DNA of 64,000 bases from Dehalococcoidia bacterium (GTDB taxonomy: Bacteria > Chloroflexota > Dehalococcoidia > Dehalococcoidales > UBA3254), in NCBI GenBank assembly GCA_025361145.1, contig JANYAV010000009.1:1-64000 (forward strand), given 5' to 3'. Below, piece after piece: positions 1-64,000 of the stretch. The position numbers and the translations under genes were made by a program. The notes beneath the pieces were generated by a model, which searched no databases, was not told the origin of the DNA, and saw nothing but the letters and a program-made list of their open reading frames with translations. Numbering within the stretch: the first letter of the stretch is position 1; every line of letters begins with the position of its first letter.

Positions 1-35
1 TGAAGCAACAGCACGAAGGTGATCGATGGGGGGAT

Positions 36-105
36 AGCGCACAATGCCTTTTATGTATGTGGCTTCTTACCCTCTGCCAAAGGACATAAGACCGCATTGT
101 GCGCT
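36..105. repeat. Long inverted repeat (12-bp perfect arms 36-47/94-105 with inner TTATGT/ACATAA pairing)
   Basis: AGCGCACAATGC ... GCATTGTGCGCT read directly. Confidence 0.7.
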
Positions 106-150
106 GGCGTGGGTTATCGTTGTTCGGTTTCCCTGGTGTTCAACTCCTCT

Positions 151-216
151 ACCACCTCACCTCTACATAGAAACCCCAACCACCTCACCTCTACCTTGGG
201 TAACAATCACCTCTAC
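151..216. repeat. Short direct repeats ACCACCTCACCTCTAC (151-166, 179-194) plus partial TCACCTCTAC (207-216)
   Basis: Read directly. Confidence 0.7.
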
Positions 217-298
217 CTCCCGTAACCGAGCACCAGCTGTCAGAGGTACCCTCACGACTCCGATTGACAGCGGCAACTCCTCTTTGGTTAGTATTTAA

Positions 299-358
299 GG
301 CTGCGCCCTAGCTGTCCGGCTCCTTCTCTCCTAACGGACAGCACCCCTTAAAGCAGCC
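299..358. repeat. Structured repeat module A, copy 1 (nested hairpin)
   Basis: GGCTGC-6nt-GCTGTCCG-16nt-CGGACAGC-10nt-GCAGCC. Confidence 0.8.
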
Positions 359-482
359 CGGCGAAGGCCGACACTGCAACAATTTGCAGCAATACCTGAG
401 CGGATGCGACAGGGTGGCAGGCGGAACGGCAAACGAGACGGGAGAGGCTGTGCCTGGACGCTGACCTAACATCTATTGATAA

Positions 483-524
483 GCGGACGGCCAGCCTGAC
501 CTACCAAGCTGACCTGCCGTCCGC
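483..524. repeat. Hairpin with 8-bp perfect arms
   Basis: GCGGACGG (483-490) / CCGTCCGC (517-524). Confidence 0.6.
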
Positions 525-570
525 CTAGACAGGACCCTGTGGCAGCCGGAATTTACCAGCCCAGCGACAG

Positions 571-694
571 GGCATGACATGCGTGGCGTCTGTCCCTGTG
601 GCTGGGCCTACCAAAGCTTTAGTCGTGACCCCGCTCCAGCAGTCGCACCCCTTTTACCCAATTGCGACTGCGACAACACCTCCAGGCGCTACCG
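571..694. repeat. Structured repeat modules C+B, copy 1
   Basis: ggcatgacatgcgtggcgtctgtccctgtggctgggccta followed by GCAGTCGCA...TGCGACTGC; same order and spacing at 1951-2060. Confidence 0.8.
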
Positions 695-735
695 CTGACA
701 ATTACAGGCTCTCTCGCTACCCCCCCAAATATACC

Positions 736-764
736 TTGTTAATGAACTAAAGGGAGTATATAAT
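736..764 (+). promoter_or_regulatory. Sigma70-type promoter
   Basis: TTGTTA (736-741), 17-nt spacer, TATAAT (759-764); near-identical copy at 4908-4936. Confidence 0.7.
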
Positions 765-790
765 TGACGTAATTTAATACTTTTTAGCAT

Positions 791-1846
791 ATGAATAATA
801 GGAGGCTGAAACTGAAGAAGTATATTGGGTTATTGGTTATAGTGGTGATAACTGCTGCATTTATTTTATTTTCCGGATGCACTCCCCCTGATTATCAACT
901 ATCTACATCTGTTACTCCCCTCGATGGTGGTACAATTAACCCCTCATCTGGTATTTTCAAAGGAGGAAGCGATGTGACTCTGGTCGCAACCCCTGCAAAA
1001 TATTATGAATTTACAGGATGGGCAGGAGATATTTCAGAAAATACAAGCCGCGTCACTATTCGAATGAATTCCAACAAAAATATTGTGGCATCTTTCAAGA
1101 AAACAACGTATAACCTTCAAAGTAGTGTGAACCCAATAGGCGGCGGCACACTAGATCCAACCGGTGGAAGTTTTGAAGCGGGAAATAACGTAAGGGTTAC
1201 TGTCACACCGGCAAGTGGATACAGATTCGGAAATTGGGGAGGGAGTGCTACTGGAAATTCAAGTCAAATTGATCTTCTGATGGATAACAATAAGACCATC
1301 AACGCCAATTTTATCAGACAATTCACACTTAAAGTTACAAGCCAGCCTTTGAATGCTGGCAACGTGTCTTCTGGTGCCGGTGTATATGATCAAGGCAATA
1401 TTATTACACTTAGTGCTACTCCAAATTTTCCCTATTATCCCAAAACATGGATAGGCACTGATACCAACACTAATCCCACTACTGTTACCATGAACTCGGA
1501 TAAGTCAGCTATAATCATTTTTGAACCGACAATTAAGAGTGAACCGCTGCAATTTAATGGAAATCTTACTAATCTAGAGATGGCGAGACATCCAGTTGAA
1601 TCGATACCTATTGAACTCAAACAATATGAATGGGTTCAAGGAGAGATAAAAGTAGGACAAAGCCCACAAATATCAACTAATATTCAAGATCCTAATGGTA
1701 AAGTAATCAAAGAGTTTGGACCTGTTGCGCAAGCAAGCTTCTCATTCATGGCTCAAACACCAGGTATCTACACAGTCACTTTTACAAACACAAGCATTTT
1801 TTACAGCAACTATTACCTTTCATACACAATTTATCATTTACCGTAA
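791..1846 (+). CDS. Lipoprotein with three InlB-type (divergent B-repeat) domains
   Basis: Lipobox LFSGC; three GG.......G..V.....P...Y.F..W.G.........NK...A.F repeats. Confidence 0.8.
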   Translation: MNNRRLKLKKYIGLLVIVVITAAFILFSGCTPPDYQLSTSVTPLDGGTINPSSGIFKGGSDVTLVATPAKYYEFTGWAGDISENTSRVTIRMNSNKNIVASFKKTTYNLQSSVNPIGGGTLDPTGGSFEAGNNVRVTVTPASGYRFGNWGGSATGNSSQIDLLMDNNKTINANFIRQFTLKVTSQPLNAGNVSSGAGVYDQGNIITLSATPNFPYYPKTWIGTDTNTNPTTVTMNSDKSAIIIFEPTIKSEPLQFNGNLTNLEMARHPVESIPIELKQYEWVQGEIKVGQSPQISTNIQDPNGKVIKEFGPVAQASFSFMAQTPGIYTVTFTNTSIFYSNYYLSYTIYHLP

Positions 1847-1899
1847 ATTATTCAAGAATTTATTTCACAAGTAACAAACTAATTTGTACATAATAAGCT

Positions 1900-1930
1900 A
1901 ACCGCTCAGATGATCACTGGGCGGTTATTA
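1900..1930 (+). terminator. Hairpin terminator-like
   Basis: AACCGCTCAG...CTGGGCGGTT after the 791-1846 stop. Confidence 0.5.
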
Positions 1931-1950
1931 TTTAAGCTGGTTCCTTATAA

Positions 1951-2060
1951 GGCATGACATGCGTGGCGTCTGTCCCTGTGGCTGGGCCTATCGAAGCTCC
2001 CGTGGTGACCGCGCTCCAGCAGTCGCACCCCTTTCATCTAATTGCGACTGCGGCAACTCC
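1951..2060. repeat. Structured repeat modules C+B, copy 2
   Basis: Same C+B layout as 571-694. Confidence 0.8.
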
Positions 2061-2078
2061 TTACTGATTAGCTTTTAA

Positions 2079-2139
2079 GGCTGCGCCCTAGCTGTCCGGC
2101 GCCCTATCCCACTACCGGACAGCTACCCCTTTAGCAGCC
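2079..2139. repeat. Structured repeat module A, copy 2
   Basis: GGCTGC-6nt-GCTGTCCGG-15nt-CCGGACAGC-10nt-GCAGCC. Confidence 0.8.
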
Positions 2140-2152
2140 AAAGAATAAAGAC

Positions 2153-2212
2153 GCCTGGCTTAAGCAGTCGCACCCCTTTTACCTAATTGCGACTGCGGCA
2201 ACACCTCCAGGC
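2153..2212. repeat. Structured repeat module B, copy 3, with outer stem
   Basis: GCCTGG-5nt-GCAGTCGCA-15nt-TGCGACTGC-10nt-CCAGGC. Confidence 0.8.
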
Positions 2213-2233
2213 GCTACTTCTTTTTCTGTATAC

Positions 2234-3589
2234 CTACCATCGTTCCGGCTTAGAATTAATGGTTTCCATTCGCTTTATTGAATTTGGGTCTAAGGATAGT
2301 AAATAACTTAGATTAACCGGTTTATAATTAATTACCTCCAAACTCATATTTATCCTTTTATTATTACCATTAATGAAAGGTTCATTACCGTGAACATGGC
2401 CATGGATAATCCATCCTTTCCAGTTCTCAAGTTTCTGTTTCTGCTGTTGAGTCTGATGTTCGTCATTCGGATTTGGATTATGGATAAGTAAGAAGTCATA
2501 TCCGTTTATGTGTATTTCCTGGAAATCTTGGAAGGTTATACCTTCTTCTTTGCCATCATGGCTCCCTTTCACAGACAATATATTACCATGGAGTTGCGAC
2601 TTCCAATATTTTGCTGGTTTATGACCCCATCCAAAGGTCCAATCACCCAAAAAATGAACAGTGTCATTCTTGCCAATTGTGGCATTCCAGTTACTCTTGA
2701 TTGCATTGTTCATCTCGGTCACACTAGAAAAAGGTCTATGTTGGTACTTAATGATATTTTTATGGTCGAAGTGAGTATCACTTATGAGATAGGTAGAACC
2801 ATTTGTGGAACCATTTGATAAAGGCGAAACCTTAGCTTTCGGGGAATTAAATAATTCCAGTAGTCGAGCGACGCTTTTTCGATACCAAGACCGGCTCAAT
2901 GCTTCTCTACGCGACAACAACTTCTTCAGAACCAGGTCGTATTCAAATTGGATACGGTTTTTTCTACCCAAAACTGTCACCCTAAGAAGGTGTAGATTTA
3001 TGTTAGGATAGCTTTGTTCTTCTATCTTAAAAACATATCTTTTAATGATGTTGAATAATCTAAGGATTACAGATGCCTTATGCTGTCTAAAAGTTTCTAA
3101 ACCGCATTTGGTTTCAGCAAATTCAAGTAATTTTTCAAATTTGTCATTGTCTCCTGGAGAGTATTGTCCAATTGATGTGTGAAAATTGTATTTCGAACGG
3201 CGGTCAAATGGTTTGCACGTATCATTTATTAGCTTTTGTGACTTAACTAAGTTCTGAGATAACTCCCATCTAAGCTGTTCAAGCTCCAATGAAGGCTTGA
3301 CATCAAGGAAAAGCCAATTTGCATCCTGATTCTGAAAAGCATCGAACCCGCCAATTTTGAAGGGAACCAGAGTAAAGTTCCGACAGGCCCTCTCAACCTC
3401 AACCATAACCCGTTTGTAGCTATCCGTCTTTGCACCACCAAATAATGATATATGACCTACGAACTTATTCTCTCCTAGTTTTCTTATTTTGAGTCTTTTT
3501 GCTTCTCGATTAACACGTGCCCTAACCCAGGCAGCATACTGTTTAGCGAAGCCACGTAACCTAAATTCAACAAAAATACTTTTAGTCAT
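2234..3589 (-). CDS. 2H-phosphoesterase (2'-5' RNA ligase-like) domain fused to calcineurin-like metallophosphoesterase
   Basis: N-term GHISLFG and FHTSIGQY (two HxS/T motifs); C-term LISDTHFDH, GDWTFG, GSHD, HGHVHG. Confidence 0.8.
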   Translation of the reverse strand: MTKSIFVEFRLRGFAKQYAAWVRARVNREAKRLKIRKLGENKFVGHISLFGGAKTDSYKRVMVEVERACRNFTLVPFKIGGFDAFQNQDANWLFLDVKPSLELEQLRWELSQNLVKSQKLINDTCKPFDRRSKYNFHTSIGQYSPGDNDKFEKLLEFAETKCGLETFRQHKASVILRLFNIIKRYVFKIEEQSYPNINLHLLRVTVLGRKNRIQFEYDLVLKKLLSRREALSRSWYRKSVARLLELFNSPKAKVSPLSNGSTNGSTYLISDTHFDHKNIIKYQHRPFSSVTEMNNAIKSNWNATIGKNDTVHFLGDWTFGWGHKPAKYWKSQLHGNILSVKGSHDGKEEGITFQDFQEIHINGYDFLLIHNPNPNDEHQTQQQKQKLENWKGWIIHGHVHGNEPFINGNNKRINMSLEVINYKPVNLSYLLSLDPNSIKRMETINSKPERW

Positions 3590-3830
3590 TACAATATCTC
3601 AGCTTTTTTGCCATGCCTGTTAGTTTGAATAACGCCTCGTCAACTCGGTCTCTCGTTCAACCGATTAACCTTTCTAGCCATTTGATTGGAATATCGAGAA
3701 GTCCATATAGAGCTCCGACTGGAGAAGCAAAGACAGTTTATAAAGCCTATCTATCTTACCTATTGTGAATCTTATATAGATATACTACACTTGGATTTAA
3801 GAAATATCTATAAAAGTTAAATAGAAAGAT

Positions 3831-4217
3831 ATGCCTGATTTAAGAGTTTGTCCATTTTGTAAACAAAATACCTTTATCCTTGAAGATTCAAGTGATCACT
3901 ATAGATGCCTAAATAGTGTTTGTGGCAAGAGCATTGCCAAAATCTTAATTGAACGTGACGACCAATTTCTAGTAGAACAAAAGAGGCAATTAGCGGAATT
4001 AGATAAAAAAGACACTCGTAGTTGGTTTGGAACCAGTTAATGGAATCAACACAAAAAGAGATGGGAAAAAGGTGAATCACCAATTGTACATATAACAGAA
4101 TCAAATGACTGGTCAACAGTAAAGAATTATTTTATATTCATTGTTATAAGTGTAATCGTGACCTTAATTGTTAACTACTTTCATCCTGGCTCAACATTTT
4201 ATTATTTTCGATGGTAA
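3831..4217 (+). pseudogene. Zinc-ribbon/TM protein interrupted by in-frame TAA (4038-4040)
   Basis: CPFC..RCLN.VCGKS; frame stays open after TAA for 58 codons with a TM helix (YFIFIVISVIVTLIVNYF) to TAA 4215-4217. Confidence 0.55.
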
Positions 4218-4327
4218 AATACACATAGAAGCGAGATCTGAATAAAGTCTTACATATGGTCAAATACCCCAACAACTCTAAGGACTGCGGCAAGTCTTCC
4301 AGGCACTACTGCTGACACCTTAGGTGG

Positions 4328-4361
4328 TATGACATGCGTGGCGTCTGTCCCTGTGGCTGGG
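4328..4361. repeat. Structured repeat module C, copy 3 (preceded by degenerate B end)
   Basis: ggtatgacatgcgtggcgtctgtccctgtggctggg. Confidence 0.7.
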
Positions 4362-4395
4362 TATAAGCGTAATATACCAGTCAACAAGTATCTAG

Positions 4396-4750
4396 TTAAC
4401 TTTTTGTTACGTCATTCTTTATCAGTTGTTTTTTGGGCTGGATAATACACATCACTAAGAACCCTATTATTCCTAAAAATCCAAAGAACATTAACCATTT
4501 ACTGAGATTTTTATATTGAGCCCAAAAAATAACAAGCACGAATGCAAAGACCAAACCCAATAATCAAGGAAACAACGGTCAAAATGCCAGCAACTGTGGA
4601 CGACAAATTTCCAACATTATTTAAAAGCGCAGCAATTATTCGTTGTACAATTGCAAAACCAATAAACCACCAGATAGTTTTATCACGATTTTCGCGAGCA
4701 CCGATATCTAAATTAACTCGAGGCCTTGAATCTAACTCTTGTTCGTACAT
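4396..4750 (-). pseudogene. Small membrane protein gene with an apparent frameshift
   Basis: ATG 4750 with GGAGGGAG SD; the ORF (ends 4511) loses frame after LIIGFG, while the adjacent frame encodes VFAFVLVIFWAQYKNLSKWLMFFGFLGIIGFLVMCIIQPKKQLIKNDVTKS* to 4396. Confidence 0.5.
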
Positions 4751-4907
4751 TTCTCCCTCCAATAATTAAATTCTATCTTCGTGCATTTGCCAAATTATAA
4801 CACATTATTCATACATGTAAAGAAGGAGAAAGGATGAGTTGTAACAATTCCTTTGGGCGCTACCACTGAAAATAAACTATCTCTCTCAATATCCCCCCAA
4901 ATATATC

Positions 4908-4936
4908 TTGTTTACGAACTAAAGTGAGTATATAAT
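4908..4936 (+). promoter_or_regulatory. Sigma70-type promoter
   Basis: TTGTTT-17nt-TATAAT within a repeat shared with 682-770. Confidence 0.65.
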
Positions 4937-5113
4937 TGGCATAATAAATGCAGTGCTCTTTTAGGAACAATACAGAGGAATAATTGATTACAAGTGTATC
5001 TTAAAGTAATGAGCGATTGTATCTGTGGCAAAATCATGAGTATTTCAATATTTATTTTATGAATCAAAAATTATTAAAAGTGTTCTTTTTAAAGGTATTT
5101 TTAAGAGGTACCA

Positions 5114-5818
5114 ATGGTCAAGAGTAAAGATGCGGCTTTAAGAATTGAAAGGGGAAGAATTGACGGATATAGAGAACATGATGAAATATTATTAAAAACT
5201 GATGTCATGGTTATTGGAAGACATTCGAAAGACCTAAAAATAAACGATGAAGTACCTGATTTCGTAGTAAATGACGATTACGTTTCACGTGGTCACATAA
5301 ACATATTCTATAGCTATGACAACGCACGATTTATGGTGAAGGAACGCGACGGCGGAACAACAAATGGGTCCTTCCTTAATGGGGTTCCTTTTGCAGATGG
5401 TATTCCTTGTCCTTTAAAAGATGGGGATTTACTTCAGCTGGCAAAGATCCACGGAAATTATAGGGTGGTGCTTAGATTTAAAGAATCGGAAGGCACTTTA
5501 ATAAATTATTTAGGTATGGAAAAAGATTCAACTCGAGGACTTAAAATCGATTTGGCTGCTCGGCGTGTTTGGATAAATAAGAAAGAAATCCCGTTACGCA
5601 AGAAAGAATTTGATCTATTAGCCTTCCTTTATGAGAACAGTGGTAAGGCATGTAACAAAGATGAGATCGCTGAAAACGTTTGGAAACAAGAGGACGGAAT
5701 AGTAAGTCAAGAAACTATCGAACAGAATATTAGTAGAATTCGCAAGGTAATTGAAACAGATCCTGCTCAACCCAGGTTTGTAACAACCATTCACGGGGGA
5801 TACAGATTAGATATTTAA
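5114..5818 (+). CDS. FHA domain + OmpR-type winged-helix regulator
   Basis: FHA core GRHSKD..VSRGHINI...GTTNGSFLNG; C-term KEFDLLAFLYENSGKACNKDEIAENVW...QNISRIRKVIE. Confidence 0.85.
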   Translation: MVKSKDAALRIERGRIDGYREHDEILLKTDVMVIGRHSKDLKINDEVPDFVVNDDYVSRGHINIFYSYDNARFMVKERDGGTTNGSFLNGVPFADGIPCPLKDGDLLQLAKIHGNYRVVLRFKESEGTLINYLGMEKDSTRGLKIDLAARRVWINKKEIPLRKKEFDLLAFLYENSGKACNKDEIAENVWKQEDGIVSQETIEQNISRIRKVIETDPAQPRFVTTIHGGYRLDI

Positions 5819-5991
5819 TTCAGAATATTTTAGGTTCATATTACACAGAGTCTTAAAATATGAGTTTTTGTCAGTTTCTTGTCAGTAATATTTCAGGACA
5901 AACAAGAATAATAATGATATATTTGCTGCATCTACTAAATAGTAACGTGTCAATGAAAGAATAAACCGAAATTCTGAATTGAAAGCCAGAG

Positions 5992-6534
5992 GTGAAACCG
6001 GTGCATCCAGATAGTGTAAGCGCTGAAGTAAAAAGAATACTGGTAGTTGCCCAACAGGAGTCAGAGAAATTTCATCATTATTATTTGGGTGTAGAACACC
6101 TTTTTATCGCTCTTACCAAAAATAAATCGGGTGTTACTCAAAGAGTTCTGCGAGATTTAAATATAAATCCGAAGCAATTTAGAGATAGTTTAAGGGATTT
6201 TATTGGACAGGGTGATGGTCACCGATATTGGGACGGGATAGTTATTACTCCCAGGTGTCAAATAATCCTTGGACAGGCAAGGGAAGAATCGGAAAATTTA
6301 GGAAAGGAATTAATCGATGAAAAAAGCCTCCTTAATGCTATCTTTAAAGAAGGAGAAGGAATACCAATAAGGGTTCTTGAAGGATTAGGATTTCAAACTC
6401 AAATGATACTGGAGATGATCAATGACTCGACCCTCCAAGTTGAGGTTAACACGGGGCCAGTTTCTGCCGGCGAACAATTAGTACATTTCTCCATTGAAAA
6501 GAAAAAATTTACGTCGGGTGGAAGAAATAATTAG
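5992..6534 (+). CDS. Stand-alone Clp N-terminal domain protein
   Basis: SAEVKRILVVAQQES...YYLGVEHLFIAL and second repeat; no AAA+ domain. Confidence 0.8.
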   Translation: MKPVHPDSVSAEVKRILVVAQQESEKFHHYYLGVEHLFIALTKNKSGVTQRVLRDLNINPKQFRDSLRDFIGQGDGHRYWDGIVITPRCQIILGQAREESENLGKELIDEKSLLNAIFKEGEGIPIRVLEGLGFQTQMILEMINDSTLQVEVNTGPVSAGEQLVHFSIEKKKFTSGGRNN

Positions 6535-6618
6535 ACTCAGTCAGAAGTAATTTTTAACTATTAGTTTATCAGACAAATAAACGGGAATTTTAGAGAAACT
6601 AATTCACAGAAGGTCTAA

Positions 6619-6942
6619 ATGGCAGCGAAAGGCATACTAATCAAGATAATGAGTGGGGTGGAGGATGGGAAGTTATCGGATTTCAGTGAGTTCCCTATTA
6701 CTTTGGGAAGACATCCTGAAGATAATGTCTTTTTACCTTATGATATAAGAACCTCACGGCATCATGCTCAAATAAGCCAAGTAGATAATAACTTTATTTT
6801 AAAGGATATTGGGTCTAATGGGGCGGGAAGTACCAACGGCACCTATCTAAACGAAAAACGTATCACAGGCGAAGCACAGCTTTCATCCGGTGACATGTTC
6901 TTACTCGGGAATGTATGGCTGAAATTCGAATTAAAACCTTAG
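6619..6942 (+). CDS. FHA domain protein
   Basis: LGRHPEDNV...SRHHAQIS...GSTNGTYLNEKRI. Confidence 0.9.
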   Translation: MAAKGILIKIMSGVEDGKLSDFSEFPITLGRHPEDNVFLPYDIRTSRHHAQISQVDNNFILKDIGSNGAGSTNGTYLNEKRITGEAQLSSGDMFLLGNVWLKFELKP

Positions 6943-6973
6943 TGTATAGACACTACTAGGGGCAAGGAACTCA

Positions 6974-8062
6974 ATGCTTTTTAGCGAAGGTCATTCTATC
7001 AATGAGATATGTGAAATCGATCGGTTTCTTGGCGAAGGAGCCTTCGCCGAGGTGTATCGAGTCAAACATAAATATCTAGGCAGACAAGCCATGAAAGTAT
7101 TCAAATCACCGAGTACTTCAGTCAAGGAAATAGAGGAAAAGCTTAGTGAGGCAATAATATTATCAAGGATCGGCCATCCCAATATTATCCGTGTTTTCGA
7201 TGCCGGTACTACACGAGTCACTGAGCGACAACATGGCTTTTTTACGATGGAATATATTGCAGGTGGGAGTCTTGATACTTATTGGAGATCTTATGGATCT
7301 GAATTCATACCCATATCGGAGGTAGTGGAAATTATAATTCAGGTCTGTATGGGCCTATCTGTAGCTCATGCCGAACACCCTCCAATTGTACACCGGGATA
7401 TTAAACCACAAAACATTTTGGTAGGCTACGATACAGGTGGGTTACGTGTCCGTATCGCTGATTTCGGATTGGCTAAGAAAGTAAACCCACTAACTCTTAT
7501 CGCAAGTGCGAAAGGAACACCAGCTTTTAAACCTCCGGAATGCTTGTCTGACATGGATTCTTGTGCAGCAGATGTTTGGGGAATAGGGGCTACGTTTTAT
7601 CTTTTATTGACTGATCATATGCCATTCCCTATAGATAGCAGAATGGAATTTTCGAGTGGGAGCTGTTGGAAGGATCCTTTGGTTCCTGCAAGTCATTTCA
7701 ATGTCCAAGTAGACTAAACGCTAGATTCTATATTAGCTAAATCATTAAAGATAAAACCTGGCGAGCGTTATCCTGATGCCTCAGCAATGTTAGTTGACTT
7801 AAAGAAATGGATACCTTCAAAGTCAAAATTTACTGAAACCATAACAGATGCCAATCCACACAAAAGTACTCTCGGATTATTATCGAAGTCTGATCAGAGC
7901 TCAGCTGAAGAAATGGTAGTTAAAGCGCTAAACCTTTCCCATGACGCAGGTAAATTAATAGAAGCTGCTGATCTATTAGAAGAAGCACTAAATAAATCTC
8001 CTGGAATGAAAGCACAATATGAATATCAATTAAAACTCTGGCGAAGAGGACTAACCATATAA
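6974..8062 (+). pseudogene. Ser/Thr protein kinase with single in-frame TAA (7715-7717)
   Basis: GEGAFAEVY, HRDIKPQN, DFGLA, APE-like; same frame continues TLDSILAKSLKIKPGERYPDASAMLVDLKKW to 8062. Confidence 0.75.
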
Positions 8063-8106
8063 ACTGGCATGACAAGGCGGTAACATAACGAATAAGGAGT
8101 TCCATC

Positions 8107-9684
8107 ATGGTAAATAATTATCATGCGGAGAATATCGACCTAGGAGATAGAGGCAGCGAGATATTGCTTAAAATAGCGAATCCTAACCTGTATCGATTTA
8201 ACTCCTTTCGGATTTTAGAGTTACCCGTGACCGCTTCACCCAGGGAAATATCTTCACAAATACGAAAACTCGATTTGATAGCAAAGTTTGGCAATAATGG
8301 GGTTGCCGACCAAGGCTTTCTAGGTGTCAACCCATCGCCTGACACTGACGCCAGGCAATCCGCACACCAAAGATTAATTGATCCTGAGTACAGATTAATT
8401 GACGAAATATTTTGGTTTTGGCCGCACCAACTAGGATTTGCTAACGACACCGATGAAGCATTAGCAGCACTTAAACATAATGACTTATCCACCGCAATCT
8501 CAATTTGGAAACGGAATGAAGTCGAAGCCAGTGAGGCGCATGTTTCAATGCACAATCTGGCTATCCTGTATCATATTTTAGCCTTGGATCTTGAATATAC
8601 TGAAAAAACACAATCTCTATCAAAAAAACAAATTGAGCAGAAACGATCTTATTGGAGAGAGACTTACCCCAGATGGCAAATTTTAATAAATAATGAGGGG
8701 TTTTGGCAGCGAGTAGAGCAAAGGATCGAAGAACTAGATGATCCTCGCCTTACAAGTGGCACTGCTTACAGAATTCGGTCTGAATTACCCCTGGTAGTGA
8801 TTTCTATCAATGCCATGCTTGCTGCGCAAGCAGCACAAAGAAACAACGATGAAGAGACACTTTTCCATACTAATCTTGTAAATGGTTCAGGATTCGATAA
8901 GGCTGCCATTGAAAATGCTTTGCGGAGCACGGTAGAACCAATACGGGATAGCATTAAAATCCTTTGTACCAATGCAGAAACCGAGACTAATAAATCTCCC
9001 GAACACGCTGATGAGACAGCGGTAAATTTGATAGATAAAACAGCCATATTGTTGAAAACTATTGATAAACTTCTACCAGATGGACATCCTACACGTAACT
9101 CAATACACGATGAGATAGCCTCCCAAATTCTAGGATCTACTGTTAGCTTCGGAAATAAGACAGAAAATCACAGCAAATCGCTAGATCTAGCTAAACGGGC
9201 ATTATCAATTTCCGCGAGTGAATCAGTGAGGCAGAGAATTGAAACGAATATAGAAACGATCACTAATAATTTGAGATACAGCACCTGCTGGTTCTGTGAA
9301 AATAATCGTTCTGAAGATGAAGCGGCACTTAGTGTGAAGATGTACGGCGATGTGGTCCGCTCTGGTAATCAAGTTAGATGGCGCCATTTTCAGGTTCACG
9401 TCCCACGCTGTAAGCAATGCAGATCTATTCACGGAAGAATAACGCTAATCGGCTGGGCAGGAGCCTTATTAGGGATCATTCTGTGGATAGTTGTTGGGGC
9501 AAATACAAATGGATGGATCGGGTTTGCTTTTTTTACAGGATGCTTGATTATCGGATTGATTCTGGCTCCACTTTCCAGGCCCGAGAAAGTCGCAGGGGAA
9601 GGTCATATGAAGCATTTCCCGGACGTTCAGAAATTATTATCGCAAGGCTGGGTTATCGGGGATAAACCGTCCGGGACAAGTTAA
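8107..9684 (+). CDS. J-domain-like N-terminus + alpha-helical region + zinc ribbon + TM protein
   Basis: FRILELPVTASPREISSQIRKLDL...RLIDPEYRLIDEIFWFWP; CWFC...CKQC; two TM helices. Confidence 0.6.
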   Translation: MVNNYHAENIDLGDRGSEILLKIANPNLYRFNSFRILELPVTASPREISSQIRKLDLIAKFGNNGVADQGFLGVNPSPDTDARQSAHQRLIDPEYRLIDEIFWFWPHQLGFANDTDEALAALKHNDLSTAISIWKRNEVEASEAHVSMHNLAILYHILALDLEYTEKTQSLSKKQIEQKRSYWRETYPRWQILINNEGFWQRVEQRIEELDDPRLTSGTAYRIRSELPLVVISINAMLAAQAAQRNNDEETLFHTNLVNGSGFDKAAIENALRSTVEPIRDSIKILCTNAETETNKSPEHADETAVNLIDKTAILLKTIDKLLPDGHPTRNSIHDEIASQILGSTVSFGNKTENHSKSLDLAKRALSISASESVRQRIETNIETITNNLRYSTCWFCENNRSEDEAALSVKMYGDVVRSGNQVRWRHFQVHVPRCKQCRSIHGRITLIGWAGALLGIILWIVVGANTNGWIGFAFFTGCLIIGLILAPLSRPEKVAGEGHMKHFPDVQKLLSQGWVIGDKPSGTS

Positions 9685-9699
9685 AAGTGAGGATTAGCT

Positions 9700-10182
9700 A
9701 TGTTAGAAGGACTACGACAATTTTTTAATTATACTAAAGACTTTAGGATCGCAACACCTAAAGCATCAGATTATCATGACAGTCTGGAGAAGCTGGTCAA
9801 TTTATTGAAATCTCAATTGGCTAATGTTGAATCAACGACTGACAAGGATGATAGCCTGATAAAGTTAAACTCTGAAATCGGGACTGCTGCCTGGAGGCTG
9901 CAACGTAGACTGGCCACAACAGCAGAAACTGCTGATGTAATTAAGAAAGTGGCACGAGATTTGGAGTCAATTTGGGACACGTTAAGTCAGGGGGGTATTG
10001 AGATAAAAGATCAGGTTGGAGAAAAATACGATGGAGGTATGGCGTTAAGTGTCATCGCTTTCCAACCGACTCCTGGTATAACTCAGGAGCAGATTATCGA
10101 AACCATTAAACCGACAATATACTATAAAAATAAAATGGTCCAGATGGGACAGGTAATTGTTGGAGTACCGGAGAAATTATGA
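9700..10182 (+). CDS. GrpE-like nucleotide exchange factor
   Basis: C-terminal IIETIKPTIYYKNKMVQMGQVIVGVP resembles GrpE head; immediately upstream of Hsp70. Confidence 0.6.
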   Translation: MLEGLRQFFNYTKDFRIATPKASDYHDSLEKLVNLLKSQLANVESTTDKDDSLIKLNSEIGTAAWRLQRRLATTAETADVIKKVARDLESIWDTLSQGGIEIKDQVGEKYDGGMALSVIAFQPTPGITQEQIIETIKPTIYYKNKMVQMGQVIVGVPEKL

Positions 10183-10232
10183 TTTGTAATAATCGACAAA
10201 TGACCAGCTAACAAAAAGGAGCGTTAATAAAA

Positions 10233-12725
10233 ATGGAAAGACAAACAATAGATTTTGGCATTGATCTAGGCACTACTAACAGCAAAATTGCCGTGTTTAA
10301 CGGTTCTGGAACAACTGTATTCAAGAATAACGATGAAATGGAATACACGCCATCTGCTGTTTGGATCGACGGCAAAGGGAAAATTTATGTTGGGCGTAAC
10401 GCAAAAGAGCGTTTAGAGATTGATAGCGCGAATGCTTACTCTGAGTTTAAGCTTCAGATGGGAACTTCCAGAGTATATCAATTTGCTGCCAGCGGTCGTC
10501 AAATGCTACCTCAGGAACTTTCAGCAGAAGTCTTGAAATCTTTACGCAATGATGTTGAAAAACGAACCGGTGAGAAAGTGACGAATGCCGTCATCAGTGT
10601 GCCAGCCGCCTTTGAATTGCCGCAGTGTGATGCCACAAACAAAGCCGCCAAGCTGGCAGGTTTATCTTTTAGCCCCCTAATCCAGGAACCAGTGGCCGCT
10701 GCTCTAGCTTATGGATTCCAGAGCAAGAGTGACCGGGTATTCTGGATGGTCTACGATCTAGGAGGTGGTACTTTTGATGTCGCCATCATTCAGGTTCGTG
10801 ACGGTCAAATCCAGGTAGTGAACCATAGTGGTGATAATCATCTAGGGGGAAAGCTTATTGATTGGGAGATTGTGGAAAGATTATTTGTGCCGATACTAAC
10901 CAGAGAATATGCTCTATCTGATTTTAATAGGGCTAATCCCAAATGGAATGCCGCCTTTGCCAAACTGAAACTGAAGGCAGAACAAGCCAAAATCGCATTA
11001 TCAAATGATGATTCTACGGTTATTGCGATTGATCATCTTTGTGTTGATGATAAAGGTGTGCCAATAAATTTTGAATATGACCTTAAGCGCAGTGAATTGG
11101 AGCCTCTCATCGAACCTTTTATAGAGAGATCAATCAATAGGTGTAAAGCAGCTTTGGAAGAAAAAAGGCTATCTCCCGACAACATTGAAAAGTTAATTCT
11201 GGTTGGTGGCCCTACCAGGACACCCATCTTGAAAGATATTCTGAAGGAAAGACTGAAGATACCCCTGGAATTCAGTATGGATCCTTTGACAGTCAATGGC
11301 CAGGGTGCGGCAATATTCGCCCGGACGCAACCGATGCCAAAGGAAACAAACAATAAACATATTCTTATCCCAGGGCAGTATTCTGTGGAACTGAACTATG
11401 AACCTATTGGCAATGATCCCGAACCTATGATAGGCGGGCAAATAACAACATCGGGTGAAAAGTCGCTAAGCGGTTACAAAATCGAATTTGTTGAGATAAA
11501 AACTCGATGGCGCAGCGGAAAGATCACGTTACCGCCCGATGGAAAATTTATGACTTCTGTCCATGCTGGAGAGAAAACAAATGAATTTATAATAGAGTTA
11601 ACCGATGCAACCGGGGATATTTGTAAAGCCATTCCGGATAGATTCAGTTACACGATTGGGATGACGATTTGCAATCAGCCCATTCTCCATTGCATTGGAG
11701 TAGCTTTGGCTAATGGTGAAACACAAATATTTCTGACTAAAGGCACACCATTGCCAGCACATCGGCGAGAAATCCATCGTACCACTGTCTCAGTCAAAAA
11801 AGGAGAGTCTGTTATGCTTCTTCGTATTCCGGTTGTCGAAGGAGAGAATACCAAACACGATGATAGAAATGCCCTAATAGGCAATTTAATAATTACCGGA
11901 GATAAAATTAAACGCGATTTGCCCCTTGGGAGCGAGGTCGAGATAACTATTGATATGGATGAATCACGTTTGTTACGGGTAAAAGCATATATCCCCATTC
12001 TCGATGAGATATTTGAAGACGTCCTGAAGTTAGGCAAAATCGCTGCAGAACCTCAAAAACTAACTGACGATTACAAACGCCAGCAGGAGCGTCTACAAAA
12101 AGTTCGTGAAAATGCTCAACAGATTGGAAATAACCAGGCTGATAAACCCATACAGAAGATTGAAGACGAAAGCATGTTACATGATATTGAAACCTCACTT
12201 GCCGCTGCGCCTGCTGATCCAGATGCTGCGGATAAGTGCCAGAAGCGGCTCATTGATTTAAAAATTGTGCTTGATGAAGCCGAAGATGCTCTGGAAAGAC
12301 CTCTAATTATTTCTAAAGCCAGAAGTGAAATAGAGGGCATACGCGGAATAGTTGAGAAATTTGGCGATGCTGAAGAAAAACAGAACTTTAGTGCTTTGGA
12401 AAAAGAAATTAACGCTGCCATAGATTCTAATGATGCTGATCTAATCAAACAAAAATTAGAATACCTGGATGGATTATATTGGAGAATTTGTTTCGCGCAA
12501 CCGGGATGGTGGGTTTCTCAAATTGAGAATCTCGAACAGAGAAAACCACACATGCGAGACCAGCAACTAGCGGAAAGACTCTTAATACAGGGGAAAAGTG
12601 CCATTGATTCTAATAACTTTGATGTCTTAAAGACAGTTGTACGTCAACTTATCGGTCTTCTTCCGACAAATGAGCAACAAGAGGTGCAGGGGTACGGCGG
12701 CACTACCATGCCAATTAACGGATAA
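10233..12725 (+). CDS. Hsp70/DnaK-family protein (divergent)
   Basis: FGIDLGTTNSKIAVFNG, VYDLGGGTFDVAII, LVGGPTRTPILKD. Confidence 0.95.
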   Translation: MERQTIDFGIDLGTTNSKIAVFNGSGTTVFKNNDEMEYTPSAVWIDGKGKIYVGRNAKERLEIDSANAYSEFKLQMGTSRVYQFAASGRQMLPQELSAEVLKSLRNDVEKRTGEKVTNAVISVPAAFELPQCDATNKAAKLAGLSFSPLIQEPVAAALAYGFQSKSDRVFWMVYDLGGGTFDVAIIQVRDGQIQVVNHSGDNHLGGKLIDWEIVERLFVPILTREYALSDFNRANPKWNAAFAKLKLKAEQAKIALSNDDSTVIAIDHLCVDDKGVPINFEYDLKRSELEPLIEPFIERSINRCKAALEEKRLSPDNIEKLILVGGPTRTPILKDILKERLKIPLEFSMDPLTVNGQGAAIFARTQPMPKETNNKHILIPGQYSVELNYEPIGNDPEPMIGGQITTSGEKSLSGYKIEFVEIKTRWRSGKITLPPDGKFMTSVHAGEKTNEFIIELTDATGDICKAIPDRFSYTIGMTICNQPILHCIGVALANGETQIFLTKGTPLPAHRREIHRTTVSVKKGESVMLLRIPVVEGENTKHDDRNALIGNLIITGDKIKRDLPLGSEVEITIDMDESRLLRVKAYIPILDEIFEDVLKLGKIAAEPQKLTDDYKRQQERLQKVRENAQQIGNNQADKPIQKIEDESMLHDIETSLAAAPADPDAADKCQKRLIDLKIVLDEAEDALERPLIISKARSEIEGIRGIVEKFGDAEEKQNFSALEKEINAAIDSNDADLIKQKLEYLDGLYWRICFAQPGWWVSQIENLEQRKPHMRDQQLAERLLIQGKSAIDSNNFDVLKTVVRQLIGLLPTNEQQEVQGYGGTTMPING

Positions 12726-12740
12726 GGAAGGGTTAAAGCA

Positions 12741-13085
12741 ATGAAAGTAAATATGACAGAGAAAATGAATCTTCCTCCTAAGCTTCAAGAGAACTCAGAC
12801 ACATTTAATGAATCGCTGAATAGTTTAATAGAATCCGGCATACTCGCCAGAGCAGCTGACCTGGCAAGAAAGGGTGAACTGCACCAGGCTGAGCTTCTTC
12901 TGCAACCTTTGACCAACAAACCAGAGGCACCAGTATATATTCTTGATCTGCTCGCAAAGGTATATGTACAGCAGAAAAAAGTAAAAGAAGCACAGGCAGC
13001 ATGGTTACGCGCTTTGCAAATGGAACCATCAAATAAACACACATTGAGAGCGCTTATGCGTTGTGCCGAATTACTTACAAATTAA
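12741..13085 (+). CDS. TPR protein
   Basis: AARKGELHQAELLLQPL...YVQQKKVKEAQAAWLRALQMEPSN. Confidence 0.7.
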   Translation: MKVNMTEKMNLPPKLQENSDTFNESLNSLIESGILARAADLARKGELHQAELLLQPLTNKPEAPVYILDLLAKVYVQQKKVKEAQAAWLRALQMEPSNKHTLRALMRCAELLTN

Positions 13086-13274
13086 CCCCTAAATATTTGA
13101 TTTAACCAAGAGATGAGATTTAATAATTATTCAATTAAGATTAATGTTTAAGATAATAATATTAAAGGTGATTGAAATAATATGGATAACGGTAATAAAC
13201 AGAAGATTTTGGGCTAAATGGGTATAGCTTGTTTTACGATTTTTGAAGACAAAACCAACAACAGGAGAACAAAG

Positions 13275-13820
13275 GTGAAAACAGAGAGGATAGTAAGAAT
13301 AACCATTGCTATTATCATCGTTGTTGGTTTGATACTAATCTATAATCAATATTCCAACAATCCGTTAGTAAAGGTGCAAGCATTAACAGACTCGATTTCA
13401 ACGCAGCTGGTATCAAGAATTTCTAACGCATCTCCGTCTAACCTAAATTATTTCAAATCGGCGCCCGTATTAGTTGTATGGTCAGATACAGGGAAAGTCT
13501 GTACTGATATCCAGGAGCTAATCCCTTCTTCTAACTGGCCCAAAACGATCGATAATATCAATAATGGATATTTAGTGAGCATCAAGAAAACGACAGGCGA
13601 GTCGGATAAGTATGGATCCTCTTACAACTATGTCATGGGCTATCAAGTAGTTTATGCCGTTTCCGTTATATACAACGGCCAGAGCGTAAAGCAGATTACA
13701 TTTGCGGGCGAAAGTTTACCCATGTCTATAAATGTTGACTCAAGTAATAGGGCCCCTTGGTATGGCGATCCGCCATCTAATAGTGTTATCGCAGATTGGA
13801 TAAAAACAACGTTGAAGTAA
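13275..13820 (+). CDS. Membrane-anchored hypothetical protein
   Basis: GTG start with aggag SD; N-term TM IVRITIAIIIVVGLILI. Confidence 0.6.
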   Translation: MKTERIVRITIAIIIVVGLILIYNQYSNNPLVKVQALTDSISTQLVSRISNASPSNLNYFKSAPVLVVWSDTGKVCTDIQELIPSSNWPKTIDNINNGYLVSIKKTTGESDKYGSSYNYVMGYQVVYAVSVIYNGQSVKQITFAGESLPMSINVDSSNRAPWYGDPPSNSVIADWIKTTLK

Positions 13821-13898
13821 ACTCATTGAAGAAAATTGGTCAATATTATACTTGCATTATATAAAGTCGCGATAAAAGCTCTATGAAGGAGAACCGGC

Positions 13899-15110
13899 AT
13901 GAAAACTGGCGTTAGCTTAATTACATCACTATTAATAGTACTAATAATTGTCTCTACAGCTTGTTCAACCCCACCGGCACCTATTTACATGCCAATAATC
14001 GAGGAAACGACGGCTACTGCTACATACTCAACGCCATTAACACAGATTAGTCCTATTGCCACAGGGATATCATCTACAACCACACCAAGCAGTAGCACTG
14101 GTAAAACTACAATCCCATCTACATCAAAAACTGCCCAACCAGCAAACCTATATCGGAGCAAACTTGTAGAAATTGCCACTTCATTAGTAAATGATGTTTT
14201 GCCATTAACGAGTATTCAGCATTCAGATGAAGAAGCCATGACACTTTTTCGGGACAAGTTGATAAATAAGGGAATAGCAGCCAGCCTGGTTAAGATAAAT
14301 TCCAGATTAGGCGCAGATGGAAATCTTAATTACTGTATCGCTGTAAATACCATGGATCAAGGAATCGTTTTCTTGTACATCCTACCGAAAGAATTGGACT
14401 TAAACGATGAGGACTATAGATTACAACAAGTATATCTTACTTCTAATGAAAGAGTGGGTTTATTACCTGTTAAATTCGCTAATTTAAATGATTATACATG
14501 GTATAAAACATATCTTGAAAATCTATATAAAAATTGGGATTATTCTGAATATCTTAGCGAATACGGCGATATCGTTGACAAAAATAAAGTAGAGCTTGAA
14601 ACACTTAGTTCGCAAATTGATAAATTAATTGATTTCGCAGAAAATCCAAATATAATTAGTTATGATTCTGGAATGTCTCAAAATCAAATAGATACCAAGT
14701 ACAATTCACTTTTAGATGAAGTTCAAGCTCGAATAGATCAATTCAATATCTATAATGAACAATGTAACGTTCAAATTGATGAATTCAATGCTAGTGTCGC
14801 GTCTGATGAAATTGAATCTAATAGATATCCCCACGAACTTTTCTATATTGAAGAATATTACACAAATCCTAATAATTTATATCCCTTGATTTCGATTCCA
14901 ACACCATTCAATTATAAGATCATTACACCAGTTCCGTTTGCAACAGCCCGTGTGCCATATACAATAGACACCTACCTAAATGCATTGCAAATAATGGTCA
15001 ATCGAGATTACTCATTTAGTCTGCTTCCAGCACCTTTTGAAAAAGATTTTAAAGCTGACAGGGTAACAGATAAAAACTTTGTGGTAGATGATTATGATAT
15101 TCGGTGGTAG
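13899..15110 (+). CDS. Putative lipoprotein, hypothetical
   Basis: Lipobox STACS; Thr/Ser-rich linker. Confidence 0.7.
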   Translation: MKTGVSLITSLLIVLIIVSTACSTPPAPIYMPIIEETTATATYSTPLTQISPIATGISSTTTPSSSTGKTTIPSTSKTAQPANLYRSKLVEIATSLVNDVLPLTSIQHSDEEAMTLFRDKLINKGIAASLVKINSRLGADGNLNYCIAVNTMDQGIVFLYILPKELDLNDEDYRLQQVYLTSNERVGLLPVKFANLNDYTWYKTYLENLYKNWDYSEYLSEYGDIVDKNKVELETLSSQIDKLIDFAENPNIISYDSGMSQNQIDTKYNSLLDEVQARIDQFNIYNEQCNVQIDEFNASVASDEIESNRYPHELFYIEEYYTNPNNLYPLISIPTPFNYKIITPVPFATARVPYTIDTYLNALQIMVNRDYSFSLLPAPFEKDFKADRVTDKNFVVDDYDIRW

Positions 15111-15162
15111 TTAACACAGCGTTTTAATTTTGAGTCAAATGAAAAATAAAATGGAGGGGTAA

Positions 15163-15708
15163 ATGCCAATACCTATACAATTTTATGGCGTAATTTTAAT
15201 TGCCGTAATAACGTTATGGCCGCTTTTTCTATCAGGGTCTTGGTCTCCGGTATCGGTTATTTCGAGTACTGCCATTAGTGTCGGACTATTAATTCTGGTT
15301 TGGAAATATTGCTCCAGCTCATATGTTTCCTTTTGGACCGGAATTCATGTAATTTCAGCGCGTCTTTCTAGCGGTTTTTTCAATATCACGATTTTATACC
15401 TGCTACCTTTTCTAGTAATCGTATATTTTATCAGTATCTTTTTCACCTTGAGCGGCTTAATTAGCGGACGATCTCGGTCTCAGGAACTATGGTCCAATTT
15501 TATTCTAAAATTTACAGATGTTAATCCCGATACTATCGCCCCTACTGATGTTATAGATAATGATCCTGAATATCAGCCAGCATCTAATACTTTTTGTCCT
15601 TATTGTAATAACTCGGTAGAAGCACATATAACGAATGGTCCTGTTGATTATTATTGGTGTTCTCATTGTAGAAAAAAATTACAACCAAACGATACTTATA
15701 AAGGTTAA
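15163..15708 (+). CDS. Membrane protein with C-terminal zinc ribbon
   Basis: CPYCNNSVEAHITNGPVDYYWCSHCRKKLQPND. Confidence 0.7.
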   Translation: MPIPIQFYGVILIAVITLWPLFLSGSWSPVSVISSTAISVGLLILVWKYCSSSYVSFWTGIHVISARLSSGFFNITILYLLPFLVIVYFISIFFTLSGLISGRSRSQELWSNFILKFTDVNPDTIAPTDVIDNDPEYQPASNTFCPYCNNSVEAHITNGPVDYYWCSHCRKKLQPNDTYKG

Positions 15709-15765
15709 GGTTTAAATGGTTGTTCAAAAAGATGATCAAATAATAAGTGTTGGAGAAAGATAACG

Positions 15766-17850
15766 ATGTCAATGTTTCCAAAACCAACACCAAATAGACC
15801 TTATTGCAGAAAACACGGCATTGAATACTCTGGATATATATGTCCCGAATGCGCTCAAGAACTTAGGAAAAAAGCTGAATTAAAAAAATCAGCTAGTATC
15901 CAAAATGCTAATAATGAGGAAAAAGAACTTAACGAATATCGTCCGCCTGTATTGTGCCCAAAATGCCTCGAAAAATCCCTATTCTATAACCAAAACGAAG
16001 ATGCTTTTGAGTGCCTAAATGTGAAATGTAAGGTACAGGGTAAAACGGTAAAGGAAATAGAAGATAAAGTAAAATCATCTTTATATGATAAGACTGAACA
16101 AGAGAGGTTGATTTTCAATAAAAAAGAAGGAGAAAGACAAAATAATATTCGACAAACGGAACCAAACAGCAAGAAGAATAAAAGTGATACGCCAGAAAGT
16201 TTGGCGAGTAAACCAGTTATCGCAACCAACACTGCGGGTGCGAAAGGGGGAGTTAAAGGTTCAGGTGGTAACAAAACTAAACAACCCATTCCTAGGTGGA
16301 TGATACCTTTATTGTTAATATTTGCTCTTTCATTCGTCGGCGTTGGAATCAGTATATTTGTTGGAACAACCATTCCATTTTGGATATTGTTTGGATTCGG
16401 CTGCATATTTTCACTTGAGAAATGGTTTAGTCATGATACGAGGAAGCATAAAGGAGTTGGAAAGCTATATAGATTTCTTTTAAATCTTTCGATACTATTA
16501 CTGCTTGGTCTCCTCATTTGGACGGGTATAAAATTGTTCTCGCAACAATTCCTTCAAAGCTCGCTTGCAGGGAGTCTGGTATTTCTTGCTGAATTAGTTC
16601 TCTTTATCTGGATGTGGAAAGTTGTTGCTAAGAATAGTTGGCGCTGGCCAAGCATGAAATTGACAGTATTTACCCTGGTGTGCCTAGGTATGATATTTGC
16701 CTTTGCTGGTGTGCAACCTATGACCAGTTATAAAGATAGGACTGCTTCTTTCTTTGCTTCTATTTCAAGTTCCTCATCGGAACCAGTGACTTCGTCAACC
16801 ACTCCGACTACTCCGCTGGTGACCAAACCGCCGAGTATTACGCAACATGCAACAGCTGTACCAACAATATTATCAATTAAACCGCCAGTTCCATTCACAT
16901 CACCGATAGCTCCTGTAATAAATGATATCATCCCCGGAAATACTTCAAATATTAATACGAGCGCATTTCAAACAATTGACCAGTATGCGCTAGGAACTCC
17001 GGAGTCTGTTACAAAATCCATCGACGCCTTGGCATCTTACCTAGTACAGCCAGCAACGAATGACTTAGAAAAAACTCGAGCAATCTATCGATGGGTTACC
17101 CAGAACATATCCTACGATTTTTCAGCGTATTTGAGTGGAAGATATGGGAGCACCAAGGCAGCAGACGTTCTGACAAGTCGAAGCTCCATATGTGAAGGCT
17201 ACTCTGGTCTTTTTAACGCATTGGCAAAATCTGCGGGATTAGAAGTGGTTACTATTAGCGGCTGGGCTAAGGGATATAGTTATAACGCAGGTGATAAAAT
17301 AACTGGACCAACAAATCATGCTTGGAATGCGGTAAAGATAAATGGTGGTTGGTACTTAATAGATAGCACTTGGGGAGCTGGTTCTATAGTTCAGCAAAAA
17401 TTTGTTCGTGATTTTGATGAAGCGTATTTTCTTACTCCTCCAGAGCAGTTTATTTATAATCACTTACCAGAAGACTCCAAATGGCAGCTGTTAAATCCAC
17501 CTTATACAAAAAGCCAGTTCGCAGCTCTACCGTACGTATATTCAAGTTTTTTCAGTTACGGATTGGGGTTGGGTAATAATACTCAATGCATCATTAGTGC
17601 GAATAGTAATTTGAATATGATATTCCCAGTCCCAAATGACGTTTATTTGATGGCTCAATTAAGTCAGAATAATATTGATCTTGCAGACTCACTGACATCT
17701 GCACATAAGTCAGGAAATCAATATCAAATTAATGCTACATTCCCCAAAACTGGTGACTACGTTTTAAGTATATATGCTCGTAAGGGCGACGAATTTGGAA
17801 CGTATCAAGGTGTACTAGAATACAAGGTTGTTGTAAATAGCATTCCATAG
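15766..17850 (+). CDS. Zinc-ribbon + TM + transglutaminase-like protein
   Basis: N-term CXXC pairs; TRAIYRWVTQNISYD...SSICEGYSGLFNALAKSAG...NHAWNAVKINGGWYLIDSTWG. Confidence 0.85.
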   Translation: MSMFPKPTPNRPYCRKHGIEYSGYICPECAQELRKKAELKKSASIQNANNEEKELNEYRPPVLCPKCLEKSLFYNQNEDAFECLNVKCKVQGKTVKEIEDKVKSSLYDKTEQERLIFNKKEGERQNNIRQTEPNSKKNKSDTPESLASKPVIATNTAGAKGGVKGSGGNKTKQPIPRWMIPLLLIFALSFVGVGISIFVGTTIPFWILFGFGCIFSLEKWFSHDTRKHKGVGKLYRFLLNLSILLLLGLLIWTGIKLFSQQFLQSSLAGSLVFLAELVLFIWMWKVVAKNSWRWPSMKLTVFTLVCLGMIFAFAGVQPMTSYKDRTASFFASISSSSSEPVTSSTTPTTPLVTKPPSITQHATAVPTILSIKPPVPFTSPIAPVINDIIPGNTSNINTSAFQTIDQYALGTPESVTKSIDALASYLVQPATNDLEKTRAIYRWVTQNISYDFSAYLSGRYGSTKAADVLTSRSSICEGYSGLFNALAKSAGLEVVTISGWAKGYSYNAGDKITGPTNHAWNAVKINGGWYLIDSTWGAGSIVQQKFVRDFDEAYFLTPPEQFIYNHLPEDSKWQLLNPPYTKSQFAALPYVYSSFFSYGLGLGNNTQCIISANSNLNMIFPVPNDVYLMAQLSQNNIDLADSLTSAHKSGNQYQINATFPKTGDYVLSIYARKGDEFGTYQGVLEYKVVVNSIP

Positions 17851-18092
17851 GTAATTAGAAGTCCGGTTGCCATAATTGGAGTTCAATGAAAGGGATTACT
17901 GAAATAGAAAAAACATATTAAGAAAGTTTTCTATTAGCTTCAACCCGTAGATGGAATTTCTCTAATAATTCTCTAATAATTGGTTTATAACCTGTTATAA
18001 CGCACCATCATTTTAGCCTCTAATCCAATTTTTCTTAAAAAACCAGTTATAACCTTTTTGTAGCTAAATTAACCTTTTTTAAGGGTATATTT

Positions 18093-18142
18093 CACATCCC
18101 CTAAACCGCGTGTCGTGGGTCCGACTCCCACCAGGGGCACCA
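18093..18142 (+). repeat. att-like repeat: tRNA 3' half (T-arm, acceptor, CCA), copy 1
   Basis: cacatcccctaaaccgcgtgtcgtgggtccgactcccaccaggggcacca; identical to 21073-21122. Confidence 0.85.
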
Positions 18143-18155
18143 CTTTTTGAAGCTA

Positions 18156-18193
18156 AAAAGACCCTACCGTCAAGTTAACGAGTAGGGTCTTTT
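18156..18193. terminator. Perfect 12-bp stem, bidirectional terminator-like
   Basis: AAAAGACCCTAC...GTAGGGTCTTTT. Confidence 0.75.
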
Positions 18194-18225
18194 CTATTTT
18201 CTCTAATAATTCTCTAAGAATCGTT

Positions 18226-18429
18226 TTAAAACGCTGATTCTACAGATGTGTTTTTCTGTTTGTTTGAAATTAACCAATCATCAAGTTTGGCTGCTGCTTC
18301 CTGCAATCCAGGTAGGATATGACTATATGTATCAATAGTTATCTGTATACTGGCATGTCCTAATCTCTCCTGAACTATCTTGGGACGGATTCCTTGTTTA
18401 AGCATTTTGAGGTTTTGTGAGTTTGCCAA
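18226..18429 (-). pseudogene. Tyrosine recombinase/phage integrase C-terminal fragment
   Basis: LKQGIRPKIVQERLGHASIQITIDTYSHILPGLQEAAA; N-terminal catalytic region missing. Confidence 0.8.
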
Positions 18430-18700
18430 TATGCTAGTTTTCTATTCTTAGCCACACATAAACGGGTAAAACGGTTCATTCTAGCTTCGTTAAAAAAAGT
18501 AATAGCTACATAAATAATAGGCTTTTTTCTTGCCTAAAGGTTAAAAATAGAAAATCTTATATGGGCAAGGTAAAACAAATGTAATACAACCCTCTACCCA
18601 TTTCAACTTGTTTTAATAAACGAATAGTCTAAACTATTGACAATTAATATACAAAAGAGTATAAAACAAACAACACTTAAAATAAACATTTGGAGAGCGC

Positions 18701-19042
18701 ATGAAATGCAGTTATCATCCTAACCAAGAAGCAATGGCTTTTTGTGTGACTTGTGGAAAACCAGTGTGCTCAGAATGCAGCATTCTCCTTCAGGATAATA
18801 AAATGCATTGTAAGCAATGTCTTGTTAATGGTGACGTCCAAATTTATGGCACAAGCTCCTGGGCATGGTGGTTATTACCAACTTTACTGGGAATCGTTGG
18901 CGGGTTAATTGCCTTTTTTGCAAATTCCAACAAGACACACCGGCTCAAATATATAAGGCGAAGTGATTATCTAATCGTTGGACTTATCTCAACCTTAGTT
19001 GTGATTATTTGGTATGCCATAGGATATGATGCGGGATACTGA
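18701..19042 (+). CDS. B-box-like zinc finger membrane protein
   Basis: MKCSYHPNQEAMAFCVTCGKPVCSECS...HCKQC + TM. Confidence 0.75.
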   Translation: MKCSYHPNQEAMAFCVTCGKPVCSECSILLQDNKMHCKQCLVNGDVQIYGTSSWAWWLLPTLLGIVGGLIAFFANSNKTHRLKYIRRSDYLIVGLISTLVVIIWYAIGYDAGY

Positions 19043-19080
19043 TTACTTGAATAATTTAACTCATAAATCGAGAGGGAAAA

Positions 19081-19704
19081 ATGAAATGTTCTTATCATCC
19101 TGATCTGGAAGCAGTTTCAGCTTGCTCTAATTGCGGAAGACTTGTCTGTCAAGATTGTCAATCTATTAATAATGAAAAAAGCTATTGTAAAGCGTGCGCA
19201 GAAAATCTCGCACTAACTCCACAAGATAAAAGAACAACTCTCAACTGGTTTCAAAAGCATTTAAATTGGACATGGGTATTAGCGATAGCTCTTACTTTTA
19301 TCATTGGTGTTATTTTGGGTATTATTTTGGTTTTTACTGGTGCTTATTATAGTATGAGCGAAGCCGAGATCGATGGGTGGGACCGTTTGATAAATATTCT
19401 TATAATGGTGCCTGTTTCTTTATGGGTATTACATCGTAAAAATAGAAGTTGGGGTTGGATATTTTTATCTGGAATATTTGCCCCATTATGGTTATCCAAT
19501 AAAAGAGAGGAATATGTTTTTACTTCTCATTATGGTTCTGCTTTAACTAATCAAGATAGTTGGAAATCGCAATCGGAAACATATTGTCCGTATTGTAATA
19601 AAAGTGTTTCGGCTCATCAATCAAACAATATAGTTGACTATTATTGGTGTTCGAATTGTAATAAGGCTCTGAAACCCAATGATGTCTTTGTGGCCGAAGG
19701 GTAA
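19081..19704 (+). CDS. B-box-like zinc finger membrane protein with C-terminal zinc ribbon
   Basis: MKCSYHPDLEAVSACSNCGRLVCQDC; CPYCNKSVSAHQSNNIVDYYWCSNCNKALKPND. Confidence 0.75.
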   Translation: MKCSYHPDLEAVSACSNCGRLVCQDCQSINNEKSYCKACAENLALTPQDKRTTLNWFQKHLNWTWVLAIALTFIIGVILGIILVFTGAYYSMSEAEIDGWDRLINILIMVPVSLWVLHRKNRSWGWIFLSGIFAPLWLSNKREEYVFTSHYGSALTNQDSWKSQSETYCPYCNKSVSAHQSNNIVDYYWCSNCNKALKPNDVFVAEG

Positions 19705-19716
19705 TAGTTACTAAAA

Positions 19717-20019
19717 TTAATCATCGCCTGCAATATTTCCTCCTATTGATGCCATGAATAAACCTACCCATGATATTAAATAAGGTGCTAGCATAATAAA
19801 GGGGAAATGATGAGTAGAAAACCAAACGATAAAGAATGATGCTGCATACGTAACCGGGGCTAATATAAGACCAACAAAAATAGTCCAAATACCAAATATT
19901 GAGAATAACACGTATAATGTCCAGACAAATGAAATTAACCCCATCACAAACCAAAGAATATATCCGATTACCTGTATGGTTCTCCCTGTGCCGGTTTTGG
20001 CCTTAGATATTAAAGTCAT
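19717..20019 (-). CDS. Small membrane protein
   Basis: GGAGG SD; hydrophobic segments. Confidence 0.55.
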   Translation of the reverse strand: MTLISKAKTGTGRTIQVIGYILWFVMGLISFVWTLYVLFSIFGIWTIFVGLILAPVTYAASFFIVWFSTHHFPFIMLAPYLISWVGLFMASIGGNIAGDD

Positions 20020-20039
20020 ATTTCCTCCAATTTTCGTAT

Positions 20040-20357
20040 CTAGGTCTCTTCTTTTACAGGTTTCCTAATAAATATTACTACCAACATAAAGATAATCCCA
20101 CATATAATATCTATTGGCCGCCACGTTGCCTTCGAAAAGGTTATAGGAAATATTGGATTAAACAATATTGCGATAACAATAAATATCCATGATGCCCAAG
20201 ATTTATTCCATCTATAAGCTAAAACAGCAACTAGAATTGAATCTGCGCAAGTTAACCATCTGAGTAGTTGAAAATAACCGTATGGCAGATCGGTAATTGC
20301 AATAAACAACATAATTGCGACAATCAAACTTGGGATCAGATGTGGTCTCTTTTCCAT
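20040..20357 (-). CDS. Small membrane protein
   Basis: Several hydrophobic helices. Confidence 0.5.
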   Translation of the reverse strand: MEKRPHLIPSLIVAIMLFIAITDLPYGYFQLLRWLTCADSILVAVLAYRWNKSWASWIFIVIAILFNPIFPITFSKATWRPIDIICGIIFMLVVIFIRKPVKEET

Positions 20358-20447
20358 AAAACCTCTATGCTTCTCAACCGAGATCTATTCAACAATGCTG
20401 TGATTTACGCAATACTCCAGTTGCCAGGTTAACCGGTAGAATATCCA

Positions 20448-20612
20448 TTAACTCTTCTTATGTTTTTTAATCTGTGTTATTCCGATTACCAATAATATAG
20501 TTCCAATAATCAGGCCAAGAGGCGCAACGCCATCTCTGAAAAGAATAGCATTAATCAGATTGTCGCCAAGAATGAGGCCACCAATGACTGTGCATATTAT
20601 TCCAACTATCAT
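20448..20612 (-). CDS. 54-aa small hydrophobic protein (not in supplied ORF track)
   Basis: MIVGIICTVIGGLILGDNLINAILFRDGVAPLGLIIGTILLVIGITQIKKHKKS*; SD GGAGGTAATT before ATG. Confidence 0.6.
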   Translation of the reverse strand: MIVGIICTVIGGLILGDNLINAILFRDGVAPLGLIIGTILLVIGITQIKKHKKS

Positions 20613-20821
20613 AATTACCTCCATTCTCTCAATTAAGGTCTATTTAATGCTTTGGATTACTCATGAACAAGATATTCTGGTTTAAATACTTTGAGTCCTA
20701 TTCTAAACTAATATTTATAAGATTAAAAGCGTGAGGGTGTTTCCCATTGGTAGCATATCCGTCATTTAACGCTTTACGCTTCGATTCTGAGTGACTTTAG
20801 AGGTACTTTTAAGGGAGTGAG

Positions 20822-20861
20822 AAAACCTGTTAAAACCTTACTAAACCTTATAAAACCTAAC
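20822..20861. repeat. Four 10-bp iterons AAAACCTNNN
   Basis: AAAACCTGTT AAAACCTTAC TAAACCTTAT AAAACCTAAC. Confidence 0.7.
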
Positions 20862-21072
20862 ATTTTAACGGGCACTAAATAAGCGTGGTCTAGTTATAAT
20901 GTTTGGGACCTGTTGAAGCATGTATAACTTTATCTTTAAAGTATATTTTTAGGGATTTGGACAATGGTACTTATTTGAGCTTTTGCAAACATTAGTCACA
21001 ATTGCGCGTAATTTAATATTCTGGCAGAGTGATAAAAAGTTGACATCTTGAGGTTATAAGCGTCGGAAACGG

Positions 21073-21122
21073 CACATCCCCTAAACCGCGTGTCGTGGGT
21101 CCGACTCCCACCAGGGGCACCA
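21073..21122 (+). repeat. att-like repeat: tRNA 3' half, copy 2
   Basis: Identical to 18093-18142. Confidence 0.85.
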
Positions 21123-21319
21123 GCCTGCAGGTAATAACCAAATTACAAGATACAATAACCAAATCCCTAGAAAAAGAATTCTACAATTAATAATTGTGCC
21201 TAATTTCGGCGGATTTGCATATTTTGACAGAGTATGTTATATTGAAGTAAGTAGATTTAAATCTTGTTTTACAATTTACGATTATACAGGTCGCATGATC
21301 AGGGAAATGGGTTAAGTCT

Positions 21320-21350
21320 AATAGCCGCTCAGAAATGGGCGGTTTTTTTT
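21320..21350 (+). terminator. Intrinsic terminator
   Basis: CCGCTCAGAAATGGGCGG + T8. Confidence 0.65.
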
Positions 21351-21386
21351 GACACAATTTTACTTAAGGTGCTAATATATTAAGTA
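21349..21386 (+). promoter_or_regulatory. Promoter with overlapping candidate MarR operator
   Basis: TTGACA-18nt-TAATAT; inverted repeat TACTTAA (21361-21367)/TTAAGTA (21380-21386). Confidence 0.6.
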
Positions 21387-21409
21387 GCTTAACTATTTTG
21401 AGAGGTTCG

Positions 21410-21856
21410 ATGTTTGATCGAAGAAGCCAAATTGAAGGAATCTTGGAGTGTTTCCAAGCCACCAAGCAGAAAGTTTTTAAAGGTACGCATGTTCTCTCTA
21501 ACCAGAAACTAATTCCCAGTTCTCAATGGATGGTATTGCATATTGTTTATCATAGTGAGGGTTTAGGGATAAAAGAATTATCTCGTATATTGGGAATCAG
21601 CAGCAGCGCAGCCACACAGTTGGTGAATAACCTAGTGAAAAAAGGCACGCTGGTATGCGAGAAAAACCAGGAAGATCGCCGTGCTTTAAAGATACTACTC
21701 ACAAGAAACACTAGGGAGCTCATTGAGAACGCGAGAAGCCAGACTCTTGAGCAGGTGCACTCGATTTTTGACGCTCTAACTGACAAGGAATTACAGCAAT
21801 ATTGCGCATTAAGTAAAAAAATCACCAACTATATCGTGGAGAAACAAGATCGCTAG
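21410..21856 (+). CDS. MarR-family transcriptional regulator
   Basis: LGIKELSRILGISSSAATQLVNNLVKKGTLVCEKNQEDRRALKILLT; ATG 21410 preferred over TTG 21398. Confidence 0.85.
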   Translation: MFDRRSQIEGILECFQATKQKVFKGTHVLSNQKLIPSSQWMVLHIVYHSEGLGIKELSRILGISSSAATQLVNNLVKKGTLVCEKNQEDRRALKILLTRNTRELIENARSQTLEQVHSIFDALTDKELQQYCALSKKITNYIVEKQDR

Positions 21857-21967
21857 ATTCAGGGTGGTATAAGATAGAGTCTACGACATAGTTAATCAAA
21901 CCGCATTTAGACCTATTCTGAAATAAAAATAACACTATGAACTTTGCCAGTTATGCTAGGAGGAGAC

Positions 21968-23422
21968 ATGAAAGCCTGGAAATTAATTTTAGGACCATTA
22001 ATAGTTCTTATTATGACGGTAACTGGGTGCAACTCTGCAAGTAACCAAACTGGCAGCCAGTTTCAACAGACTGAGGTAATACGCGGTGATTTGACGACAA
22101 ACATACGCGGCAGCGGGAAAATTACACTGGCAACGGACGCCAAGCTATCTTTCGGCAGCAGCGGAAAGCTCGTTTTACTAAATCTAAAAGAGGGCGATAA
22201 AGTCACCAGTGGCCAGGTATTGGCTAAAATCGATACCTCCGCTTTAGAAGTTGCTCTAGCCCAGGCCAAAGTAGCCCAGAGCCAAACCCAGGTAACACTA
22301 GCGCAAAGCAAATTGGCTTTGGACCAGGCCAATGTAACAAAAATACAGGCTGAATCCGCGTTAACTACCGCCCAATTTAACCTGGACAGAATCCAGGCAG
22401 TGGGCGATATCAAAGACAAGATTATGAAATTACAGATGTTGATTGCCGCCGCAGAGGTAAATCGTAAACAGGCTTCTGCTACCGGAGATACAGAAGGGTT
22501 CAAATATTTAAACACTTACCTCCTTGAACAGAATGCTGAATTGAACAAAAGGAATGCCGAACTTCAGACATTACTGGGTAACGCCGAATACAGCGGGGTG
22601 ACGTCTTACGAAATCATGGTTTACGATCCCATCGCTAAAAAATATAGCCTGGGGGGACAAACTTACGACCGGTTAGTGGTGGAAGATATACGGGTGAAAA
22701 CACTGGCCGTAGAAGCCGCGCAGAAGGCAGTAGAACAAGCTGGCAACGGAATAATTATGGCCCAAAAAACTATAGATCAGGCCAACGACGGAATTGCTCT
22801 CGCTCAAAAAAATATTGATTACATACAAAAACAGATTAATGATTCTACTATTACCGCTCCTTTCGCTGGGACTATCGCTACCCTTTATTATAAACAAGGG
22901 GACATAATACCCAGCCCAGCTGTGACGCCTCAAACAATAATATATCTGGTAGATACGGACCATCTGGAAGTATCTGCTAACATTGATGAACTGGATTCCC
23001 CTGCGATCCAGGTGGATCAAGATGCCATTATCAATATCAACGCTTTGACTGGTACCACCCTGGAAGGCAAAGTAAGCGCTATTGCCACAATGCCTAACGC
23101 CCAGGCCGCGGCCAGCGGAACAACCGTCTATGTAGTCAAGGTGGCATTTGATGTGCCCCAAGGCCTGGCCGTAAAAACAGGGATGAATGCCAGTGTCAAT
23201 ATTGTTTCTCTAGTACGGAAGAACGTTTTATTACTGCCCAACGATACGATTAAACAAGATAATCAGGGAAACAGCTACGTTCAGATAATGAAAAACCAAA
23301 ATATTACAAAACAGCCAGTGGTGATCGGCGCCCGCCAGGGTAGCCAAACCGAAATAATAAGTGGGCTTAATGAAGGCGATAAAGTGGTAAGCGGAATCGC
23401 CTGGTCTCTGCAAGGGAAATAA
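21968..23422 (+). CDS. HlyD/RND-type efflux adaptor lipoprotein
   Basis: Lipobox VTGCN; GSGKITL..G..G.L....EGDKV..GQVLAKID; SD aggaggag before ATG 21968. Confidence 0.85.
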   Translation: MKAWKLILGPLIVLIMTVTGCNSASNQTGSQFQQTEVIRGDLTTNIRGSGKITLATDAKLSFGSSGKLVLLNLKEGDKVTSGQVLAKIDTSALEVALAQAKVAQSQTQVTLAQSKLALDQANVTKIQAESALTTAQFNLDRIQAVGDIKDKIMKLQMLIAAAEVNRKQASATGDTEGFKYLNTYLLEQNAELNKRNAELQTLLGNAEYSGVTSYEIMVYDPIAKKYSLGGQTYDRLVVEDIRVKTLAVEAAQKAVEQAGNGIIMAQKTIDQANDGIALAQKNIDYIQKQINDSTITAPFAGTIATLYYKQGDIIPSPAVTPQTIIYLVDTDHLEVSANIDELDSPAIQVDQDAIININALTGTTLEGKVSAIATMPNAQAAASGTTVYVVKVAFDVPQGLAVKTGMNASVNIVSLVRKNVLLLPNDTIKQDNQGNSYVQIMKNQNITKQPVVIGARQGSQTEIISGLNEGDKVVSGIAWSLQGK

Positions 23423-23457
23423 ACTATTCTGGATAAGAATAACAAAAGGTGAGAATG

Positions 23458-24138
23458 ATGAAACGTAAAATAATCTTACTAATAATAGTTATAGCAGTGG
23501 TTGCCGCCGGCGCAGTTTTCGGCATCAACTATTTCACACAGAAGTCGCGTTTTGTGACCACTAACAATGCCACTATAGGGGCTCCACTAATCTCCATATC
23601 TTCGCTAGCAGCCGGTCAGGTAGTTGATGTCAAGGTGAGTATTGGAGATAGAGTAACCCTGCAGCAAATTGTAGCTGAAGTTGCGACTCCCCGCTTTTCG
23701 GATAGTGGGTCACACCAGGGATTAAGCGCAACTCCAGGCAGCGGAACTGCAGTTGAAGCCCCTCTTTCAGGCTATGTCGCTGCCGTCTGGACTTACCCAG
23801 GAGCGATTATCGGCGCTGGTTCTCCCATCGTAACCCTTTTTGATGATTCCAAGATCTGGGTGACTGCTAATATTGACGAAAATAAAATAATTAGTATTCG
23901 TCCGGGACAGACAGCTGAGGTAACTGTAGATAGTCTGGGTGGGAAAATATTAAATGGGAAAGTTGAAGCCATCACCCCGGCTACCGCTTCCAGTTTCTCG
24001 CTTTTACCCTCAAGTAATACCTCCGCCAACTTCACCAAAGTATCCCAGGTAGTAGCGGTAAGAATCAGGCTGGATGATACCACTGGACTGTCTTTGATTC
24101 CTGGAAGTTCAGTAGAAGTTAAAATTAATACAAAATAA
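23458..24138 (+). CDS. HlyD-family secretion/efflux adaptor
   Basis: VVDVKVSIGDRVTLQQIVAEV...SGYVAAVWTYPGAIIGAGSPIVTLFD. Confidence 0.8.
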   Translation: MKRKIILLIIVIAVVAAGAVFGINYFTQKSRFVTTNNATIGAPLISISSLAAGQVVDVKVSIGDRVTLQQIVAEVATPRFSDSGSHQGLSATPGSGTAVEAPLSGYVAAVWTYPGAIIGAGSPIVTLFDDSKIWVTANIDENKIISIRPGQTAEVTVDSLGGKILNGKVEAITPATASSFSLLPSSNTSANFTKVSQVVAVRIRLDDTTGLSLIPGSSVEVKINTK

Positions 24139-24159
24139 ATCAATTTTGGGACGATTAAG

Positions 24160-25695
24160 ATGTCTTACCAATCGAAAATAATATTGGTGGCTATCGGCGG
24201 GACTTTCATGATGATGATAGACGCCACCATTGTCAATATAGCCTTACCACACATTCTAGCGGTGTTCAACGATACTATCGATAAAATGCAGTTTGTGACT
24301 TCGGCATACCTGATGGCGATGGCAGTCGGCGCTCCACTGGCTACGTACTTAATGAGTAAATTCGGTGTAAAAAGAATCTATATCAGCTGTCTGATTTTAT
24401 TCCTGATCGGTTCCATGGCTTGCGGTTTCGCCTGGAACACCAACTCACTGATTATATTCCGTATTTTCCAGGGATTCAGCAGCGGTATAATGATGCCGTT
24501 AGCCATGACTCTGATATTTACAAATGTGCCACCTGAAGGCAGGGGAACGGCCATGGGTATTTTTGGTATTCCAATGGTCCTGGCTCCGGCTATAGGAGTT
24601 ACACTGGGTGGATACCTGGTAGAGTATCTAGACTGGCGGTGGTGCTTTTACGTCAACGTTCCTATTGTAATTTTAGCAGTACTTATCAGTATACTCTGGA
24701 TAAAAGATACCCCCAAAGACAGCAAACTACCCTTAGATGTCAAAGGTTTTATCTTCGCCGCGCTGGGTTTTGGAACATTGTTATACACATTAACCTATGC
24801 TCCTACCTGGGGATGGGGTGACGTCCGTACATTAGGCGTACTGACGATAAGCCTGTTATGTTTGATTATCTGGGTAGTAGTGGAGTTAAAAGTTAAAATT
24901 CCATTACTTAATTTGCGAGTATTTAAATATAAAGGATTTTCGCTGGGCACCTTTGTAAGCTTTGTTACTACTATAGGCCTTTACTCAGCCATGCTGTTAT
25001 TGCCTTTGTTTTTACAGACCGTGCGGGGATTGGGCGCTTTTCAGGCTGGTCTGTTAATGATTCCGCAGGCCTTAGGGTCTATGGTAGGAACGCTTATCGG
25101 CGGAAGATTTTATGATAAAGTCGGTCCCCGCCCACCGGTTATAATAGGTTTGTTATTAACCGGATATATAACCTGGCAGCTTTCTGCGCTGGATGTAAAT
25201 ACCCCGAACAGCACTTTTATGTGGTGGATAGCATTTAGAGGCGTTGGCATCGGTCTTTGTATGATGCCGGTAATGACGTTCTCTCTAGCGGAGGTGCCCA
25301 TGGCCTTGACCTCAGCGGCATCTACCATTACTAATGTTTTAAGAAGTGTTTTTGGCGGCCTAGCGACCGCTATCTTCGCCAGCTTGCTGAGTTCGTTTGA
25401 GAAAATCAATTCGGCTGTAATGGTACAGACAGTGACCCCAGATTCGGGGACTGCTTTACAGGTAATATCCACAGCTCAGGTCTACCTGCAAAAAGCAGGG
25501 ATGTCTCTTCAAGCGGCCCATCAACAAGCAATCCTGCTACTTTATCAGATGACTATACTGCGGGCTTACATATTATCTTACGAGAAGGTCTTTATCATCG
25601 GCGCTATAGTGCTTTTTATCGGTATTATCCCAGCACTTTTCCTGTATCATAATGGAAAAGTAAAGAAAGATAAGTCTATAGTACCAATGGAATAG
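24160..25695 (+). CDS. MFS drug transporter, DHA2 (EmrB/QacA) family
   Basis: MMMIDATIVNIALPHI...; WRWCFYVNVPI motif. Confidence 0.9.
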   Translation: MSYQSKIILVAIGGTFMMMIDATIVNIALPHILAVFNDTIDKMQFVTSAYLMAMAVGAPLATYLMSKFGVKRIYISCLILFLIGSMACGFAWNTNSLIIFRIFQGFSSGIMMPLAMTLIFTNVPPEGRGTAMGIFGIPMVLAPAIGVTLGGYLVEYLDWRWCFYVNVPIVILAVLISILWIKDTPKDSKLPLDVKGFIFAALGFGTLLYTLTYAPTWGWGDVRTLGVLTISLLCLIIWVVVELKVKIPLLNLRVFKYKGFSLGTFVSFVTTIGLYSAMLLLPLFLQTVRGLGAFQAGLLMIPQALGSMVGTLIGGRFYDKVGPRPPVIIGLLLTGYITWQLSALDVNTPNSTFMWWIAFRGVGIGLCMMPVMTFSLAEVPMALTSAASTITNVLRSVFGGLATAIFASLLSSFEKINSAVMVQTVTPDSGTALQVISTAQVYLQKAGMSLQAAHQQAILLLYQMTILRAYILSYEKVFIIGAIVLFIGIIPALFLYHNGKVKKDKSIVPME

Positions 25696-25778
25696 GTCAG
25701 CCACTTTCACAACCTGTAAGTATCACAGAGGATGGAGTCTGGTCTTAATATTTCTACCGCTAGAAGGTTAAATTTATC

Positions 25779-26117
25779 TTAACCGGCCTTTTCTGGATGG
25801 TCGTGGTCATGGCAGCTGCAGCCTTCATCTTCACAGGGATCGCCGTATTCGCAGTCGAAGTTATCCAGAGCGGTCAAGTAACCGCCATAGAAACCCATGG
25901 CCATCATGATAAGGTCGTGCATATACATCTTATTTTTACGACCCTTTACCAAACCTGTGCAGAATTGTTCAGTGGCTTCCAGTGATTCCTGAACACGAGC
26001 ATTTTCTTCCTCATCCAGCTTGCATTCCGGATTATTCTCAATGCCCTCACGAAATTCCTTGAGATATTCTTTTATAAAGGGCAAGGTTGCGACGTCTTCA
26101 TCTTTCCATTTACTCAT
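25779..26117 (-). CDS. Hypothetical protein with Cys/His-rich C-terminus
   Basis: CEYGDPCEDEGCSCHDHDHPEKAG. Confidence 0.6.
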   Translation of the reverse strand: MSKWKDEDVATLPFIKEYLKEFREGIENNPECKLDEEENARVQESLEATEQFCTGLVKGRKNKMYMHDLIMMAMGFYGGYLTALDNFDCEYGDPCEDEGCSCHDHDHPEKAG

Positions 26118-26283
26118 TTGTAAAATCCTTCATTTTTATTGATTATTGGCAACAAGAATAGGGTTATATTAAACGATTGATCTGAGCTTGTCAATTTTGA
26201 GGAATAGTAGATTGACTATTGGGGCGTTACCCACTAAAATTTATGTTGGAGAAATAGGGAAAGGGGATAACAAGGAGGCATTC

Positions 26284-26913
26284 ATGGCTAAATTTTCTTT
26301 ACTGCCCAGAGAAGGTCGCTTTTTTGTATTATTTGAGGATAGCGCCGTTAATGCCGCCGAAGTAGCCAAGCAGTTACAGAGCATGCTCTACAGCTGGAAT
26401 AACGTCGACCGGGACGTCAGGAAAATTATTGAACTGGAACATAAGGGCGACGGCTTCACCCACGAGATCATAGCCCTTGTTCACCGCACTTTCGTGACAC
26501 CTTTTGACCGCGAGGACATTGCTCTGCTGGCCCATTCTCTGGATGATATTGTTGACTATATTGAATCGGCCGCCGATGCCATGAATCTCTATAAAATAGA
26601 GGAACCCACCAAGCGTGCCAAAGAACTATCAGATATTATTGTAACCACCACCGAAGAAGTGCGCTGCGCGGTTTCCGAACTAAGGCAGCATGTAGACCTC
26701 AAGAAAATCCTCAAGCGCAGCATGGAAATCAACCGCTTGGAAAACATGGCTGACCAGGTTTACCGCGAAGCCCTCGCCGAGCTTTTCCAGGACTCCAAGG
26801 ACATCCCTTATATCCTGAAATGGCGTGAGATCTACGAATATATGGAAACCGCCACCGACCGATGTGAAGATGTAGCAAACGTACTGGAAGGTGTGGCTCT
26901 GAAGTACGCTTAA
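26284..26913 (+). CDS. DUF47 (PhoU-like) protein
   Basis: FFVLFEDSAVNAAEVAKQL...HKGDGFTHEII...TPFDREDIALLAHSLDDIVDYIE; SD AAGGAGG. Confidence 0.85.
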   Translation: MAKFSLLPREGRFFVLFEDSAVNAAEVAKQLQSMLYSWNNVDRDVRKIIELEHKGDGFTHEIIALVHRTFVTPFDREDIALLAHSLDDIVDYIESAADAMNLYKIEEPTKRAKELSDIIVTTTEEVRCAVSELRQHVDLKKILKRSMEINRLENMADQVYREALAELFQDSKDIPYILKWREIYEYMETATDRCEDVANVLEGVALKYA

Positions 26914-26990
26914 GCGGGTGTGGATGTGGGATAAGATCAATCCGGCTTATTCTTAGTAGTACAGATCACTGCAAAGACTTTATTTGTTGT

Positions 26991-27302
26991 TTATTTCCGG
27001 TAATCAAAGAATCCTTCCAGTATAGTTTCGTAGACTTTGACGGGATCTATGCCATTATCTTTGAGTTTTTTACCGAAACCACCCTTTTTAAAACGTTCAG
27101 CCAGCCAGTTTTCGATCCTGATGGCATTGACTTCATCCTTCATCTGAATAGCCACAAAGATAGTCTCAGCGTAATCCTGTAAAAGTGCCAGTGTAATAAC
27201 CTTGCGTTTGAATTCTGCAGCCAGATCGTCAGTCATAAGGGAGAGCGCCTTATTATAGTTGGCCTCAAGTATACCTAAAATATCCGTTTTCTGGAGCGGC
27301 AT
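26991..27302 (-). CDS. Hypothetical protein
   Basis: Intact ORF. Confidence 0.5.
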   Translation of the reverse strand: MPLQKTDILGILEANYNKALSLMTDDLAAEFKRKVITLALLQDYAETIFVAIQMKDEVNAIRIENWLAERFKKGGFGKKLKDNGIDPVKVYETILEGFFDYRK

Positions 27303-27363
27303 CTTCTTTCTCCTTGCAATAGATATTTCAAGACTAATTTGCGACTACAACTTCTCCCTAAAT

Positions 27364-28203
27364 TCAGGGCTTTCCCAGAAGAATATTATCTATTAACCGC
27401 GTCTTGCCGAACCTGACAACCAGAGAGATCAAGGCGGGCGATTCCGTTTTTTCCAATTCACGCAAAGTCAGAGCGTCCGCGATACTGATATACTCAATTT
27501 TACCCAGAGGGGACTGCTTTATCAAATCCACCATAGCCAGGCGGATTTTGGCGCTATCTCGCTCACCCTCCAACCACAACTTTTTAGCCAGCTCCAAAGA
27601 TTGATTAAGTACAGGGGCCTGTTGACGCTCATCAGGGCTCAGGTAAACGTTACGACTGCTCATTGCCAGGCCATCCACTTCACGCACAGTGGGCACGACG
27701 ATCATTTCCAGATTCATATTAAGATCGACCACCATTTTCCTGATAACCACGCACTGTTGCGCATCCTTTTGGCCGAAGTAGGCACGGGCAGGCTGTACGA
27801 TATTGAAAAGTTTATTGACTACGGTGGAAACACCACGGAAATGACCGGGGCGGACAGCACCTTCCAGACGATCGGTAACCCCATTAACTTCTATCCAGGT
27901 ATTATAACCTTCAGGATACATCTGAGCAGGGGTAGGCAAATAAACAAAATCGGCCTTTTCCTTTTCCAGCAGGGCGAAATCGCGGGGATAGTCGCGCGGG
28001 TAACGGTCGAAATCCTCATTAGGACCGAACTGGGTGGGATTGACAAAAATGCTGACAATCGTATGATCGTTGGCTTCGCGGGAGCGCCTGACCAGTGCAA
28101 GATGCCCCTCGTGCAGATAGCCCATAGTGGGCACGAAACCTACCGATCCCTTTAAAGACCGACGGATCTTTTGCATTTCAACGACTGTCTCAACAATTTG
28201 CAT
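27364..28203 (-). CDS. panC: Pantothenate synthetase
   Basis: GFVPTMGYLHEGHLALVRRS, SIFVNPTQFGPNEDFDRYPRD, FGQKDAQQ. Confidence 0.95.
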   Translation of the reverse strand: MQIVETVVEMQKIRRSLKGSVGFVPTMGYLHEGHLALVRRSREANDHTIVSIFVNPTQFGPNEDFDRYPRDYPRDFALLEKEKADFVYLPTPAQMYPEGYNTWIEVNGVTDRLEGAVRPGHFRGVSTVVNKLFNIVQPARAYFGQKDAQQCVVIRKMVVDLNMNLEMIVVPTVREVDGLAMSSRNVYLSPDERQQAPVLNQSLELAKKLWLEGERDSAKIRLAMVDLIKQSPLGKIEYISIADALTLRELEKTESPALISLVVRFGKTRLIDNILLGKP

Positions 28204-28358
28204 GTGTTTTTCACCAGTTTTTAGTTATTAGTTGAGATAAGATATATCTGGAATAATAGTATAACAATGGAGGAGAGGAGACAAGGGGAAAGATATGATC
28301 TTCAAGCTGCCAGTTTCGAGCTTCAAGTGTTTTCAGAATCTTACTAGAATTAATTAAA

Positions 28359-28520
28359 CTAGGACTTGCGGGGAGTCTTGTCCCAACGGGGATTCTGGCA
28401 AGTGGCGCATGATTTGGGTACCTTAGTATTAACGTCCTTAGCGGTGATTTTACCGGTTTCTTCTTTAATTTCGGCTTTATTCTGCCTTAGTTTTAGTAAT
28501 TTTGCGTTATCGTCAGCCAT
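28359..28520 (-). CDS. 53-aa small CxxC protein (not in supplied ORF track)
   Basis: MADDNAKLLKLRQNKAEIKEETGKITAKDVNTKVPKSCATCQNPRWDKTPRKS*; SD GGAGGTG. Confidence 0.6.
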   Translation of the reverse strand: MADDNAKLLKLRQNKAEIKEETGKITAKDVNTKVPKSCATCQNPRWDKTPRKS

Positions 28521-28635
28521 ATTTCACCTCCCTATATTTTCATTATAGTCTCTAACTAAGAGGGGGGATAAAAACTAATCTAAAAGCCATAACTTTGGCC
28601 TACATGCTGCGTTATATAATAACAGGACAAAGCAG

Positions 28636-29535
28636 ATGAAAAAGGATGTGGGACATATCATAGCCATAGTCATGGCGCTGGTAAGCTGCGTCACGCTGGT
28701 GTTAAGCGGTTGTGCAAAGCCGAAACACGAAGGCTTTGCTATCTATTTAACCAAAGCGGATATCCCACCAACGGAGATGCAGGTATTAAGCCAGGTCAAA
28801 CTCGCGGAAGAACCTATTATTACTGTGGCTGATATCATCACCTATAATGCCCAAACGCATGAGCTAAAACTGACTGAGAACGCTTTCGAACGGATCAGGC
28901 AACTGGAAGTACCGGTAAGAGGCAGGTCATTTGTAGTTTGCGTCGATAAGAAACCCGTTTATTGGGGTGCTTTCTGGAAGCCAATATCTTCTATTTCATT
29001 TGACGGTGTGACCATATGGAAACCCTTGAGCGGGCAGGGAGCGAAGGTTATCACTCTCGAATTGGGCTATCCGTCGCCAACTTTCTACGGGGGCAAAGAC
29101 CCCAGAAATGATCCGAAAGTAATACAGTCACTGGGACAAGCCGGTAAACTAATAAACAAACTGTCAATTACGGCAGTAACTGAGTTACCGCGTTCGATGA
29201 AAGGCTATGAGCTATATTCGTGGTCAGCTAACGGGCAATGGCATTTTACCTTAATCACCGGCACCAACCGCAATAAGACGTTGGACGAAATAGTGACCGG
29301 AGAGGATATAATCTCTGAATCAGGTTGGGTGGTTATTCATGGAGTAAACCTGGAGGCAATCAAAACGGTGCTCAGTAAACTTCCTCAGAACGGGCAGGTC
29401 TCCTGGCTAGCCGGCCTAGGATCAGAGCCGATATTACAAAACTTCATTATCGCCCTTCCTCCGCAAGCAATTATCGACACCCTCAAAGAATGCGCAACGG
29501 AATTTAGTATAAACTTGGTGGTGGCAAGGAGATAG
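28636..29535 (+). CDS. Putative lipoprotein, hypothetical
   Basis: Lipobox LSGCA. Confidence 0.65.
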   Translation: MKKDVGHIIAIVMALVSCVTLVLSGCAKPKHEGFAIYLTKADIPPTEMQVLSQVKLAEEPIITVADIITYNAQTHELKLTENAFERIRQLEVPVRGRSFVVCVDKKPVYWGAFWKPISSISFDGVTIWKPLSGQGAKVITLELGYPSPTFYGGKDPRNDPKVIQSLGQAGKLINKLSITAVTELPRSMKGYELYSWSANGQWHFTLITGTNRNKTLDEIVTGEDIISESGWVVIHGVNLEAIKTVLSKLPQNGQVSWLAGLGSEPILQNFIIALPPQAIIDTLKECATEFSINLVVARR

Positions 29536-29569
29536 GCGAGTTAGGAGTTACAAGTCAGGGAAACAAAAT

Positions 29570-30661
29570 TCAGACAGCCTGAGTGGCGGTTTCATACTCT
29601 GCTTTAAGAGTCATGAAGAGCTCATGAACGGAAATAATTTTATCAATCCGATAGGCATTTGACCCGGCGAAAGCAAACCCTTGATCGAGAAGTCCACGTT
29701 TAGCATTAGTCAGAGCTAGAGCGATGCAGTAGGGTGACTTTTGAAAATCACAGGGCTTGAGACACTTCCAAGGACATTTGAAGGGTATCTTGCTGCCTGA
29801 TGCAACCTGCTTCAGAAATTCGTTGCTTATGGCTCGGCCGGGTAATCCGACCGGGCTATCTATAATAACCAGGTCTTCCTTAGTGCATTTAATATAGGCG
29901 TTTTTGAATTCCTGGGAGGCATCGCACTCTGCGGTTCCCACAAATCTGGTTGCCATCTGCACGCCCTGCGCGCCCCTTTGCAGGAACTTATAAATATCAG
30001 CGCCAGTGTATATCCCACCAGCGGCAATTACCGGAATTTTCTTGCCGGAAGATTGCTCAAAAGGCTGGATTGTGGAAATTATTCCCGACAGGATCTTCTC
30101 AAGGGCATATTCAGGGTCTTCAAGCTGCTCTTTTTTATACCCGAGATGCCCGCCAGCCATTGGTCCCTCGACTACCACGGCATCAGGCACATGATGATAC
30201 CGCTTCTCCCAGTGTTGGAATATGATCTTAGCGGCCCTTGAAGAAGAAACTATCGGTACAATCCGGGTTTTAACTTTTTCCCATTCAGCGGGCGGCCATA
30301 TTTCAGGAACTTTTAAAGGCAGGCCAGCGCCAAGAAACGCAAGGTCGGCTCCAGCGGCGACAGCGGTTTTTAGTAGATCATCGGCATCCGAAAGGGCCAC
30401 AAGAATGTTGACACCGATTAGTCCATTGGTCTGACTCTTAGCCGTTTTTATCTCCCGCTCCAAAGCTCTCCGGTTGGCTTCTCTGAAATTCTTGTCGAAA
30501 TCAGGCTCAAGCATACCGATTCCCGCGGTAGAAATAACACCAATACCACCCTCATTGGCAACAGCAGCTGCTAGACCGGATAATGAGACACCAACACCCA
30601 TTCCTCCCTGGATAATGGGGAAGGCTGCTACTAATTCACCTATGTGAAGTTCAGGCATCAT
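29570..30661 (-). CDS. Nitronate monooxygenase/2-nitropropane dioxygenase family
   Basis: FPIIQGGMGVGVS...VEGPMAGGHLG...VIAAGGIYTGADI...GAQGVQMATRFVGT. Confidence 0.9.
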   Translation of the reverse strand: MMPELHIGELVAAFPIIQGGMGVGVSLSGLAAAVANEGGIGVISTAGIGMLEPDFDKNFREANRRALEREIKTAKSQTNGLIGVNILVALSDADDLLKTAVAAGADLAFLGAGLPLKVPEIWPPAEWEKVKTRIVPIVSSSRAAKIIFQHWEKRYHHVPDAVVVEGPMAGGHLGYKKEQLEDPEYALEKILSGIISTIQPFEQSSGKKIPVIAAGGIYTGADIYKFLQRGAQGVQMATRFVGTAECDASQEFKNAYIKCTKEDLVIIDSPVGLPGRAISNEFLKQVASGSKIPFKCPWKCLKPCDFQKSPYCIALALTNAKRGLLDQGFAFAGSNAYRIDKIISVHELFMTLKAEYETATQAV

Positions 30662-30764
30662 ATCGATCTAATCTTTACCCCTTTTAATCAGATTAATCTA
30701 TGCTTGTTTACGATGGATGTACTATTTTTATTTTATAACAGTTGACAGTTAACGGTTTCAGGTC

Positions 30765-30840
30765 CTCCCAACCACGCTGAGATCCTTCATCCGCCTGCGG
30801 CGGATTCCAGGACGACAGCAGAGCTGTCCGTTTCAGTCTT
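30765..30840. repeat. Intergenic repeat, copy 1
   Basis: tgagatcc..catccgcctgcggcggattccag...cagcagagctgtccgtttca. Confidence 0.6.
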
Positions 30841-30871
30841 CCGATGAGGAATAGGGAAAATAATGTTAGTT

Positions 30872-31450
30872 TTAGCTCTTGAGAATTTCTTTGCCAACGG
30901 AGAACGCTTTACCCAGTTTGTCTCCGACTTTGTAATAGCCTGGACTGCCGAAAGAACCCCACAGCAGAGGCCGAACCTTTTCGATATCCGGCAGTTGATT
31001 CGGAGACAGAACCTCACTGTCAGCTACAATACCGACGATTTCCCCAATGAACAAGGTATGGGTGCCGAGCGCGATCTGCTGTAACAGCTTACATTCCAGA
31101 GCATAGGGAAATTCTTTGACGATGGGGGCATTGACCAACTTGCTCTTTTCAGGAGTTAGACCGGTCTGCTCAAACTTATCGAAATCTCTGCCAGATATGA
31201 TGCCGACGAGGTCGGCTTCCTTAAAATACTGCTCCGAGGGGATATTTACGGTAAAGGCCTGATTGCGTTTTATGTTGTGATAACTCAGAGTCGCCTCCCT
31301 AAGAGAGACACTGATGCAGGGAGGCTGGCTGCAGACGATTCCGCCCCAGGCGGCATTCATAATATTAGGCTTATCACCTGGCCCATAAGTCCCAACAATA
31401 CATACGGGAGAGGGAAGTAATACAGTTTGTCCTGACAGTGAAACTTTCAT
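30872..31450 (-). CDS. Flavin reductase-like protein
   Basis: NIMNAAWGGIVCSQPPCISVSLREATLSYHNIKRNQAFTVNIP. Confidence 0.85.
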   Translation of the reverse strand: MKVSLSGQTVLLPSPVCIVGTYGPGDKPNIMNAAWGGIVCSQPPCISVSLREATLSYHNIKRNQAFTVNIPSEQYFKEADLVGIISGRDFDKFEQTGLTPEKSKLVNAPIVKEFPYALECKLLQQIALGTHTLFIGEIVGIVADSEVLSPNQLPDIEKVRPLLWGSFGSPGYYKVGDKLGKAFSVGKEILKS

Positions 31451-31493
31451 GAATAGCTCCTTATAGTTTCAAGCTTCAAGTTGCAAGCTATAA

Positions 31494-31590
31494 GCCCACC
31501 CAACTACCCTGAGATCTTTCCCGATTCCCTCGGGACAGATCATCCGTCTGCGGCGGATTCCAGCAACAGTAGAGCTGTCCGTTTCAAGTC
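31494..31590. repeat. Intergenic repeat, copy 2
   Basis: ctgagatc..catccgtctgcggcggattccag..acagtagagctgtccgtttca. Confidence 0.6.
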
Positions 31591-31775
31591 AGGTTAGGCT
31601 CTGAAATGAATTTGATAAAAAGCATACGATTACATATAGGGCAAACCTGAGCATAGCCGGGAAATCCTTCCGGGTTTTCCGTTTGAGGCACTGCCCGGGC
31701 GCCGGTGTACCCTTCTTGATATTCCACCTGGAAATGGTGTCCACCGTAGGGGCATCTAACAATCCGTCTAGGCAT
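31584..31775 (-). CDS. Small hypothetical protein with Cys residues
   Basis: RCPYGGHHFQVEY...CPICNRMLFIKF. Confidence 0.5.
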   Translation of the reverse strand: MPRRIVRCPYGGHHFQVEYQEGYTGARAVPQTENPEGFPGYAQVCPICNRMLFIKFISEPNLT

Positions 31776-32044
31776 ACGACAATAATAACATAGTTTCGAT
31801 TCCTAAGTTACAAGTCACAAGATGCAAACTTCAACCTTGAGTTTGTGAATTCCTGGAAGCCAGCAGTGTAAAGGCTCCAGATACACCGATTTGTTCCCCG
31901 TATTGGATTGCCTTGATTTAGCTTCAAAAGGTGTCACCTTTTTCATTTTGAGTAAGAATTTTACATATTATCTTTCTGTTAGTGGGCCCTGTTCGCCCGA
32001 GTCGATGAGATGATATACTTAAGCAAGAATGGCAAAGGATAACA

Positions 32045-33169
32045 GTGATCTTGAATTTTAATTCTTACGAAATAATTAGTCAGGCTTCTCAGCTTGAAAC
32101 TGCCGTCCGAGGTATAGGTGGATTAACCTCTATCTCCCTGGATACAGAGTCTAACAGCCGCCACCATTACCCTGAGCAGCTTTGTTTGATACAAATCGCT
32201 GTTGACCATAAAGTCCACCTTATCGATACGATAGTACTGCAGGAACTCAAGCCGCTTAAACAAGTTCTGGCAGATAAATCCATTCAGAAAATAATACACG
32301 GAGCAGATTACGATATACGCTGCTTCGACCGGCATTACGGATTCCGCATCAGAAACCTCTTTGATACCGGCATCGCGGCGCGTTTTACCGGGATCACTGA
32401 ATTCGGACTGGCTGCACTCATAAAAAATTTGCTGTGTGTCACTATTCTTAAAAGTGAAAGACTGCAACAATCAGATTGGGGACGGCGCCCACTTTCTCCC
32501 GAGGCCCTGGATTATGCCGCTGCCGATGTGCACTATCTCTTCGCGTTACGAGATATTTTAGAAGAGAAACTGCTAAAGCTGAGACGGACAACCTGGGTGT
32601 CGGAAGAATGCGCCAGGCTTGAAGAGGTGCGCTATAGCAAGCCGGATTTTGCCAACGCCTACCTGACGGTAAAAGGAGCACAGGACCTGAACGATCAAGC
32701 ACTGGCAGTGCTGCGCAGTCTCACTCTTTTTCGTGAAGAAGAGGCCAAACGGCAGGGCCGGCCGCACTTTTTAATCATCCCAGACTATGCCCTGGTCACG
32801 CTAGCAGCCAATCCCACGGTGAACCTGGCGAATGTTACGGGTCTGGGCCCAATCGGGCTACAGCGTTTCGGAAAAGGTCTCCAGGAAGCTTTGCGCGAAG
32901 GACAGGCCGCGCCTCCCATCCAGAGAGAACCCAGAGTTTACGTCCGCCTGACTCCCCCCCAAACCGCACGTCTAACCAAACTCAAAGCCTGGCGCACTGC
33001 GCTGGGCATAAAACTGAGTCTTGACCCGTCATTATTGTGGCCAACAATCAGCCTAGAAAGACTGGCAAAGACACCGGAGAGTTTGGAAGAAGAGATAAAA
33101 TCAGTTAACATCCGCGCCTGGCAAAGGGATAATTTCGCTTCTTCTCTTAAAAATTGCCTTTTAGGCTAG
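32045..33169 (+). CDS. rnd: Ribonuclease D (3'-5' exonuclease + HRDC)
   Basis: SLDTESNSRHHYPEQLCLIQIA, IIHGADYDIRCF, DYAAADVHYL. Confidence 0.85.
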   Translation: MILNFNSYEIISQASQLETAVRGIGGLTSISLDTESNSRHHYPEQLCLIQIAVDHKVHLIDTIVLQELKPLKQVLADKSIQKIIHGADYDIRCFDRHYGFRIRNLFDTGIAARFTGITEFGLAALIKNLLCVTILKSERLQQSDWGRRPLSPEALDYAAADVHYLFALRDILEEKLLKLRRTTWVSEECARLEEVRYSKPDFANAYLTVKGAQDLNDQALAVLRSLTLFREEEAKRQGRPHFLIIPDYALVTLAANPTVNLANVTGLGPIGLQRFGKGLQEALREGQAAPPIQREPRVYVRLTPPQTARLTKLKAWRTALGIKLSLDPSLLWPTISLERLAKTPESLEEEIKSVNIRAWQRDNFASSLKNCLLG

Positions 33170-33693
33170 ATTTTTGAGAAAGTTAAGGTCTTTTTACCTT
33201 TAGAGGCAAGCTTGAAATAGCCGGAAGCGGTCAAAACGGTGAGCAATTCATTTTCTTCCAAATGATCGTCAGAGACCGATAATAGGCCATGATTTTTCAA
33301 AACCCGATGCAATTCTTTGAGGACATCATGGGGGTGTTTGAGATCATGAAAGATATCATAGAGCAGGATAACGTCCAGACTGTTATCATGTAAACCGGTC
33401 TTGCAATCGGAATGGATCATTTCAACATTAGTTAAATGTTTTTTGATGATTAAATTCTTAACGCTCTTAAGAGCCAGTTGGTTGGCATCCAGAGCAATAA
33501 CTTTGCCTGATTTCCCTACCAGCTTGGTTAACGGTTCTATGTAGCTCCCAGTTCCGCAACCGTAATCAAGTACCAGAGATCCTGGTTTTATGTCTACTTC
33601 TTTTAAGATGTTTTTACGGGGTGAGAAAAAGTCGCGGAGAGTGAAGCTCAAGGACATTAGCCTGAATTTGAAGGTCGAAGGTGCTTTCCCCAC
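33166..33693 (-). CDS. Class I SAM-dependent methyltransferase
   Basis: VLDYGCGTGSYIEPL. Confidence 0.85.
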   Translation of the reverse strand: MGKAPSTFKFRLMSLSFTLRDFFSPRKNILKEVDIKPGSLVLDYGCGTGSYIEPLTKLVGKSGKVIALDANQLALKSVKNLIIKKHLTNVEMIHSDCKTGLHDNSLDVILLYDIFHDLKHPHDVLKELHRVLKNHGLLSVSDDHLEENELLTVLTASGYFKLASKGKKTLTFSKI

Positions 33694-33891
33694 TAGATTA
33701 TTCCTCCTTCATGATGATCGTAGAAGTAGTCTAATCCCTATTGGGAGAGTTTTCAATGGGGGAGGGGGAAAGCCAAAAAAGGTAAAAGGTAAAAGTGAAA
33801 GTTAAAAATTATTCGAAATAAAAATCAAATACGCAGGTGGCTTCAGGAGGACAGAGATCTCGCACTGAAGAATAATAGAAGTTGAAGTAAT

Positions 33892-34749
33892 CTATTCCTG
33901 CTTTTGGCAGCATCCAGTTTTTGTGAGGTTAGCGAGGATGGCTTCGTCCATGGTGAAGCTGTTTTTATCCGTGGGGAAAGCGCCGCTTTTAACTTCATTA
34001 AGATATTCAGTCACCGCGGTTTTGATGATATCTGAGAGTTTACAATATTGTTTGGCGTGTTTGGGGACAAAATCGGTGAAGGAACCGAGCATATCGTTGA
34101 TGACCTGCACCTGACCATCGCAGCCCACACCGGCCCCGATGCCTATGGTGGGGATGCCGATCTGCTTGGTGACCAGGGCAGCTAAGGGAGCGGGAACAGT
34201 TTCCAGCACCACCGCAAAAGCGCCGGCCTGCTCCAGGGCAACCGCGTCATCCAGCAATTTTTGGGCAGTGGCCTGGGTTTTGCCCTGAATTTTATGACCA
34301 CCAAGGGCATTGATGGATTGGGGAGTGAGCCCAATATGCCCGCAAACAGGGATACCGCAATCCACAATCCGTCTGACCGTATCAGCGACGGTGACGCCAC
34401 CCTCCAATTTAACGGCCTGAGCGCCAGCTTCCTGAATAAAGCGCCCAGCATTGCGCAGGGCTTGTTCAGCACTAATAGTGTAAGTCATAAAGGGCATATC
34501 GCCTATAACAAGAGCCTTCTGAGTGCCCCGCACCACGGCTTTGGTATGGTGTAACATATCTTCCATAGTGACAGGTATAGTAGAATCGTAACCCAGTATG
34601 ACTACACCCAGGCTATCGCCAACCAGAATCAAAGGAATACCAGCTTCATCCACGAGACGGGCAGTGGAATAATCATAAGCCGTCAGCATGGCGATTTTAT
34701 CGCCCGTGAGTTTCATCGCCCTGATCTGATTAACGTTAACGCGAGCCAT
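33892..34749 (-). CDS. panB: 3-methyl-2-oxobutanoate hydroxymethyltransferase
   Basis: MLTAYDYSTARLVDEAGIPLILVGDSLGVVILGYDSTIPVTMEDM. Confidence 0.95.
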   Translation of the reverse strand: MARVNVNQIRAMKLTGDKIAMLTAYDYSTARLVDEAGIPLILVGDSLGVVILGYDSTIPVTMEDMLHHTKAVVRGTQKALVIGDMPFMTYTISAEQALRNAGRFIQEAGAQAVKLEGGVTVADTVRRIVDCGIPVCGHIGLTPQSINALGGHKIQGKTQATAQKLLDDAVALEQAGAFAVVLETVPAPLAALVTKQIGIPTIGIGAGVGCDGQVQVINDMLGSFTDFVPKHAKQYCKLSDIIKTAVTEYLNEVKSGAFPTDKNSFTMDEAILANLTKTGCCQKQE

Positions 34750-34894
34750 TCAAGTTCCTATTTACAACGATTAATATATTAATAACTTGTTAGTTAATAC
34801 CACTAACCTTTAATTCCTCACACTCAAGGAATTAGGAAAATTGAAAAGAATTAAGTTAAGGGAAGGGAAAAAATATACACCACGCAATTAAACA

Positions 34895-35287
34895 CTAGTT
34901 GCCTCTTAAAATATCCATGGCTTCATCCATGACGCCCTTGGTGTGGGTAATATGATTTTTTTCATCAACATAAACCAGGCGAGGATGATAGTCTTTACAA
35001 TCGGCACTTTCCATCTCATGGTAGGTGAGAATAATAACAATATCACCTCTAGCAACCAGGCGAGCAGCTGCGCCGTTCAAACAAATCTCTCCGCTATTCG
35101 CTTCGCCCTCGATAGCATAGGTATGAAAGCGAGCGCCGTTATTGATATTCAGAATGTGTACCTGTTCGTAAGGAAGAATATCGGCAGCTTCCATCAACTT
35201 CTTATCGATAGTGATGCTGCCTTCATAAGAGATATTGCCGTCGGTCACTCTAGCACGGTGGATTTTGCTCTTTAGCATTGTACGCAT
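34895..35287 (-). CDS. panD: Aspartate 1-decarboxylase
   Basis: [25 protein letters not shown]...[10 protein letters not shown]. Confidence 0.95.
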
Positions 35288-36180
35288 TTGTCTTCCCTCT
35301 CAGAATTAGATTTAAGAGTACGGGTTAAAATATCTTCAAGCTCTCTGGCCTGATTATCATTGATTTTGCCCTTAGCCAGGGCAACCGGGATAGTCTGCAA
35401 ACCTAACTGGCAGTAAGCCGGCAGTATAGCTGGAGCAGTCTCTTTTAAAGTATTCAAATGAATCTGGATGGTCCCGATATCGCCGCGGGCGATAGGGCCA
35501 GTGAGGGCCGCGGGAACGCTCAAATTTTCAATATTATTAAGGGTGCCTTTCAGGAGTGGCAATAAAGCCTGGATGGCCTGATCGCGCGGGATGCCGAACC
35601 CAGCCCACAGATCAGTAGCGAGTTTAACCAGCGTGACCAGGTAGTTAGAAGTCATAACGGCGGCGGTATGATAAGCGGCTTTGTCGCCAGCGCTTAATTT
35701 AATCCAGCGTCCTTCCAGAGAGACGGCCATAGTTTCCAGAACTGCCAACAAAGCGCCCTCGGCTTCCAAAGCGAAAGTAGACCCAGGAAGGTTATCGATA
35801 GCGTTTTGAATGCTGGCGAAGGTTTGCAGGGGGTGAAATGAGCCGACCTGCGCACCTACCAGGCGGGCAGGCTCCAGGATGTCCAGCCCATCCGCGCCGG
35901 AACAATGCACAACATTCTGGCCTTGATGCCAGCGGACCAGATCGATAACCACCGAAATAGCGTCATCCGGGGTAGTAATAAAAACCACTGAAGCATGATC
36001 GGCCACTTCTTGAGGAGAAGAATAAACGGGTACATCACCGACCATCCCGGCGAGCCTTTGGGCCGAAGATAAACTGCGGCTGGAAACAGCAGCGATGTCA
36101 TAGCCGCAACGGTTTAACCTGACCGCCAGCGCTGTGCCGACTGTACCTGCCCCTATGAAGCCTATTTTCAACTTTTCCAT
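35272..36180 (-). CDS. Rossmann-like + DUF2520 oxidoreductase, candidate alternative ketopantoate reductase
   Basis: [18 protein letters not shown]...FHPLQTFAS; 16-nt overlap with panD; ATG 36180. Confidence 0.75.
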
Positions 36181-36205
36181 TCTCTTATCCTCAAACGATG
36201 AAAGG

Positions 36206-36240
36206 ACAAAAAAATACCTTCTCCGGATAACCAGAGAAGG
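36206..36240 (-). terminator. Intrinsic terminator in the 5' leader of the DUF2520-panD-panB gene set
   Basis: Minus strand CCTTCTCTGG-TTAT-CCGGAGAAGG followed by TATTTTTTT. Confidence 0.75.
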
Positions 36241-36263
36241 CACGAACACACTTCGTTCAATTT

Positions 36264-36293
36264 GCCGTCTCGGTCGTTTCCGATCCAAGCGAC
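36264..36293 (-). ncRNA. Candidate pan-type cis-regulatory hairpin
   Basis: Minus strand GTCG-CTTGG-A-TCG-GAAA-CGA-CCGAG-A-CGGC: hairpin with two bulged adenosines upstream of pantothenate genes. Confidence 0.55.
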
Positions 36294-36661
36294 TGGTTGC
36301 AAAAAGCCTGAGAAGTTTAAATAGCTCACCGCTCCGAAAAACCGGGGTCGATGGCCGAACTAATCAAACTTACAGTTTCATTCTAATCAGGGGTAAATCA
36401 TTTGTCAATCATTGTATGCGATGATTAGGGAAAAGGAGAATCAGTTTCGAGCTTTTATCTTTAAGTTGGCAGCCAAATTCCAGGTAAAAACGCGATTTAA
36501 GATTTAAGATTTAAGATTAATGTTTATGATTCAGGAAAAAAGTTGTCAAAGGAAGCGAGAGATCATATTATGAGAATAGATAAAGAAATCCAAAGCACTA
36601 ATATCCAAATCCTAAATTAATTCATAATCCAAATATCAAATCAGAAACTGAGGCAAAATGG

Positions 36662-38035
36662 ATGAATATTAAAGAAGCCGGACATTTATTGGCCGGGATA
36701 ATTACAAAATGTGAGGCTGAATACATTGAAGCCCATTTGGAAGAAAGCGAGGCCAGCCACCTGACCTACCGGGGCAAGGACCTGGAATCCGTGGATAAGA
36801 CCGGGGCGGTGGGTGGTAACGTGCGGGTGCTGGTCAACGGGGGATGGAGCTTTGTCAGTTTCAATAATCTGGAAGACCTTGAGACCAAGGTCAAACAGGC
36901 GATTGAACAGGCCAAATTCGTCAGCGGAGGAGAGGCCAAAATCCTCCAGTATCCTCCGATTGTAGATAAAACCAAGGCTGAAATAAGGCAAAATCCGGTT
37001 AATATCCCCTTAAAAGAGAAAAAACAGATTCTGGATGAATACAACCAGGTCATCTGGGAAGTCCCCAAACTGCAAACTTCTGTGATTGGTTATGCCGACG
37101 GATACCGAAAATATATATATATGAACTCGGTCGGCAGCTACATCGAGCAGGAGCGGGCGGACGTTACCTTACGCGTAGGGGCCATTGCCACCGAAAAGGG
37201 TGAAGTACAACAGGCAGGTATTAGCCTGGGCAGCAGGGGCGAATTCAGCGCCATCAAGGGGCTGCACAATCAAATCAGGGACATGGCCCAGAACGCAGTT
37301 AAGATGCTTTCCGCCCCGCAGGCCAAAGGCGGGGAATATACCGTGGTACTCGACCCTATTCTGGCGGGAGTTTTTGTGCATGAGGCCTTCGGACACCTGT
37401 CGGAAGCCGATCATGTTTACGAGAACCCGCAATTAAGAGAGCTAATGACGATGGGCAAAACCTTCGCCGGCAAGCAATTGAATATTGTAGATGGTGCCGC
37501 TGTACCGGGCCTGCGCGGCAGCTATAAATATGATGATGAGGGTATTCCTGCCCAGAAAACCTATTTGATAAAAGAAGGCGTCCTGACTGGACGGCTACAT
37601 TCACGAGAAACCGCTGCCAGGATGAAAGAAAAACTCAGCGGCAATGCCCGGGCCGTTAGCTACCGTTTCCCACCCATCGTACGTATGACTAATACCTACA
37701 TAGAGCCCGGCAAAACTAGCTTTAAAGAAATGATTGCCGATATTAAAGAAGGCATTTATGTGAAGAACTGGTACGGCGGGACAACCAGCATGGAGATGTT
37801 CACTTTTTCCGCAGGTGAGGCTTATATGATCCGCAACGGGCAGATCGCTGAAATGCTGCGACCGGTGGTTTTAACCGGCAATGTTTTCTCAACCCTGAAG
37901 AACATCGATGCCATCGGCAACGACCTGGATATGAACGAGGGGGGAGGCTGCGGCAAGGCGGGACAATCACCTCTACCGGTCTCTAACGGCAGTCCGCACA
38001 TCAGAATTCAGCGCTGCTTGATCGGAGGGAAATAA
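36662..38035 (+). CDS. tldD: TldD-family metalloprotease
   Basis: VLDPILAGVFVHEAFGHLSEAD (HExxxH-like). Confidence 0.9.
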   Translation: MNIKEAGHLLAGIITKCEAEYIEAHLEESEASHLTYRGKDLESVDKTGAVGGNVRVLVNGGWSFVSFNNLEDLETKVKQAIEQAKFVSGGEAKILQYPPIVDKTKAEIRQNPVNIPLKEKKQILDEYNQVIWEVPKLQTSVIGYADGYRKYIYMNSVGSYIEQERADVTLRVGAIATEKGEVQQAGISLGSRGEFSAIKGLHNQIRDMAQNAVKMLSAPQAKGGEYTVVLDPILAGVFVHEAFGHLSEADHVYENPQLRELMTMGKTFAGKQLNIVDGAAVPGLRGSYKYDDEGIPAQKTYLIKEGVLTGRLHSRETAARMKEKLSGNARAVSYRFPPIVRMTNTYIEPGKTSFKEMIADIKEGIYVKNWYGGTTSMEMFTFSAGEAYMIRNGQIAEMLRPVVLTGNVFSTLKNIDAIGNDLDMNEGGGCGKAGQSPLPVSNGSPHIRIQRCLIGGK

Positions 38036-39337
38036 ATGGAAGAAATTCTTGAATTAGCCAGAAAATTTGCTGAAGAAGCAGAGGTATATACGGTTTCAAC
38101 TGAAGAAGCACCGGTACACTTTGAAGCCAACCGACTGAAAGCCATCCAGAGCAAACAGAGCACCAGTGTTTCTCTGCGGTTAATTAAAAACGGCAAACTG
38201 GGATACGCCGCCGCCAGCGGTGAGATAGACGCGCGTAAACTGGTGGATATCGCGGTCGAGACCTCAGAATTCGGCATGCCCGCTCAATTCTCTTTCCCCT
38301 CCGAACGGAATTTTCCCCAGGTAAACATCCTGGACCCGGAAGTGGAAACGGTAAGCATCGGGGAAATGATCGAATTGGGACAGAAATTAATTGACCCAGT
38401 GCTTAAAAGCACAGAAGGAATCCTGTGTGATGCCGGGGTTTCACGGGACAGCGTAACACTCAGCGTAGCCAACACCCGGGGAGGACAGGCACAATATAAA
38501 AAGACTACCTTTGGCATGGGTGTTTCTGGCACACTGGTGAGAGACACCGATATGCTTTTCGTAGGAGACGGGCAGGAGTCCTGCCATCCTCTGAGAGATA
38601 CCAAAGCCCTGACGGATATAGTTCTCCATCAATTGGAGCTCGCCAGGAATACAGCCGGGGTCACTTCCGGGCAGATGCCGGTGATCTTCACGCCGGACGG
38701 GGTAGTGAGCGCCTTTTTACCGGCATTGATGTCGGCCTTTAACGGTAAGACGGTTTTACTGGGGGCTTCACCACTGGACAAGCGCCTGGGCGAGACGGTT
38801 TTTGACAAACGGTTTTCGCTTTTCGATGATCCCACACTGGATTTCGCGCCTAACTCCAGACCTTGCGATGATGAAGGCACAGTAAGCCGACGCACCGCAT
38901 TAGTTGAAAAAGGCACAGTCAAGAATTTTCTTTACGATCTGCAAACGGCAGGGCAGGCCAAAAAGCAAAGCACCGGCAACGGCAGCCGCGGCAGAGGCGG
39001 ATTAATGTCACCCGCGCCTAGCGCCTGGATCGTAAGTCCCGGAGAGACTGCTTTCGAGGACATGGTGAAGGATATCAAAGAGGGACTGCTCATCGAACAA
39101 TTGATGGGAGCGGAACAGGGCAATGTGCTGGGCGGAGATTTCAGCGGGAACGTCCTGCTGGGATATAAGATCGAAAACGGAAAGATCACCGGCAGGGTGA
39201 AAAACACGATGGTCTCCGGTAATGTCTACCAGATACTTAAAGACCTGGCCGGCATAGGGAAAGAAACCAAATGGATCGGAGGAGGCGTTTGCGCGCCGGC
39301 CCTTTATTGCGCAAACCTCTCGGTGGCTAGTAAGTAG
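38036..39337 (+). CDS. TldE/PmbA-family protein
   Basis: FEANRLKAIQSKQSTSVSLRLIKNGKLGYA; adjacent to tldD. Confidence 0.9.
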   Translation: MEEILELARKFAEEAEVYTVSTEEAPVHFEANRLKAIQSKQSTSVSLRLIKNGKLGYAAASGEIDARKLVDIAVETSEFGMPAQFSFPSERNFPQVNILDPEVETVSIGEMIELGQKLIDPVLKSTEGILCDAGVSRDSVTLSVANTRGGQAQYKKTTFGMGVSGTLVRDTDMLFVGDGQESCHPLRDTKALTDIVLHQLELARNTAGVTSGQMPVIFTPDGVVSAFLPALMSAFNGKTVLLGASPLDKRLGETVFDKRFSLFDDPTLDFAPNSRPCDDEGTVSRRTALVEKGTVKNFLYDLQTAGQAKKQSTGNGSRGRGGLMSPAPSAWIVSPGETAFEDMVKDIKEGLLIEQLMGAEQGNVLGGDFSGNVLLGYKIENGKITGRVKNTMVSGNVYQILKDLAGIGKETKWIGGGVCAPALYCANLSVASK

Positions 39338-39565
39338 ACTAGCTTAGTTCTTTAAGCTTCCAGTTTTGGGGAAAGGAGATAAACTTATAAAGTCTAATGT
39401 CTAAATCCGAAATCCCGATCAAATATGGGAATTTCAGCGAATTAAAATTTCAAAATCCTGATGTTCAAACAACAATAAGATAGAAAGTATCACCGGCGGG
39501 ATTTACGATTGGGAGTATTGCTGGTTATAATAGTAAATAGAAGGGTACACCAAATCGGGTAGGGA

Positions 39566-40384
39566 ATGGCAAAAGAAATGAAAGAGTTAATAAAACTGAC
39601 GGCGCGGCCTAAACTGAACGAGCCTAATTTGCTGGCAGTCTGGCCGGGTGTAGGCAACGTAGCAATCATTATCGCCACCTACTTGACCGCAAAACTTAAT
39701 TTTAAAGATCTGGCTGCGATACAACCGGCCAGCTTTTTTGATCCCACTGGTGTCCTGGTTGAGGACAGCATCATCGAAGCCCCGCAATTCCCGCAAAGCA
39801 AGTTTTTCTACCGTAAAAACGACCGTTTAGGCGGTAGCGACCTGATCATTTTCATGGGTGACGATCAGCCCACGGCGAAAAGCTATGATCTGGCTAATTG
39901 CGTCTTAGATCTGGCTGTGCGTTTCCATGTGCAGAAGGTCTTTACCTGTGCGGCAGCTCTGACACGCATCCACCACACTGAACAGCCCAAAGTCTGGGGG
40001 GTAGGCACCAATCAGATGATGGTGAACGACCTAAAAAGGATGAATCTAAAACAAAAAGGCAATTTACAAATCGCAGGCTTGAACGGCATCCTGTTGGGCG
40101 CGGCTAAAGAAAGAGAGATTGACGGCATCTGCCTGCTGGGTGAGGTGCCCCAATATGCCTCCCGCATGCCCAACCCGATGGCGGCTCTGGCGGTCCTGCG
40201 CCCGCTTTCCCGAATGCTGGATATTGAGGTCGATCTGGTAGAACTGGGTAGAGTGGCGGAAGAAACCCGCGAAAAGATGAAACAGGCTGCCGCTGAGGCT
40301 ATGGGACAATATATTGATTACTTCACTCAGCCTATCTGGGAACAGGGGCAGGACGAAAACGGTGAAGAAGACGAGGAGGAATAG
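39566..40384 (+). CDS. PAC2-family protein
   Basis: WPGVGNVAIIIATYL...GLNGILLGAAKEREIDGICLLGEVP. Confidence 0.8.
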   Translation: MAKEMKELIKLTARPKLNEPNLLAVWPGVGNVAIIIATYLTAKLNFKDLAAIQPASFFDPTGVLVEDSIIEAPQFPQSKFFYRKNDRLGGSDLIIFMGDDQPTAKSYDLANCVLDLAVRFHVQKVFTCAAALTRIHHTEQPKVWGVGTNQMMVNDLKRMNLKQKGNLQIAGLNGILLGAAKEREIDGICLLGEVPQYASRMPNPMAALAVLRPLSRMLDIEVDLVELGRVAEETREKMKQAAAEAMGQYIDYFTQPIWEQGQDENGEEDEEE

Positions 40385-40389
40385 ACTCA

Positions 40390-41310
40390 GTGGAGGCTGT
40401 ACCCACAAATATCAAGATTATTGTCGATGGTCTGACTGATAGCGAAAAACCTCTCGGTCATGGCAAATTGGCGGATTTATCAAATTTAAGTTCCGCTGAA
40501 GAAGACTATTTCGCACAAGTGTGGAACAGTATAGAGTTAACCCAGCGCCGTAAAATCATCAACCGCATGGTTGAAATGGCTGAAGAAAATTTTGAATTAA
40601 ACTATGATATTATTTACAAGCATTGCTTGAGTGACCCTGACCCGGAAATAAGGGTAAAAGCCATTGAAGGCCTCTGGGAAAATCAAGAGACCCTTTTGAT
40701 TTCAACCTTTATCCGCATGCTTAACGAAGACAAATCGGAAATCGTGCAGGCGGCCGCCGCCAAAGCGCTGGGACAATTCGCCTTGCTGGCTGAATTGAAA
40801 AAGCTGGGTCCAGCCAGTTCCAGCCGCGTATCTCAGACTCTGCTAGCGATTTTGAACGACCCCTCCAAACCACCGGAGGTCTGGCGCAGGGCGTTGGAAG
40901 CCGCCGCCCCATTCTCACTTCCTGAAGTAAAAAGGAGCATAAGAGAGGCTTACCAGAGCCCAGACGCAAAAACCAGGAACAGTGCTTTATATGCAATGGG
41001 CAGGAATTGCGACGCTGCCTGGCTACCAATTCTAATAAAGGAATTGACTAATCCTGACCCGGATATTCGTTATGAGGCGGCCGGAGCTTGCGGAGAAATC
41101 TGCGATGAGGAAGCCGTGCCGCAACTTATAAAACTTACCCAGGATAAAGATCCTGAGGTACAGCATAGCGCCATAATCGCCCTGGGCAAGATCGGCGGGC
41201 TGAAGGCCAAAGCCCACCTGATGAAATGTGTAAACAGCCCGGATGATAATGTGGTGGAAGCGGCTGAAATAGCGTTAAAAGAAATCGATACTGAAGACGA
41301 GGTAATATAA
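40390..41310 (+). CDS. HEAT-repeat protein
   Basis: Multiple DPDPEIRVKAIEGL / DKDPEVQHSAIIALGKIG repeats. Confidence 0.85.
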   Translation: MEAVPTNIKIIVDGLTDSEKPLGHGKLADLSNLSSAEEDYFAQVWNSIELTQRRKIINRMVEMAEENFELNYDIIYKHCLSDPDPEIRVKAIEGLWENQETLLISTFIRMLNEDKSEIVQAAAAKALGQFALLAELKKLGPASSSRVSQTLLAILNDPSKPPEVWRRALEAAAPFSLPEVKRSIREAYQSPDAKTRNSALYAMGRNCDAAWLPILIKELTNPDPDIRYEAAGACGEICDEEAVPQLIKLTQDKDPEVQHSAIIALGKIGGLKAKAHLMKCVNSPDDNVVEAAEIALKEIDTEDEVI

Positions 41311-41332
41311 CCCTCGGTTTGACGATATTTTT

Positions 41333-41890
41333 ATGACAGCAACAAAAAGAATACAACTTCGCGCAAAAAAACTTTCTGATGCTCGTGAGGACTATGAGTG
41401 GCAGATTGACCCTGAGCTCTGTCGCCTGGATGCAGCAGAGGTCCTCACCATGTCATACAAGGCATACGTAGCGGAATATACCTTTGAGATGTGCTATCCC
41501 ACGTCCAACCGCCATGAGTTTTCCATAGACACCTTGGACGGTCTGCATATCGGAAACTGCGTTTATTACAACATCAATCAAGCTAAATCAAAAGCTGAGA
41601 TAGGGATCATGATCGGCAACCGCGATTACTGGAACCTGGGTTACGGCACGGAGACGGTGAATACCCTGGTAGATTATGTTTTCAACAAGATCGAGCTGAA
41701 AAATATCTACCTGACGACCCTGGAATGGAATGCACGCGCTCACAAATGTTTTAAAAAGTGCGGATTTTCGGAATGCGGGGGGCTAAACAAAGATGGGTAT
41801 CAATTTATCATGATGATGATAGAACTTGAGGAATGGGAAAAACGGCACAGAGCGGATGGGCCGGTAATATACCAATCAAACCCACAATGA
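41333..41890 (+). CDS. GNAT acetyltransferase
   Basis: GIMIGNRDYWNLGYGTETVNTLVDYVF..LKNIYLTTLEWNARAHKCFKKCGF. Confidence 0.85.
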   Translation: MTATKRIQLRAKKLSDAREDYEWQIDPELCRLDAAEVLTMSYKAYVAEYTFEMCYPTSNRHEFSIDTLDGLHIGNCVYYNINQAKSKAEIGIMIGNRDYWNLGYGTETVNTLVDYVFNKIELKNIYLTTLEWNARAHKCFKKCGFSECGGLNKDGYQFIMMMIELEEWEKRHRADGPVIYQSNPQ

Positions 41891-41891
41891 A

Positions 41892-42428
41892 CTAGATTTT
41901 TTGAGCGATCAGGCCAGCCAGATATTTCCTGTCCTCAACCAACCCTTCATGGTAAAGCACCACACGAAATCCTGCGAACAACCTTAATAGTTCTTCATGC
42001 AATAATAAAAAGTCAGGGTTACGTGGATGTCCGAAACGCTGTTGATCGATGGTATACGTCTCATAAAGCACAAAACCACCCATTTTTAAACCAGCCCTGA
42101 TTTGTGGAATAAGCGAGCGCTGCAAATAATTGAAGCAGATAATCAGATCGTAGTAATCCGCAACCAGGAAATAGTCCTTCTCCAGATCGCCAACTTCAGC
42201 TTTGATTTTAAGACGGCGTTCCTTAGCCAATTGCAGGGCTTTCTTAACGGCCTCAGGTGAGCGGTCAACACCCTCTACTGCATAACCCTGTCCAGCTAAA
42301 TAGAGGGCATTGCGGCCTTCCCCCATGGCGAGGTCTAGAACCTTGCCTTTCGGTAGCAGCTTAAGGTTTTCTACCAGAAAAGAGGCTGGGTTAAGATCAT
42401 AAATATATTCTTTCCGATTACTATTCAT
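41892..42428 (-). CDS. SAM-dependent methyltransferase (TehB-like)
   Basis: VLDLAMGEGRNALYLAGQGYAVEGVDRS. Confidence 0.85.
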   Translation of the reverse strand: MNSNRKEYIYDLNPASFLVENLKLLPKGKVLDLAMGEGRNALYLAGQGYAVEGVDRSPEAVKKALQLAKERRLKIKAEVGDLEKDYFLVADYYDLIICFNYLQRSLIPQIRAGLKMGGFVLYETYTIDQQRFGHPRNPDFLLLHEELLRLFAGFRVVLYHEGLVEDRKYLAGLIAQKI

Positions 42429-42448
42429 AGACTACACTATATCCAAAA

Positions 42449-42901
42449 CTAGGCAATCCTGCAGTCAGGGGGTGCTACCAACATAATGGGAACCGTCACC
42501 TGCCTGGCTACACTGTAAGCCACACTGCCCATGGCCCATCTGGAGATGCCTGAAAGACCATGGGTACTCATAATAACCAGATCAACTTGATTCTTGCCAG
42601 CATAGTCCAGAATAGCTTCAGCGATATCACCATGCAGAACCAGCCAGGTAGCGGGTATCCCTTCGGCAGCCAATTTAGCGGCGGTGTTTTTCAAATATTC
42701 CGCGCTTACGGTCTCAGATTGCTTCTGAATGTCTGCAAGAGTGTTTTCAGGCATATCGTACACGCCCTTATTGATAGGTTCTACCACAAAGACCAGAATT
42801 ACTTCCGGCAGTTCCTTGCCAACAACCATATTTTTAACGTGTTCCAGAACACATTCAGCAAAGGGTGAACCGTCCAGGGGAACCAGAATCTTTTTGTACA
42901 T
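42449..42901 (-). CDS. Universal stress protein
   Basis: KILVPLDGSPFAECVLEH...STHGLSGISRWAMGSVA. Confidence 0.9.
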   Translation of the reverse strand: MYKKILVPLDGSPFAECVLEHVKNMVVGKELPEVILVFVVEPINKGVYDMPENTLADIQKQSETVSAEYLKNTAAKLAAEGIPATWLVLHGDIAEAILDYAGKNQVDLVIMSTHGLSGISRWAMGSVAYSVARQVTVPIMLVAPPDCRIA

Positions 42902-42933
42902 ACCTATCTCCTCAGCGCTTCACTTTTCAGCGA

Positions 42934-43389
42934 CTATTTATCAGATACAGAAGTACTGGGTGGGACCAGCATGACAGGCACTGGAGAATTATGGGTCACA
43001 CTGGAAGCCACACTGCCGAACATCAGTCGGGAAAAACCAGTTCTGCCGTGGGTTCCCATCACAATCAGGTCAACCCCGGTTTTTACCGCGTATTCCCTGA
43101 TTACTTCTGGCGGATTACCCTTAGCTATTATCCCTTCAGCCCTTATACCTTTAAGGGTTAATTTCTCAACATTTTGATCAAGATACTTCCGGGCTACTCG
43201 CACCGCCTCATTCTCCATTTTTAGAGCGACGTCATCGCTAACCCAATGGGCTAAAGATTTAAACGGTTCAACCACGTGTATTATATTAATTTCAGTTAAA
43301 CCAAAATTAGAGGCGATAAGAACAGCATTGGCCAAAGCAAGTTCAGACAGATTGGAACCATCCATCGGAACCAAGATTTTTTTAAACAT
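42934..43389 (-). CDS. Universal stress protein
   Basis: KILVPMDGSNLSELAL...GTHGRTGFSRLMFGSVA. Confidence 0.9.
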   Translation of the reverse strand: MFKKILVPMDGSNLSELALANAVLIASNFGLTEINIIHVVEPFKSLAHWVSDDVALKMENEAVRVARKYLDQNVEKLTLKGIRAEGIIAKGNPPEVIREYAVKTGVDLIVMGTHGRTGFSRLMFGSVASSVTHNSPVPVMLVPPSTSVSDK

Positions 43390-43589
43390 TACACTCTTCC
43401 ATAAACACCAAGGATTAATACTAATTCACCCAACATTCATTTCAAGAAATATTAGTCTATTGTTTATTATACTTAAATATTTAAATTAAGAATATAGTAA
43501 AGAACCAAAATTTTCCTTGAAGTTTTTGACAAGTCTTGCCCTTTTAGAGATAATTGGAGTTGATCTTTCCCAGATTTCAGGAGTAAGTT

Positions 43590-44369
43590 ATGCAAATTGT
43601 ACGATTCAATCACAAATCCGAAGTTAAATATGGTATATTGAACAATAATCTGATCTCCGGATTGGCTGTCGACCCCTTCAAAAATTTTCAAAGGGGGGAC
43701 GCCTTTAAAAAGGATGGTTCTAGCTATCCCCTATCCGAGGTAAAACTGCTACCGCCCTGTCTACCTTCTAAACTGGTCTGTCTGGGTTTGAACTACCGTA
43801 TCCACGCTCAGGAGGTCAACCTGGCGTTGCCCTCTGAACCGTTGCTTTTCATTAAGCCCTCAACTGCGGTGATAGGAACTGAGGAAACTATTGTTTTGCC
43901 CCGAGGCTCTCGAAGAGTGGACTATGAATGCGAACTAGCGGTAGTAATCGGCAAAACTGCCAAACAAGTCCCTGAGGAACAGGCTCGCGATTATATACTG
44001 GGTTATACCTGCTTGAACGACGTTTCTGAACGCCATTTCCAGAAAAAGGACGTGCAGTGGACACGCGCCAAAAGCTTCGATACCTTTGCTCCCATCGGAC
44101 CCTGGATAGAGACCGAGTTGGAACCTGACGATCTCAAGTTAGAAACCTACCTGAATGGGGAAGTCAAACAGTCCGCCCGCACCAGTGAGTTGATCTTCAG
44201 TGTCAACCACCTGATAAGTTTTATCTCGAACGTTATGACTCTCTTACCGGGGGATATAATTGCCACTGGCACACCGTCCGGCATCGGGCCAATGAAAGCA
44301 GGAGATATCGTTGAGATAAAAATCGAGAAAATAGGCACGCTAAGGAACCGCGTAGAACAGGCTATTTAA
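43590..44369 (+). CDS. Fumarylacetoacetate hydrolase family protein
   Basis: [12 protein letters not shown]...[15 protein letters not shown]...[15 protein letters not shown]. Confidence 0.9.
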
Positions 44370-44745
44370 TAAACGGCTGCTCTTCGACTGGGTTCTCTAA
44401 TATTTCAATGCGTGTGGGCTGGTTGAATATGTCCAGCTCCACAGCCACCAGATCAATACGCCAGTGTTCCGGAAGCTTCTTGTGATTTTGCAGGTAGTAA
44501 TAGGCGCATTTTATCATGTGTTTCTGTTTGGTAGGAGTGAGAGACTCTTCAGGCGAGCCATGTTCCTGCGAAGATTTAGTACGAACCTCGACAAAAACCA
44601 GGCAGTTCTTTTGCCTGGCGACGATGTCAATTTCTCCTAAACGACAGCGATAATTGGTCTCAACCAGTTTATACCCCTTCTTTTTTAGATGATCTAAAGC
44701 TAGCTGTTCACCCAGGTCACCCAGAGTTTTACGTTCCATCCACAT
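44362..44745 (-). CDS. YraN/UPF0102 family protein
   Basis: [47 protein letters not shown]. Confidence 0.9.
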
Positions 44746-45424
44746 TCACCTTTGACGCGTTTTCAATCCAATCGCTGAAAGGAAGCTGAGAGGCATTCCT
44801 GACCGGCTGAAACAAGCGGCGATGAATAGGTGACGGCCCCAGTTTCCGCAGACAGGCCATATGCTCGGCAGTTCCATAGCCCTTATGCCGCGCCAAACCG
44901 TAGCCAGGATAGCGGCGGTCAAATTCTATCATCAACCGGTCGCGATACACTTTAGCCACAATAGAAGCACAAGCAATCGAAAAACATAGTGTATCACCAT
45001 CTTCCACACCTTTTTGGGGATATTCCAGGGTGGGAACGGTGAGATAATCAATTAACAGAAAGTCCGGCTGGGGACGAAGCCGGGTGACTGCGCGAAGCAT
45101 CGCCAGGTGAACAGCCGCAGTCATGCCAATTTGATCGATCAAATAAGAGTCTACCGCTCCAGTGCCAACAGACACGGCCGACCCATGAATATAAGGCGAC
45201 AATTCAGCCCGCTGCTGGGAAGTTAACAGCTTGCTGTCCTTAACCCTTTTATACCAGGGCAGACGCTGACCTGGCGTCATAATAACCGCCGAGGCCACCA
45301 CCGGTCCGGCCAGACAGCCGCGGCCTACCTCATCGATGCCGGCGATAAAACTGTAACCCTGCGCCCTGCAAGCCTGTTCCTCAACATTTTTTAGATCGGG
45401 AGAGCGCCTGGACTTTTTATTCAA
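44729..45424 (-). CDS. rnhB: Ribonuclease HII
   Basis: IAGIDEVGRGCLAGPVVASAVI...KGYGTAEHM. Confidence 0.95.
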   Translation of the reverse strand: MNKKSRRSPDLKNVEEQACRAQGYSFIAGIDEVGRGCLAGPVVASAVIMTPGQRLPWYKRVKDSKLLTSQQRAELSPYIHGSAVSVGTGAVDSYLIDQIGMTAAVHLAMLRAVTRLRPQPDFLLIDYLTVPTLEYPQKGVEDGDTLCFSIACASIVAKVYRDRLMIEFDRRYPGYGLARHKGYGTAEHMACLRKLGPSPIHRRLFQPVRNASQLPFSDWIENASKVNVDGT

Positions 45425-46481
45425 TTACGCCTCCACCAAGAACAATATCTCCCTGATAAAAGACCACGGATTGACCGGGTGTAATAGCCCATTGAGGCTC
45501 AGCGAATTGAACAATTACTTTATCCTGATCGATTTGCAGGGCGGCTTTGGTCTCTTTGCCCCGATAACGCACACGAGCGGTCACTGCTATGCCATTCTCA
45601 GGAGTCAATCCAGAAATCCAGTTAACACAACCGGCGGTCAAACTGTCACTATAAAGTTGAGACTTAAAGCCGACTATCAGTCGATTGGTCGCCTTTTCTA
45701 TTTTCAAAACATACAGGGGTTGAGTGGCAGCAACGCCCATACCCTGGCGCTGCCCGATAGTATAAAAAGCCAGGCCTTGATGCTGCCCCAGCACTTTACC
45801 CTGGCTATCTACGATCTCACCCGGACTGGAGGTAACATGATAAGCTAAAAAGGACCGGCTGTTATTATCAGGAATAAAACATATATCCTGGCTTTCGCGT
45901 TTTTCCGCAGCCGGCAAACCCAGCATGGCGGCCATCTTTTTTACTTCAGTTTTCAGCATTCCCCCGACTGGGAAAAGAACGCTGGCCAGTTCTCTTTGTC
46001 CCAGGACATGTAAAAAATAAGACTGGTCTTTAGAGATATCCATTCCTTTTTTGAGAAGGTATAAATCGGCGAATTTTTCAATCCGGGCATAATGGCCAGT
46101 GGCCAGATAATCGCCCCCCAGCGCCCTGACCCTCTTAAGGAGCAAACCAAATTTAATATTACGGTTACATTGAACGCAGGGATTGGGTGTACGCCCGTTT
46201 TCATATTCGCGGCAAAATGGCCCAATAATGCGAGCCGAAAACTCCTTTTCAAGATTAAGGTAATGCAGGGGAATATTCAGCAAGCGGCAGGTGTGTTCCA
46301 ATTCAGAAGCGGCTTTTCCTGCTTCTTCTTGAGACTTTGGATAAAGCAGTAAATGGATAGCTGCCACCTGATAACCGGCCTCTTTTAAGAGGTGGGCGGA
46401 AACCGAGGAGTCTACTCCCCCGCTCATAGCGATAAAAACCAGATGCGACATATCCCATATTATAGGTGAAAAACAGCCCAC
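45417..46481 (-). CDS. mnmA: tRNA 2-thiouridylase
   Basis: VFIAMSGGVDSSVSAHLLKEAGYQV...CNRNIKFG...ESQDICFI. Confidence 0.95.
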   Translation of the reverse strand: MGCFSPIIWDMSHLVFIAMSGGVDSSVSAHLLKEAGYQVAAIHLLLYPKSQEEAGKAASELEHTCRLLNIPLHYLNLEKEFSARIIGPFCREYENGRTPNPCVQCNRNIKFGLLLKRVRALGGDYLATGHYARIEKFADLYLLKKGMDISKDQSYFLHVLGQRELASVLFPVGGMLKTEVKKMAAMLGLPAAEKRESQDICFIPDNNSRSFLAYHVTSSPGEIVDSQGKVLGQHQGLAFYTIGQRQGMGVAATQPLYVLKIEKATNRLIVGFKSQLYSDSLTAGCVNWISGLTPENGIAVTARVRYRGKETKAALQIDQDKVIVQFAEPQWAITPGQSVVFYQGDIVLGGGVIE

Positions 46482-46588
46482 CGGTAAACTCGTTTTGACA
46501 ACTGAAAGAATATTAGACTTTTTTAGATATTAATTGTTAATATTGAATTAATATATATTCCTTGAAGTGCCAATCTGAGGAGCACAAC

Positions 46589-47377
46589 ATGCAGATGGAA
46601 GCAGTCCCACCTGTTGTGGAAGAAATTAAATCGAAACCGGGTATCTGGGGAGGCTGGCCTACGATCGGCTTCAGCGCCGCTATCTTCGGCGTATTTTTTA
46701 CCGCTCAAAACCTGGCCGCTGTCGTGTTTTTGGCTATACAGATCGCGTTAAATCCCTCATTATGGTCCTTAAGCGACCTGATGGACTACCTTTTAAAAAT
46801 ACAATCCAATGGTCTGATGATGTCCACCGCGATCATATTCTCCGGCATTTGCGGTTTTTTCTCTATCTGGTTGTTCATCAAACTACGCAGAGGTTACCCG
46901 TTCAGGGATTACCTGGAATTTAAAACACCAGCGGGAAAACAATGGTTAATGGTTCTGGGCGCTTTTATCGTGCTCTTTATAGTCGGCAATTTTATAGACA
47001 AGGTTTACACCGATCCTCAGGCCTTGAAGCTGATGACAGAGGCTTATCTATCAGCAGGCTGGACACCGCTTTTCTGGATCGCCACCGTAGTCTTTGCTCC
47101 CATTTTCGAGGAAAGCTTTTTTCGCGGTTTTTTATTCGTCGGTTTGAGGGATTCCAAAGCTGGACCGGTCTGGGCGGTGATTATTACCTCAGTAACCTTC
47201 GCGATTGTTCATGTTCAGTACAATTGGGAAGGTATCGCCGTTATATTGTTCATTGGCGGTATTTTCGGCATAGTCAGACTATTCAGTAAATCACTGTGGA
47301 CCACCATAGTTCTGCATGCCGCCTGGAACCTGTTATCCACGATCAGCGTAGCAATATATATCCGGAGTTTGAGTTAA
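46589..47377 (+). CDS. CPBP/ABI family intramembrane metalloprotease
   Basis: FAPIFEESFFRGFLFVGLRD...FAIVHVQY. Confidence 0.85.
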   Translation: MQMEAVPPVVEEIKSKPGIWGGWPTIGFSAAIFGVFFTAQNLAAVVFLAIQIALNPSLWSLSDLMDYLLKIQSNGLMMSTAIIFSGICGFFSIWLFIKLRRGYPFRDYLEFKTPAGKQWLMVLGAFIVLFIVGNFIDKVYTDPQALKLMTEAYLSAGWTPLFWIATVVFAPIFEESFFRGFLFVGLRDSKAGPVWAVIITSVTFAIVHVQYNWEGIAVILFIGGIFGIVRLFSKSLWTTIVLHAAWNLLSTISVAIYIRSLS

Positions 47378-47388
47378 GCCGGTACCGT

Positions 47389-48312
47389 TTACGGAGGACA
47401 GTGAGCACAGATAGAGCGGAAGAGTGAGGTGCTCAGGTAACGGTCGCCTCTATCAGGCAGCAAAGTAACGATGACGCCCTTTTTCATCCCTTTGGCTAAA
47501 CGTAAAGCGATGGCTACCGCCGCTCCGCTGGACATACCAACAAAAAGCCCTTCTTTAATCGCCAACAGCCGCGCGGTATCAAAGGCCTCTTCATCCTGAA
47601 CAGTGATTTTTTCATCCAGAGCTGCAGGATTATATATTTTGGGCATGATGGCTTCGGTCATATTTTTAAGTCCCTGAATACAATGCCCAACGGTAGGTTC
47701 CACTCCAACGATTTTAACGGAGGGTTTCTTTTCTTTCAGATAACGGCCAATGCCCATCAATGTTCCGGTAGTACCCATGCCAGCCAAAAAAACATCAACT
47801 TCTCCGTTGGTCTGAGCAAAAATCTCCGGGCCCGTGGTAGCATAATGGGCTAGAGTGTTGCCGGGATTGCTAAATTGGTCAGGCAGAAAATAATTATCCG
47901 GATCCTGGTCAACAAATTTTCTGGCTCTTTTGATGGCACCATCTGTTACCTCTTTAGCAGGGGTCAAAACTATTTCTGCCCCAAAGGCTTCCAATACACT
48001 GCGACGTTCCTGACTGACACATTCAGGCATAAAAAGCTTGACCTTATAACCCTTAATAGCTCCGATCATTGCCAGGGCAATCCCCATATTACCGGAAGTG
48101 GCTTCTACAATGGTCTTGTTGGCAGTCAACTCTCCGTTTTCCTCGCCTTGCTTAATAATATGCAGGGCCGCTCGGTCTTTGACCGAACCTCCCGGATTGC
48201 CGCCCTCAACTTTGACCATCACCCTGACGGCTGAATTAGTATTCAAATTGACTAACTCCACCAGAGGAGTATTGCCGATGGCATTCAAGAGATTATATTG
48301 GGAAGTTTTCAT
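47389..48312 (-). CDS. cysK: Cysteine synthase
   Basis: GNTPLVEL...EGGNPGGSVKDRAAL...ATSGNMGIALAMIGAIKGYKVKLFMPE. Confidence 0.9.
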   Translation of the reverse strand: MKTSQYNLLNAIGNTPLVELVNLNTNSAVRVMVKVEGGNPGGSVKDRAALHIIKQGEENGELTANKTIVEATSGNMGIALAMIGAIKGYKVKLFMPECVSQERRSVLEAFGAEIVLTPAKEVTDGAIKRARKFVDQDPDNYFLPDQFSNPGNTLAHYATTGPEIFAQTNGEVDVFLAGMGTTGTLMGIGRYLKEKKPSVKIVGVEPTVGHCIQGLKNMTEAIMPKIYNPAALDEKITVQDEEAFDTARLLAIKEGLFVGMSSGAAVAIALRLAKGMKKGVIVTLLPDRGDRYLSTSLFRSICAHCPP

Positions 48313-48454
48313 TGTGGCAGCCTGTCCTTTTTCTTAAATATTTCCCGCTCAGTTTACGGCATAACTGGGAAAACGGTCAAGGAATAGCCATTGTTGCATT
48401 GTAAAGCTGGAACTGCCGCGTTAAGATAGAATTAACAATATCCGGAGAAGCCAG

Positions 48455-49312
48455 ATGAAAAAAACCGTGTTATTAATAATCCTGATAATGGTAAGCCTGG
48501 TCGCTTACTTTGGCTGCCAATTCTCCGGGTTTGCTCCTGCGACGCCGGCGAATCATCCTGATTTTAAGGTCACATTCCTGGATGTCGGCCAGGCCGACTC
48601 AGCTCTAATCCAATGCCAGGGTATCAACTGGTTGATAGATGCAGGTACTAACTCGGGTGCAGATAGCCTGGTGAACAAAATACGCGGCATGGGTGTCAGA
48701 CGATTGGACGGGGTAGTAGGAACTCACCCCCACGAAGACCACATCGGCGGCCTGGACGCAGTAATTAATTATTTCGGAATCGGACAGGTCTTTTTACCGC
48801 AGGTCTCCTCCACTACGCGCACCTATGAAGACCTGTTGAATGCCATCCAGCGCAGGAGTTTGCAGGCTACCGTGCCCGCCGCGAGCAGCACTTTCAAACT
48901 GGGACAGGCGGATGGAACCTGGCTGGGGCCAAAGAGCGCAACTTATAGTGAAATTAATGACTACTCATTGGTGATGCGTCTGGTGTATGGCAACTGGAGC
49001 TTCCTGTTTATGGGTGACGCGGGCTTCATTCCGGAGAAAGAAATGCTGACTGCCAGTTATCCGCTGAACTCGATGGTATTAAAGGTGGGCCATCACGGCA
49101 GTAGCAGTTCAACTTCAGATGAATTCTTAAAAGCGGTGGCCCCCATTTACGCCATAATATCCGTCGGGAAGGACAATGATTACGGACACCCGCATGCGGA
49201 AACATTGACTAAACTTAACCACGCTGGCATTGATATGCTAAGAACCGACCTAAACGGTACTATTACCTTTACCACGGAAGGTGAAGAATTGAAGGTCAGG
49301 ACTCAAAAATGA
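48455..49312 (+). CDS. ComEC-like metallo-beta-lactamase-fold lipoprotein
   Basis: VTFLDVGQADSALIQ...GTHPHEDHIGGLDAV...LKVGHHGSSSSTS. Confidence 0.9.
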   Translation: MKKTVLLIILIMVSLVAYFGCQFSGFAPATPANHPDFKVTFLDVGQADSALIQCQGINWLIDAGTNSGADSLVNKIRGMGVRRLDGVVGTHPHEDHIGGLDAVINYFGIGQVFLPQVSSTTRTYEDLLNAIQRRSLQATVPAASSTFKLGQADGTWLGPKSATYSEINDYSLVMRLVYGNWSFLFMGDAGFIPEKEMLTASYPLNSMVLKVGHHGSSSSTSDEFLKAVAPIYAIISVGKDNDYGHPHAETLTKLNHAGIDMLRTDLNGTITFTTEGEELKVRTQK

Positions 49313-49539
49313 ACGGAATACTCGTGATTATCGACCGTTTTGAAGGTGAAATAGCAGTTTGCGAAAAGAGCGACCGCAGTATGTTTTCTATACCACGCTC
49401 TGTTTTACCGCCGGAGGCGCACGAAGGCGATGTGGTGCTTATAGAAAATCAGACTACCCGCATTGATCGAGCCGCCACTTTCGCCAGAAAAAAAGCAGCA
49501 GAGGAAAAATTGCGGCAGGTCATGAAACAAAACGGCTAA
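49309..49539 (+). CDS. DUF3006 family protein
   Basis: IIDRFEGEIAVCE...PPEAHEGDVV; overlaps the MBL gene by 4 nt. Confidence 0.8.
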   Translation: MNGILVIIDRFEGEIAVCEKSDRSMFSIPRSVLPPEAHEGDVVLIENQTTRIDRAATFARKKAAEEKLRQVMKQNG

Positions 49540-49542
49540 GGT

Positions 49543-50007
49543 TCATTTACCTGTTTTGGCTGCAAATTCACGATATTTACTGCTAGTGATATAAGTGGCA
49601 TAGTCAAAGACCAATAGAATACGATTAGTGCTATTAACATAATTATACATATCGCATACATCAAGGTTAAACAAGGCCTGTCCATCCGCGTATAACCAGA
49701 TATGCCGCCTCATAAGAATTAAAGCATAAACCACCTCTTCCACCGGAATACCTCGAGCGTAAAAATCCTCCACAAAGCCGCCCACATCCAGCACTCGCTC
49801 CACGGTCTTATAACAATCGTCAGAAAAAAACATCTGCCCCATGTTCTTATAAAGGGTCAGGGCATGGAGGATACAACCTTCCCGTGACATCTTACAAAAA
49901 CTGGGAGTCTTGGGACTGGTACAGATGGCCTTGTACCACAGTTCAGCAATCTGCTGGCCGTTCAGGTGACAAAAATCCATGAGTTTGTCTACGATAGCTT
50001 TTTGCAT
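49543..50007 (-). CDS. RsbRD N-terminal-like hypothetical protein
   Basis: GGGGGGAGGAA SD before ATG 50007. Confidence 0.5.
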   Translation of the reverse strand: MQKAIVDKLMDFCHLNGQQIAELWYKAICTSPKTPSFCKMSREGCILHALTLYKNMGQMFFSDDCYKTVERVLDVGGFVEDFYARGIPVEEVVYALILMRRHIWLYADGQALFNLDVCDMYNYVNSTNRILLVFDYATYITSSKYREFAAKTGK

Positions 50008-50263
50008 TTTACAGTTCCTCCCCCCTTTTTTAAGAACACATCCATCCATAACGACATCCTATAGGTTTATCCTATATGTTGTAATTACATTATATCAATA
50101 AAGTGAAGCAAGAGGTATTCAAGCAAGAAAACAGCACCGCCTCTGGTTTTATGGGGGGCAATTTGCTATGATATGAATAGTTAAAAATGAATTTGCAGCT
50201 TAATTGAGCAGGATATTACTCTGGATACTTTTTAATCACCGAATTAGCCGGATCGCCAGGGAT

Positions 50264-50290
50264 GAAAAGCGCTGTCCGGCGCTTTTTTCA
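50264..50290. terminator. Hairpin terminator
   Basis: AAAAGCGCTGTCCGGCGCTTTTTT. Confidence 0.7.
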
Positions 50291-50309
50291 AACTTGATAA
50301 TCCTATCGC

Positions 50310-50393
50310 GGGGAAGTGTCGGAATGGCAGACGACCTGGACTTAGAATCCAGTGCCGCAAGGCGTGAGGGTTCAAATCCCTCCTTCCCCACCA
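50310..50393 (+). tRNA. tRNA-Leu (TAG anticodon), CCA encoded
   Basis: GGGGAAG...CTTCCCC-A-CCA; long variable arm; anticodon TAG at 50343-50345. Confidence 0.95.
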
Positions 50394-50459
50394 ACTTAGA
50401 TTAACACCTCAACATAAGCCCCTTGGCCAAAATTTGCGACATTGTATCAGACCGAATTG

Positions 50460-50909
50460 CTATTGTACGATAAATTTGCCAGTCATCGCCTGCGGATGTA
50501 TGTCACAGCGGAAAAAGAAGGTACCCACTGTAGAAGGAGCGGTAAATTGATACGTAATGGTCTTAGCGGAAACCACATCACCCTTAAATATTGCCGTCGC
50601 GGCACTGGAATCGGTATACAAAGCGAAGTTATGCGATACGCTGTCTTTATTGTCGAAAATCAGGGTTACTTGAGCCCCTGCCTGCACCCTGATCGTGCTT
50701 TGATCAAAAGCCATATTCTGAGCGACTAGCTTAACGGTCACAGGCGCTACTGAGGCCGTAGTTGAGGATGCAGGATTAGTTGACAGGGGCGGCAACAATT
50801 TTGTAGGTGTTGTACTCGAAACACATGATACTAGAAATAACATAACGACTACCAAACCCAAAACCAGGATACCGCATAATTTGGAATATCTCATACTCTT
50901 CCCCTCCAA
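50460..50909 (-). CDS. Cupredoxin-like lipoprotein
   Basis: VSCVSS lipobox; VTLIFDNKDSVSHNFALY...GTFFFRCDIHPQAMTGKFIV. Confidence 0.85.
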   Translation of the reverse strand: MEGKSMRYSKLCGILVLGLVVVMLFLVSCVSSTTPTKLLPPLSTNPASSTTASVAPVTVKLVAQNMAFDQSTIRVQAGAQVTLIFDNKDSVSHNFALYTDSSAATAIFKGDVVSAKTITYQFTAPSTVGTFFFRCDIHPQAMTGKFIVQ

Positions 50910-51117
50910 GTGTAGTGTTAATCACCCTTTCGCAATTCTAATAAAGTTATTTTCATTATAGTATTAAATCTCTGGTGTTTTGATTACGTAAGCCTAAGTA
51001 TTTTGTGGTAGAAAACGCCTCTAATTTGTGGAAATCGGGGTTTATTGCCAAAATAGAGCAAAGTAGGATATAACTAGTTCAGAATAATTTGTGAGAATTA
51101 GAGAAGGGGAACGGTGA

Positions 51118-51372
51118 GTGGCTAAAATCGTTTTGGATCTACACGCTATTTTTAATAAAAGCGATAAAATTGAAGCGGAACTTAACCGGGTCATTGAGGA
51201 AGCCGTAGAAAAAAGGATCACTCCAGTGGAAATAATCCCCGGCAAAGGCTCAGGACAGCTTAAGAAAAAGGTGCTGCGCTTCCTGGCCCAACCGGAGATT
51301 AAGAAGCTCTATCACCGCCTGGAAAAAGATGATAAGAATTTTGGACGAATTTTCGTCCATTTTAAATTTTAA
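51118..51372 (+). CDS. Smr-domain protein
   Basis: LDLHAIFNKSDKIEAELNRVIEEAVEKRITPVEIIPGKGSGQLKKKV. Confidence 0.85.
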   Translation: MAKIVLDLHAIFNKSDKIEAELNRVIEEAVEKRITPVEIIPGKGSGQLKKKVLRFLAQPEIKKLYHRLEKDDKNFGRIFVHFKF

Positions 51373-51378
51373 CGGGGG

Positions 51379-51828
51379 TTATTGTTTCTTGGTTAATTCA
51401 ACCAGAGTGATCTCAAAAACCAGGTCCTGGCCGGCCAGTTCATGATTAGCATCAACAGTGAAATTGGTCTCCGTAACCGCAGTGACAGTCACCATCAGGT
51501 TTCCGCTTTGACTTCGCATCTGCAATTGATCTCCAACTTTGGGGTCCATACCTTGCGGAAGATCTTTTTTATCAAAAACAGCAATCATAGCATCATTTTT
51601 AGGGCCGTAAGCCTCATTAGATGGAATGGTAACTTTTTTAGTCTGGCCAACTTTCATACCCAGCACAGCCTTATCAAAACCAGCTATCATCTGACCAGCG
51701 CCTACTGTAAAGCCCAGGGGAGTTCTACCGATCGAGGAATCAAAAACCGATCCATCAGTTAAAGACCCTGTGTAATCAACTTTTACCGAATCACCATTCT
51801 CTACCACTTGTAACCTTCCTTTTCGCAA
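51379..51828 (-). CDS. FKBP-type peptidyl-prolyl isomerase (SlyD-like)
   Basis: VKVDYTGSLTDGSVFDSSIGRTPLGFTVGAGQMIAGFDKAVLGMKVGQTKKV. Confidence 0.9.
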   Translation of the reverse strand: MRKGRLQVVENGDSVKVDYTGSLTDGSVFDSSIGRTPLGFTVGAGQMIAGFDKAVLGMKVGQTKKVTIPSNEAYGPKNDAMIAVFDKKDLPQGMDPKVGDQLQMRSQSGNLMVTVTAVTETNFTVDANHELAGQDLVFEITLVELTKKQ

Positions 51829-51946
51829 TCAACTATTACTAAAATGCTGAGGCATAATATCCAAATATAAATTCAGTTGCCGTAAAAAGCCAGGCAGACG
51901 CCTTTCTTCTGCAACTGATCATCCAAAATTTATTTTCAACGAGCGG

Positions 51947-52462
51947 CTAATTCGCTTTCTTGGTCAATTCAACAAGCGTGATTTCAAATGTCAGGTCTTT
52001 GCCTGCCATCGGTGGATTGGCATCAACAGTAATGGTCGTATCAGTCGTAGTGGTAACAGTCACCACCATCCCGTTTGAAGACTGTAGTTGATCACCCACT
52101 TGGGGATTCATACCTGCCGCTAATTGAGACTTATTAACCACCTGAACCAAACTTTCATCACGCTGACCGTAGGCTTGATTAGCCGGGATGGTGACCTTTT
52201 TAGTCTCACCTTTTTTCATTCCCAGAACAGCCTTATCAAAACCAGCTATCATCTGGCCAGAGCCAACTGTAAATCCCAAGGGAGTCTTGCCAATAGATGA
52301 ATCAAAAACCGTGCCGTCACTTAAGGTACCTGTATAATCAACTTTAATTATATCCCCATTCTGTACCACTGGTGAACCGCCGCAGGCAGTAACTAACAAA
52401 ATACTAAGGAATAATATACCAACAAATATAAGAGAAACTCCTTTAAACATTTTATCCTCCAA
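51947..52462 (-). CDS. FKBP-type peptidyl-prolyl isomerase, lipoprotein
   Basis: Lipobox VTACG; same FKBP core. Confidence 0.9.
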   Translation of the reverse strand: MEDKMFKGVSLIFVGILFLSILLVTACGGSPVVQNGDIIKVDYTGTLSDGTVFDSSIGKTPLGFTVGSGQMIAGFDKAVLGMKKGETKKVTIPANQAYGQRDESLVQVVNKSQLAAGMNPQVGDQLQSSNGMVVTVTTTTDTTITVDANPPMAGKDLTFEITLVELTKKAN

Positions 52463-52841
52463 CGTTGAGGTAACCCCTTTCCAAGGAACAAAAACAGACT
52501 GAAGAAGAAGCTAGCAGATGATCTTTTAATTGTAACATAGTCATTTGCCCACGGGCAAAGAGGAGCCAACCTCTATTCCAATTTTTAATATACTGTAAGT
52601 AAGTAGAATTAATTGAGGTGCCGGATGTTTTCAGCCATGATCATGACTCGCATCGTCTTTATAACTGCTCTGATTAATTTAATTACTATATTAATGGTCC
52701 TGTTATCCTGCCGTTGTATCAATATGTGGAAAATAACTTCCTGGATCAACAAGTATCCCTGGTTCAAACGCTTTTTCAAGTGGCATTGCTATTTGTGGTA
52801 TATCTTCCTGCCCTCGGTTATTATTCATATCATTTTTGCTA

Positions 52842-53648
52842 TCAAGGTTTTTGGCCTTCCGTTTTAACTTTGCGGCTTTTATTCTGCTGAACAAGATACC
52901 AAATAAAAGCACCGACCGCCAAAAACAATACAGCCACTGCCGTTAACTGGGCTTGCTTTAAACCCAACCAGAAAACCTCATTGTCGCGCCAGATAAAGAC
53001 GATTATCTGACTTATGGAATAGCCGAAGAGGTAAACAAAAAATATAATTCCAGGCCGGACTTTTTTACGCATAAACCAGAGAATGCTAAATAGTATTATG
53101 TCAATAATAGCCTCATAGACAGCCGCGGGTTGGTAGGCAATATCGTGCTGGGGCGGAAATGAGCCAGGGTGCTGATAAACGAACCCCCAAGGGAGAGTAG
53201 TTGGGTAACCGATTACATCGCCGTTGATGATATTGCCGATGCGGCCGAAGAATTGACCCACGGTACCAAAAACAACCGCAAAATCCAGGAATTTCCAGGT
53301 AGAGATCTTCATCCGCGCGGTTAAAATAATGATAACCAGCACAACCGCGAAAACCGCTCCGTAAAATGCCATACCCCCTTCCCAAACCGCAAAGATACGC
53401 CAAGGATCTGTGAGATATTGCCCCAGAGGCTGCTGCAAAACGTAATAGAGTCGGGCACCAACCAGCCCTGCTGGTACCGCCCACATTACGATGATGTCAA
53501 GCTGATCGCGAGTGATGCCTCTGTATTTGGCATAAGGCCAGGCTACCAGCAAACCGACAACAATCCCTACTACATACATCAGACCATACCAGTGCACTGC
53601 CAGTGAACCAATGGAAAAAGCCACAGGATTAATATTGATAACTATCAT
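52842..53648 (-). CDS. lgt: Prolipoprotein diacylglyceryl transferase
   Basis: VHWYGLMYVVG...FFGRIGNIINGDVIG; ATG 53648 preferred. Confidence 0.9.
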   Translation of the reverse strand: MIVININPVAFSIGSLAVHWYGLMYVVGIVVGLLVAWPYAKYRGITRDQLDIIVMWAVPAGLVGARLYYVLQQPLGQYLTDPWRIFAVWEGGMAFYGAVFAVVLVIIILTARMKISTWKFLDFAVVFGTVGQFFGRIGNIINGDVIGYPTTLPWGFVYQHPGSFPPQHDIAYQPAAVYEAIIDIILFSILWFMRKKVRPGIIFFVYLFGYSISQIIVFIWRDNEVFWLGLKQAQLTAVAVLFLAVGAFIWYLVQQNKSRKVKTEGQKP

Positions 53649-53678
53649 CGCCCCACCTATAAATATACTTAGAGCTAA

Positions 53679-53734
53679 TTGACAATAAGTTTCATTTACT
53701 ATATTATAGTTTAATTGAAAAGGAGTTTCAATTA
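53679..53734 (+). promoter_or_regulatory. Promoter plus Fur-family operator
   Basis: TTGACA (53679)-17nt-TATTAT (53702); palindrome TAATTGAAA-AGGAG-TTTCAATTA 53712-53734. Confidence 0.85.
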
Positions 53735-53735
53735 G

Positions 53736-54212
53736 GTGAATTTTCAGGAAATTAGCAGACAACTACGTAAAAATGGTCATAAAGTTACACCCCAGAGAAT
53801 GGCAATAATCCAAACTGTTCTGGGAAGCACTGAACTGCTGACGCCCTCCTCTATTTTTGAGAAAGTCAAAAAAACCGATCCCGGAGTGGGGGAGGTGACT
53901 GTCTACCGCACTCTTAACATACTTGAATCACTGGGAATGGTCTGTGTAGTACACACAGACGAAAAAACGCACAGTTATATCAGCTGTCCCACAGAGCATC
54001 ACGATCATTTGATTTGCTCAGATTGTGGGAAAGTAGTGAATTTTACTCACTGTGATCTAGGGACCCTGGAGAAACGACTAACCGCGGAAAGCGGTTTTAA
54101 TATTAACGATCACCGTCTGGATTTTTACGGGCGGTGTGAAAAATGCGATAGAAAACAGTGCAAGGCAAAAACCCCTGCTGAAATTCGTACTCACCGGGAG
54201 TCATGTCATTGA
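53736..54212 (+). CDS. Fur-family metal regulator (Fur/Zur type)
   Basis: KVTPQRMAIIQTVLGS...GVGEVTVYRTLNILESLG...HHDHLICSDCGKVV..CEKC. Confidence 0.95.
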   Translation: MNFQEISRQLRKNGHKVTPQRMAIIQTVLGSTELLTPSSIFEKVKKTDPGVGEVTVYRTLNILESLGMVCVVHTDEKTHSYISCPTEHHDHLICSDCGKVVNFTHCDLGTLEKRLTAESGFNINDHRLDFYGRCEKCDRKQCKAKTPAEIRTHRESCH

Positions 54213-55123
54213 AATATATCTGCTTCTTAGTCTCAATTATCTTGGCGATTGTTCTTTTAATAGGTTGCCAGCCGGTTAAAACCAGTATGGGAGATAAAAA
54301 AACCATTGTCGTCACCTATTCCATTCTGGGATCTCTGGTCAAAGAACTGGTAGGAGACCAGGCGGATGTAATCATTTCCATTCCGAACGGACAGGATCCT
54401 CATGAATGGCAGCCTTCCGCGAGAGACATTGAAAATATTAATAAGGCCTCGCTGGTGGTCTGCAATGGACTGGGGTTAGAAAGCGGCCTGACAACAATTT
54501 TGACCAAGGCTAAATTGCGGGGAGTCCCCGTTTTCACAGCGACCGATTATATCACGGTAAGGCACGTAGGAGCCGGTGAAGGGATTCCCGCGGGTGATCC
54601 CGATCAAGCTGTAGGAGCAGCCGATCCCCACATCTGGACGGATCCACTTACCATGCAAAAGGTAGTGGTTGCCCTGAACCACCAACTGAAGACAGAATTG
54701 AGCCTAAATGCCGAAGCTGAATCTCAACGGCTGCAGGAGGAGTTAAACGGATTAAACCAGGAAATACAGCAGATCCTAAGTCCACTGGCGATTTCTGACA
54801 GGAAACTGGTAACCGGACATGAATCTTTAGGATATTTAGCGGAGCGTTATGATTTTAAATTGATCGGCGCCATCGTACCCAGCATTTCCACTCAAGCAGG
54901 GGTGTCAGCTTCCGATCTAGCGGCCTTGAAAATCCTGATCCAGGAAAACAAGGTCAAAGCCATTTTTACCGAGTTGGGCACCTCTGCGGCAGCGGCTGAA
55001 GCTATTGGCAAAGAAACCGGGGTCAAGGTAGTAGAATTAAACACGCATAAACTGCCTGCGGACGGCCAATACACCACTTTTATGAAGACCCTTGTCATAA
55101 ACATAGTTGAAGCCCTAAAATAA
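54203..55123 (+). CDS. znuA: Metal ABC transporter substrate-binding lipoprotein
   Basis: VTYSILGSLVKELVGDQADVIISIPNGQDPHEWQPSARDIENINKA. Confidence 0.85.
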   Translation: MSLKYICFLVSIILAIVLLIGCQPVKTSMGDKKTIVVTYSILGSLVKELVGDQADVIISIPNGQDPHEWQPSARDIENINKASLVVCNGLGLESGLTTILTKAKLRGVPVFTATDYITVRHVGAGEGIPAGDPDQAVGAADPHIWTDPLTMQKVVVALNHQLKTELSLNAEAESQRLQEELNGLNQEIQQILSPLAISDRKLVTGHESLGYLAERYDFKLIGAIVPSISTQAGVSASDLAALKILIQENKVKAIFTELGTSAAAAEAIGKETGVKVVELNTHKLPADGQYTTFMKTLVINIVEALK

Positions 55124-55138
55124 TCTTCAGGATATAAT

Positions 55139-55990
55139 ATGGATTGGTTGATTCACCCTTTTATAGCTAATGATTTTATGCTGCAGGCCCTCCTGGCGGG
55201 GGTACTGGTCTCAATTGCCTGCTCTGTAGCTGGAACGTTCGTAATTTTGCGCGGCCTATCTTTTATTGGCGACGCACTGTCACACGGCGTGCTGCCAGGC
55301 ATCGCAGTGGCTTTTCTGGTAGGTGTTCCCGGCATTCTGGGAGCGGCAGTCGGGGCAGCTTTTATGATCGGTGGAATTTCCCTGATCACCACCCGCTCCA
55401 AACTCTCCTCAGATACCGCCATCGGCCTGCTTTTCGTAGGCATGCTTTCATTGGGCGTAATTATTATCTCCCATTCCAGTTCCTTCAGCGGAGATTTAAC
55501 GCGTATCCTTTTCGGTGAAATTCTGGGCATTAGCACACAATCTCTCATACTACAACTAGTCGCTACTCTAGTAATTATCGTTATCACGGCTATCTGTGCT
55601 CGGCCATTTTTACTGCTCAGTTTCGACCCAGAACAAGCGCAGGTAGCAGGATTTTCCTCGCGTTTGTACCATAACATCATGCTTTTTATCATCGCTTTAA
55701 CCGTCATCGTATCCTTTCAAACGGTGGGTACTCTTTTGGTCTTCGGCCTATTAATCGCGCCCGCCGCCGCCGGGGCGCTGCTAGCCCGCCGGATTCAAAT
55801 CATGATGATCTGGGCAGTCGTTTTCGGCATACTTTCGATGTACATCGGTCTCCTGCTTAGTTATTACTTCAATTTGGCCGCCGGTGCTTCCATCATATTG
55901 GTCACCGTGCTTATTTTCTTCATCGTTTTCATTATCCAAAATATACGCAGCCGCAAATTTTTTTCTCACAGGGGAAAAGCCCATGGATAA
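55139..55990 (+). CDS. znuB: Metal ABC transporter permease
   Basis: FVILRGLSFIGDALSHGVLPGIA. Confidence 0.9.
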   Translation: MDWLIHPFIANDFMLQALLAGVLVSIACSVAGTFVILRGLSFIGDALSHGVLPGIAVAFLVGVPGILGAAVGAAFMIGGISLITTRSKLSSDTAIGLLFVGMLSLGVIIISHSSSFSGDLTRILFGEILGISTQSLILQLVATLVIIVITAICARPFLLLSFDPEQAQVAGFSSRLYHNIMLFIIALTVIVSFQTVGTLLVFGLLIAPAAAGALLARRIQIMMIWAVVFGILSMYIGLLLSYYFNLAAGASIILVTVLIFFIVFIIQNIRSRKFFSHRGKAHG

Positions 55991-56768
55991 AAATATATAT
56001 CTTCATGCCAGCCGCCTTGATATAGGTTATAAAGACGAAGCCATAGTCGCAGATATCAATCTGGAACTGAAAAACGGGCAAGCGCTGGCTTTGATCGGGA
56101 CTAACGGCTCGGGCAAATCCACCTTGTTAAGGACAATCGTCAATCTGCTGAAACCTCTCAACGGAGCTTTAACAGTCTTTGGCAAAGCCCCGGGAACCTC
56201 TCCCAGCAGAGTTGCGTATCTTGGGCAGTTCCATCACGGCGGTTTCATTTTACCCCTTCGGGCTATTGAGGTGGTGCGTATGGGTCGTTTCCCGATGCAC
56301 GGCCTGACCGGACGCATGGGTAAAGAAGATGATGAGATTGTACATTCAGCCATGCGTATGATGCACATCGAGAAATTGGGGGAGATGCCCTTACGTTATA
56401 TGTCAGGTGGACAGCAACAACGCACCTATCTGTCCCAGGTACTGGCCCACCGGGCAGACCTGTTGGTGCTGGATGAACCCACCGCCGGTTTGGATGCCGG
56501 AGGCCGCGATCTATATTTACAAGCCATGCGCAGTGAACTGGCCCGAGGTGCCGCGGTGATCTCAGCAACACATGACATCCAGGAAGAAGCTAATATGTGC
56601 GACCATGTCATGCTGCTGGCACGCAAGGTGATAGCTTACGGTCCTCCATCAACTACACTTACACCTGAAGCCCTGCTGGAGACGTTTGGTATCGTAGTCA
56701 CAGGGGACAAGCGCCTGAGAGTTATTGAAAGTGTGCACGGACACGATCATGGTGAAGACCAGCACTAG
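55983..56768 (+). CDS. znuC: Metal ABC transporter ATP-binding protein
   Basis: GTNGSGKST, MSGGQQQRTYLSQVLA, LLVLDEPTAGLD; ATG 55983. Confidence 0.9.
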   Translation: MDKNIYLHASRLDIGYKDEAIVADINLELKNGQALALIGTNGSGKSTLLRTIVNLLKPLNGALTVFGKAPGTSPSRVAYLGQFHHGGFILPLRAIEVVRMGRFPMHGLTGRMGKEDDEIVHSAMRMMHIEKLGEMPLRYMSGGQQQRTYLSQVLAHRADLLVLDEPTAGLDAGGRDLYLQAMRSELARGAAVISATHDIQEEANMCDHVMLLARKVIAYGPPSTTLTPEALLETFGIVVTGDKRLRVIESVHGHDHGEDQH

Positions 56769-56783
56769 AAACCTGTATAAAAT

Positions 56784-58490
56784 CTAATTTTCTTCAGAGT
56801 GCTCAAAAGCTGGCATATTTTGATCGTCCCGCAATTTGTCCAGGATCTGTTCCCTCTCGGGTTTCCCCATCCCTGAAACATTGAAAATCTTTTTCAAAAA
56901 GCGGAAGCTAGCTTCATATTCGGGACTAACTAATTCCGTTACCCCCAAACGCCTTAACTGCTCTGCCTCCCTCCCGCGATGAGCACGCACAATGATCTTG
57001 AGTTGAGGGTTAATTTCAAGCGCGCTTTTAACCGTGGTGATAGTCGCCAGAGGGTCAGGAAAAGCCACAATCAAGGCTCGCGCGTTTCCCAAGTCTAAAA
57101 GTTGTAATACCCGTACGTTGCTAGCATCCCCAAAAATACAAGAATAATCACAGCTCTGCGCCTCAGCAATACGTTCAGGATCGCAGTCCACTACAATATA
57201 GGGAATCCCAGCGGTTTTAAGCCCATAAGCCACGCTTTGTCCTATCCTGCCATACCCTGCGATGATCACCCCGTTTTTAAATCCGCTTAAGTCCAGACTA
57301 CCCGCAGAATCATTAATAATAATACCGTCTGATAGTCTGGCCAGATTCTGGTAGATGCGTGAGAAGACGCTCATAGACACAGGGGTCAGCAACATCGTTA
57401 CAATAGCGCCAGCGATGATTAGATTATAAAAATCCCCTGAGGCAAACCCTGCAGCCACGCCACCCTGAGCCAGGATAAAACCAAACTCGCCAATCTGAAA
57501 CAATCCCGCTCCGGCTAATAGTGCAATTCTACCGCTATATCCGAAACCTTTGAGAACTCCATATACTACCAATATCTTAAAAATGGTGATCACAGCTACA
57601 ATAGCCAGCAGCAAGGTCCAGTTTTGTAAAACGAAGCGTGGTTGTAACAGCATTCCTAAGGAAACAAAAAAGAGAGTGGCAAAAATATCACGGAGAGGCG
57701 TTATTTCAGCTAGAGCTTGATGAATAAAGCGGGTGCGTCGCAGGATCAGCCCAACCAAGAAAGAACCAAAAACGGTAGACAGACCAAAAATCTGGGTCCC
57801 AGCGGCGGCTCCCAGGCATAATACCAGCACCGTCAATAAAAATAGTTCTTTTGAGCGGACACCGCCGACTTTACCCATCAACCAGGGCAACAGCCATAAC
57901 CCGGCCACCACAGCCGCCGCCACGAAAGCCGCTGTTTTCCCGATGGCCACCGCCACAGCCAGCGGCATATTGGTTACATCTCCACTTAAGAAAGGAATCC
58001 CCAGCATCATGACCACTACACTAACATCTTGAAGAATAAGAATGGCGATCATGATGCGTCCGTGGACGGAATCCAGTTCACCGCGATCGGTCAAGATCTT
58101 GAAACAGACTGCGGTACTGGAGAGAGAGATGATCAGACCGAAAAGTAAACTCTCGGGCAGTGACCATTTGAAAAGTAACAGACCAGCCAGCAAACCAACC
58201 ACGACGGTGGCTAATATCTGGATTAGTCCGCCCCACAGACCCACCCTACCCACCTGTTTAAACTGACTGATGGAGAATTCCAAGCCCAGGGTAAACATCA
58301 ATAAGGCTACACCAATGGTAGCTACTGTTTCAACCATACCTTGATCAGAAACCCAGCCCAGGGCGTTGGGCCCAATAACAGCACCCACGACCAAATAACC
58401 CAAAATAACCGGCTGCTTCAAACGATGGGCGACCATACCGCCCACCAGAGCCGCCGCTAATAAAATCGTAAAGCCCAGAAAAGTATTCAA
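56784..58490 (-). CDS. CPA2/Kef-type cation:proton antiporter with TrkA-N domain
   Basis: GYLVVGAVIGPNALGWV...; NGVIIAGYGRIGQSVAYGLK. Confidence 0.9.
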   Translation of the reverse strand: MNTFLGFTILLAAALVGGMVAHRLKQPVILGYLVVGAVIGPNALGWVSDQGMVETVATIGVALLMFTLGLEFSISQFKQVGRVGLWGGLIQILATVVVGLLAGLLLFKWSLPESLLFGLIISLSSTAVCFKILTDRGELDSVHGRIMIAILILQDVSVVVMMLGIPFLSGDVTNMPLAVAVAIGKTAAFVAAAVVAGLWLLPWLMGKVGGVRSKELFLLTVLVLCLGAAAGTQIFGLSTVFGSFLVGLILRRTRFIHQALAEITPLRDIFATLFFVSLGMLLQPRFVLQNWTLLLAIVAVITIFKILVVYGVLKGFGYSGRIALLAGAGLFQIGEFGFILAQGGVAAGFASGDFYNLIIAGAIVTMLLTPVSMSVFSRIYQNLARLSDGIIINDSAGSLDLSGFKNGVIIAGYGRIGQSVAYGLKTAGIPYIVVDCDPERIAEAQSCDYSCIFGDASNVRVLQLLDLGNARALIVAFPDPLATITTVKSALEINPQLKIIVRAHRGREAEQLRRLGVTELVSPEYEASFRFLKKIFNVSGMGKPEREQILDKLRDDQNMPAFEHSEEN

Positions 58491-58625
58491 AGGCTAAAAC
58501 GCTCCTGATACTGGATTTACACTTATGCTAACAGGTTAGTGTGGATATGAAGTAAGGTATTTTGGTTATCTGGATAACTTTTGCCTACTAATTCCTAATA
58601 CACTATAAAACAAGGTTAGTCCACT

Positions 58626-59057
58626 CTATCTCTTGATATCCAGGTCGAAGGCTTTCAAAGAATGGTTAGTATCACGTAAGAAAGCGATCAAAGAAATGAT
58701 TAGAGAGATCATAGAGCAGACAAACAAGCTCCCAATCAACCATGGACTACCGGTATTCATAGCGGCGGTCAAGAACAGGGAAATAATTAGGATGGCGGCA
58801 AAGATTCCGCAAAGGACAGCGAAAACGATGGACTGCTGTAAAAGAGCAGCGCGGCGAGAGAGGATTTGTAGCTGCATATCGTAGCTGGAATGTTCAGACG
58901 GAGATTTATCGCGCCACTCCCGCACCAGAGCCCGTCCTCGATCAACCACCCGCCCCAGACGGTTGGTAAGGGAAAGTATTAGAAGTCCCACGCCGGAAAT
59001 CAAGACAGCAGGCCCGATAGCCACCTGTAAAATCGGAATCATTTCAATTATACTCAT
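58626..59057 (-). CDS. DUF2721-like membrane protein
   Basis: AVLISGVGLLILSLTNRLGRVVDRGRAL. Confidence 0.8.
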   Translation of the reverse strand: MSIIEMIPILQVAIGPAVLISGVGLLILSLTNRLGRVVDRGRALVREWRDKSPSEHSSYDMQLQILSRRAALLQQSIVFAVLCGIFAAILIISLFLTAAMNTGSPWLIGSLFVCSMISLIISLIAFLRDTNHSLKAFDLDIKR

Positions 59058-59236
59058 GCTGTAAATATAGCACCCTAGAAAAACAAATGTCCATAGCCAT
59101 CCGCGCGGGCTATTGACAAAGCTAAAGCGACGGTGATATAGTTATTAAGGTTTCTGAAGTGCCCCTCAGCCACAGTATCTCAATGATAGACTAGTTGGGG
59201 GTTTGAAAATTCAATTTTTACCCCAACGGGGTATTG

Positions 59237-59265
59237 TTGACAAAAAAACAGGAACCTGCTAATAT
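59237..59265 (+). promoter_or_regulatory. rRNA promoter
   Basis: TTGACA-17nt-TAATAT. Confidence 0.8.
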
Positions 59266-59375
59266 AGCAAAGTTGTCCCAAAAAAGACGACGAGAACCTT
59301 AACAACTGGATAGCGGAAGGAAGTTTTTCTAGCAAACAATTATCAAGGATTAACGAGCACAATAAACACTTCAAT

Positions 59376-60879
<1,504 letters not shown>

Positions 60880-60996
60880 TAGGGAGATGAAATTGGTGTG
60901 AACCATTTTCTTCCAGATCGATACTTATTAAGCAATTAGTAAGTGGTACTTCCTTCCGCTATCCAGGTGTTAAGGTCGATTTTTCTAGGCGACCGA

Positions 60997-61071
60997 CGCG
61001 GGGTGGAGCAGTGGCAGCTCGTCGGGCTCATAACCCGAAGGTCGTGGGTTCGAATCCTACCCCCGCTACCA
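60997..61071 (+). tRNA. Initiator tRNA-fMet (CAT)
   Basis: C1 x T72 mismatch, GGG/CCC anticodon stem, CAT anticodon, CCA encoded. Confidence 0.93.
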
Positions 61072-61147
61072 ATTTTCATATTTTAGTATCTTATTTTACA
61101 ACTGGGGATTATACAGGTCACTTGTTCAGGGAAATGAGATAAATCAA

Positions 61148-61181
61148 AGCTCTCCGATTTAAGTCGGAGAGCTTTTTTGCA
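61148..61181 (+). terminator. Intrinsic terminator
   Basis: AAGCTCTCCGA-6nt-TCGGAGAGCTT + T run. Confidence 0.85.
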
Positions 61182-61250
61182 TTGATAGAACAAAACAGCA
61201 GAGACTGGTGTTTTAGTCAAATGCAATCTATAATAAACCTGTAAATCAAT

Positions 61251-61345
61251 GGGGGCAGAGAGGTTCCGGTGGGCTTCGCAGGCTTCAAACCTGTTGGAGG
61301 GCACTTTGTGTCTTTGGTGGGTTCGACTCCCATCTGCTCCCGCCA
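61251..61345 (+). tRNA. selC: tRNA-Sec (TCA anticodon)
   Basis: 8-bp acceptor GGGGGCAG/CTGCTCCC, G73, long variable arm, TCA at 61285-61287, CCA; beside selB. Confidence 0.95.
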
Positions 61346-61364
61346 AAACTTTATCAGTAAAAAC

Positions 61365-63227
61365 TTATCCCTTGGTACCTGCTACCCTATCATCCCCAAC
61401 CCTTCGGGTAAGTCTCTTTTCGTCCATGTGGTCCAGAAGCGCCTGAGTGAATTTACGACTGTTCTGAAACATATTCCTGACTTCAGCCAAAGTGACTTTC
61501 CCATTTTGCTTGATAAGGGCTAAAACTTGGGTGGTCATCGTCCCATAAGCTGAGGTTAAAAAGGTGACCCCCGCGGTGGTTTTAACCACCAGACCTTTCT
61601 CGACTAAAAGATTAAGTAGATCTGGTTCCAAAACCATATTCGGGGAAGGGGAAAAAGGATTTTCAGCTAGCTCATTTAAATAAGTATCGATTTGGGTTTG
61701 CTGTTGAGAGGTAAGCTGGATTTGATAACTGGACAATGAAATCAAGCCCGATCTTTCCACCAGTAATTTTTCAGTTAGCAATTTTTTTATAACTTCAGAA
61801 GACCATGATCCCAGTTTTATTTTATTTGCAACTTCGGCTTTAGGGATGCCTATTCTGAGAGGATATTTGCGATGAAAATCAGTCACGATAACCGCAATAT
61901 TATCTACCACTCGTCCCCAACCTGAATCTGTTAAGATCAGACTGTCTGTCCCTCCCCCAAAAGAGACTAATTTACCTTGCTGAATCAGATTATCTACGGC
62001 CCTTTGCATAATCTTGGGGTCCATGTTGTTCAAGGCTAATAGCTTTTCCCTTTCCAGAGACTGTTTGTTTTTAAAAGCCCCCAATATGATTTCCTCTATC
62101 TTCCCTTCACTTCTAGTCTTAAGGTTAGCAATAATCTCAGGACGAAAACGCTGATAACGTTTTTCGGGATGAACTTCCAGAATAATACCGCCTCCAAGAG
62201 TATCGTTGGGAGAACGGACTACATAATGGTCATTATTAACCGCGGCCAGAGGACTATCTAAGACAAACTGAACCCAGGTGGTTTCACCAGGCTTAATTTC
62301 TTCTTTTTCCAGCAAACGTATTCGGGCGATAACCTCCGCAGACCCAGTGTGAAAACTCACCTCGGTATTATGGCGCAATGGACGATTAGGCTGAGGCAAC
62401 AAACAAAACCTTGCATCTAATAAAGTGGTTGTCTGCAACCAACCAGGTTTGGTAAGCACATCCCCTCTTTTTACTTCCGCGGGGCTTACGCCCGTCAAAT
62501 TAACTGCCACGCGACTTCCGGAAACGACACTCTGAAGCGGGGTTTTATGTGTTTGCAAACCCCTAACACGGGATTTGAGACCTGTTGGCAGTATTTCTAC
62601 TTCCTGATCAACCGTTAACCTGCCATCAATCAGGGTCCCGGTTACTACAGTTCCCGTACCCAGGATCGTAAATACTCGATCGATGGGTAATCTGGGTTTA
62701 CCAATATCCCGGCGGGGAAGGGAGGAATTCAGCTCGCGCTCTATAGTTGCTTTCAGTTCAGAGAGTCCCTGTCCAGTGATTGAAGATACTGCGACAACTG
62801 GAGCTTGCGCAAAACTGGTCGACTGCAGCAATTCCTCAATCTCCATTCCCACGAAAGTAATCTGATCCTGATCAACCAGGTCAGATTGAGTAATCACAAC
62901 CACAGCCTTGGGCACTTCCATGAGGTCGAGGATGGCAAGATGTTCGCGAGTCTGCTGTTTGATGGATTCATTAGCAGATACCACAAGCAGAACCAAATCC
63001 ATGCTGCTAACCCCTGCCAGCATGTTATTAATAAAATGCTCATGACCGGGGACATCGATCACACCCACTTCAAGGCCGCCCGGTAATTTTAACCAGGCAA
63101 AACCCAATTCGATCGTCATCTCCCTGGCTTTCTCTTCAGCCAGACGATCTGGATCGATACCAGTCAAAGCATGAACCAGAGTAGATTTTCCATGGTCAAC
63201 ATGACCGGCGGTACCTATGACGAACAA
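61365..63227 (-). CDS. selB: Selenocysteine-specific elongation factor
   Basis: GTAGHVDHGKSTLVHALTGIDPDRLAEEKAREMTIELGFAWLKLPGG; C-terminal winged-helix region. Confidence 0.95.
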   Translation of the reverse strand: MFVIGTAGHVDHGKSTLVHALTGIDPDRLAEEKAREMTIELGFAWLKLPGGLEVGVIDVPGHEHFINNMLAGVSSMDLVLLVVSANESIKQQTREHLAILDLMEVPKAVVVITQSDLVDQDQITFVGMEIEELLQSTSFAQAPVVAVSSITGQGLSELKATIERELNSSLPRRDIGKPRLPIDRVFTILGTGTVVTGTLIDGRLTVDQEVEILPTGLKSRVRGLQTHKTPLQSVVSGSRVAVNLTGVSPAEVKRGDVLTKPGWLQTTTLLDARFCLLPQPNRPLRHNTEVSFHTGSAEVIARIRLLEKEEIKPGETTWVQFVLDSPLAAVNNDHYVVRSPNDTLGGGIILEVHPEKRYQRFRPEIIANLKTRSEGKIEEIILGAFKNKQSLEREKLLALNNMDPKIMQRAVDNLIQQGKLVSFGGGTDSLILTDSGWGRVVDNIAVIVTDFHRKYPLRIGIPKAEVANKIKLGSWSSEVIKKLLTEKLLVERSGLISLSSYQIQLTSQQQTQIDTYLNELAENPFSPSPNMVLEPDLLNLLVEKGLVVKTTAGVTFLTSAYGTMTTQVLALIKQNGKVTLAEVRNMFQNSRKFTQALLDHMDEKRLTRRVGDDRVAGTKG

Positions 63228-63274
63228 ACTCTTGCTCCACTAATAAATTGTTTATGTAAAATACTAGTATTGAA

Positions 63275-64000
63275 TTATAGATCGAGATGTTTGAGGCCTT
63301 GCTGCAGCGTTTTTATTACGATTGGATCTTCTGCGGGTAAGACGGTGCGAGGATCAATCAGCAATATATTTTCGCTGATGCGCCCTATAACAGGAGGATC
63401 CTGATCGCGCAGCCAGCCGGCTAGTTTTTCTGCGAGGTTAGATTTACGAGAGCAATTAACGGCAACCAGACGAGTGGGCAAAGAGGCACCCGGCATACTC
63501 CCTCCTCCTATAACGCTTTCCCCACTGACAACCTTAACATTATTACCCAAACACCCAGCCCACGATTGCGCTCGCTGCTCTATTTCTGTTAAGGACATGG
63601 AGATCATCTGCCAAACCGGTATTTTTACCAGCGCCTCCCCTTTCAAGTAATGAATAAGAGTTGCTTCCAAAGCGGCCAAACGGGTTTTATCCAAACGCAT
63701 AGCCCTCATAAGCGGGTGTTTCTTTAATTTATCCAGATAAATTTTCTTGCCAACAATGATACCTGCTTGAGGACCGCCCAGCAGTTTATCTCCGGAGAAA
63801 AAAGCCAAATCCACACCTTGCGCGATGCTGTCCTGAACAGTAGGTTCATGTTCCAAACCAAATGGCGCGGTATCCAGAAGACAACCGCTACCAACATCAT
63901 CGAAGACTAAAACGTGGGACTTTTTACTTAAAGCGACGATTTCTTCAAGTGCTACCGATTGAGAAAAACCTACCACCTTGAAATTGCTGGTATGAACTCG
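63275..64000 (-). CDS. selA: L-seryl-tRNA(Sec) selenium transferase (5' end beyond window)
   Basis: RVHTSNFK|VVGFSQSVALEEIVALSKK...DLAFFSGDKLLGGPQAGIIVGKK; frame open to window edge. Confidence 0.95.
   Translation of the reverse strand, partial: RVHTSNFKVVGFSQSVALEEIVALSKKSHVLVFDDVGSGCLLDTAPFGLEHEPTVQDSIAQGVDLAFFSGDKLLGGPQAGIIVGKKIYLDKLKKHPLMRAMRLDKTRLAALEATLIHYLKGEALVKIPVWQMISMSLTEIEQRAQSWAGCLGNNVKVVSGESVIGGGSMPGASLPTRLVAVNCSRKSNLAEKLAGWLRDQDPPVIGRISENILLIDPRTVLPAEDPIVIKTLQQGLKHLDL

Follow-up and report, generated by a model that had tools for sequence, protein, structure and literature searches.

A kinase-linked Hsp70 gene module in which both sides of the canonical J-protein switch are missing

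In the Hsp70s that have been studied closely, a J protein acts as the driver, by way of HPD, R167 and the interdomain linker. The locus described here raises the question of how, and for what, an Hsp70 would be driven when it is encoded beside a Ser/Thr kinase and a J-like protein that carries no HPD. In the window (the whole 64,000-nucleotide stretch that was analysed), eight co-directional genes occupy 5114-13085 on the + strand, separated by 15 to 173 bp overall; an ORF check finds all of them as open frames at the positions given in the first-pass annotation, and Pfam supports its assignments of FHA with Trans_reg_C, Clp_N, FHA, Pkinase and HSP70.

Comparison with other genomes resolves the cluster into a core and its accessories. 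A core of five genes, encoding the kinase, the J-like protein, the GrpE-like protein, the Hsp70 and a TPR protein, is complete or nearly so at eight loci (the window and seven others) and is tightly packed in the window, with internal gaps of 15 to 50 bp. Since the same core recurs at seven other loci, the arrangement exceeds what chance would give, and the divergence of the core proteins is itself correlated (pairwise identities across loci, r = 0.71-0.91). No gene outside the core is common to all eight loci, and no client gene is conserved across them. The host's own housekeeping grpE-dnaK-dnaJ sits elsewhere, separate from the module, so the earlier suggestion that a kinase accompanies a dedicated Hsp70 set is borne out by a unit conserved in distant genomes; this conservation takes in the five core genes, whereas FHA-wHTH (2/8 loci) and Clp_N (1/8) are accessories. 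By eye, coiled-coil genes downstream of the core look alike in the window (13899) and in locus L045 (3110).

The module is rare, occurring in 1 of 399 sampled genomes of the phylum Chloroflexota; the core loci come from Chloroflexota and from MAGs labelled Phycisphaerae and Acetobacteraceae, and on the 'Acetobacteraceae' contig (L005), which may be mis-binned, the single PurA is 44% identical to both other groups. The first four relatives were found by an Hsp70 scan of genome contigs, from which one candidate, L008, was dropped as an ordinary DnaK. The J-like protein as sole query retrieved nothing else from 61 relatives and the 399 genomes of the phylum, and the phages, plasmids and viral contigs searched held no copy of the module. 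Three loci that have the J-like protein or its C-terminal domain only, without a module Hsp70 (L046, L060 and L062), were left out of the count.

The Hsp70 (10233..12725; Pfam HSP70, 274 bits) keeps its ATPase motifs, as do all eight module Hsp70s; its phosphate and adenosine motifs read GIDLGTTNS, QEPVAAALAYG and DLGGGTFD, and Foldseek places the module Hsp70 model against DnaK at 2e-27. Against the curated DnaK equivalog TIGR02350 the window protein scores 282 bits, far below the cut-off of 822. The conserved VLLLD interdomain linker is absent from all eight proteins and is replaced by an insert (11331..11660, about residues 367-476), such that the linker-region segment measures 108-112 residues in every copy as against 16 in two DnaKs, i.e. 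about 95 longer; R151 and R167 are likewise lost in all eight. The insert is beta-rich and gives weak Ig-type Pfam matches, and its fold is uncertain because the Hsp70 structure prediction is of low quality (mean pLDDT 65). The helical C-terminal part is extended, to about 230 residues compared with 146 in DnaK. Loss of D481 is not claimed, as Asn occupies the presumed position in both DnaKs used for comparison.

The J-like protein (8107..9684) comprises a putative J domain without HPD, a long helical middle, a CWFC...CxxC motif and two C-terminal hydrophobic helices; by hydropathy, such membrane helices are found in most of the eight copies. It has no significant sequence match in Pfam, NCBIfam or PDB, and its relationship to J domains is supported by profile-profile comparison, in which it scores 37.2 in hhalign against a best score of 19.4 in 200 column shuffles. 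The structural comparison with J domains, which the annotation had proposed for this gene, did not bear the call out: Foldseek with the whole, low-confidence AlphaFold model (mean pLDDT 72) found no J domain, and the matches it returned, helical-repeat only at E about 0.03 or worse, were not used. The remark that the protein lacks an obvious HPD was correct, and extends to all eight loci. The accompanying GrpE-like call fares less well than the J-like one. The putative exchange factor (9700..10182), whose gene occurs in 8/8 loci with a broken frame in L005, scores 19.3 bits against Pfam GrpE, below the cut-off of 25.8; by hhalign its C-terminal part scores 29.0 against GrpE, with a shuffle maximum of 26.5, which at most weakly supports a GrpE assignment, and 27.9 with seven members.

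In the canonical J-Hsp70 pair, R167, the linker and HPD constitute one switch (PMC7289447, PMC8215388). With the linker, R151 and R167 lost from the Hsp70 and HPD lost from the J-like protein, both sides of this switch are missing together. The new observation is that the insert in place of VLLLD, the loss of R151/R167 and the loss of HPD occur jointly in 8/8 loci.

The kinase (6974..8062; Pfam Pkinase, 142 bits) requires a correction to the gene as first annotated: it is a single frame of 362 codons broken by an in-frame TAA at 7715-7717. The Pkinase part (6974-7717) has its catalytic motifs, the post-stop segment (7718-8062) matches the conserved helical kinase tail of the relatives, and the frame is intact in all seven of these; barring a sequencing error at this stop, the window strain probably makes a shortened kinase. 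Upstream lie three accessory genes outside the core. One encodes a putative phospho-threonine-reading regulator in which an FHA domain precedes an OmpR/PhoB-type winged helix (5114..5818; Pfam FHA 38.7 bits, Trans_reg_C 66.7 bits); another encodes a small FHA protein (6619..6942; Pfam FHA 58.8 bits) with visible GR...SRHH...NGT residues. The proposal that FHA proteins read the kinase's output has both genes in its favour in the window, and the FHA-wHTH protein counts as accessory rather than core because only one relative, L004, has a counterpart (31% identical). The third gene encodes a stand-alone Clp N-domain protein (5992..6534; Pfam Clp_N 55.9 bits) found in the window only; in L045 a complete HSP100 gene adjoins the module, and its N-terminus aligns weakly with the window Clp_N protein.

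The last gene encodes a short TPR protein (12741..13085; TPR_2, just under the Pfam cut-off). In five relatives the TPR protein runs on into a membrane helix, which the window copy does not have, and three of these five extend further into LysM, BON-LysM or OmpA-like regions; in the TPR protein of L061 no wall domain was recognised. The first-pass annotation missed the apparent anchoring to membrane and wall, the break in the kinase, the insert in the linker's place and the combined loss of the two switch sides.

We lean towards reading the module as a dedicated Hsp70 machine, probably mobile, that would act at the cytoplasmic membrane under the control of its own Ser/Thr kinase. Tethering, and the choice of clients at the envelope, would fall to the J-like protein, by means of the C-terminal helices present in most copies, and to the TPR protein, by means of its membrane helix and, in some copies, a wall-binding domain; the Hsp70 would bind and release these clients, driven by ATP, and be reset by the GrpE-like protein. 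Since none of HPD, its partner R167 and the VLLLD/D393 linker is left, the usual HPD-R167-linker contact would not be what triggers ATP hydrolysis. Gating would probably proceed via the insert domain, with the J-like protein as a non-canonical partner or through phosphorylation by the kinase. Where FHA proteins are present they would read that phosphorylation, the FHA-wHTH protein relaying the phosphorylation state to transcription, a role that EmbR plays for PknH (PMC4601284), and Clp_N, or the whole HSP100 in L045, could provide a link to unfolding or disaggregation. Gene content, conservation, motif losses and hydrophobic helices are seen directly in the sequences; that the products form a complex and benefit the cell, how the Hsp70 is gated and which clients it serves are what we infer. 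A stronger version would make this a class of Hsp70 machine of its own, anchored to both membrane and cell wall and disseminated by mobile elements, with a gate built from insert domain and phosphorylation that has replaced the HPD-R167-linker switch as a unit; this is possible but on balance doubtful.

An ordinary additional heat-shock operon, working as DnaK-DnaJ-GrpE does, would account for the presence of Hsp70, GrpE-like and J-like genes and for the conserved ATPase motifs; it is very improbable given the insert and the motif losses in 8/8 loci, the constant presence of kinase and TPR genes, and the membrane helices. The genomic setting bears on two further readings. The claim that the cluster lies in a genomic island is plausible, in that local G+C is 0.41 vs 0.465 further on and three relatives (L004, L045 and L061) adjoin integrase, replication-relaxation, coupling-protein or type IV secretion genes; in a same-genus genome, the contig matching the module site, a comparison for an empty site, is only 4.5 kb. 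These neighbours, together with a rare and patchy distribution and the likeness to GAP1-N2 GTPase systems detailed below, would suit a defence or conflict system of similar logic in which the chaperone sets the threshold for a membrane effector. We regard this as rather unlikely: the host genome has no GAP1-N2 protein, a simple motif scan of the module loci found no GTPase-like frame with P-loop and NKxD, no known effector domain was found in the module, and PADLOC gave strong matches for the kinase domain only, generic ones, and matched no known defence system. The module might instead be cargo that serves its own mobile element, e.g. by helping secretion or surface proteins of that element to fold or assemble, as the TrbL and VirB4-like T4SS genes directly downstream in L004, the integrase and coupling-protein-like gene in L045 and the secreted InlB-repeat proteins that the window, L006 and L007 encode close to the core could suggest; this is improbable, since no transfer genes were seen around the core at five loci (the window, L005, L006, L007 and L059) and no gene beyond the core is shared by every locus.

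For the membrane-tethered, kinase-controlled machine that we favour, the joint loss of both halves of the on-switch suggests, at the level of sequence, that an Hsp70 may be drivable by a non-standard route. A natural family without HPD, R167 and linker, yet with J-like and GrpE-like partners and ATPase motifs, offers a ready test of alternative Hsp70 gating and of whether phosphorylation can gate an Hsp70; if the reading is true, bacterial Ser/Thr kinase signalling would be tied to a dedicated envelope chaperone.

The closest published neighbourhoods, as far as the available text of the source extends, are those of the GAP1-N2 GTPase-centred conflict systems with an HSP70/GrpE theme (Kaur et al. 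2020, PMC7159879), which are reported also in chloroflexi and planctomycetes. Both sets combine HSP70 and GrpE with a DnaJ-domain or TPR protein and carry membrane and wall-binding domains, and some GAP1-N2 systems have a second, NBD-only Hsp70, as does L004; a protein kinase occurs among GAP1-N2 systems too, in a separate theme. They differ in that the module has neither GTPase nor GAP1, no FNIII-repeat protein is recognised in its loci, and its kinase belongs to the core; the available text mentions neither a linker insert nor HPD loss. EmbR/PknH similarly pairs an OmpR-type winged helix and FHA with a Ser/Thr kinase (PMC4601284), but in the window FHA-wHTH protein the domain order is reversed and no BTA domain was found. 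A dedicated Hsp70 set at an envelope machine is known from motile cyanobacteria, where DnaK1-DnaJ3-GrpE acts at type IV pilus motors (PMC9239167); the portion of that account available mentions no kinase-linked operon, and no pilus genes were recognised near the module. The mitochondrial import motor is also membrane-bound and unites mtHsp70 and Mge1/GrpE with Pam18 and the HPD-less Pam16/Magmas (PMC8605242), but the module has no HPD-bearing partner and no translocase, and homology is not claimed. With DnaK-DnaJ-GrpE the module shares the three-part logic, the NBD motifs and the overall Hsp70 layout, and departs from it in the replaced linker, the loss of R151/R167 and HPD, the longer C-terminal part and the kinase and TPR partners. 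HscC and HscA are likewise specialised bacterial Hsp70s with their own J-type partners, and work on membrane proteins has been suggested for HscC with DjlB/DjlC (PMC8215388); these proteins do without GrpE but retain the majority of the allosteric residues (PMC8215388), and the module is the reverse.

The host genome, which its relatives suggest belongs to Chloroflexota, comprises 1.70 Mb on 25 contigs, of which the window is the initial 64 kb of contig C3; since the host's own dnaK-grpE-dnaJ sits on another contig, the chaperone set studied here is an extra one. Eight genes lie at 5114-13085, with short gaps and, as the first-pass annotation had said, all in one direction; this region has a G+C of 0.41, lower than the 0.465 found past 22 kb. 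Most of the domains named there are also assigned by Pfam: FHA plus winged helix (5114-5818), Clp_N (5992-6534), FHA (6619-6942), protein kinase (6974-7717), Hsp70 (10233-12725) and TPR (12741-13085), while the GrpE match of the GrpE-like protein (9700-10182) is sub-threshold and the J-like protein (8107-9684) has no significant Pfam match.

An Hsp70 scan of genome contigs returned four relatives at 49-56% identity, L004 to L007 (L044 and L047 are duplicates, being the contigs of L004 and L006), and profile searches added L045 within the class and L059 and L061 within the phylum of the MAG labelled Phycisphaerae. The neighborhood conservation raised in the first-pass annotation is thus found for five genes, those for kinase, J-like, GrpE-like, Hsp70 and TPR proteins, which are present in all eight loci. 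Their order is constant except in L061, where the kinase is 3' of Hsp70; in the L005 contig the frame for the GrpE-like protein is disrupted, and the TPR gene of L007 runs past the contig end. Pairwise identities across loci correlate among the five proteins (r 0.71-0.91), as expected if they travel together, to which general sequence divergence contributes too. In a tree the module Hsp70s form one fully supported branch separate from two DnaKs, with L061 on a long branch.

The strongest new observation is that both sides of the canonical J-Hsp70 switch are lost within the same operons. According to published work, hydrolysis is triggered through a single network of contacts that joins HPD Asp35, Hsp70 R167 and linker D393 (PMC7289447; PMC8215388; PMC6843406). 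The module Hsp70s have an NBD that is clear from sequence and fold, but none of the eight retains the VLLLD linker, and in all of them the stretch from NBD to SBD-beta is 108-112 residues (16 in two DnaKs), an insert with only weak Ig-type matches; their C-terminal part is also longer, at about 230 residues versus 146. R167 is replaced by Pro in seven and by Gln in L061, R151 is substituted in every one, and K155 is kept in none. L004 carries a second Hsp70 gene (7740-8984), encoding an NBD alone, immediately 5' of the full-length copy.

On the J side, the first-pass annotation saw no obvious HPD, and the motif is indeed missing from the J-like proteins of all eight loci. Their N-terminus nonetheless aligns with J domains (a reference set including E. 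coli DnaJ, CbpA and HscB and three domains encoded by the host) with an hhalign score of 37.2, whereas none of 200 column shuffles exceeded 19.4; with eight members the score is 39.1. This profile comparison upholds the J-like call where the structural one did not: Foldseek gave no useful match with a predicted model (mean pLDDT 72) that is poor in the J region. For the GrpE-like C-terminus the score of 29.0 against GrpE (shuffles up to 26.5) is only suggestive of kinship. In L045 the J-like protein (8015-9862) ends in a CFI-box-CTERM domain, replacing the Cys/membrane-helix region.

By hydropathy, most of the J-like proteins have helices at the C-terminus, and five of the examined TPR relatives have a single helix; TPR proteins end in LysM (L004), BON plus LysM (L005) or a sub-threshold OmpA-like region (L045). 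The window TPR protein has no helix; the following gene (13218-13820) encodes one, and we found no frame link between the two.

The window kinase is a single reading frame (6974-8062) of 362 codons interrupted by TAA at codon 248 (7715-7717), which may be a real nonsense mutation or an assembly error. Its catalytic motifs lie upstream of the stop, the downstream segment aligns with the tail of the relatives' kinases, and all seven of these are unbroken.

Since the accessory genes differ between loci, the two-FHA arrangement proposed earlier, accurate for the window, is local: among the eight loci FHA-wHTH recurs only in L004, L059 has one separate FHA gene downstream, and stand-alone Clp_N is confined to the window. 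L045 has in place of Clp_N a divergently transcribed HSP100 gene, whose product aligns weakly at its N-terminus with the window Clp_N protein. L046 (4964-8123) is possibly a related system without Hsp70, with an FHA-wHTH gene beside a membrane Ser/Thr kinase and a zinc-ribbon protein in which the J-like C-terminal domain recurs.

Other genes can be recorded as well. In three loci, divergent InlB B-repeats occur in secreted or membrane proteins encoded near the module (window 791-1846, separated from it by opposite-strand genes; L006 7057-8031; L007 1-783). The window also encodes a minus-strand protein with 2'-5' RNA ligase-like and calcineurin-like phosphoesterase domains (2234-3589), a membrane protein with a transglutaminase-like core, a KY-type Ig-like domain and a zinc-ribbon-like N-terminus (15766-17850), tandem small membrane proteins with B-box-like zinc fingers (18701-19042 and 19081-19704, the second below the Pfam cut-off), and a tRNA-SeC gene (61251-61345) beside a selB-resembling gene (61365-63227), followed by one resembling part of selA.

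The module is rare. Of 399 genomes in the phylum, a J-like profile matched 1. Matches covering the J-like body came from 4 of 393 genomes in the class, where one more match was C-terminal only, and from 4 of 248 in the phylum of the L007 genome, of which two proved to be new complete cores; in the phylum of the L005 genome the profile matched 1 of 398, with two further marginal matches. Mobility is likely because L004 adjoins TrbL and VirB4-like genes, L045 adjoins a tyrosine integrase, a replication-relaxation protein and a coupling-protein-like gene, and L061 has an integrase within ~7 kb; viral contigs, phages and plasmids yielded no copy. The reading that we somewhat favor is an Hsp70 machine tethered to the membrane, controlled by the kinase and triggered in a non-canonical way; a role in defence is a less likely rival. 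We infer that the module proteins would form a complex, that the Hsp70 would be gated through its insert or by phosphorylation, and that the machine would have clients.

Our search, confined to open-access papers, found no description of the module. The nearest published neighborhoods are the GAP1-N2 systems (PMC7159879), in which HSP70 and GrpE are combined with envelope domains and with DnaJ- or TPR-fused proteins; we keep the module apart from them because the GTPase/GAP1 core was tested for and not found, GAP1-N2 in the host genome and the GTPase by a simple motif scan of the module loci. The module may nevertheless work like the GAP1-N2 systems.
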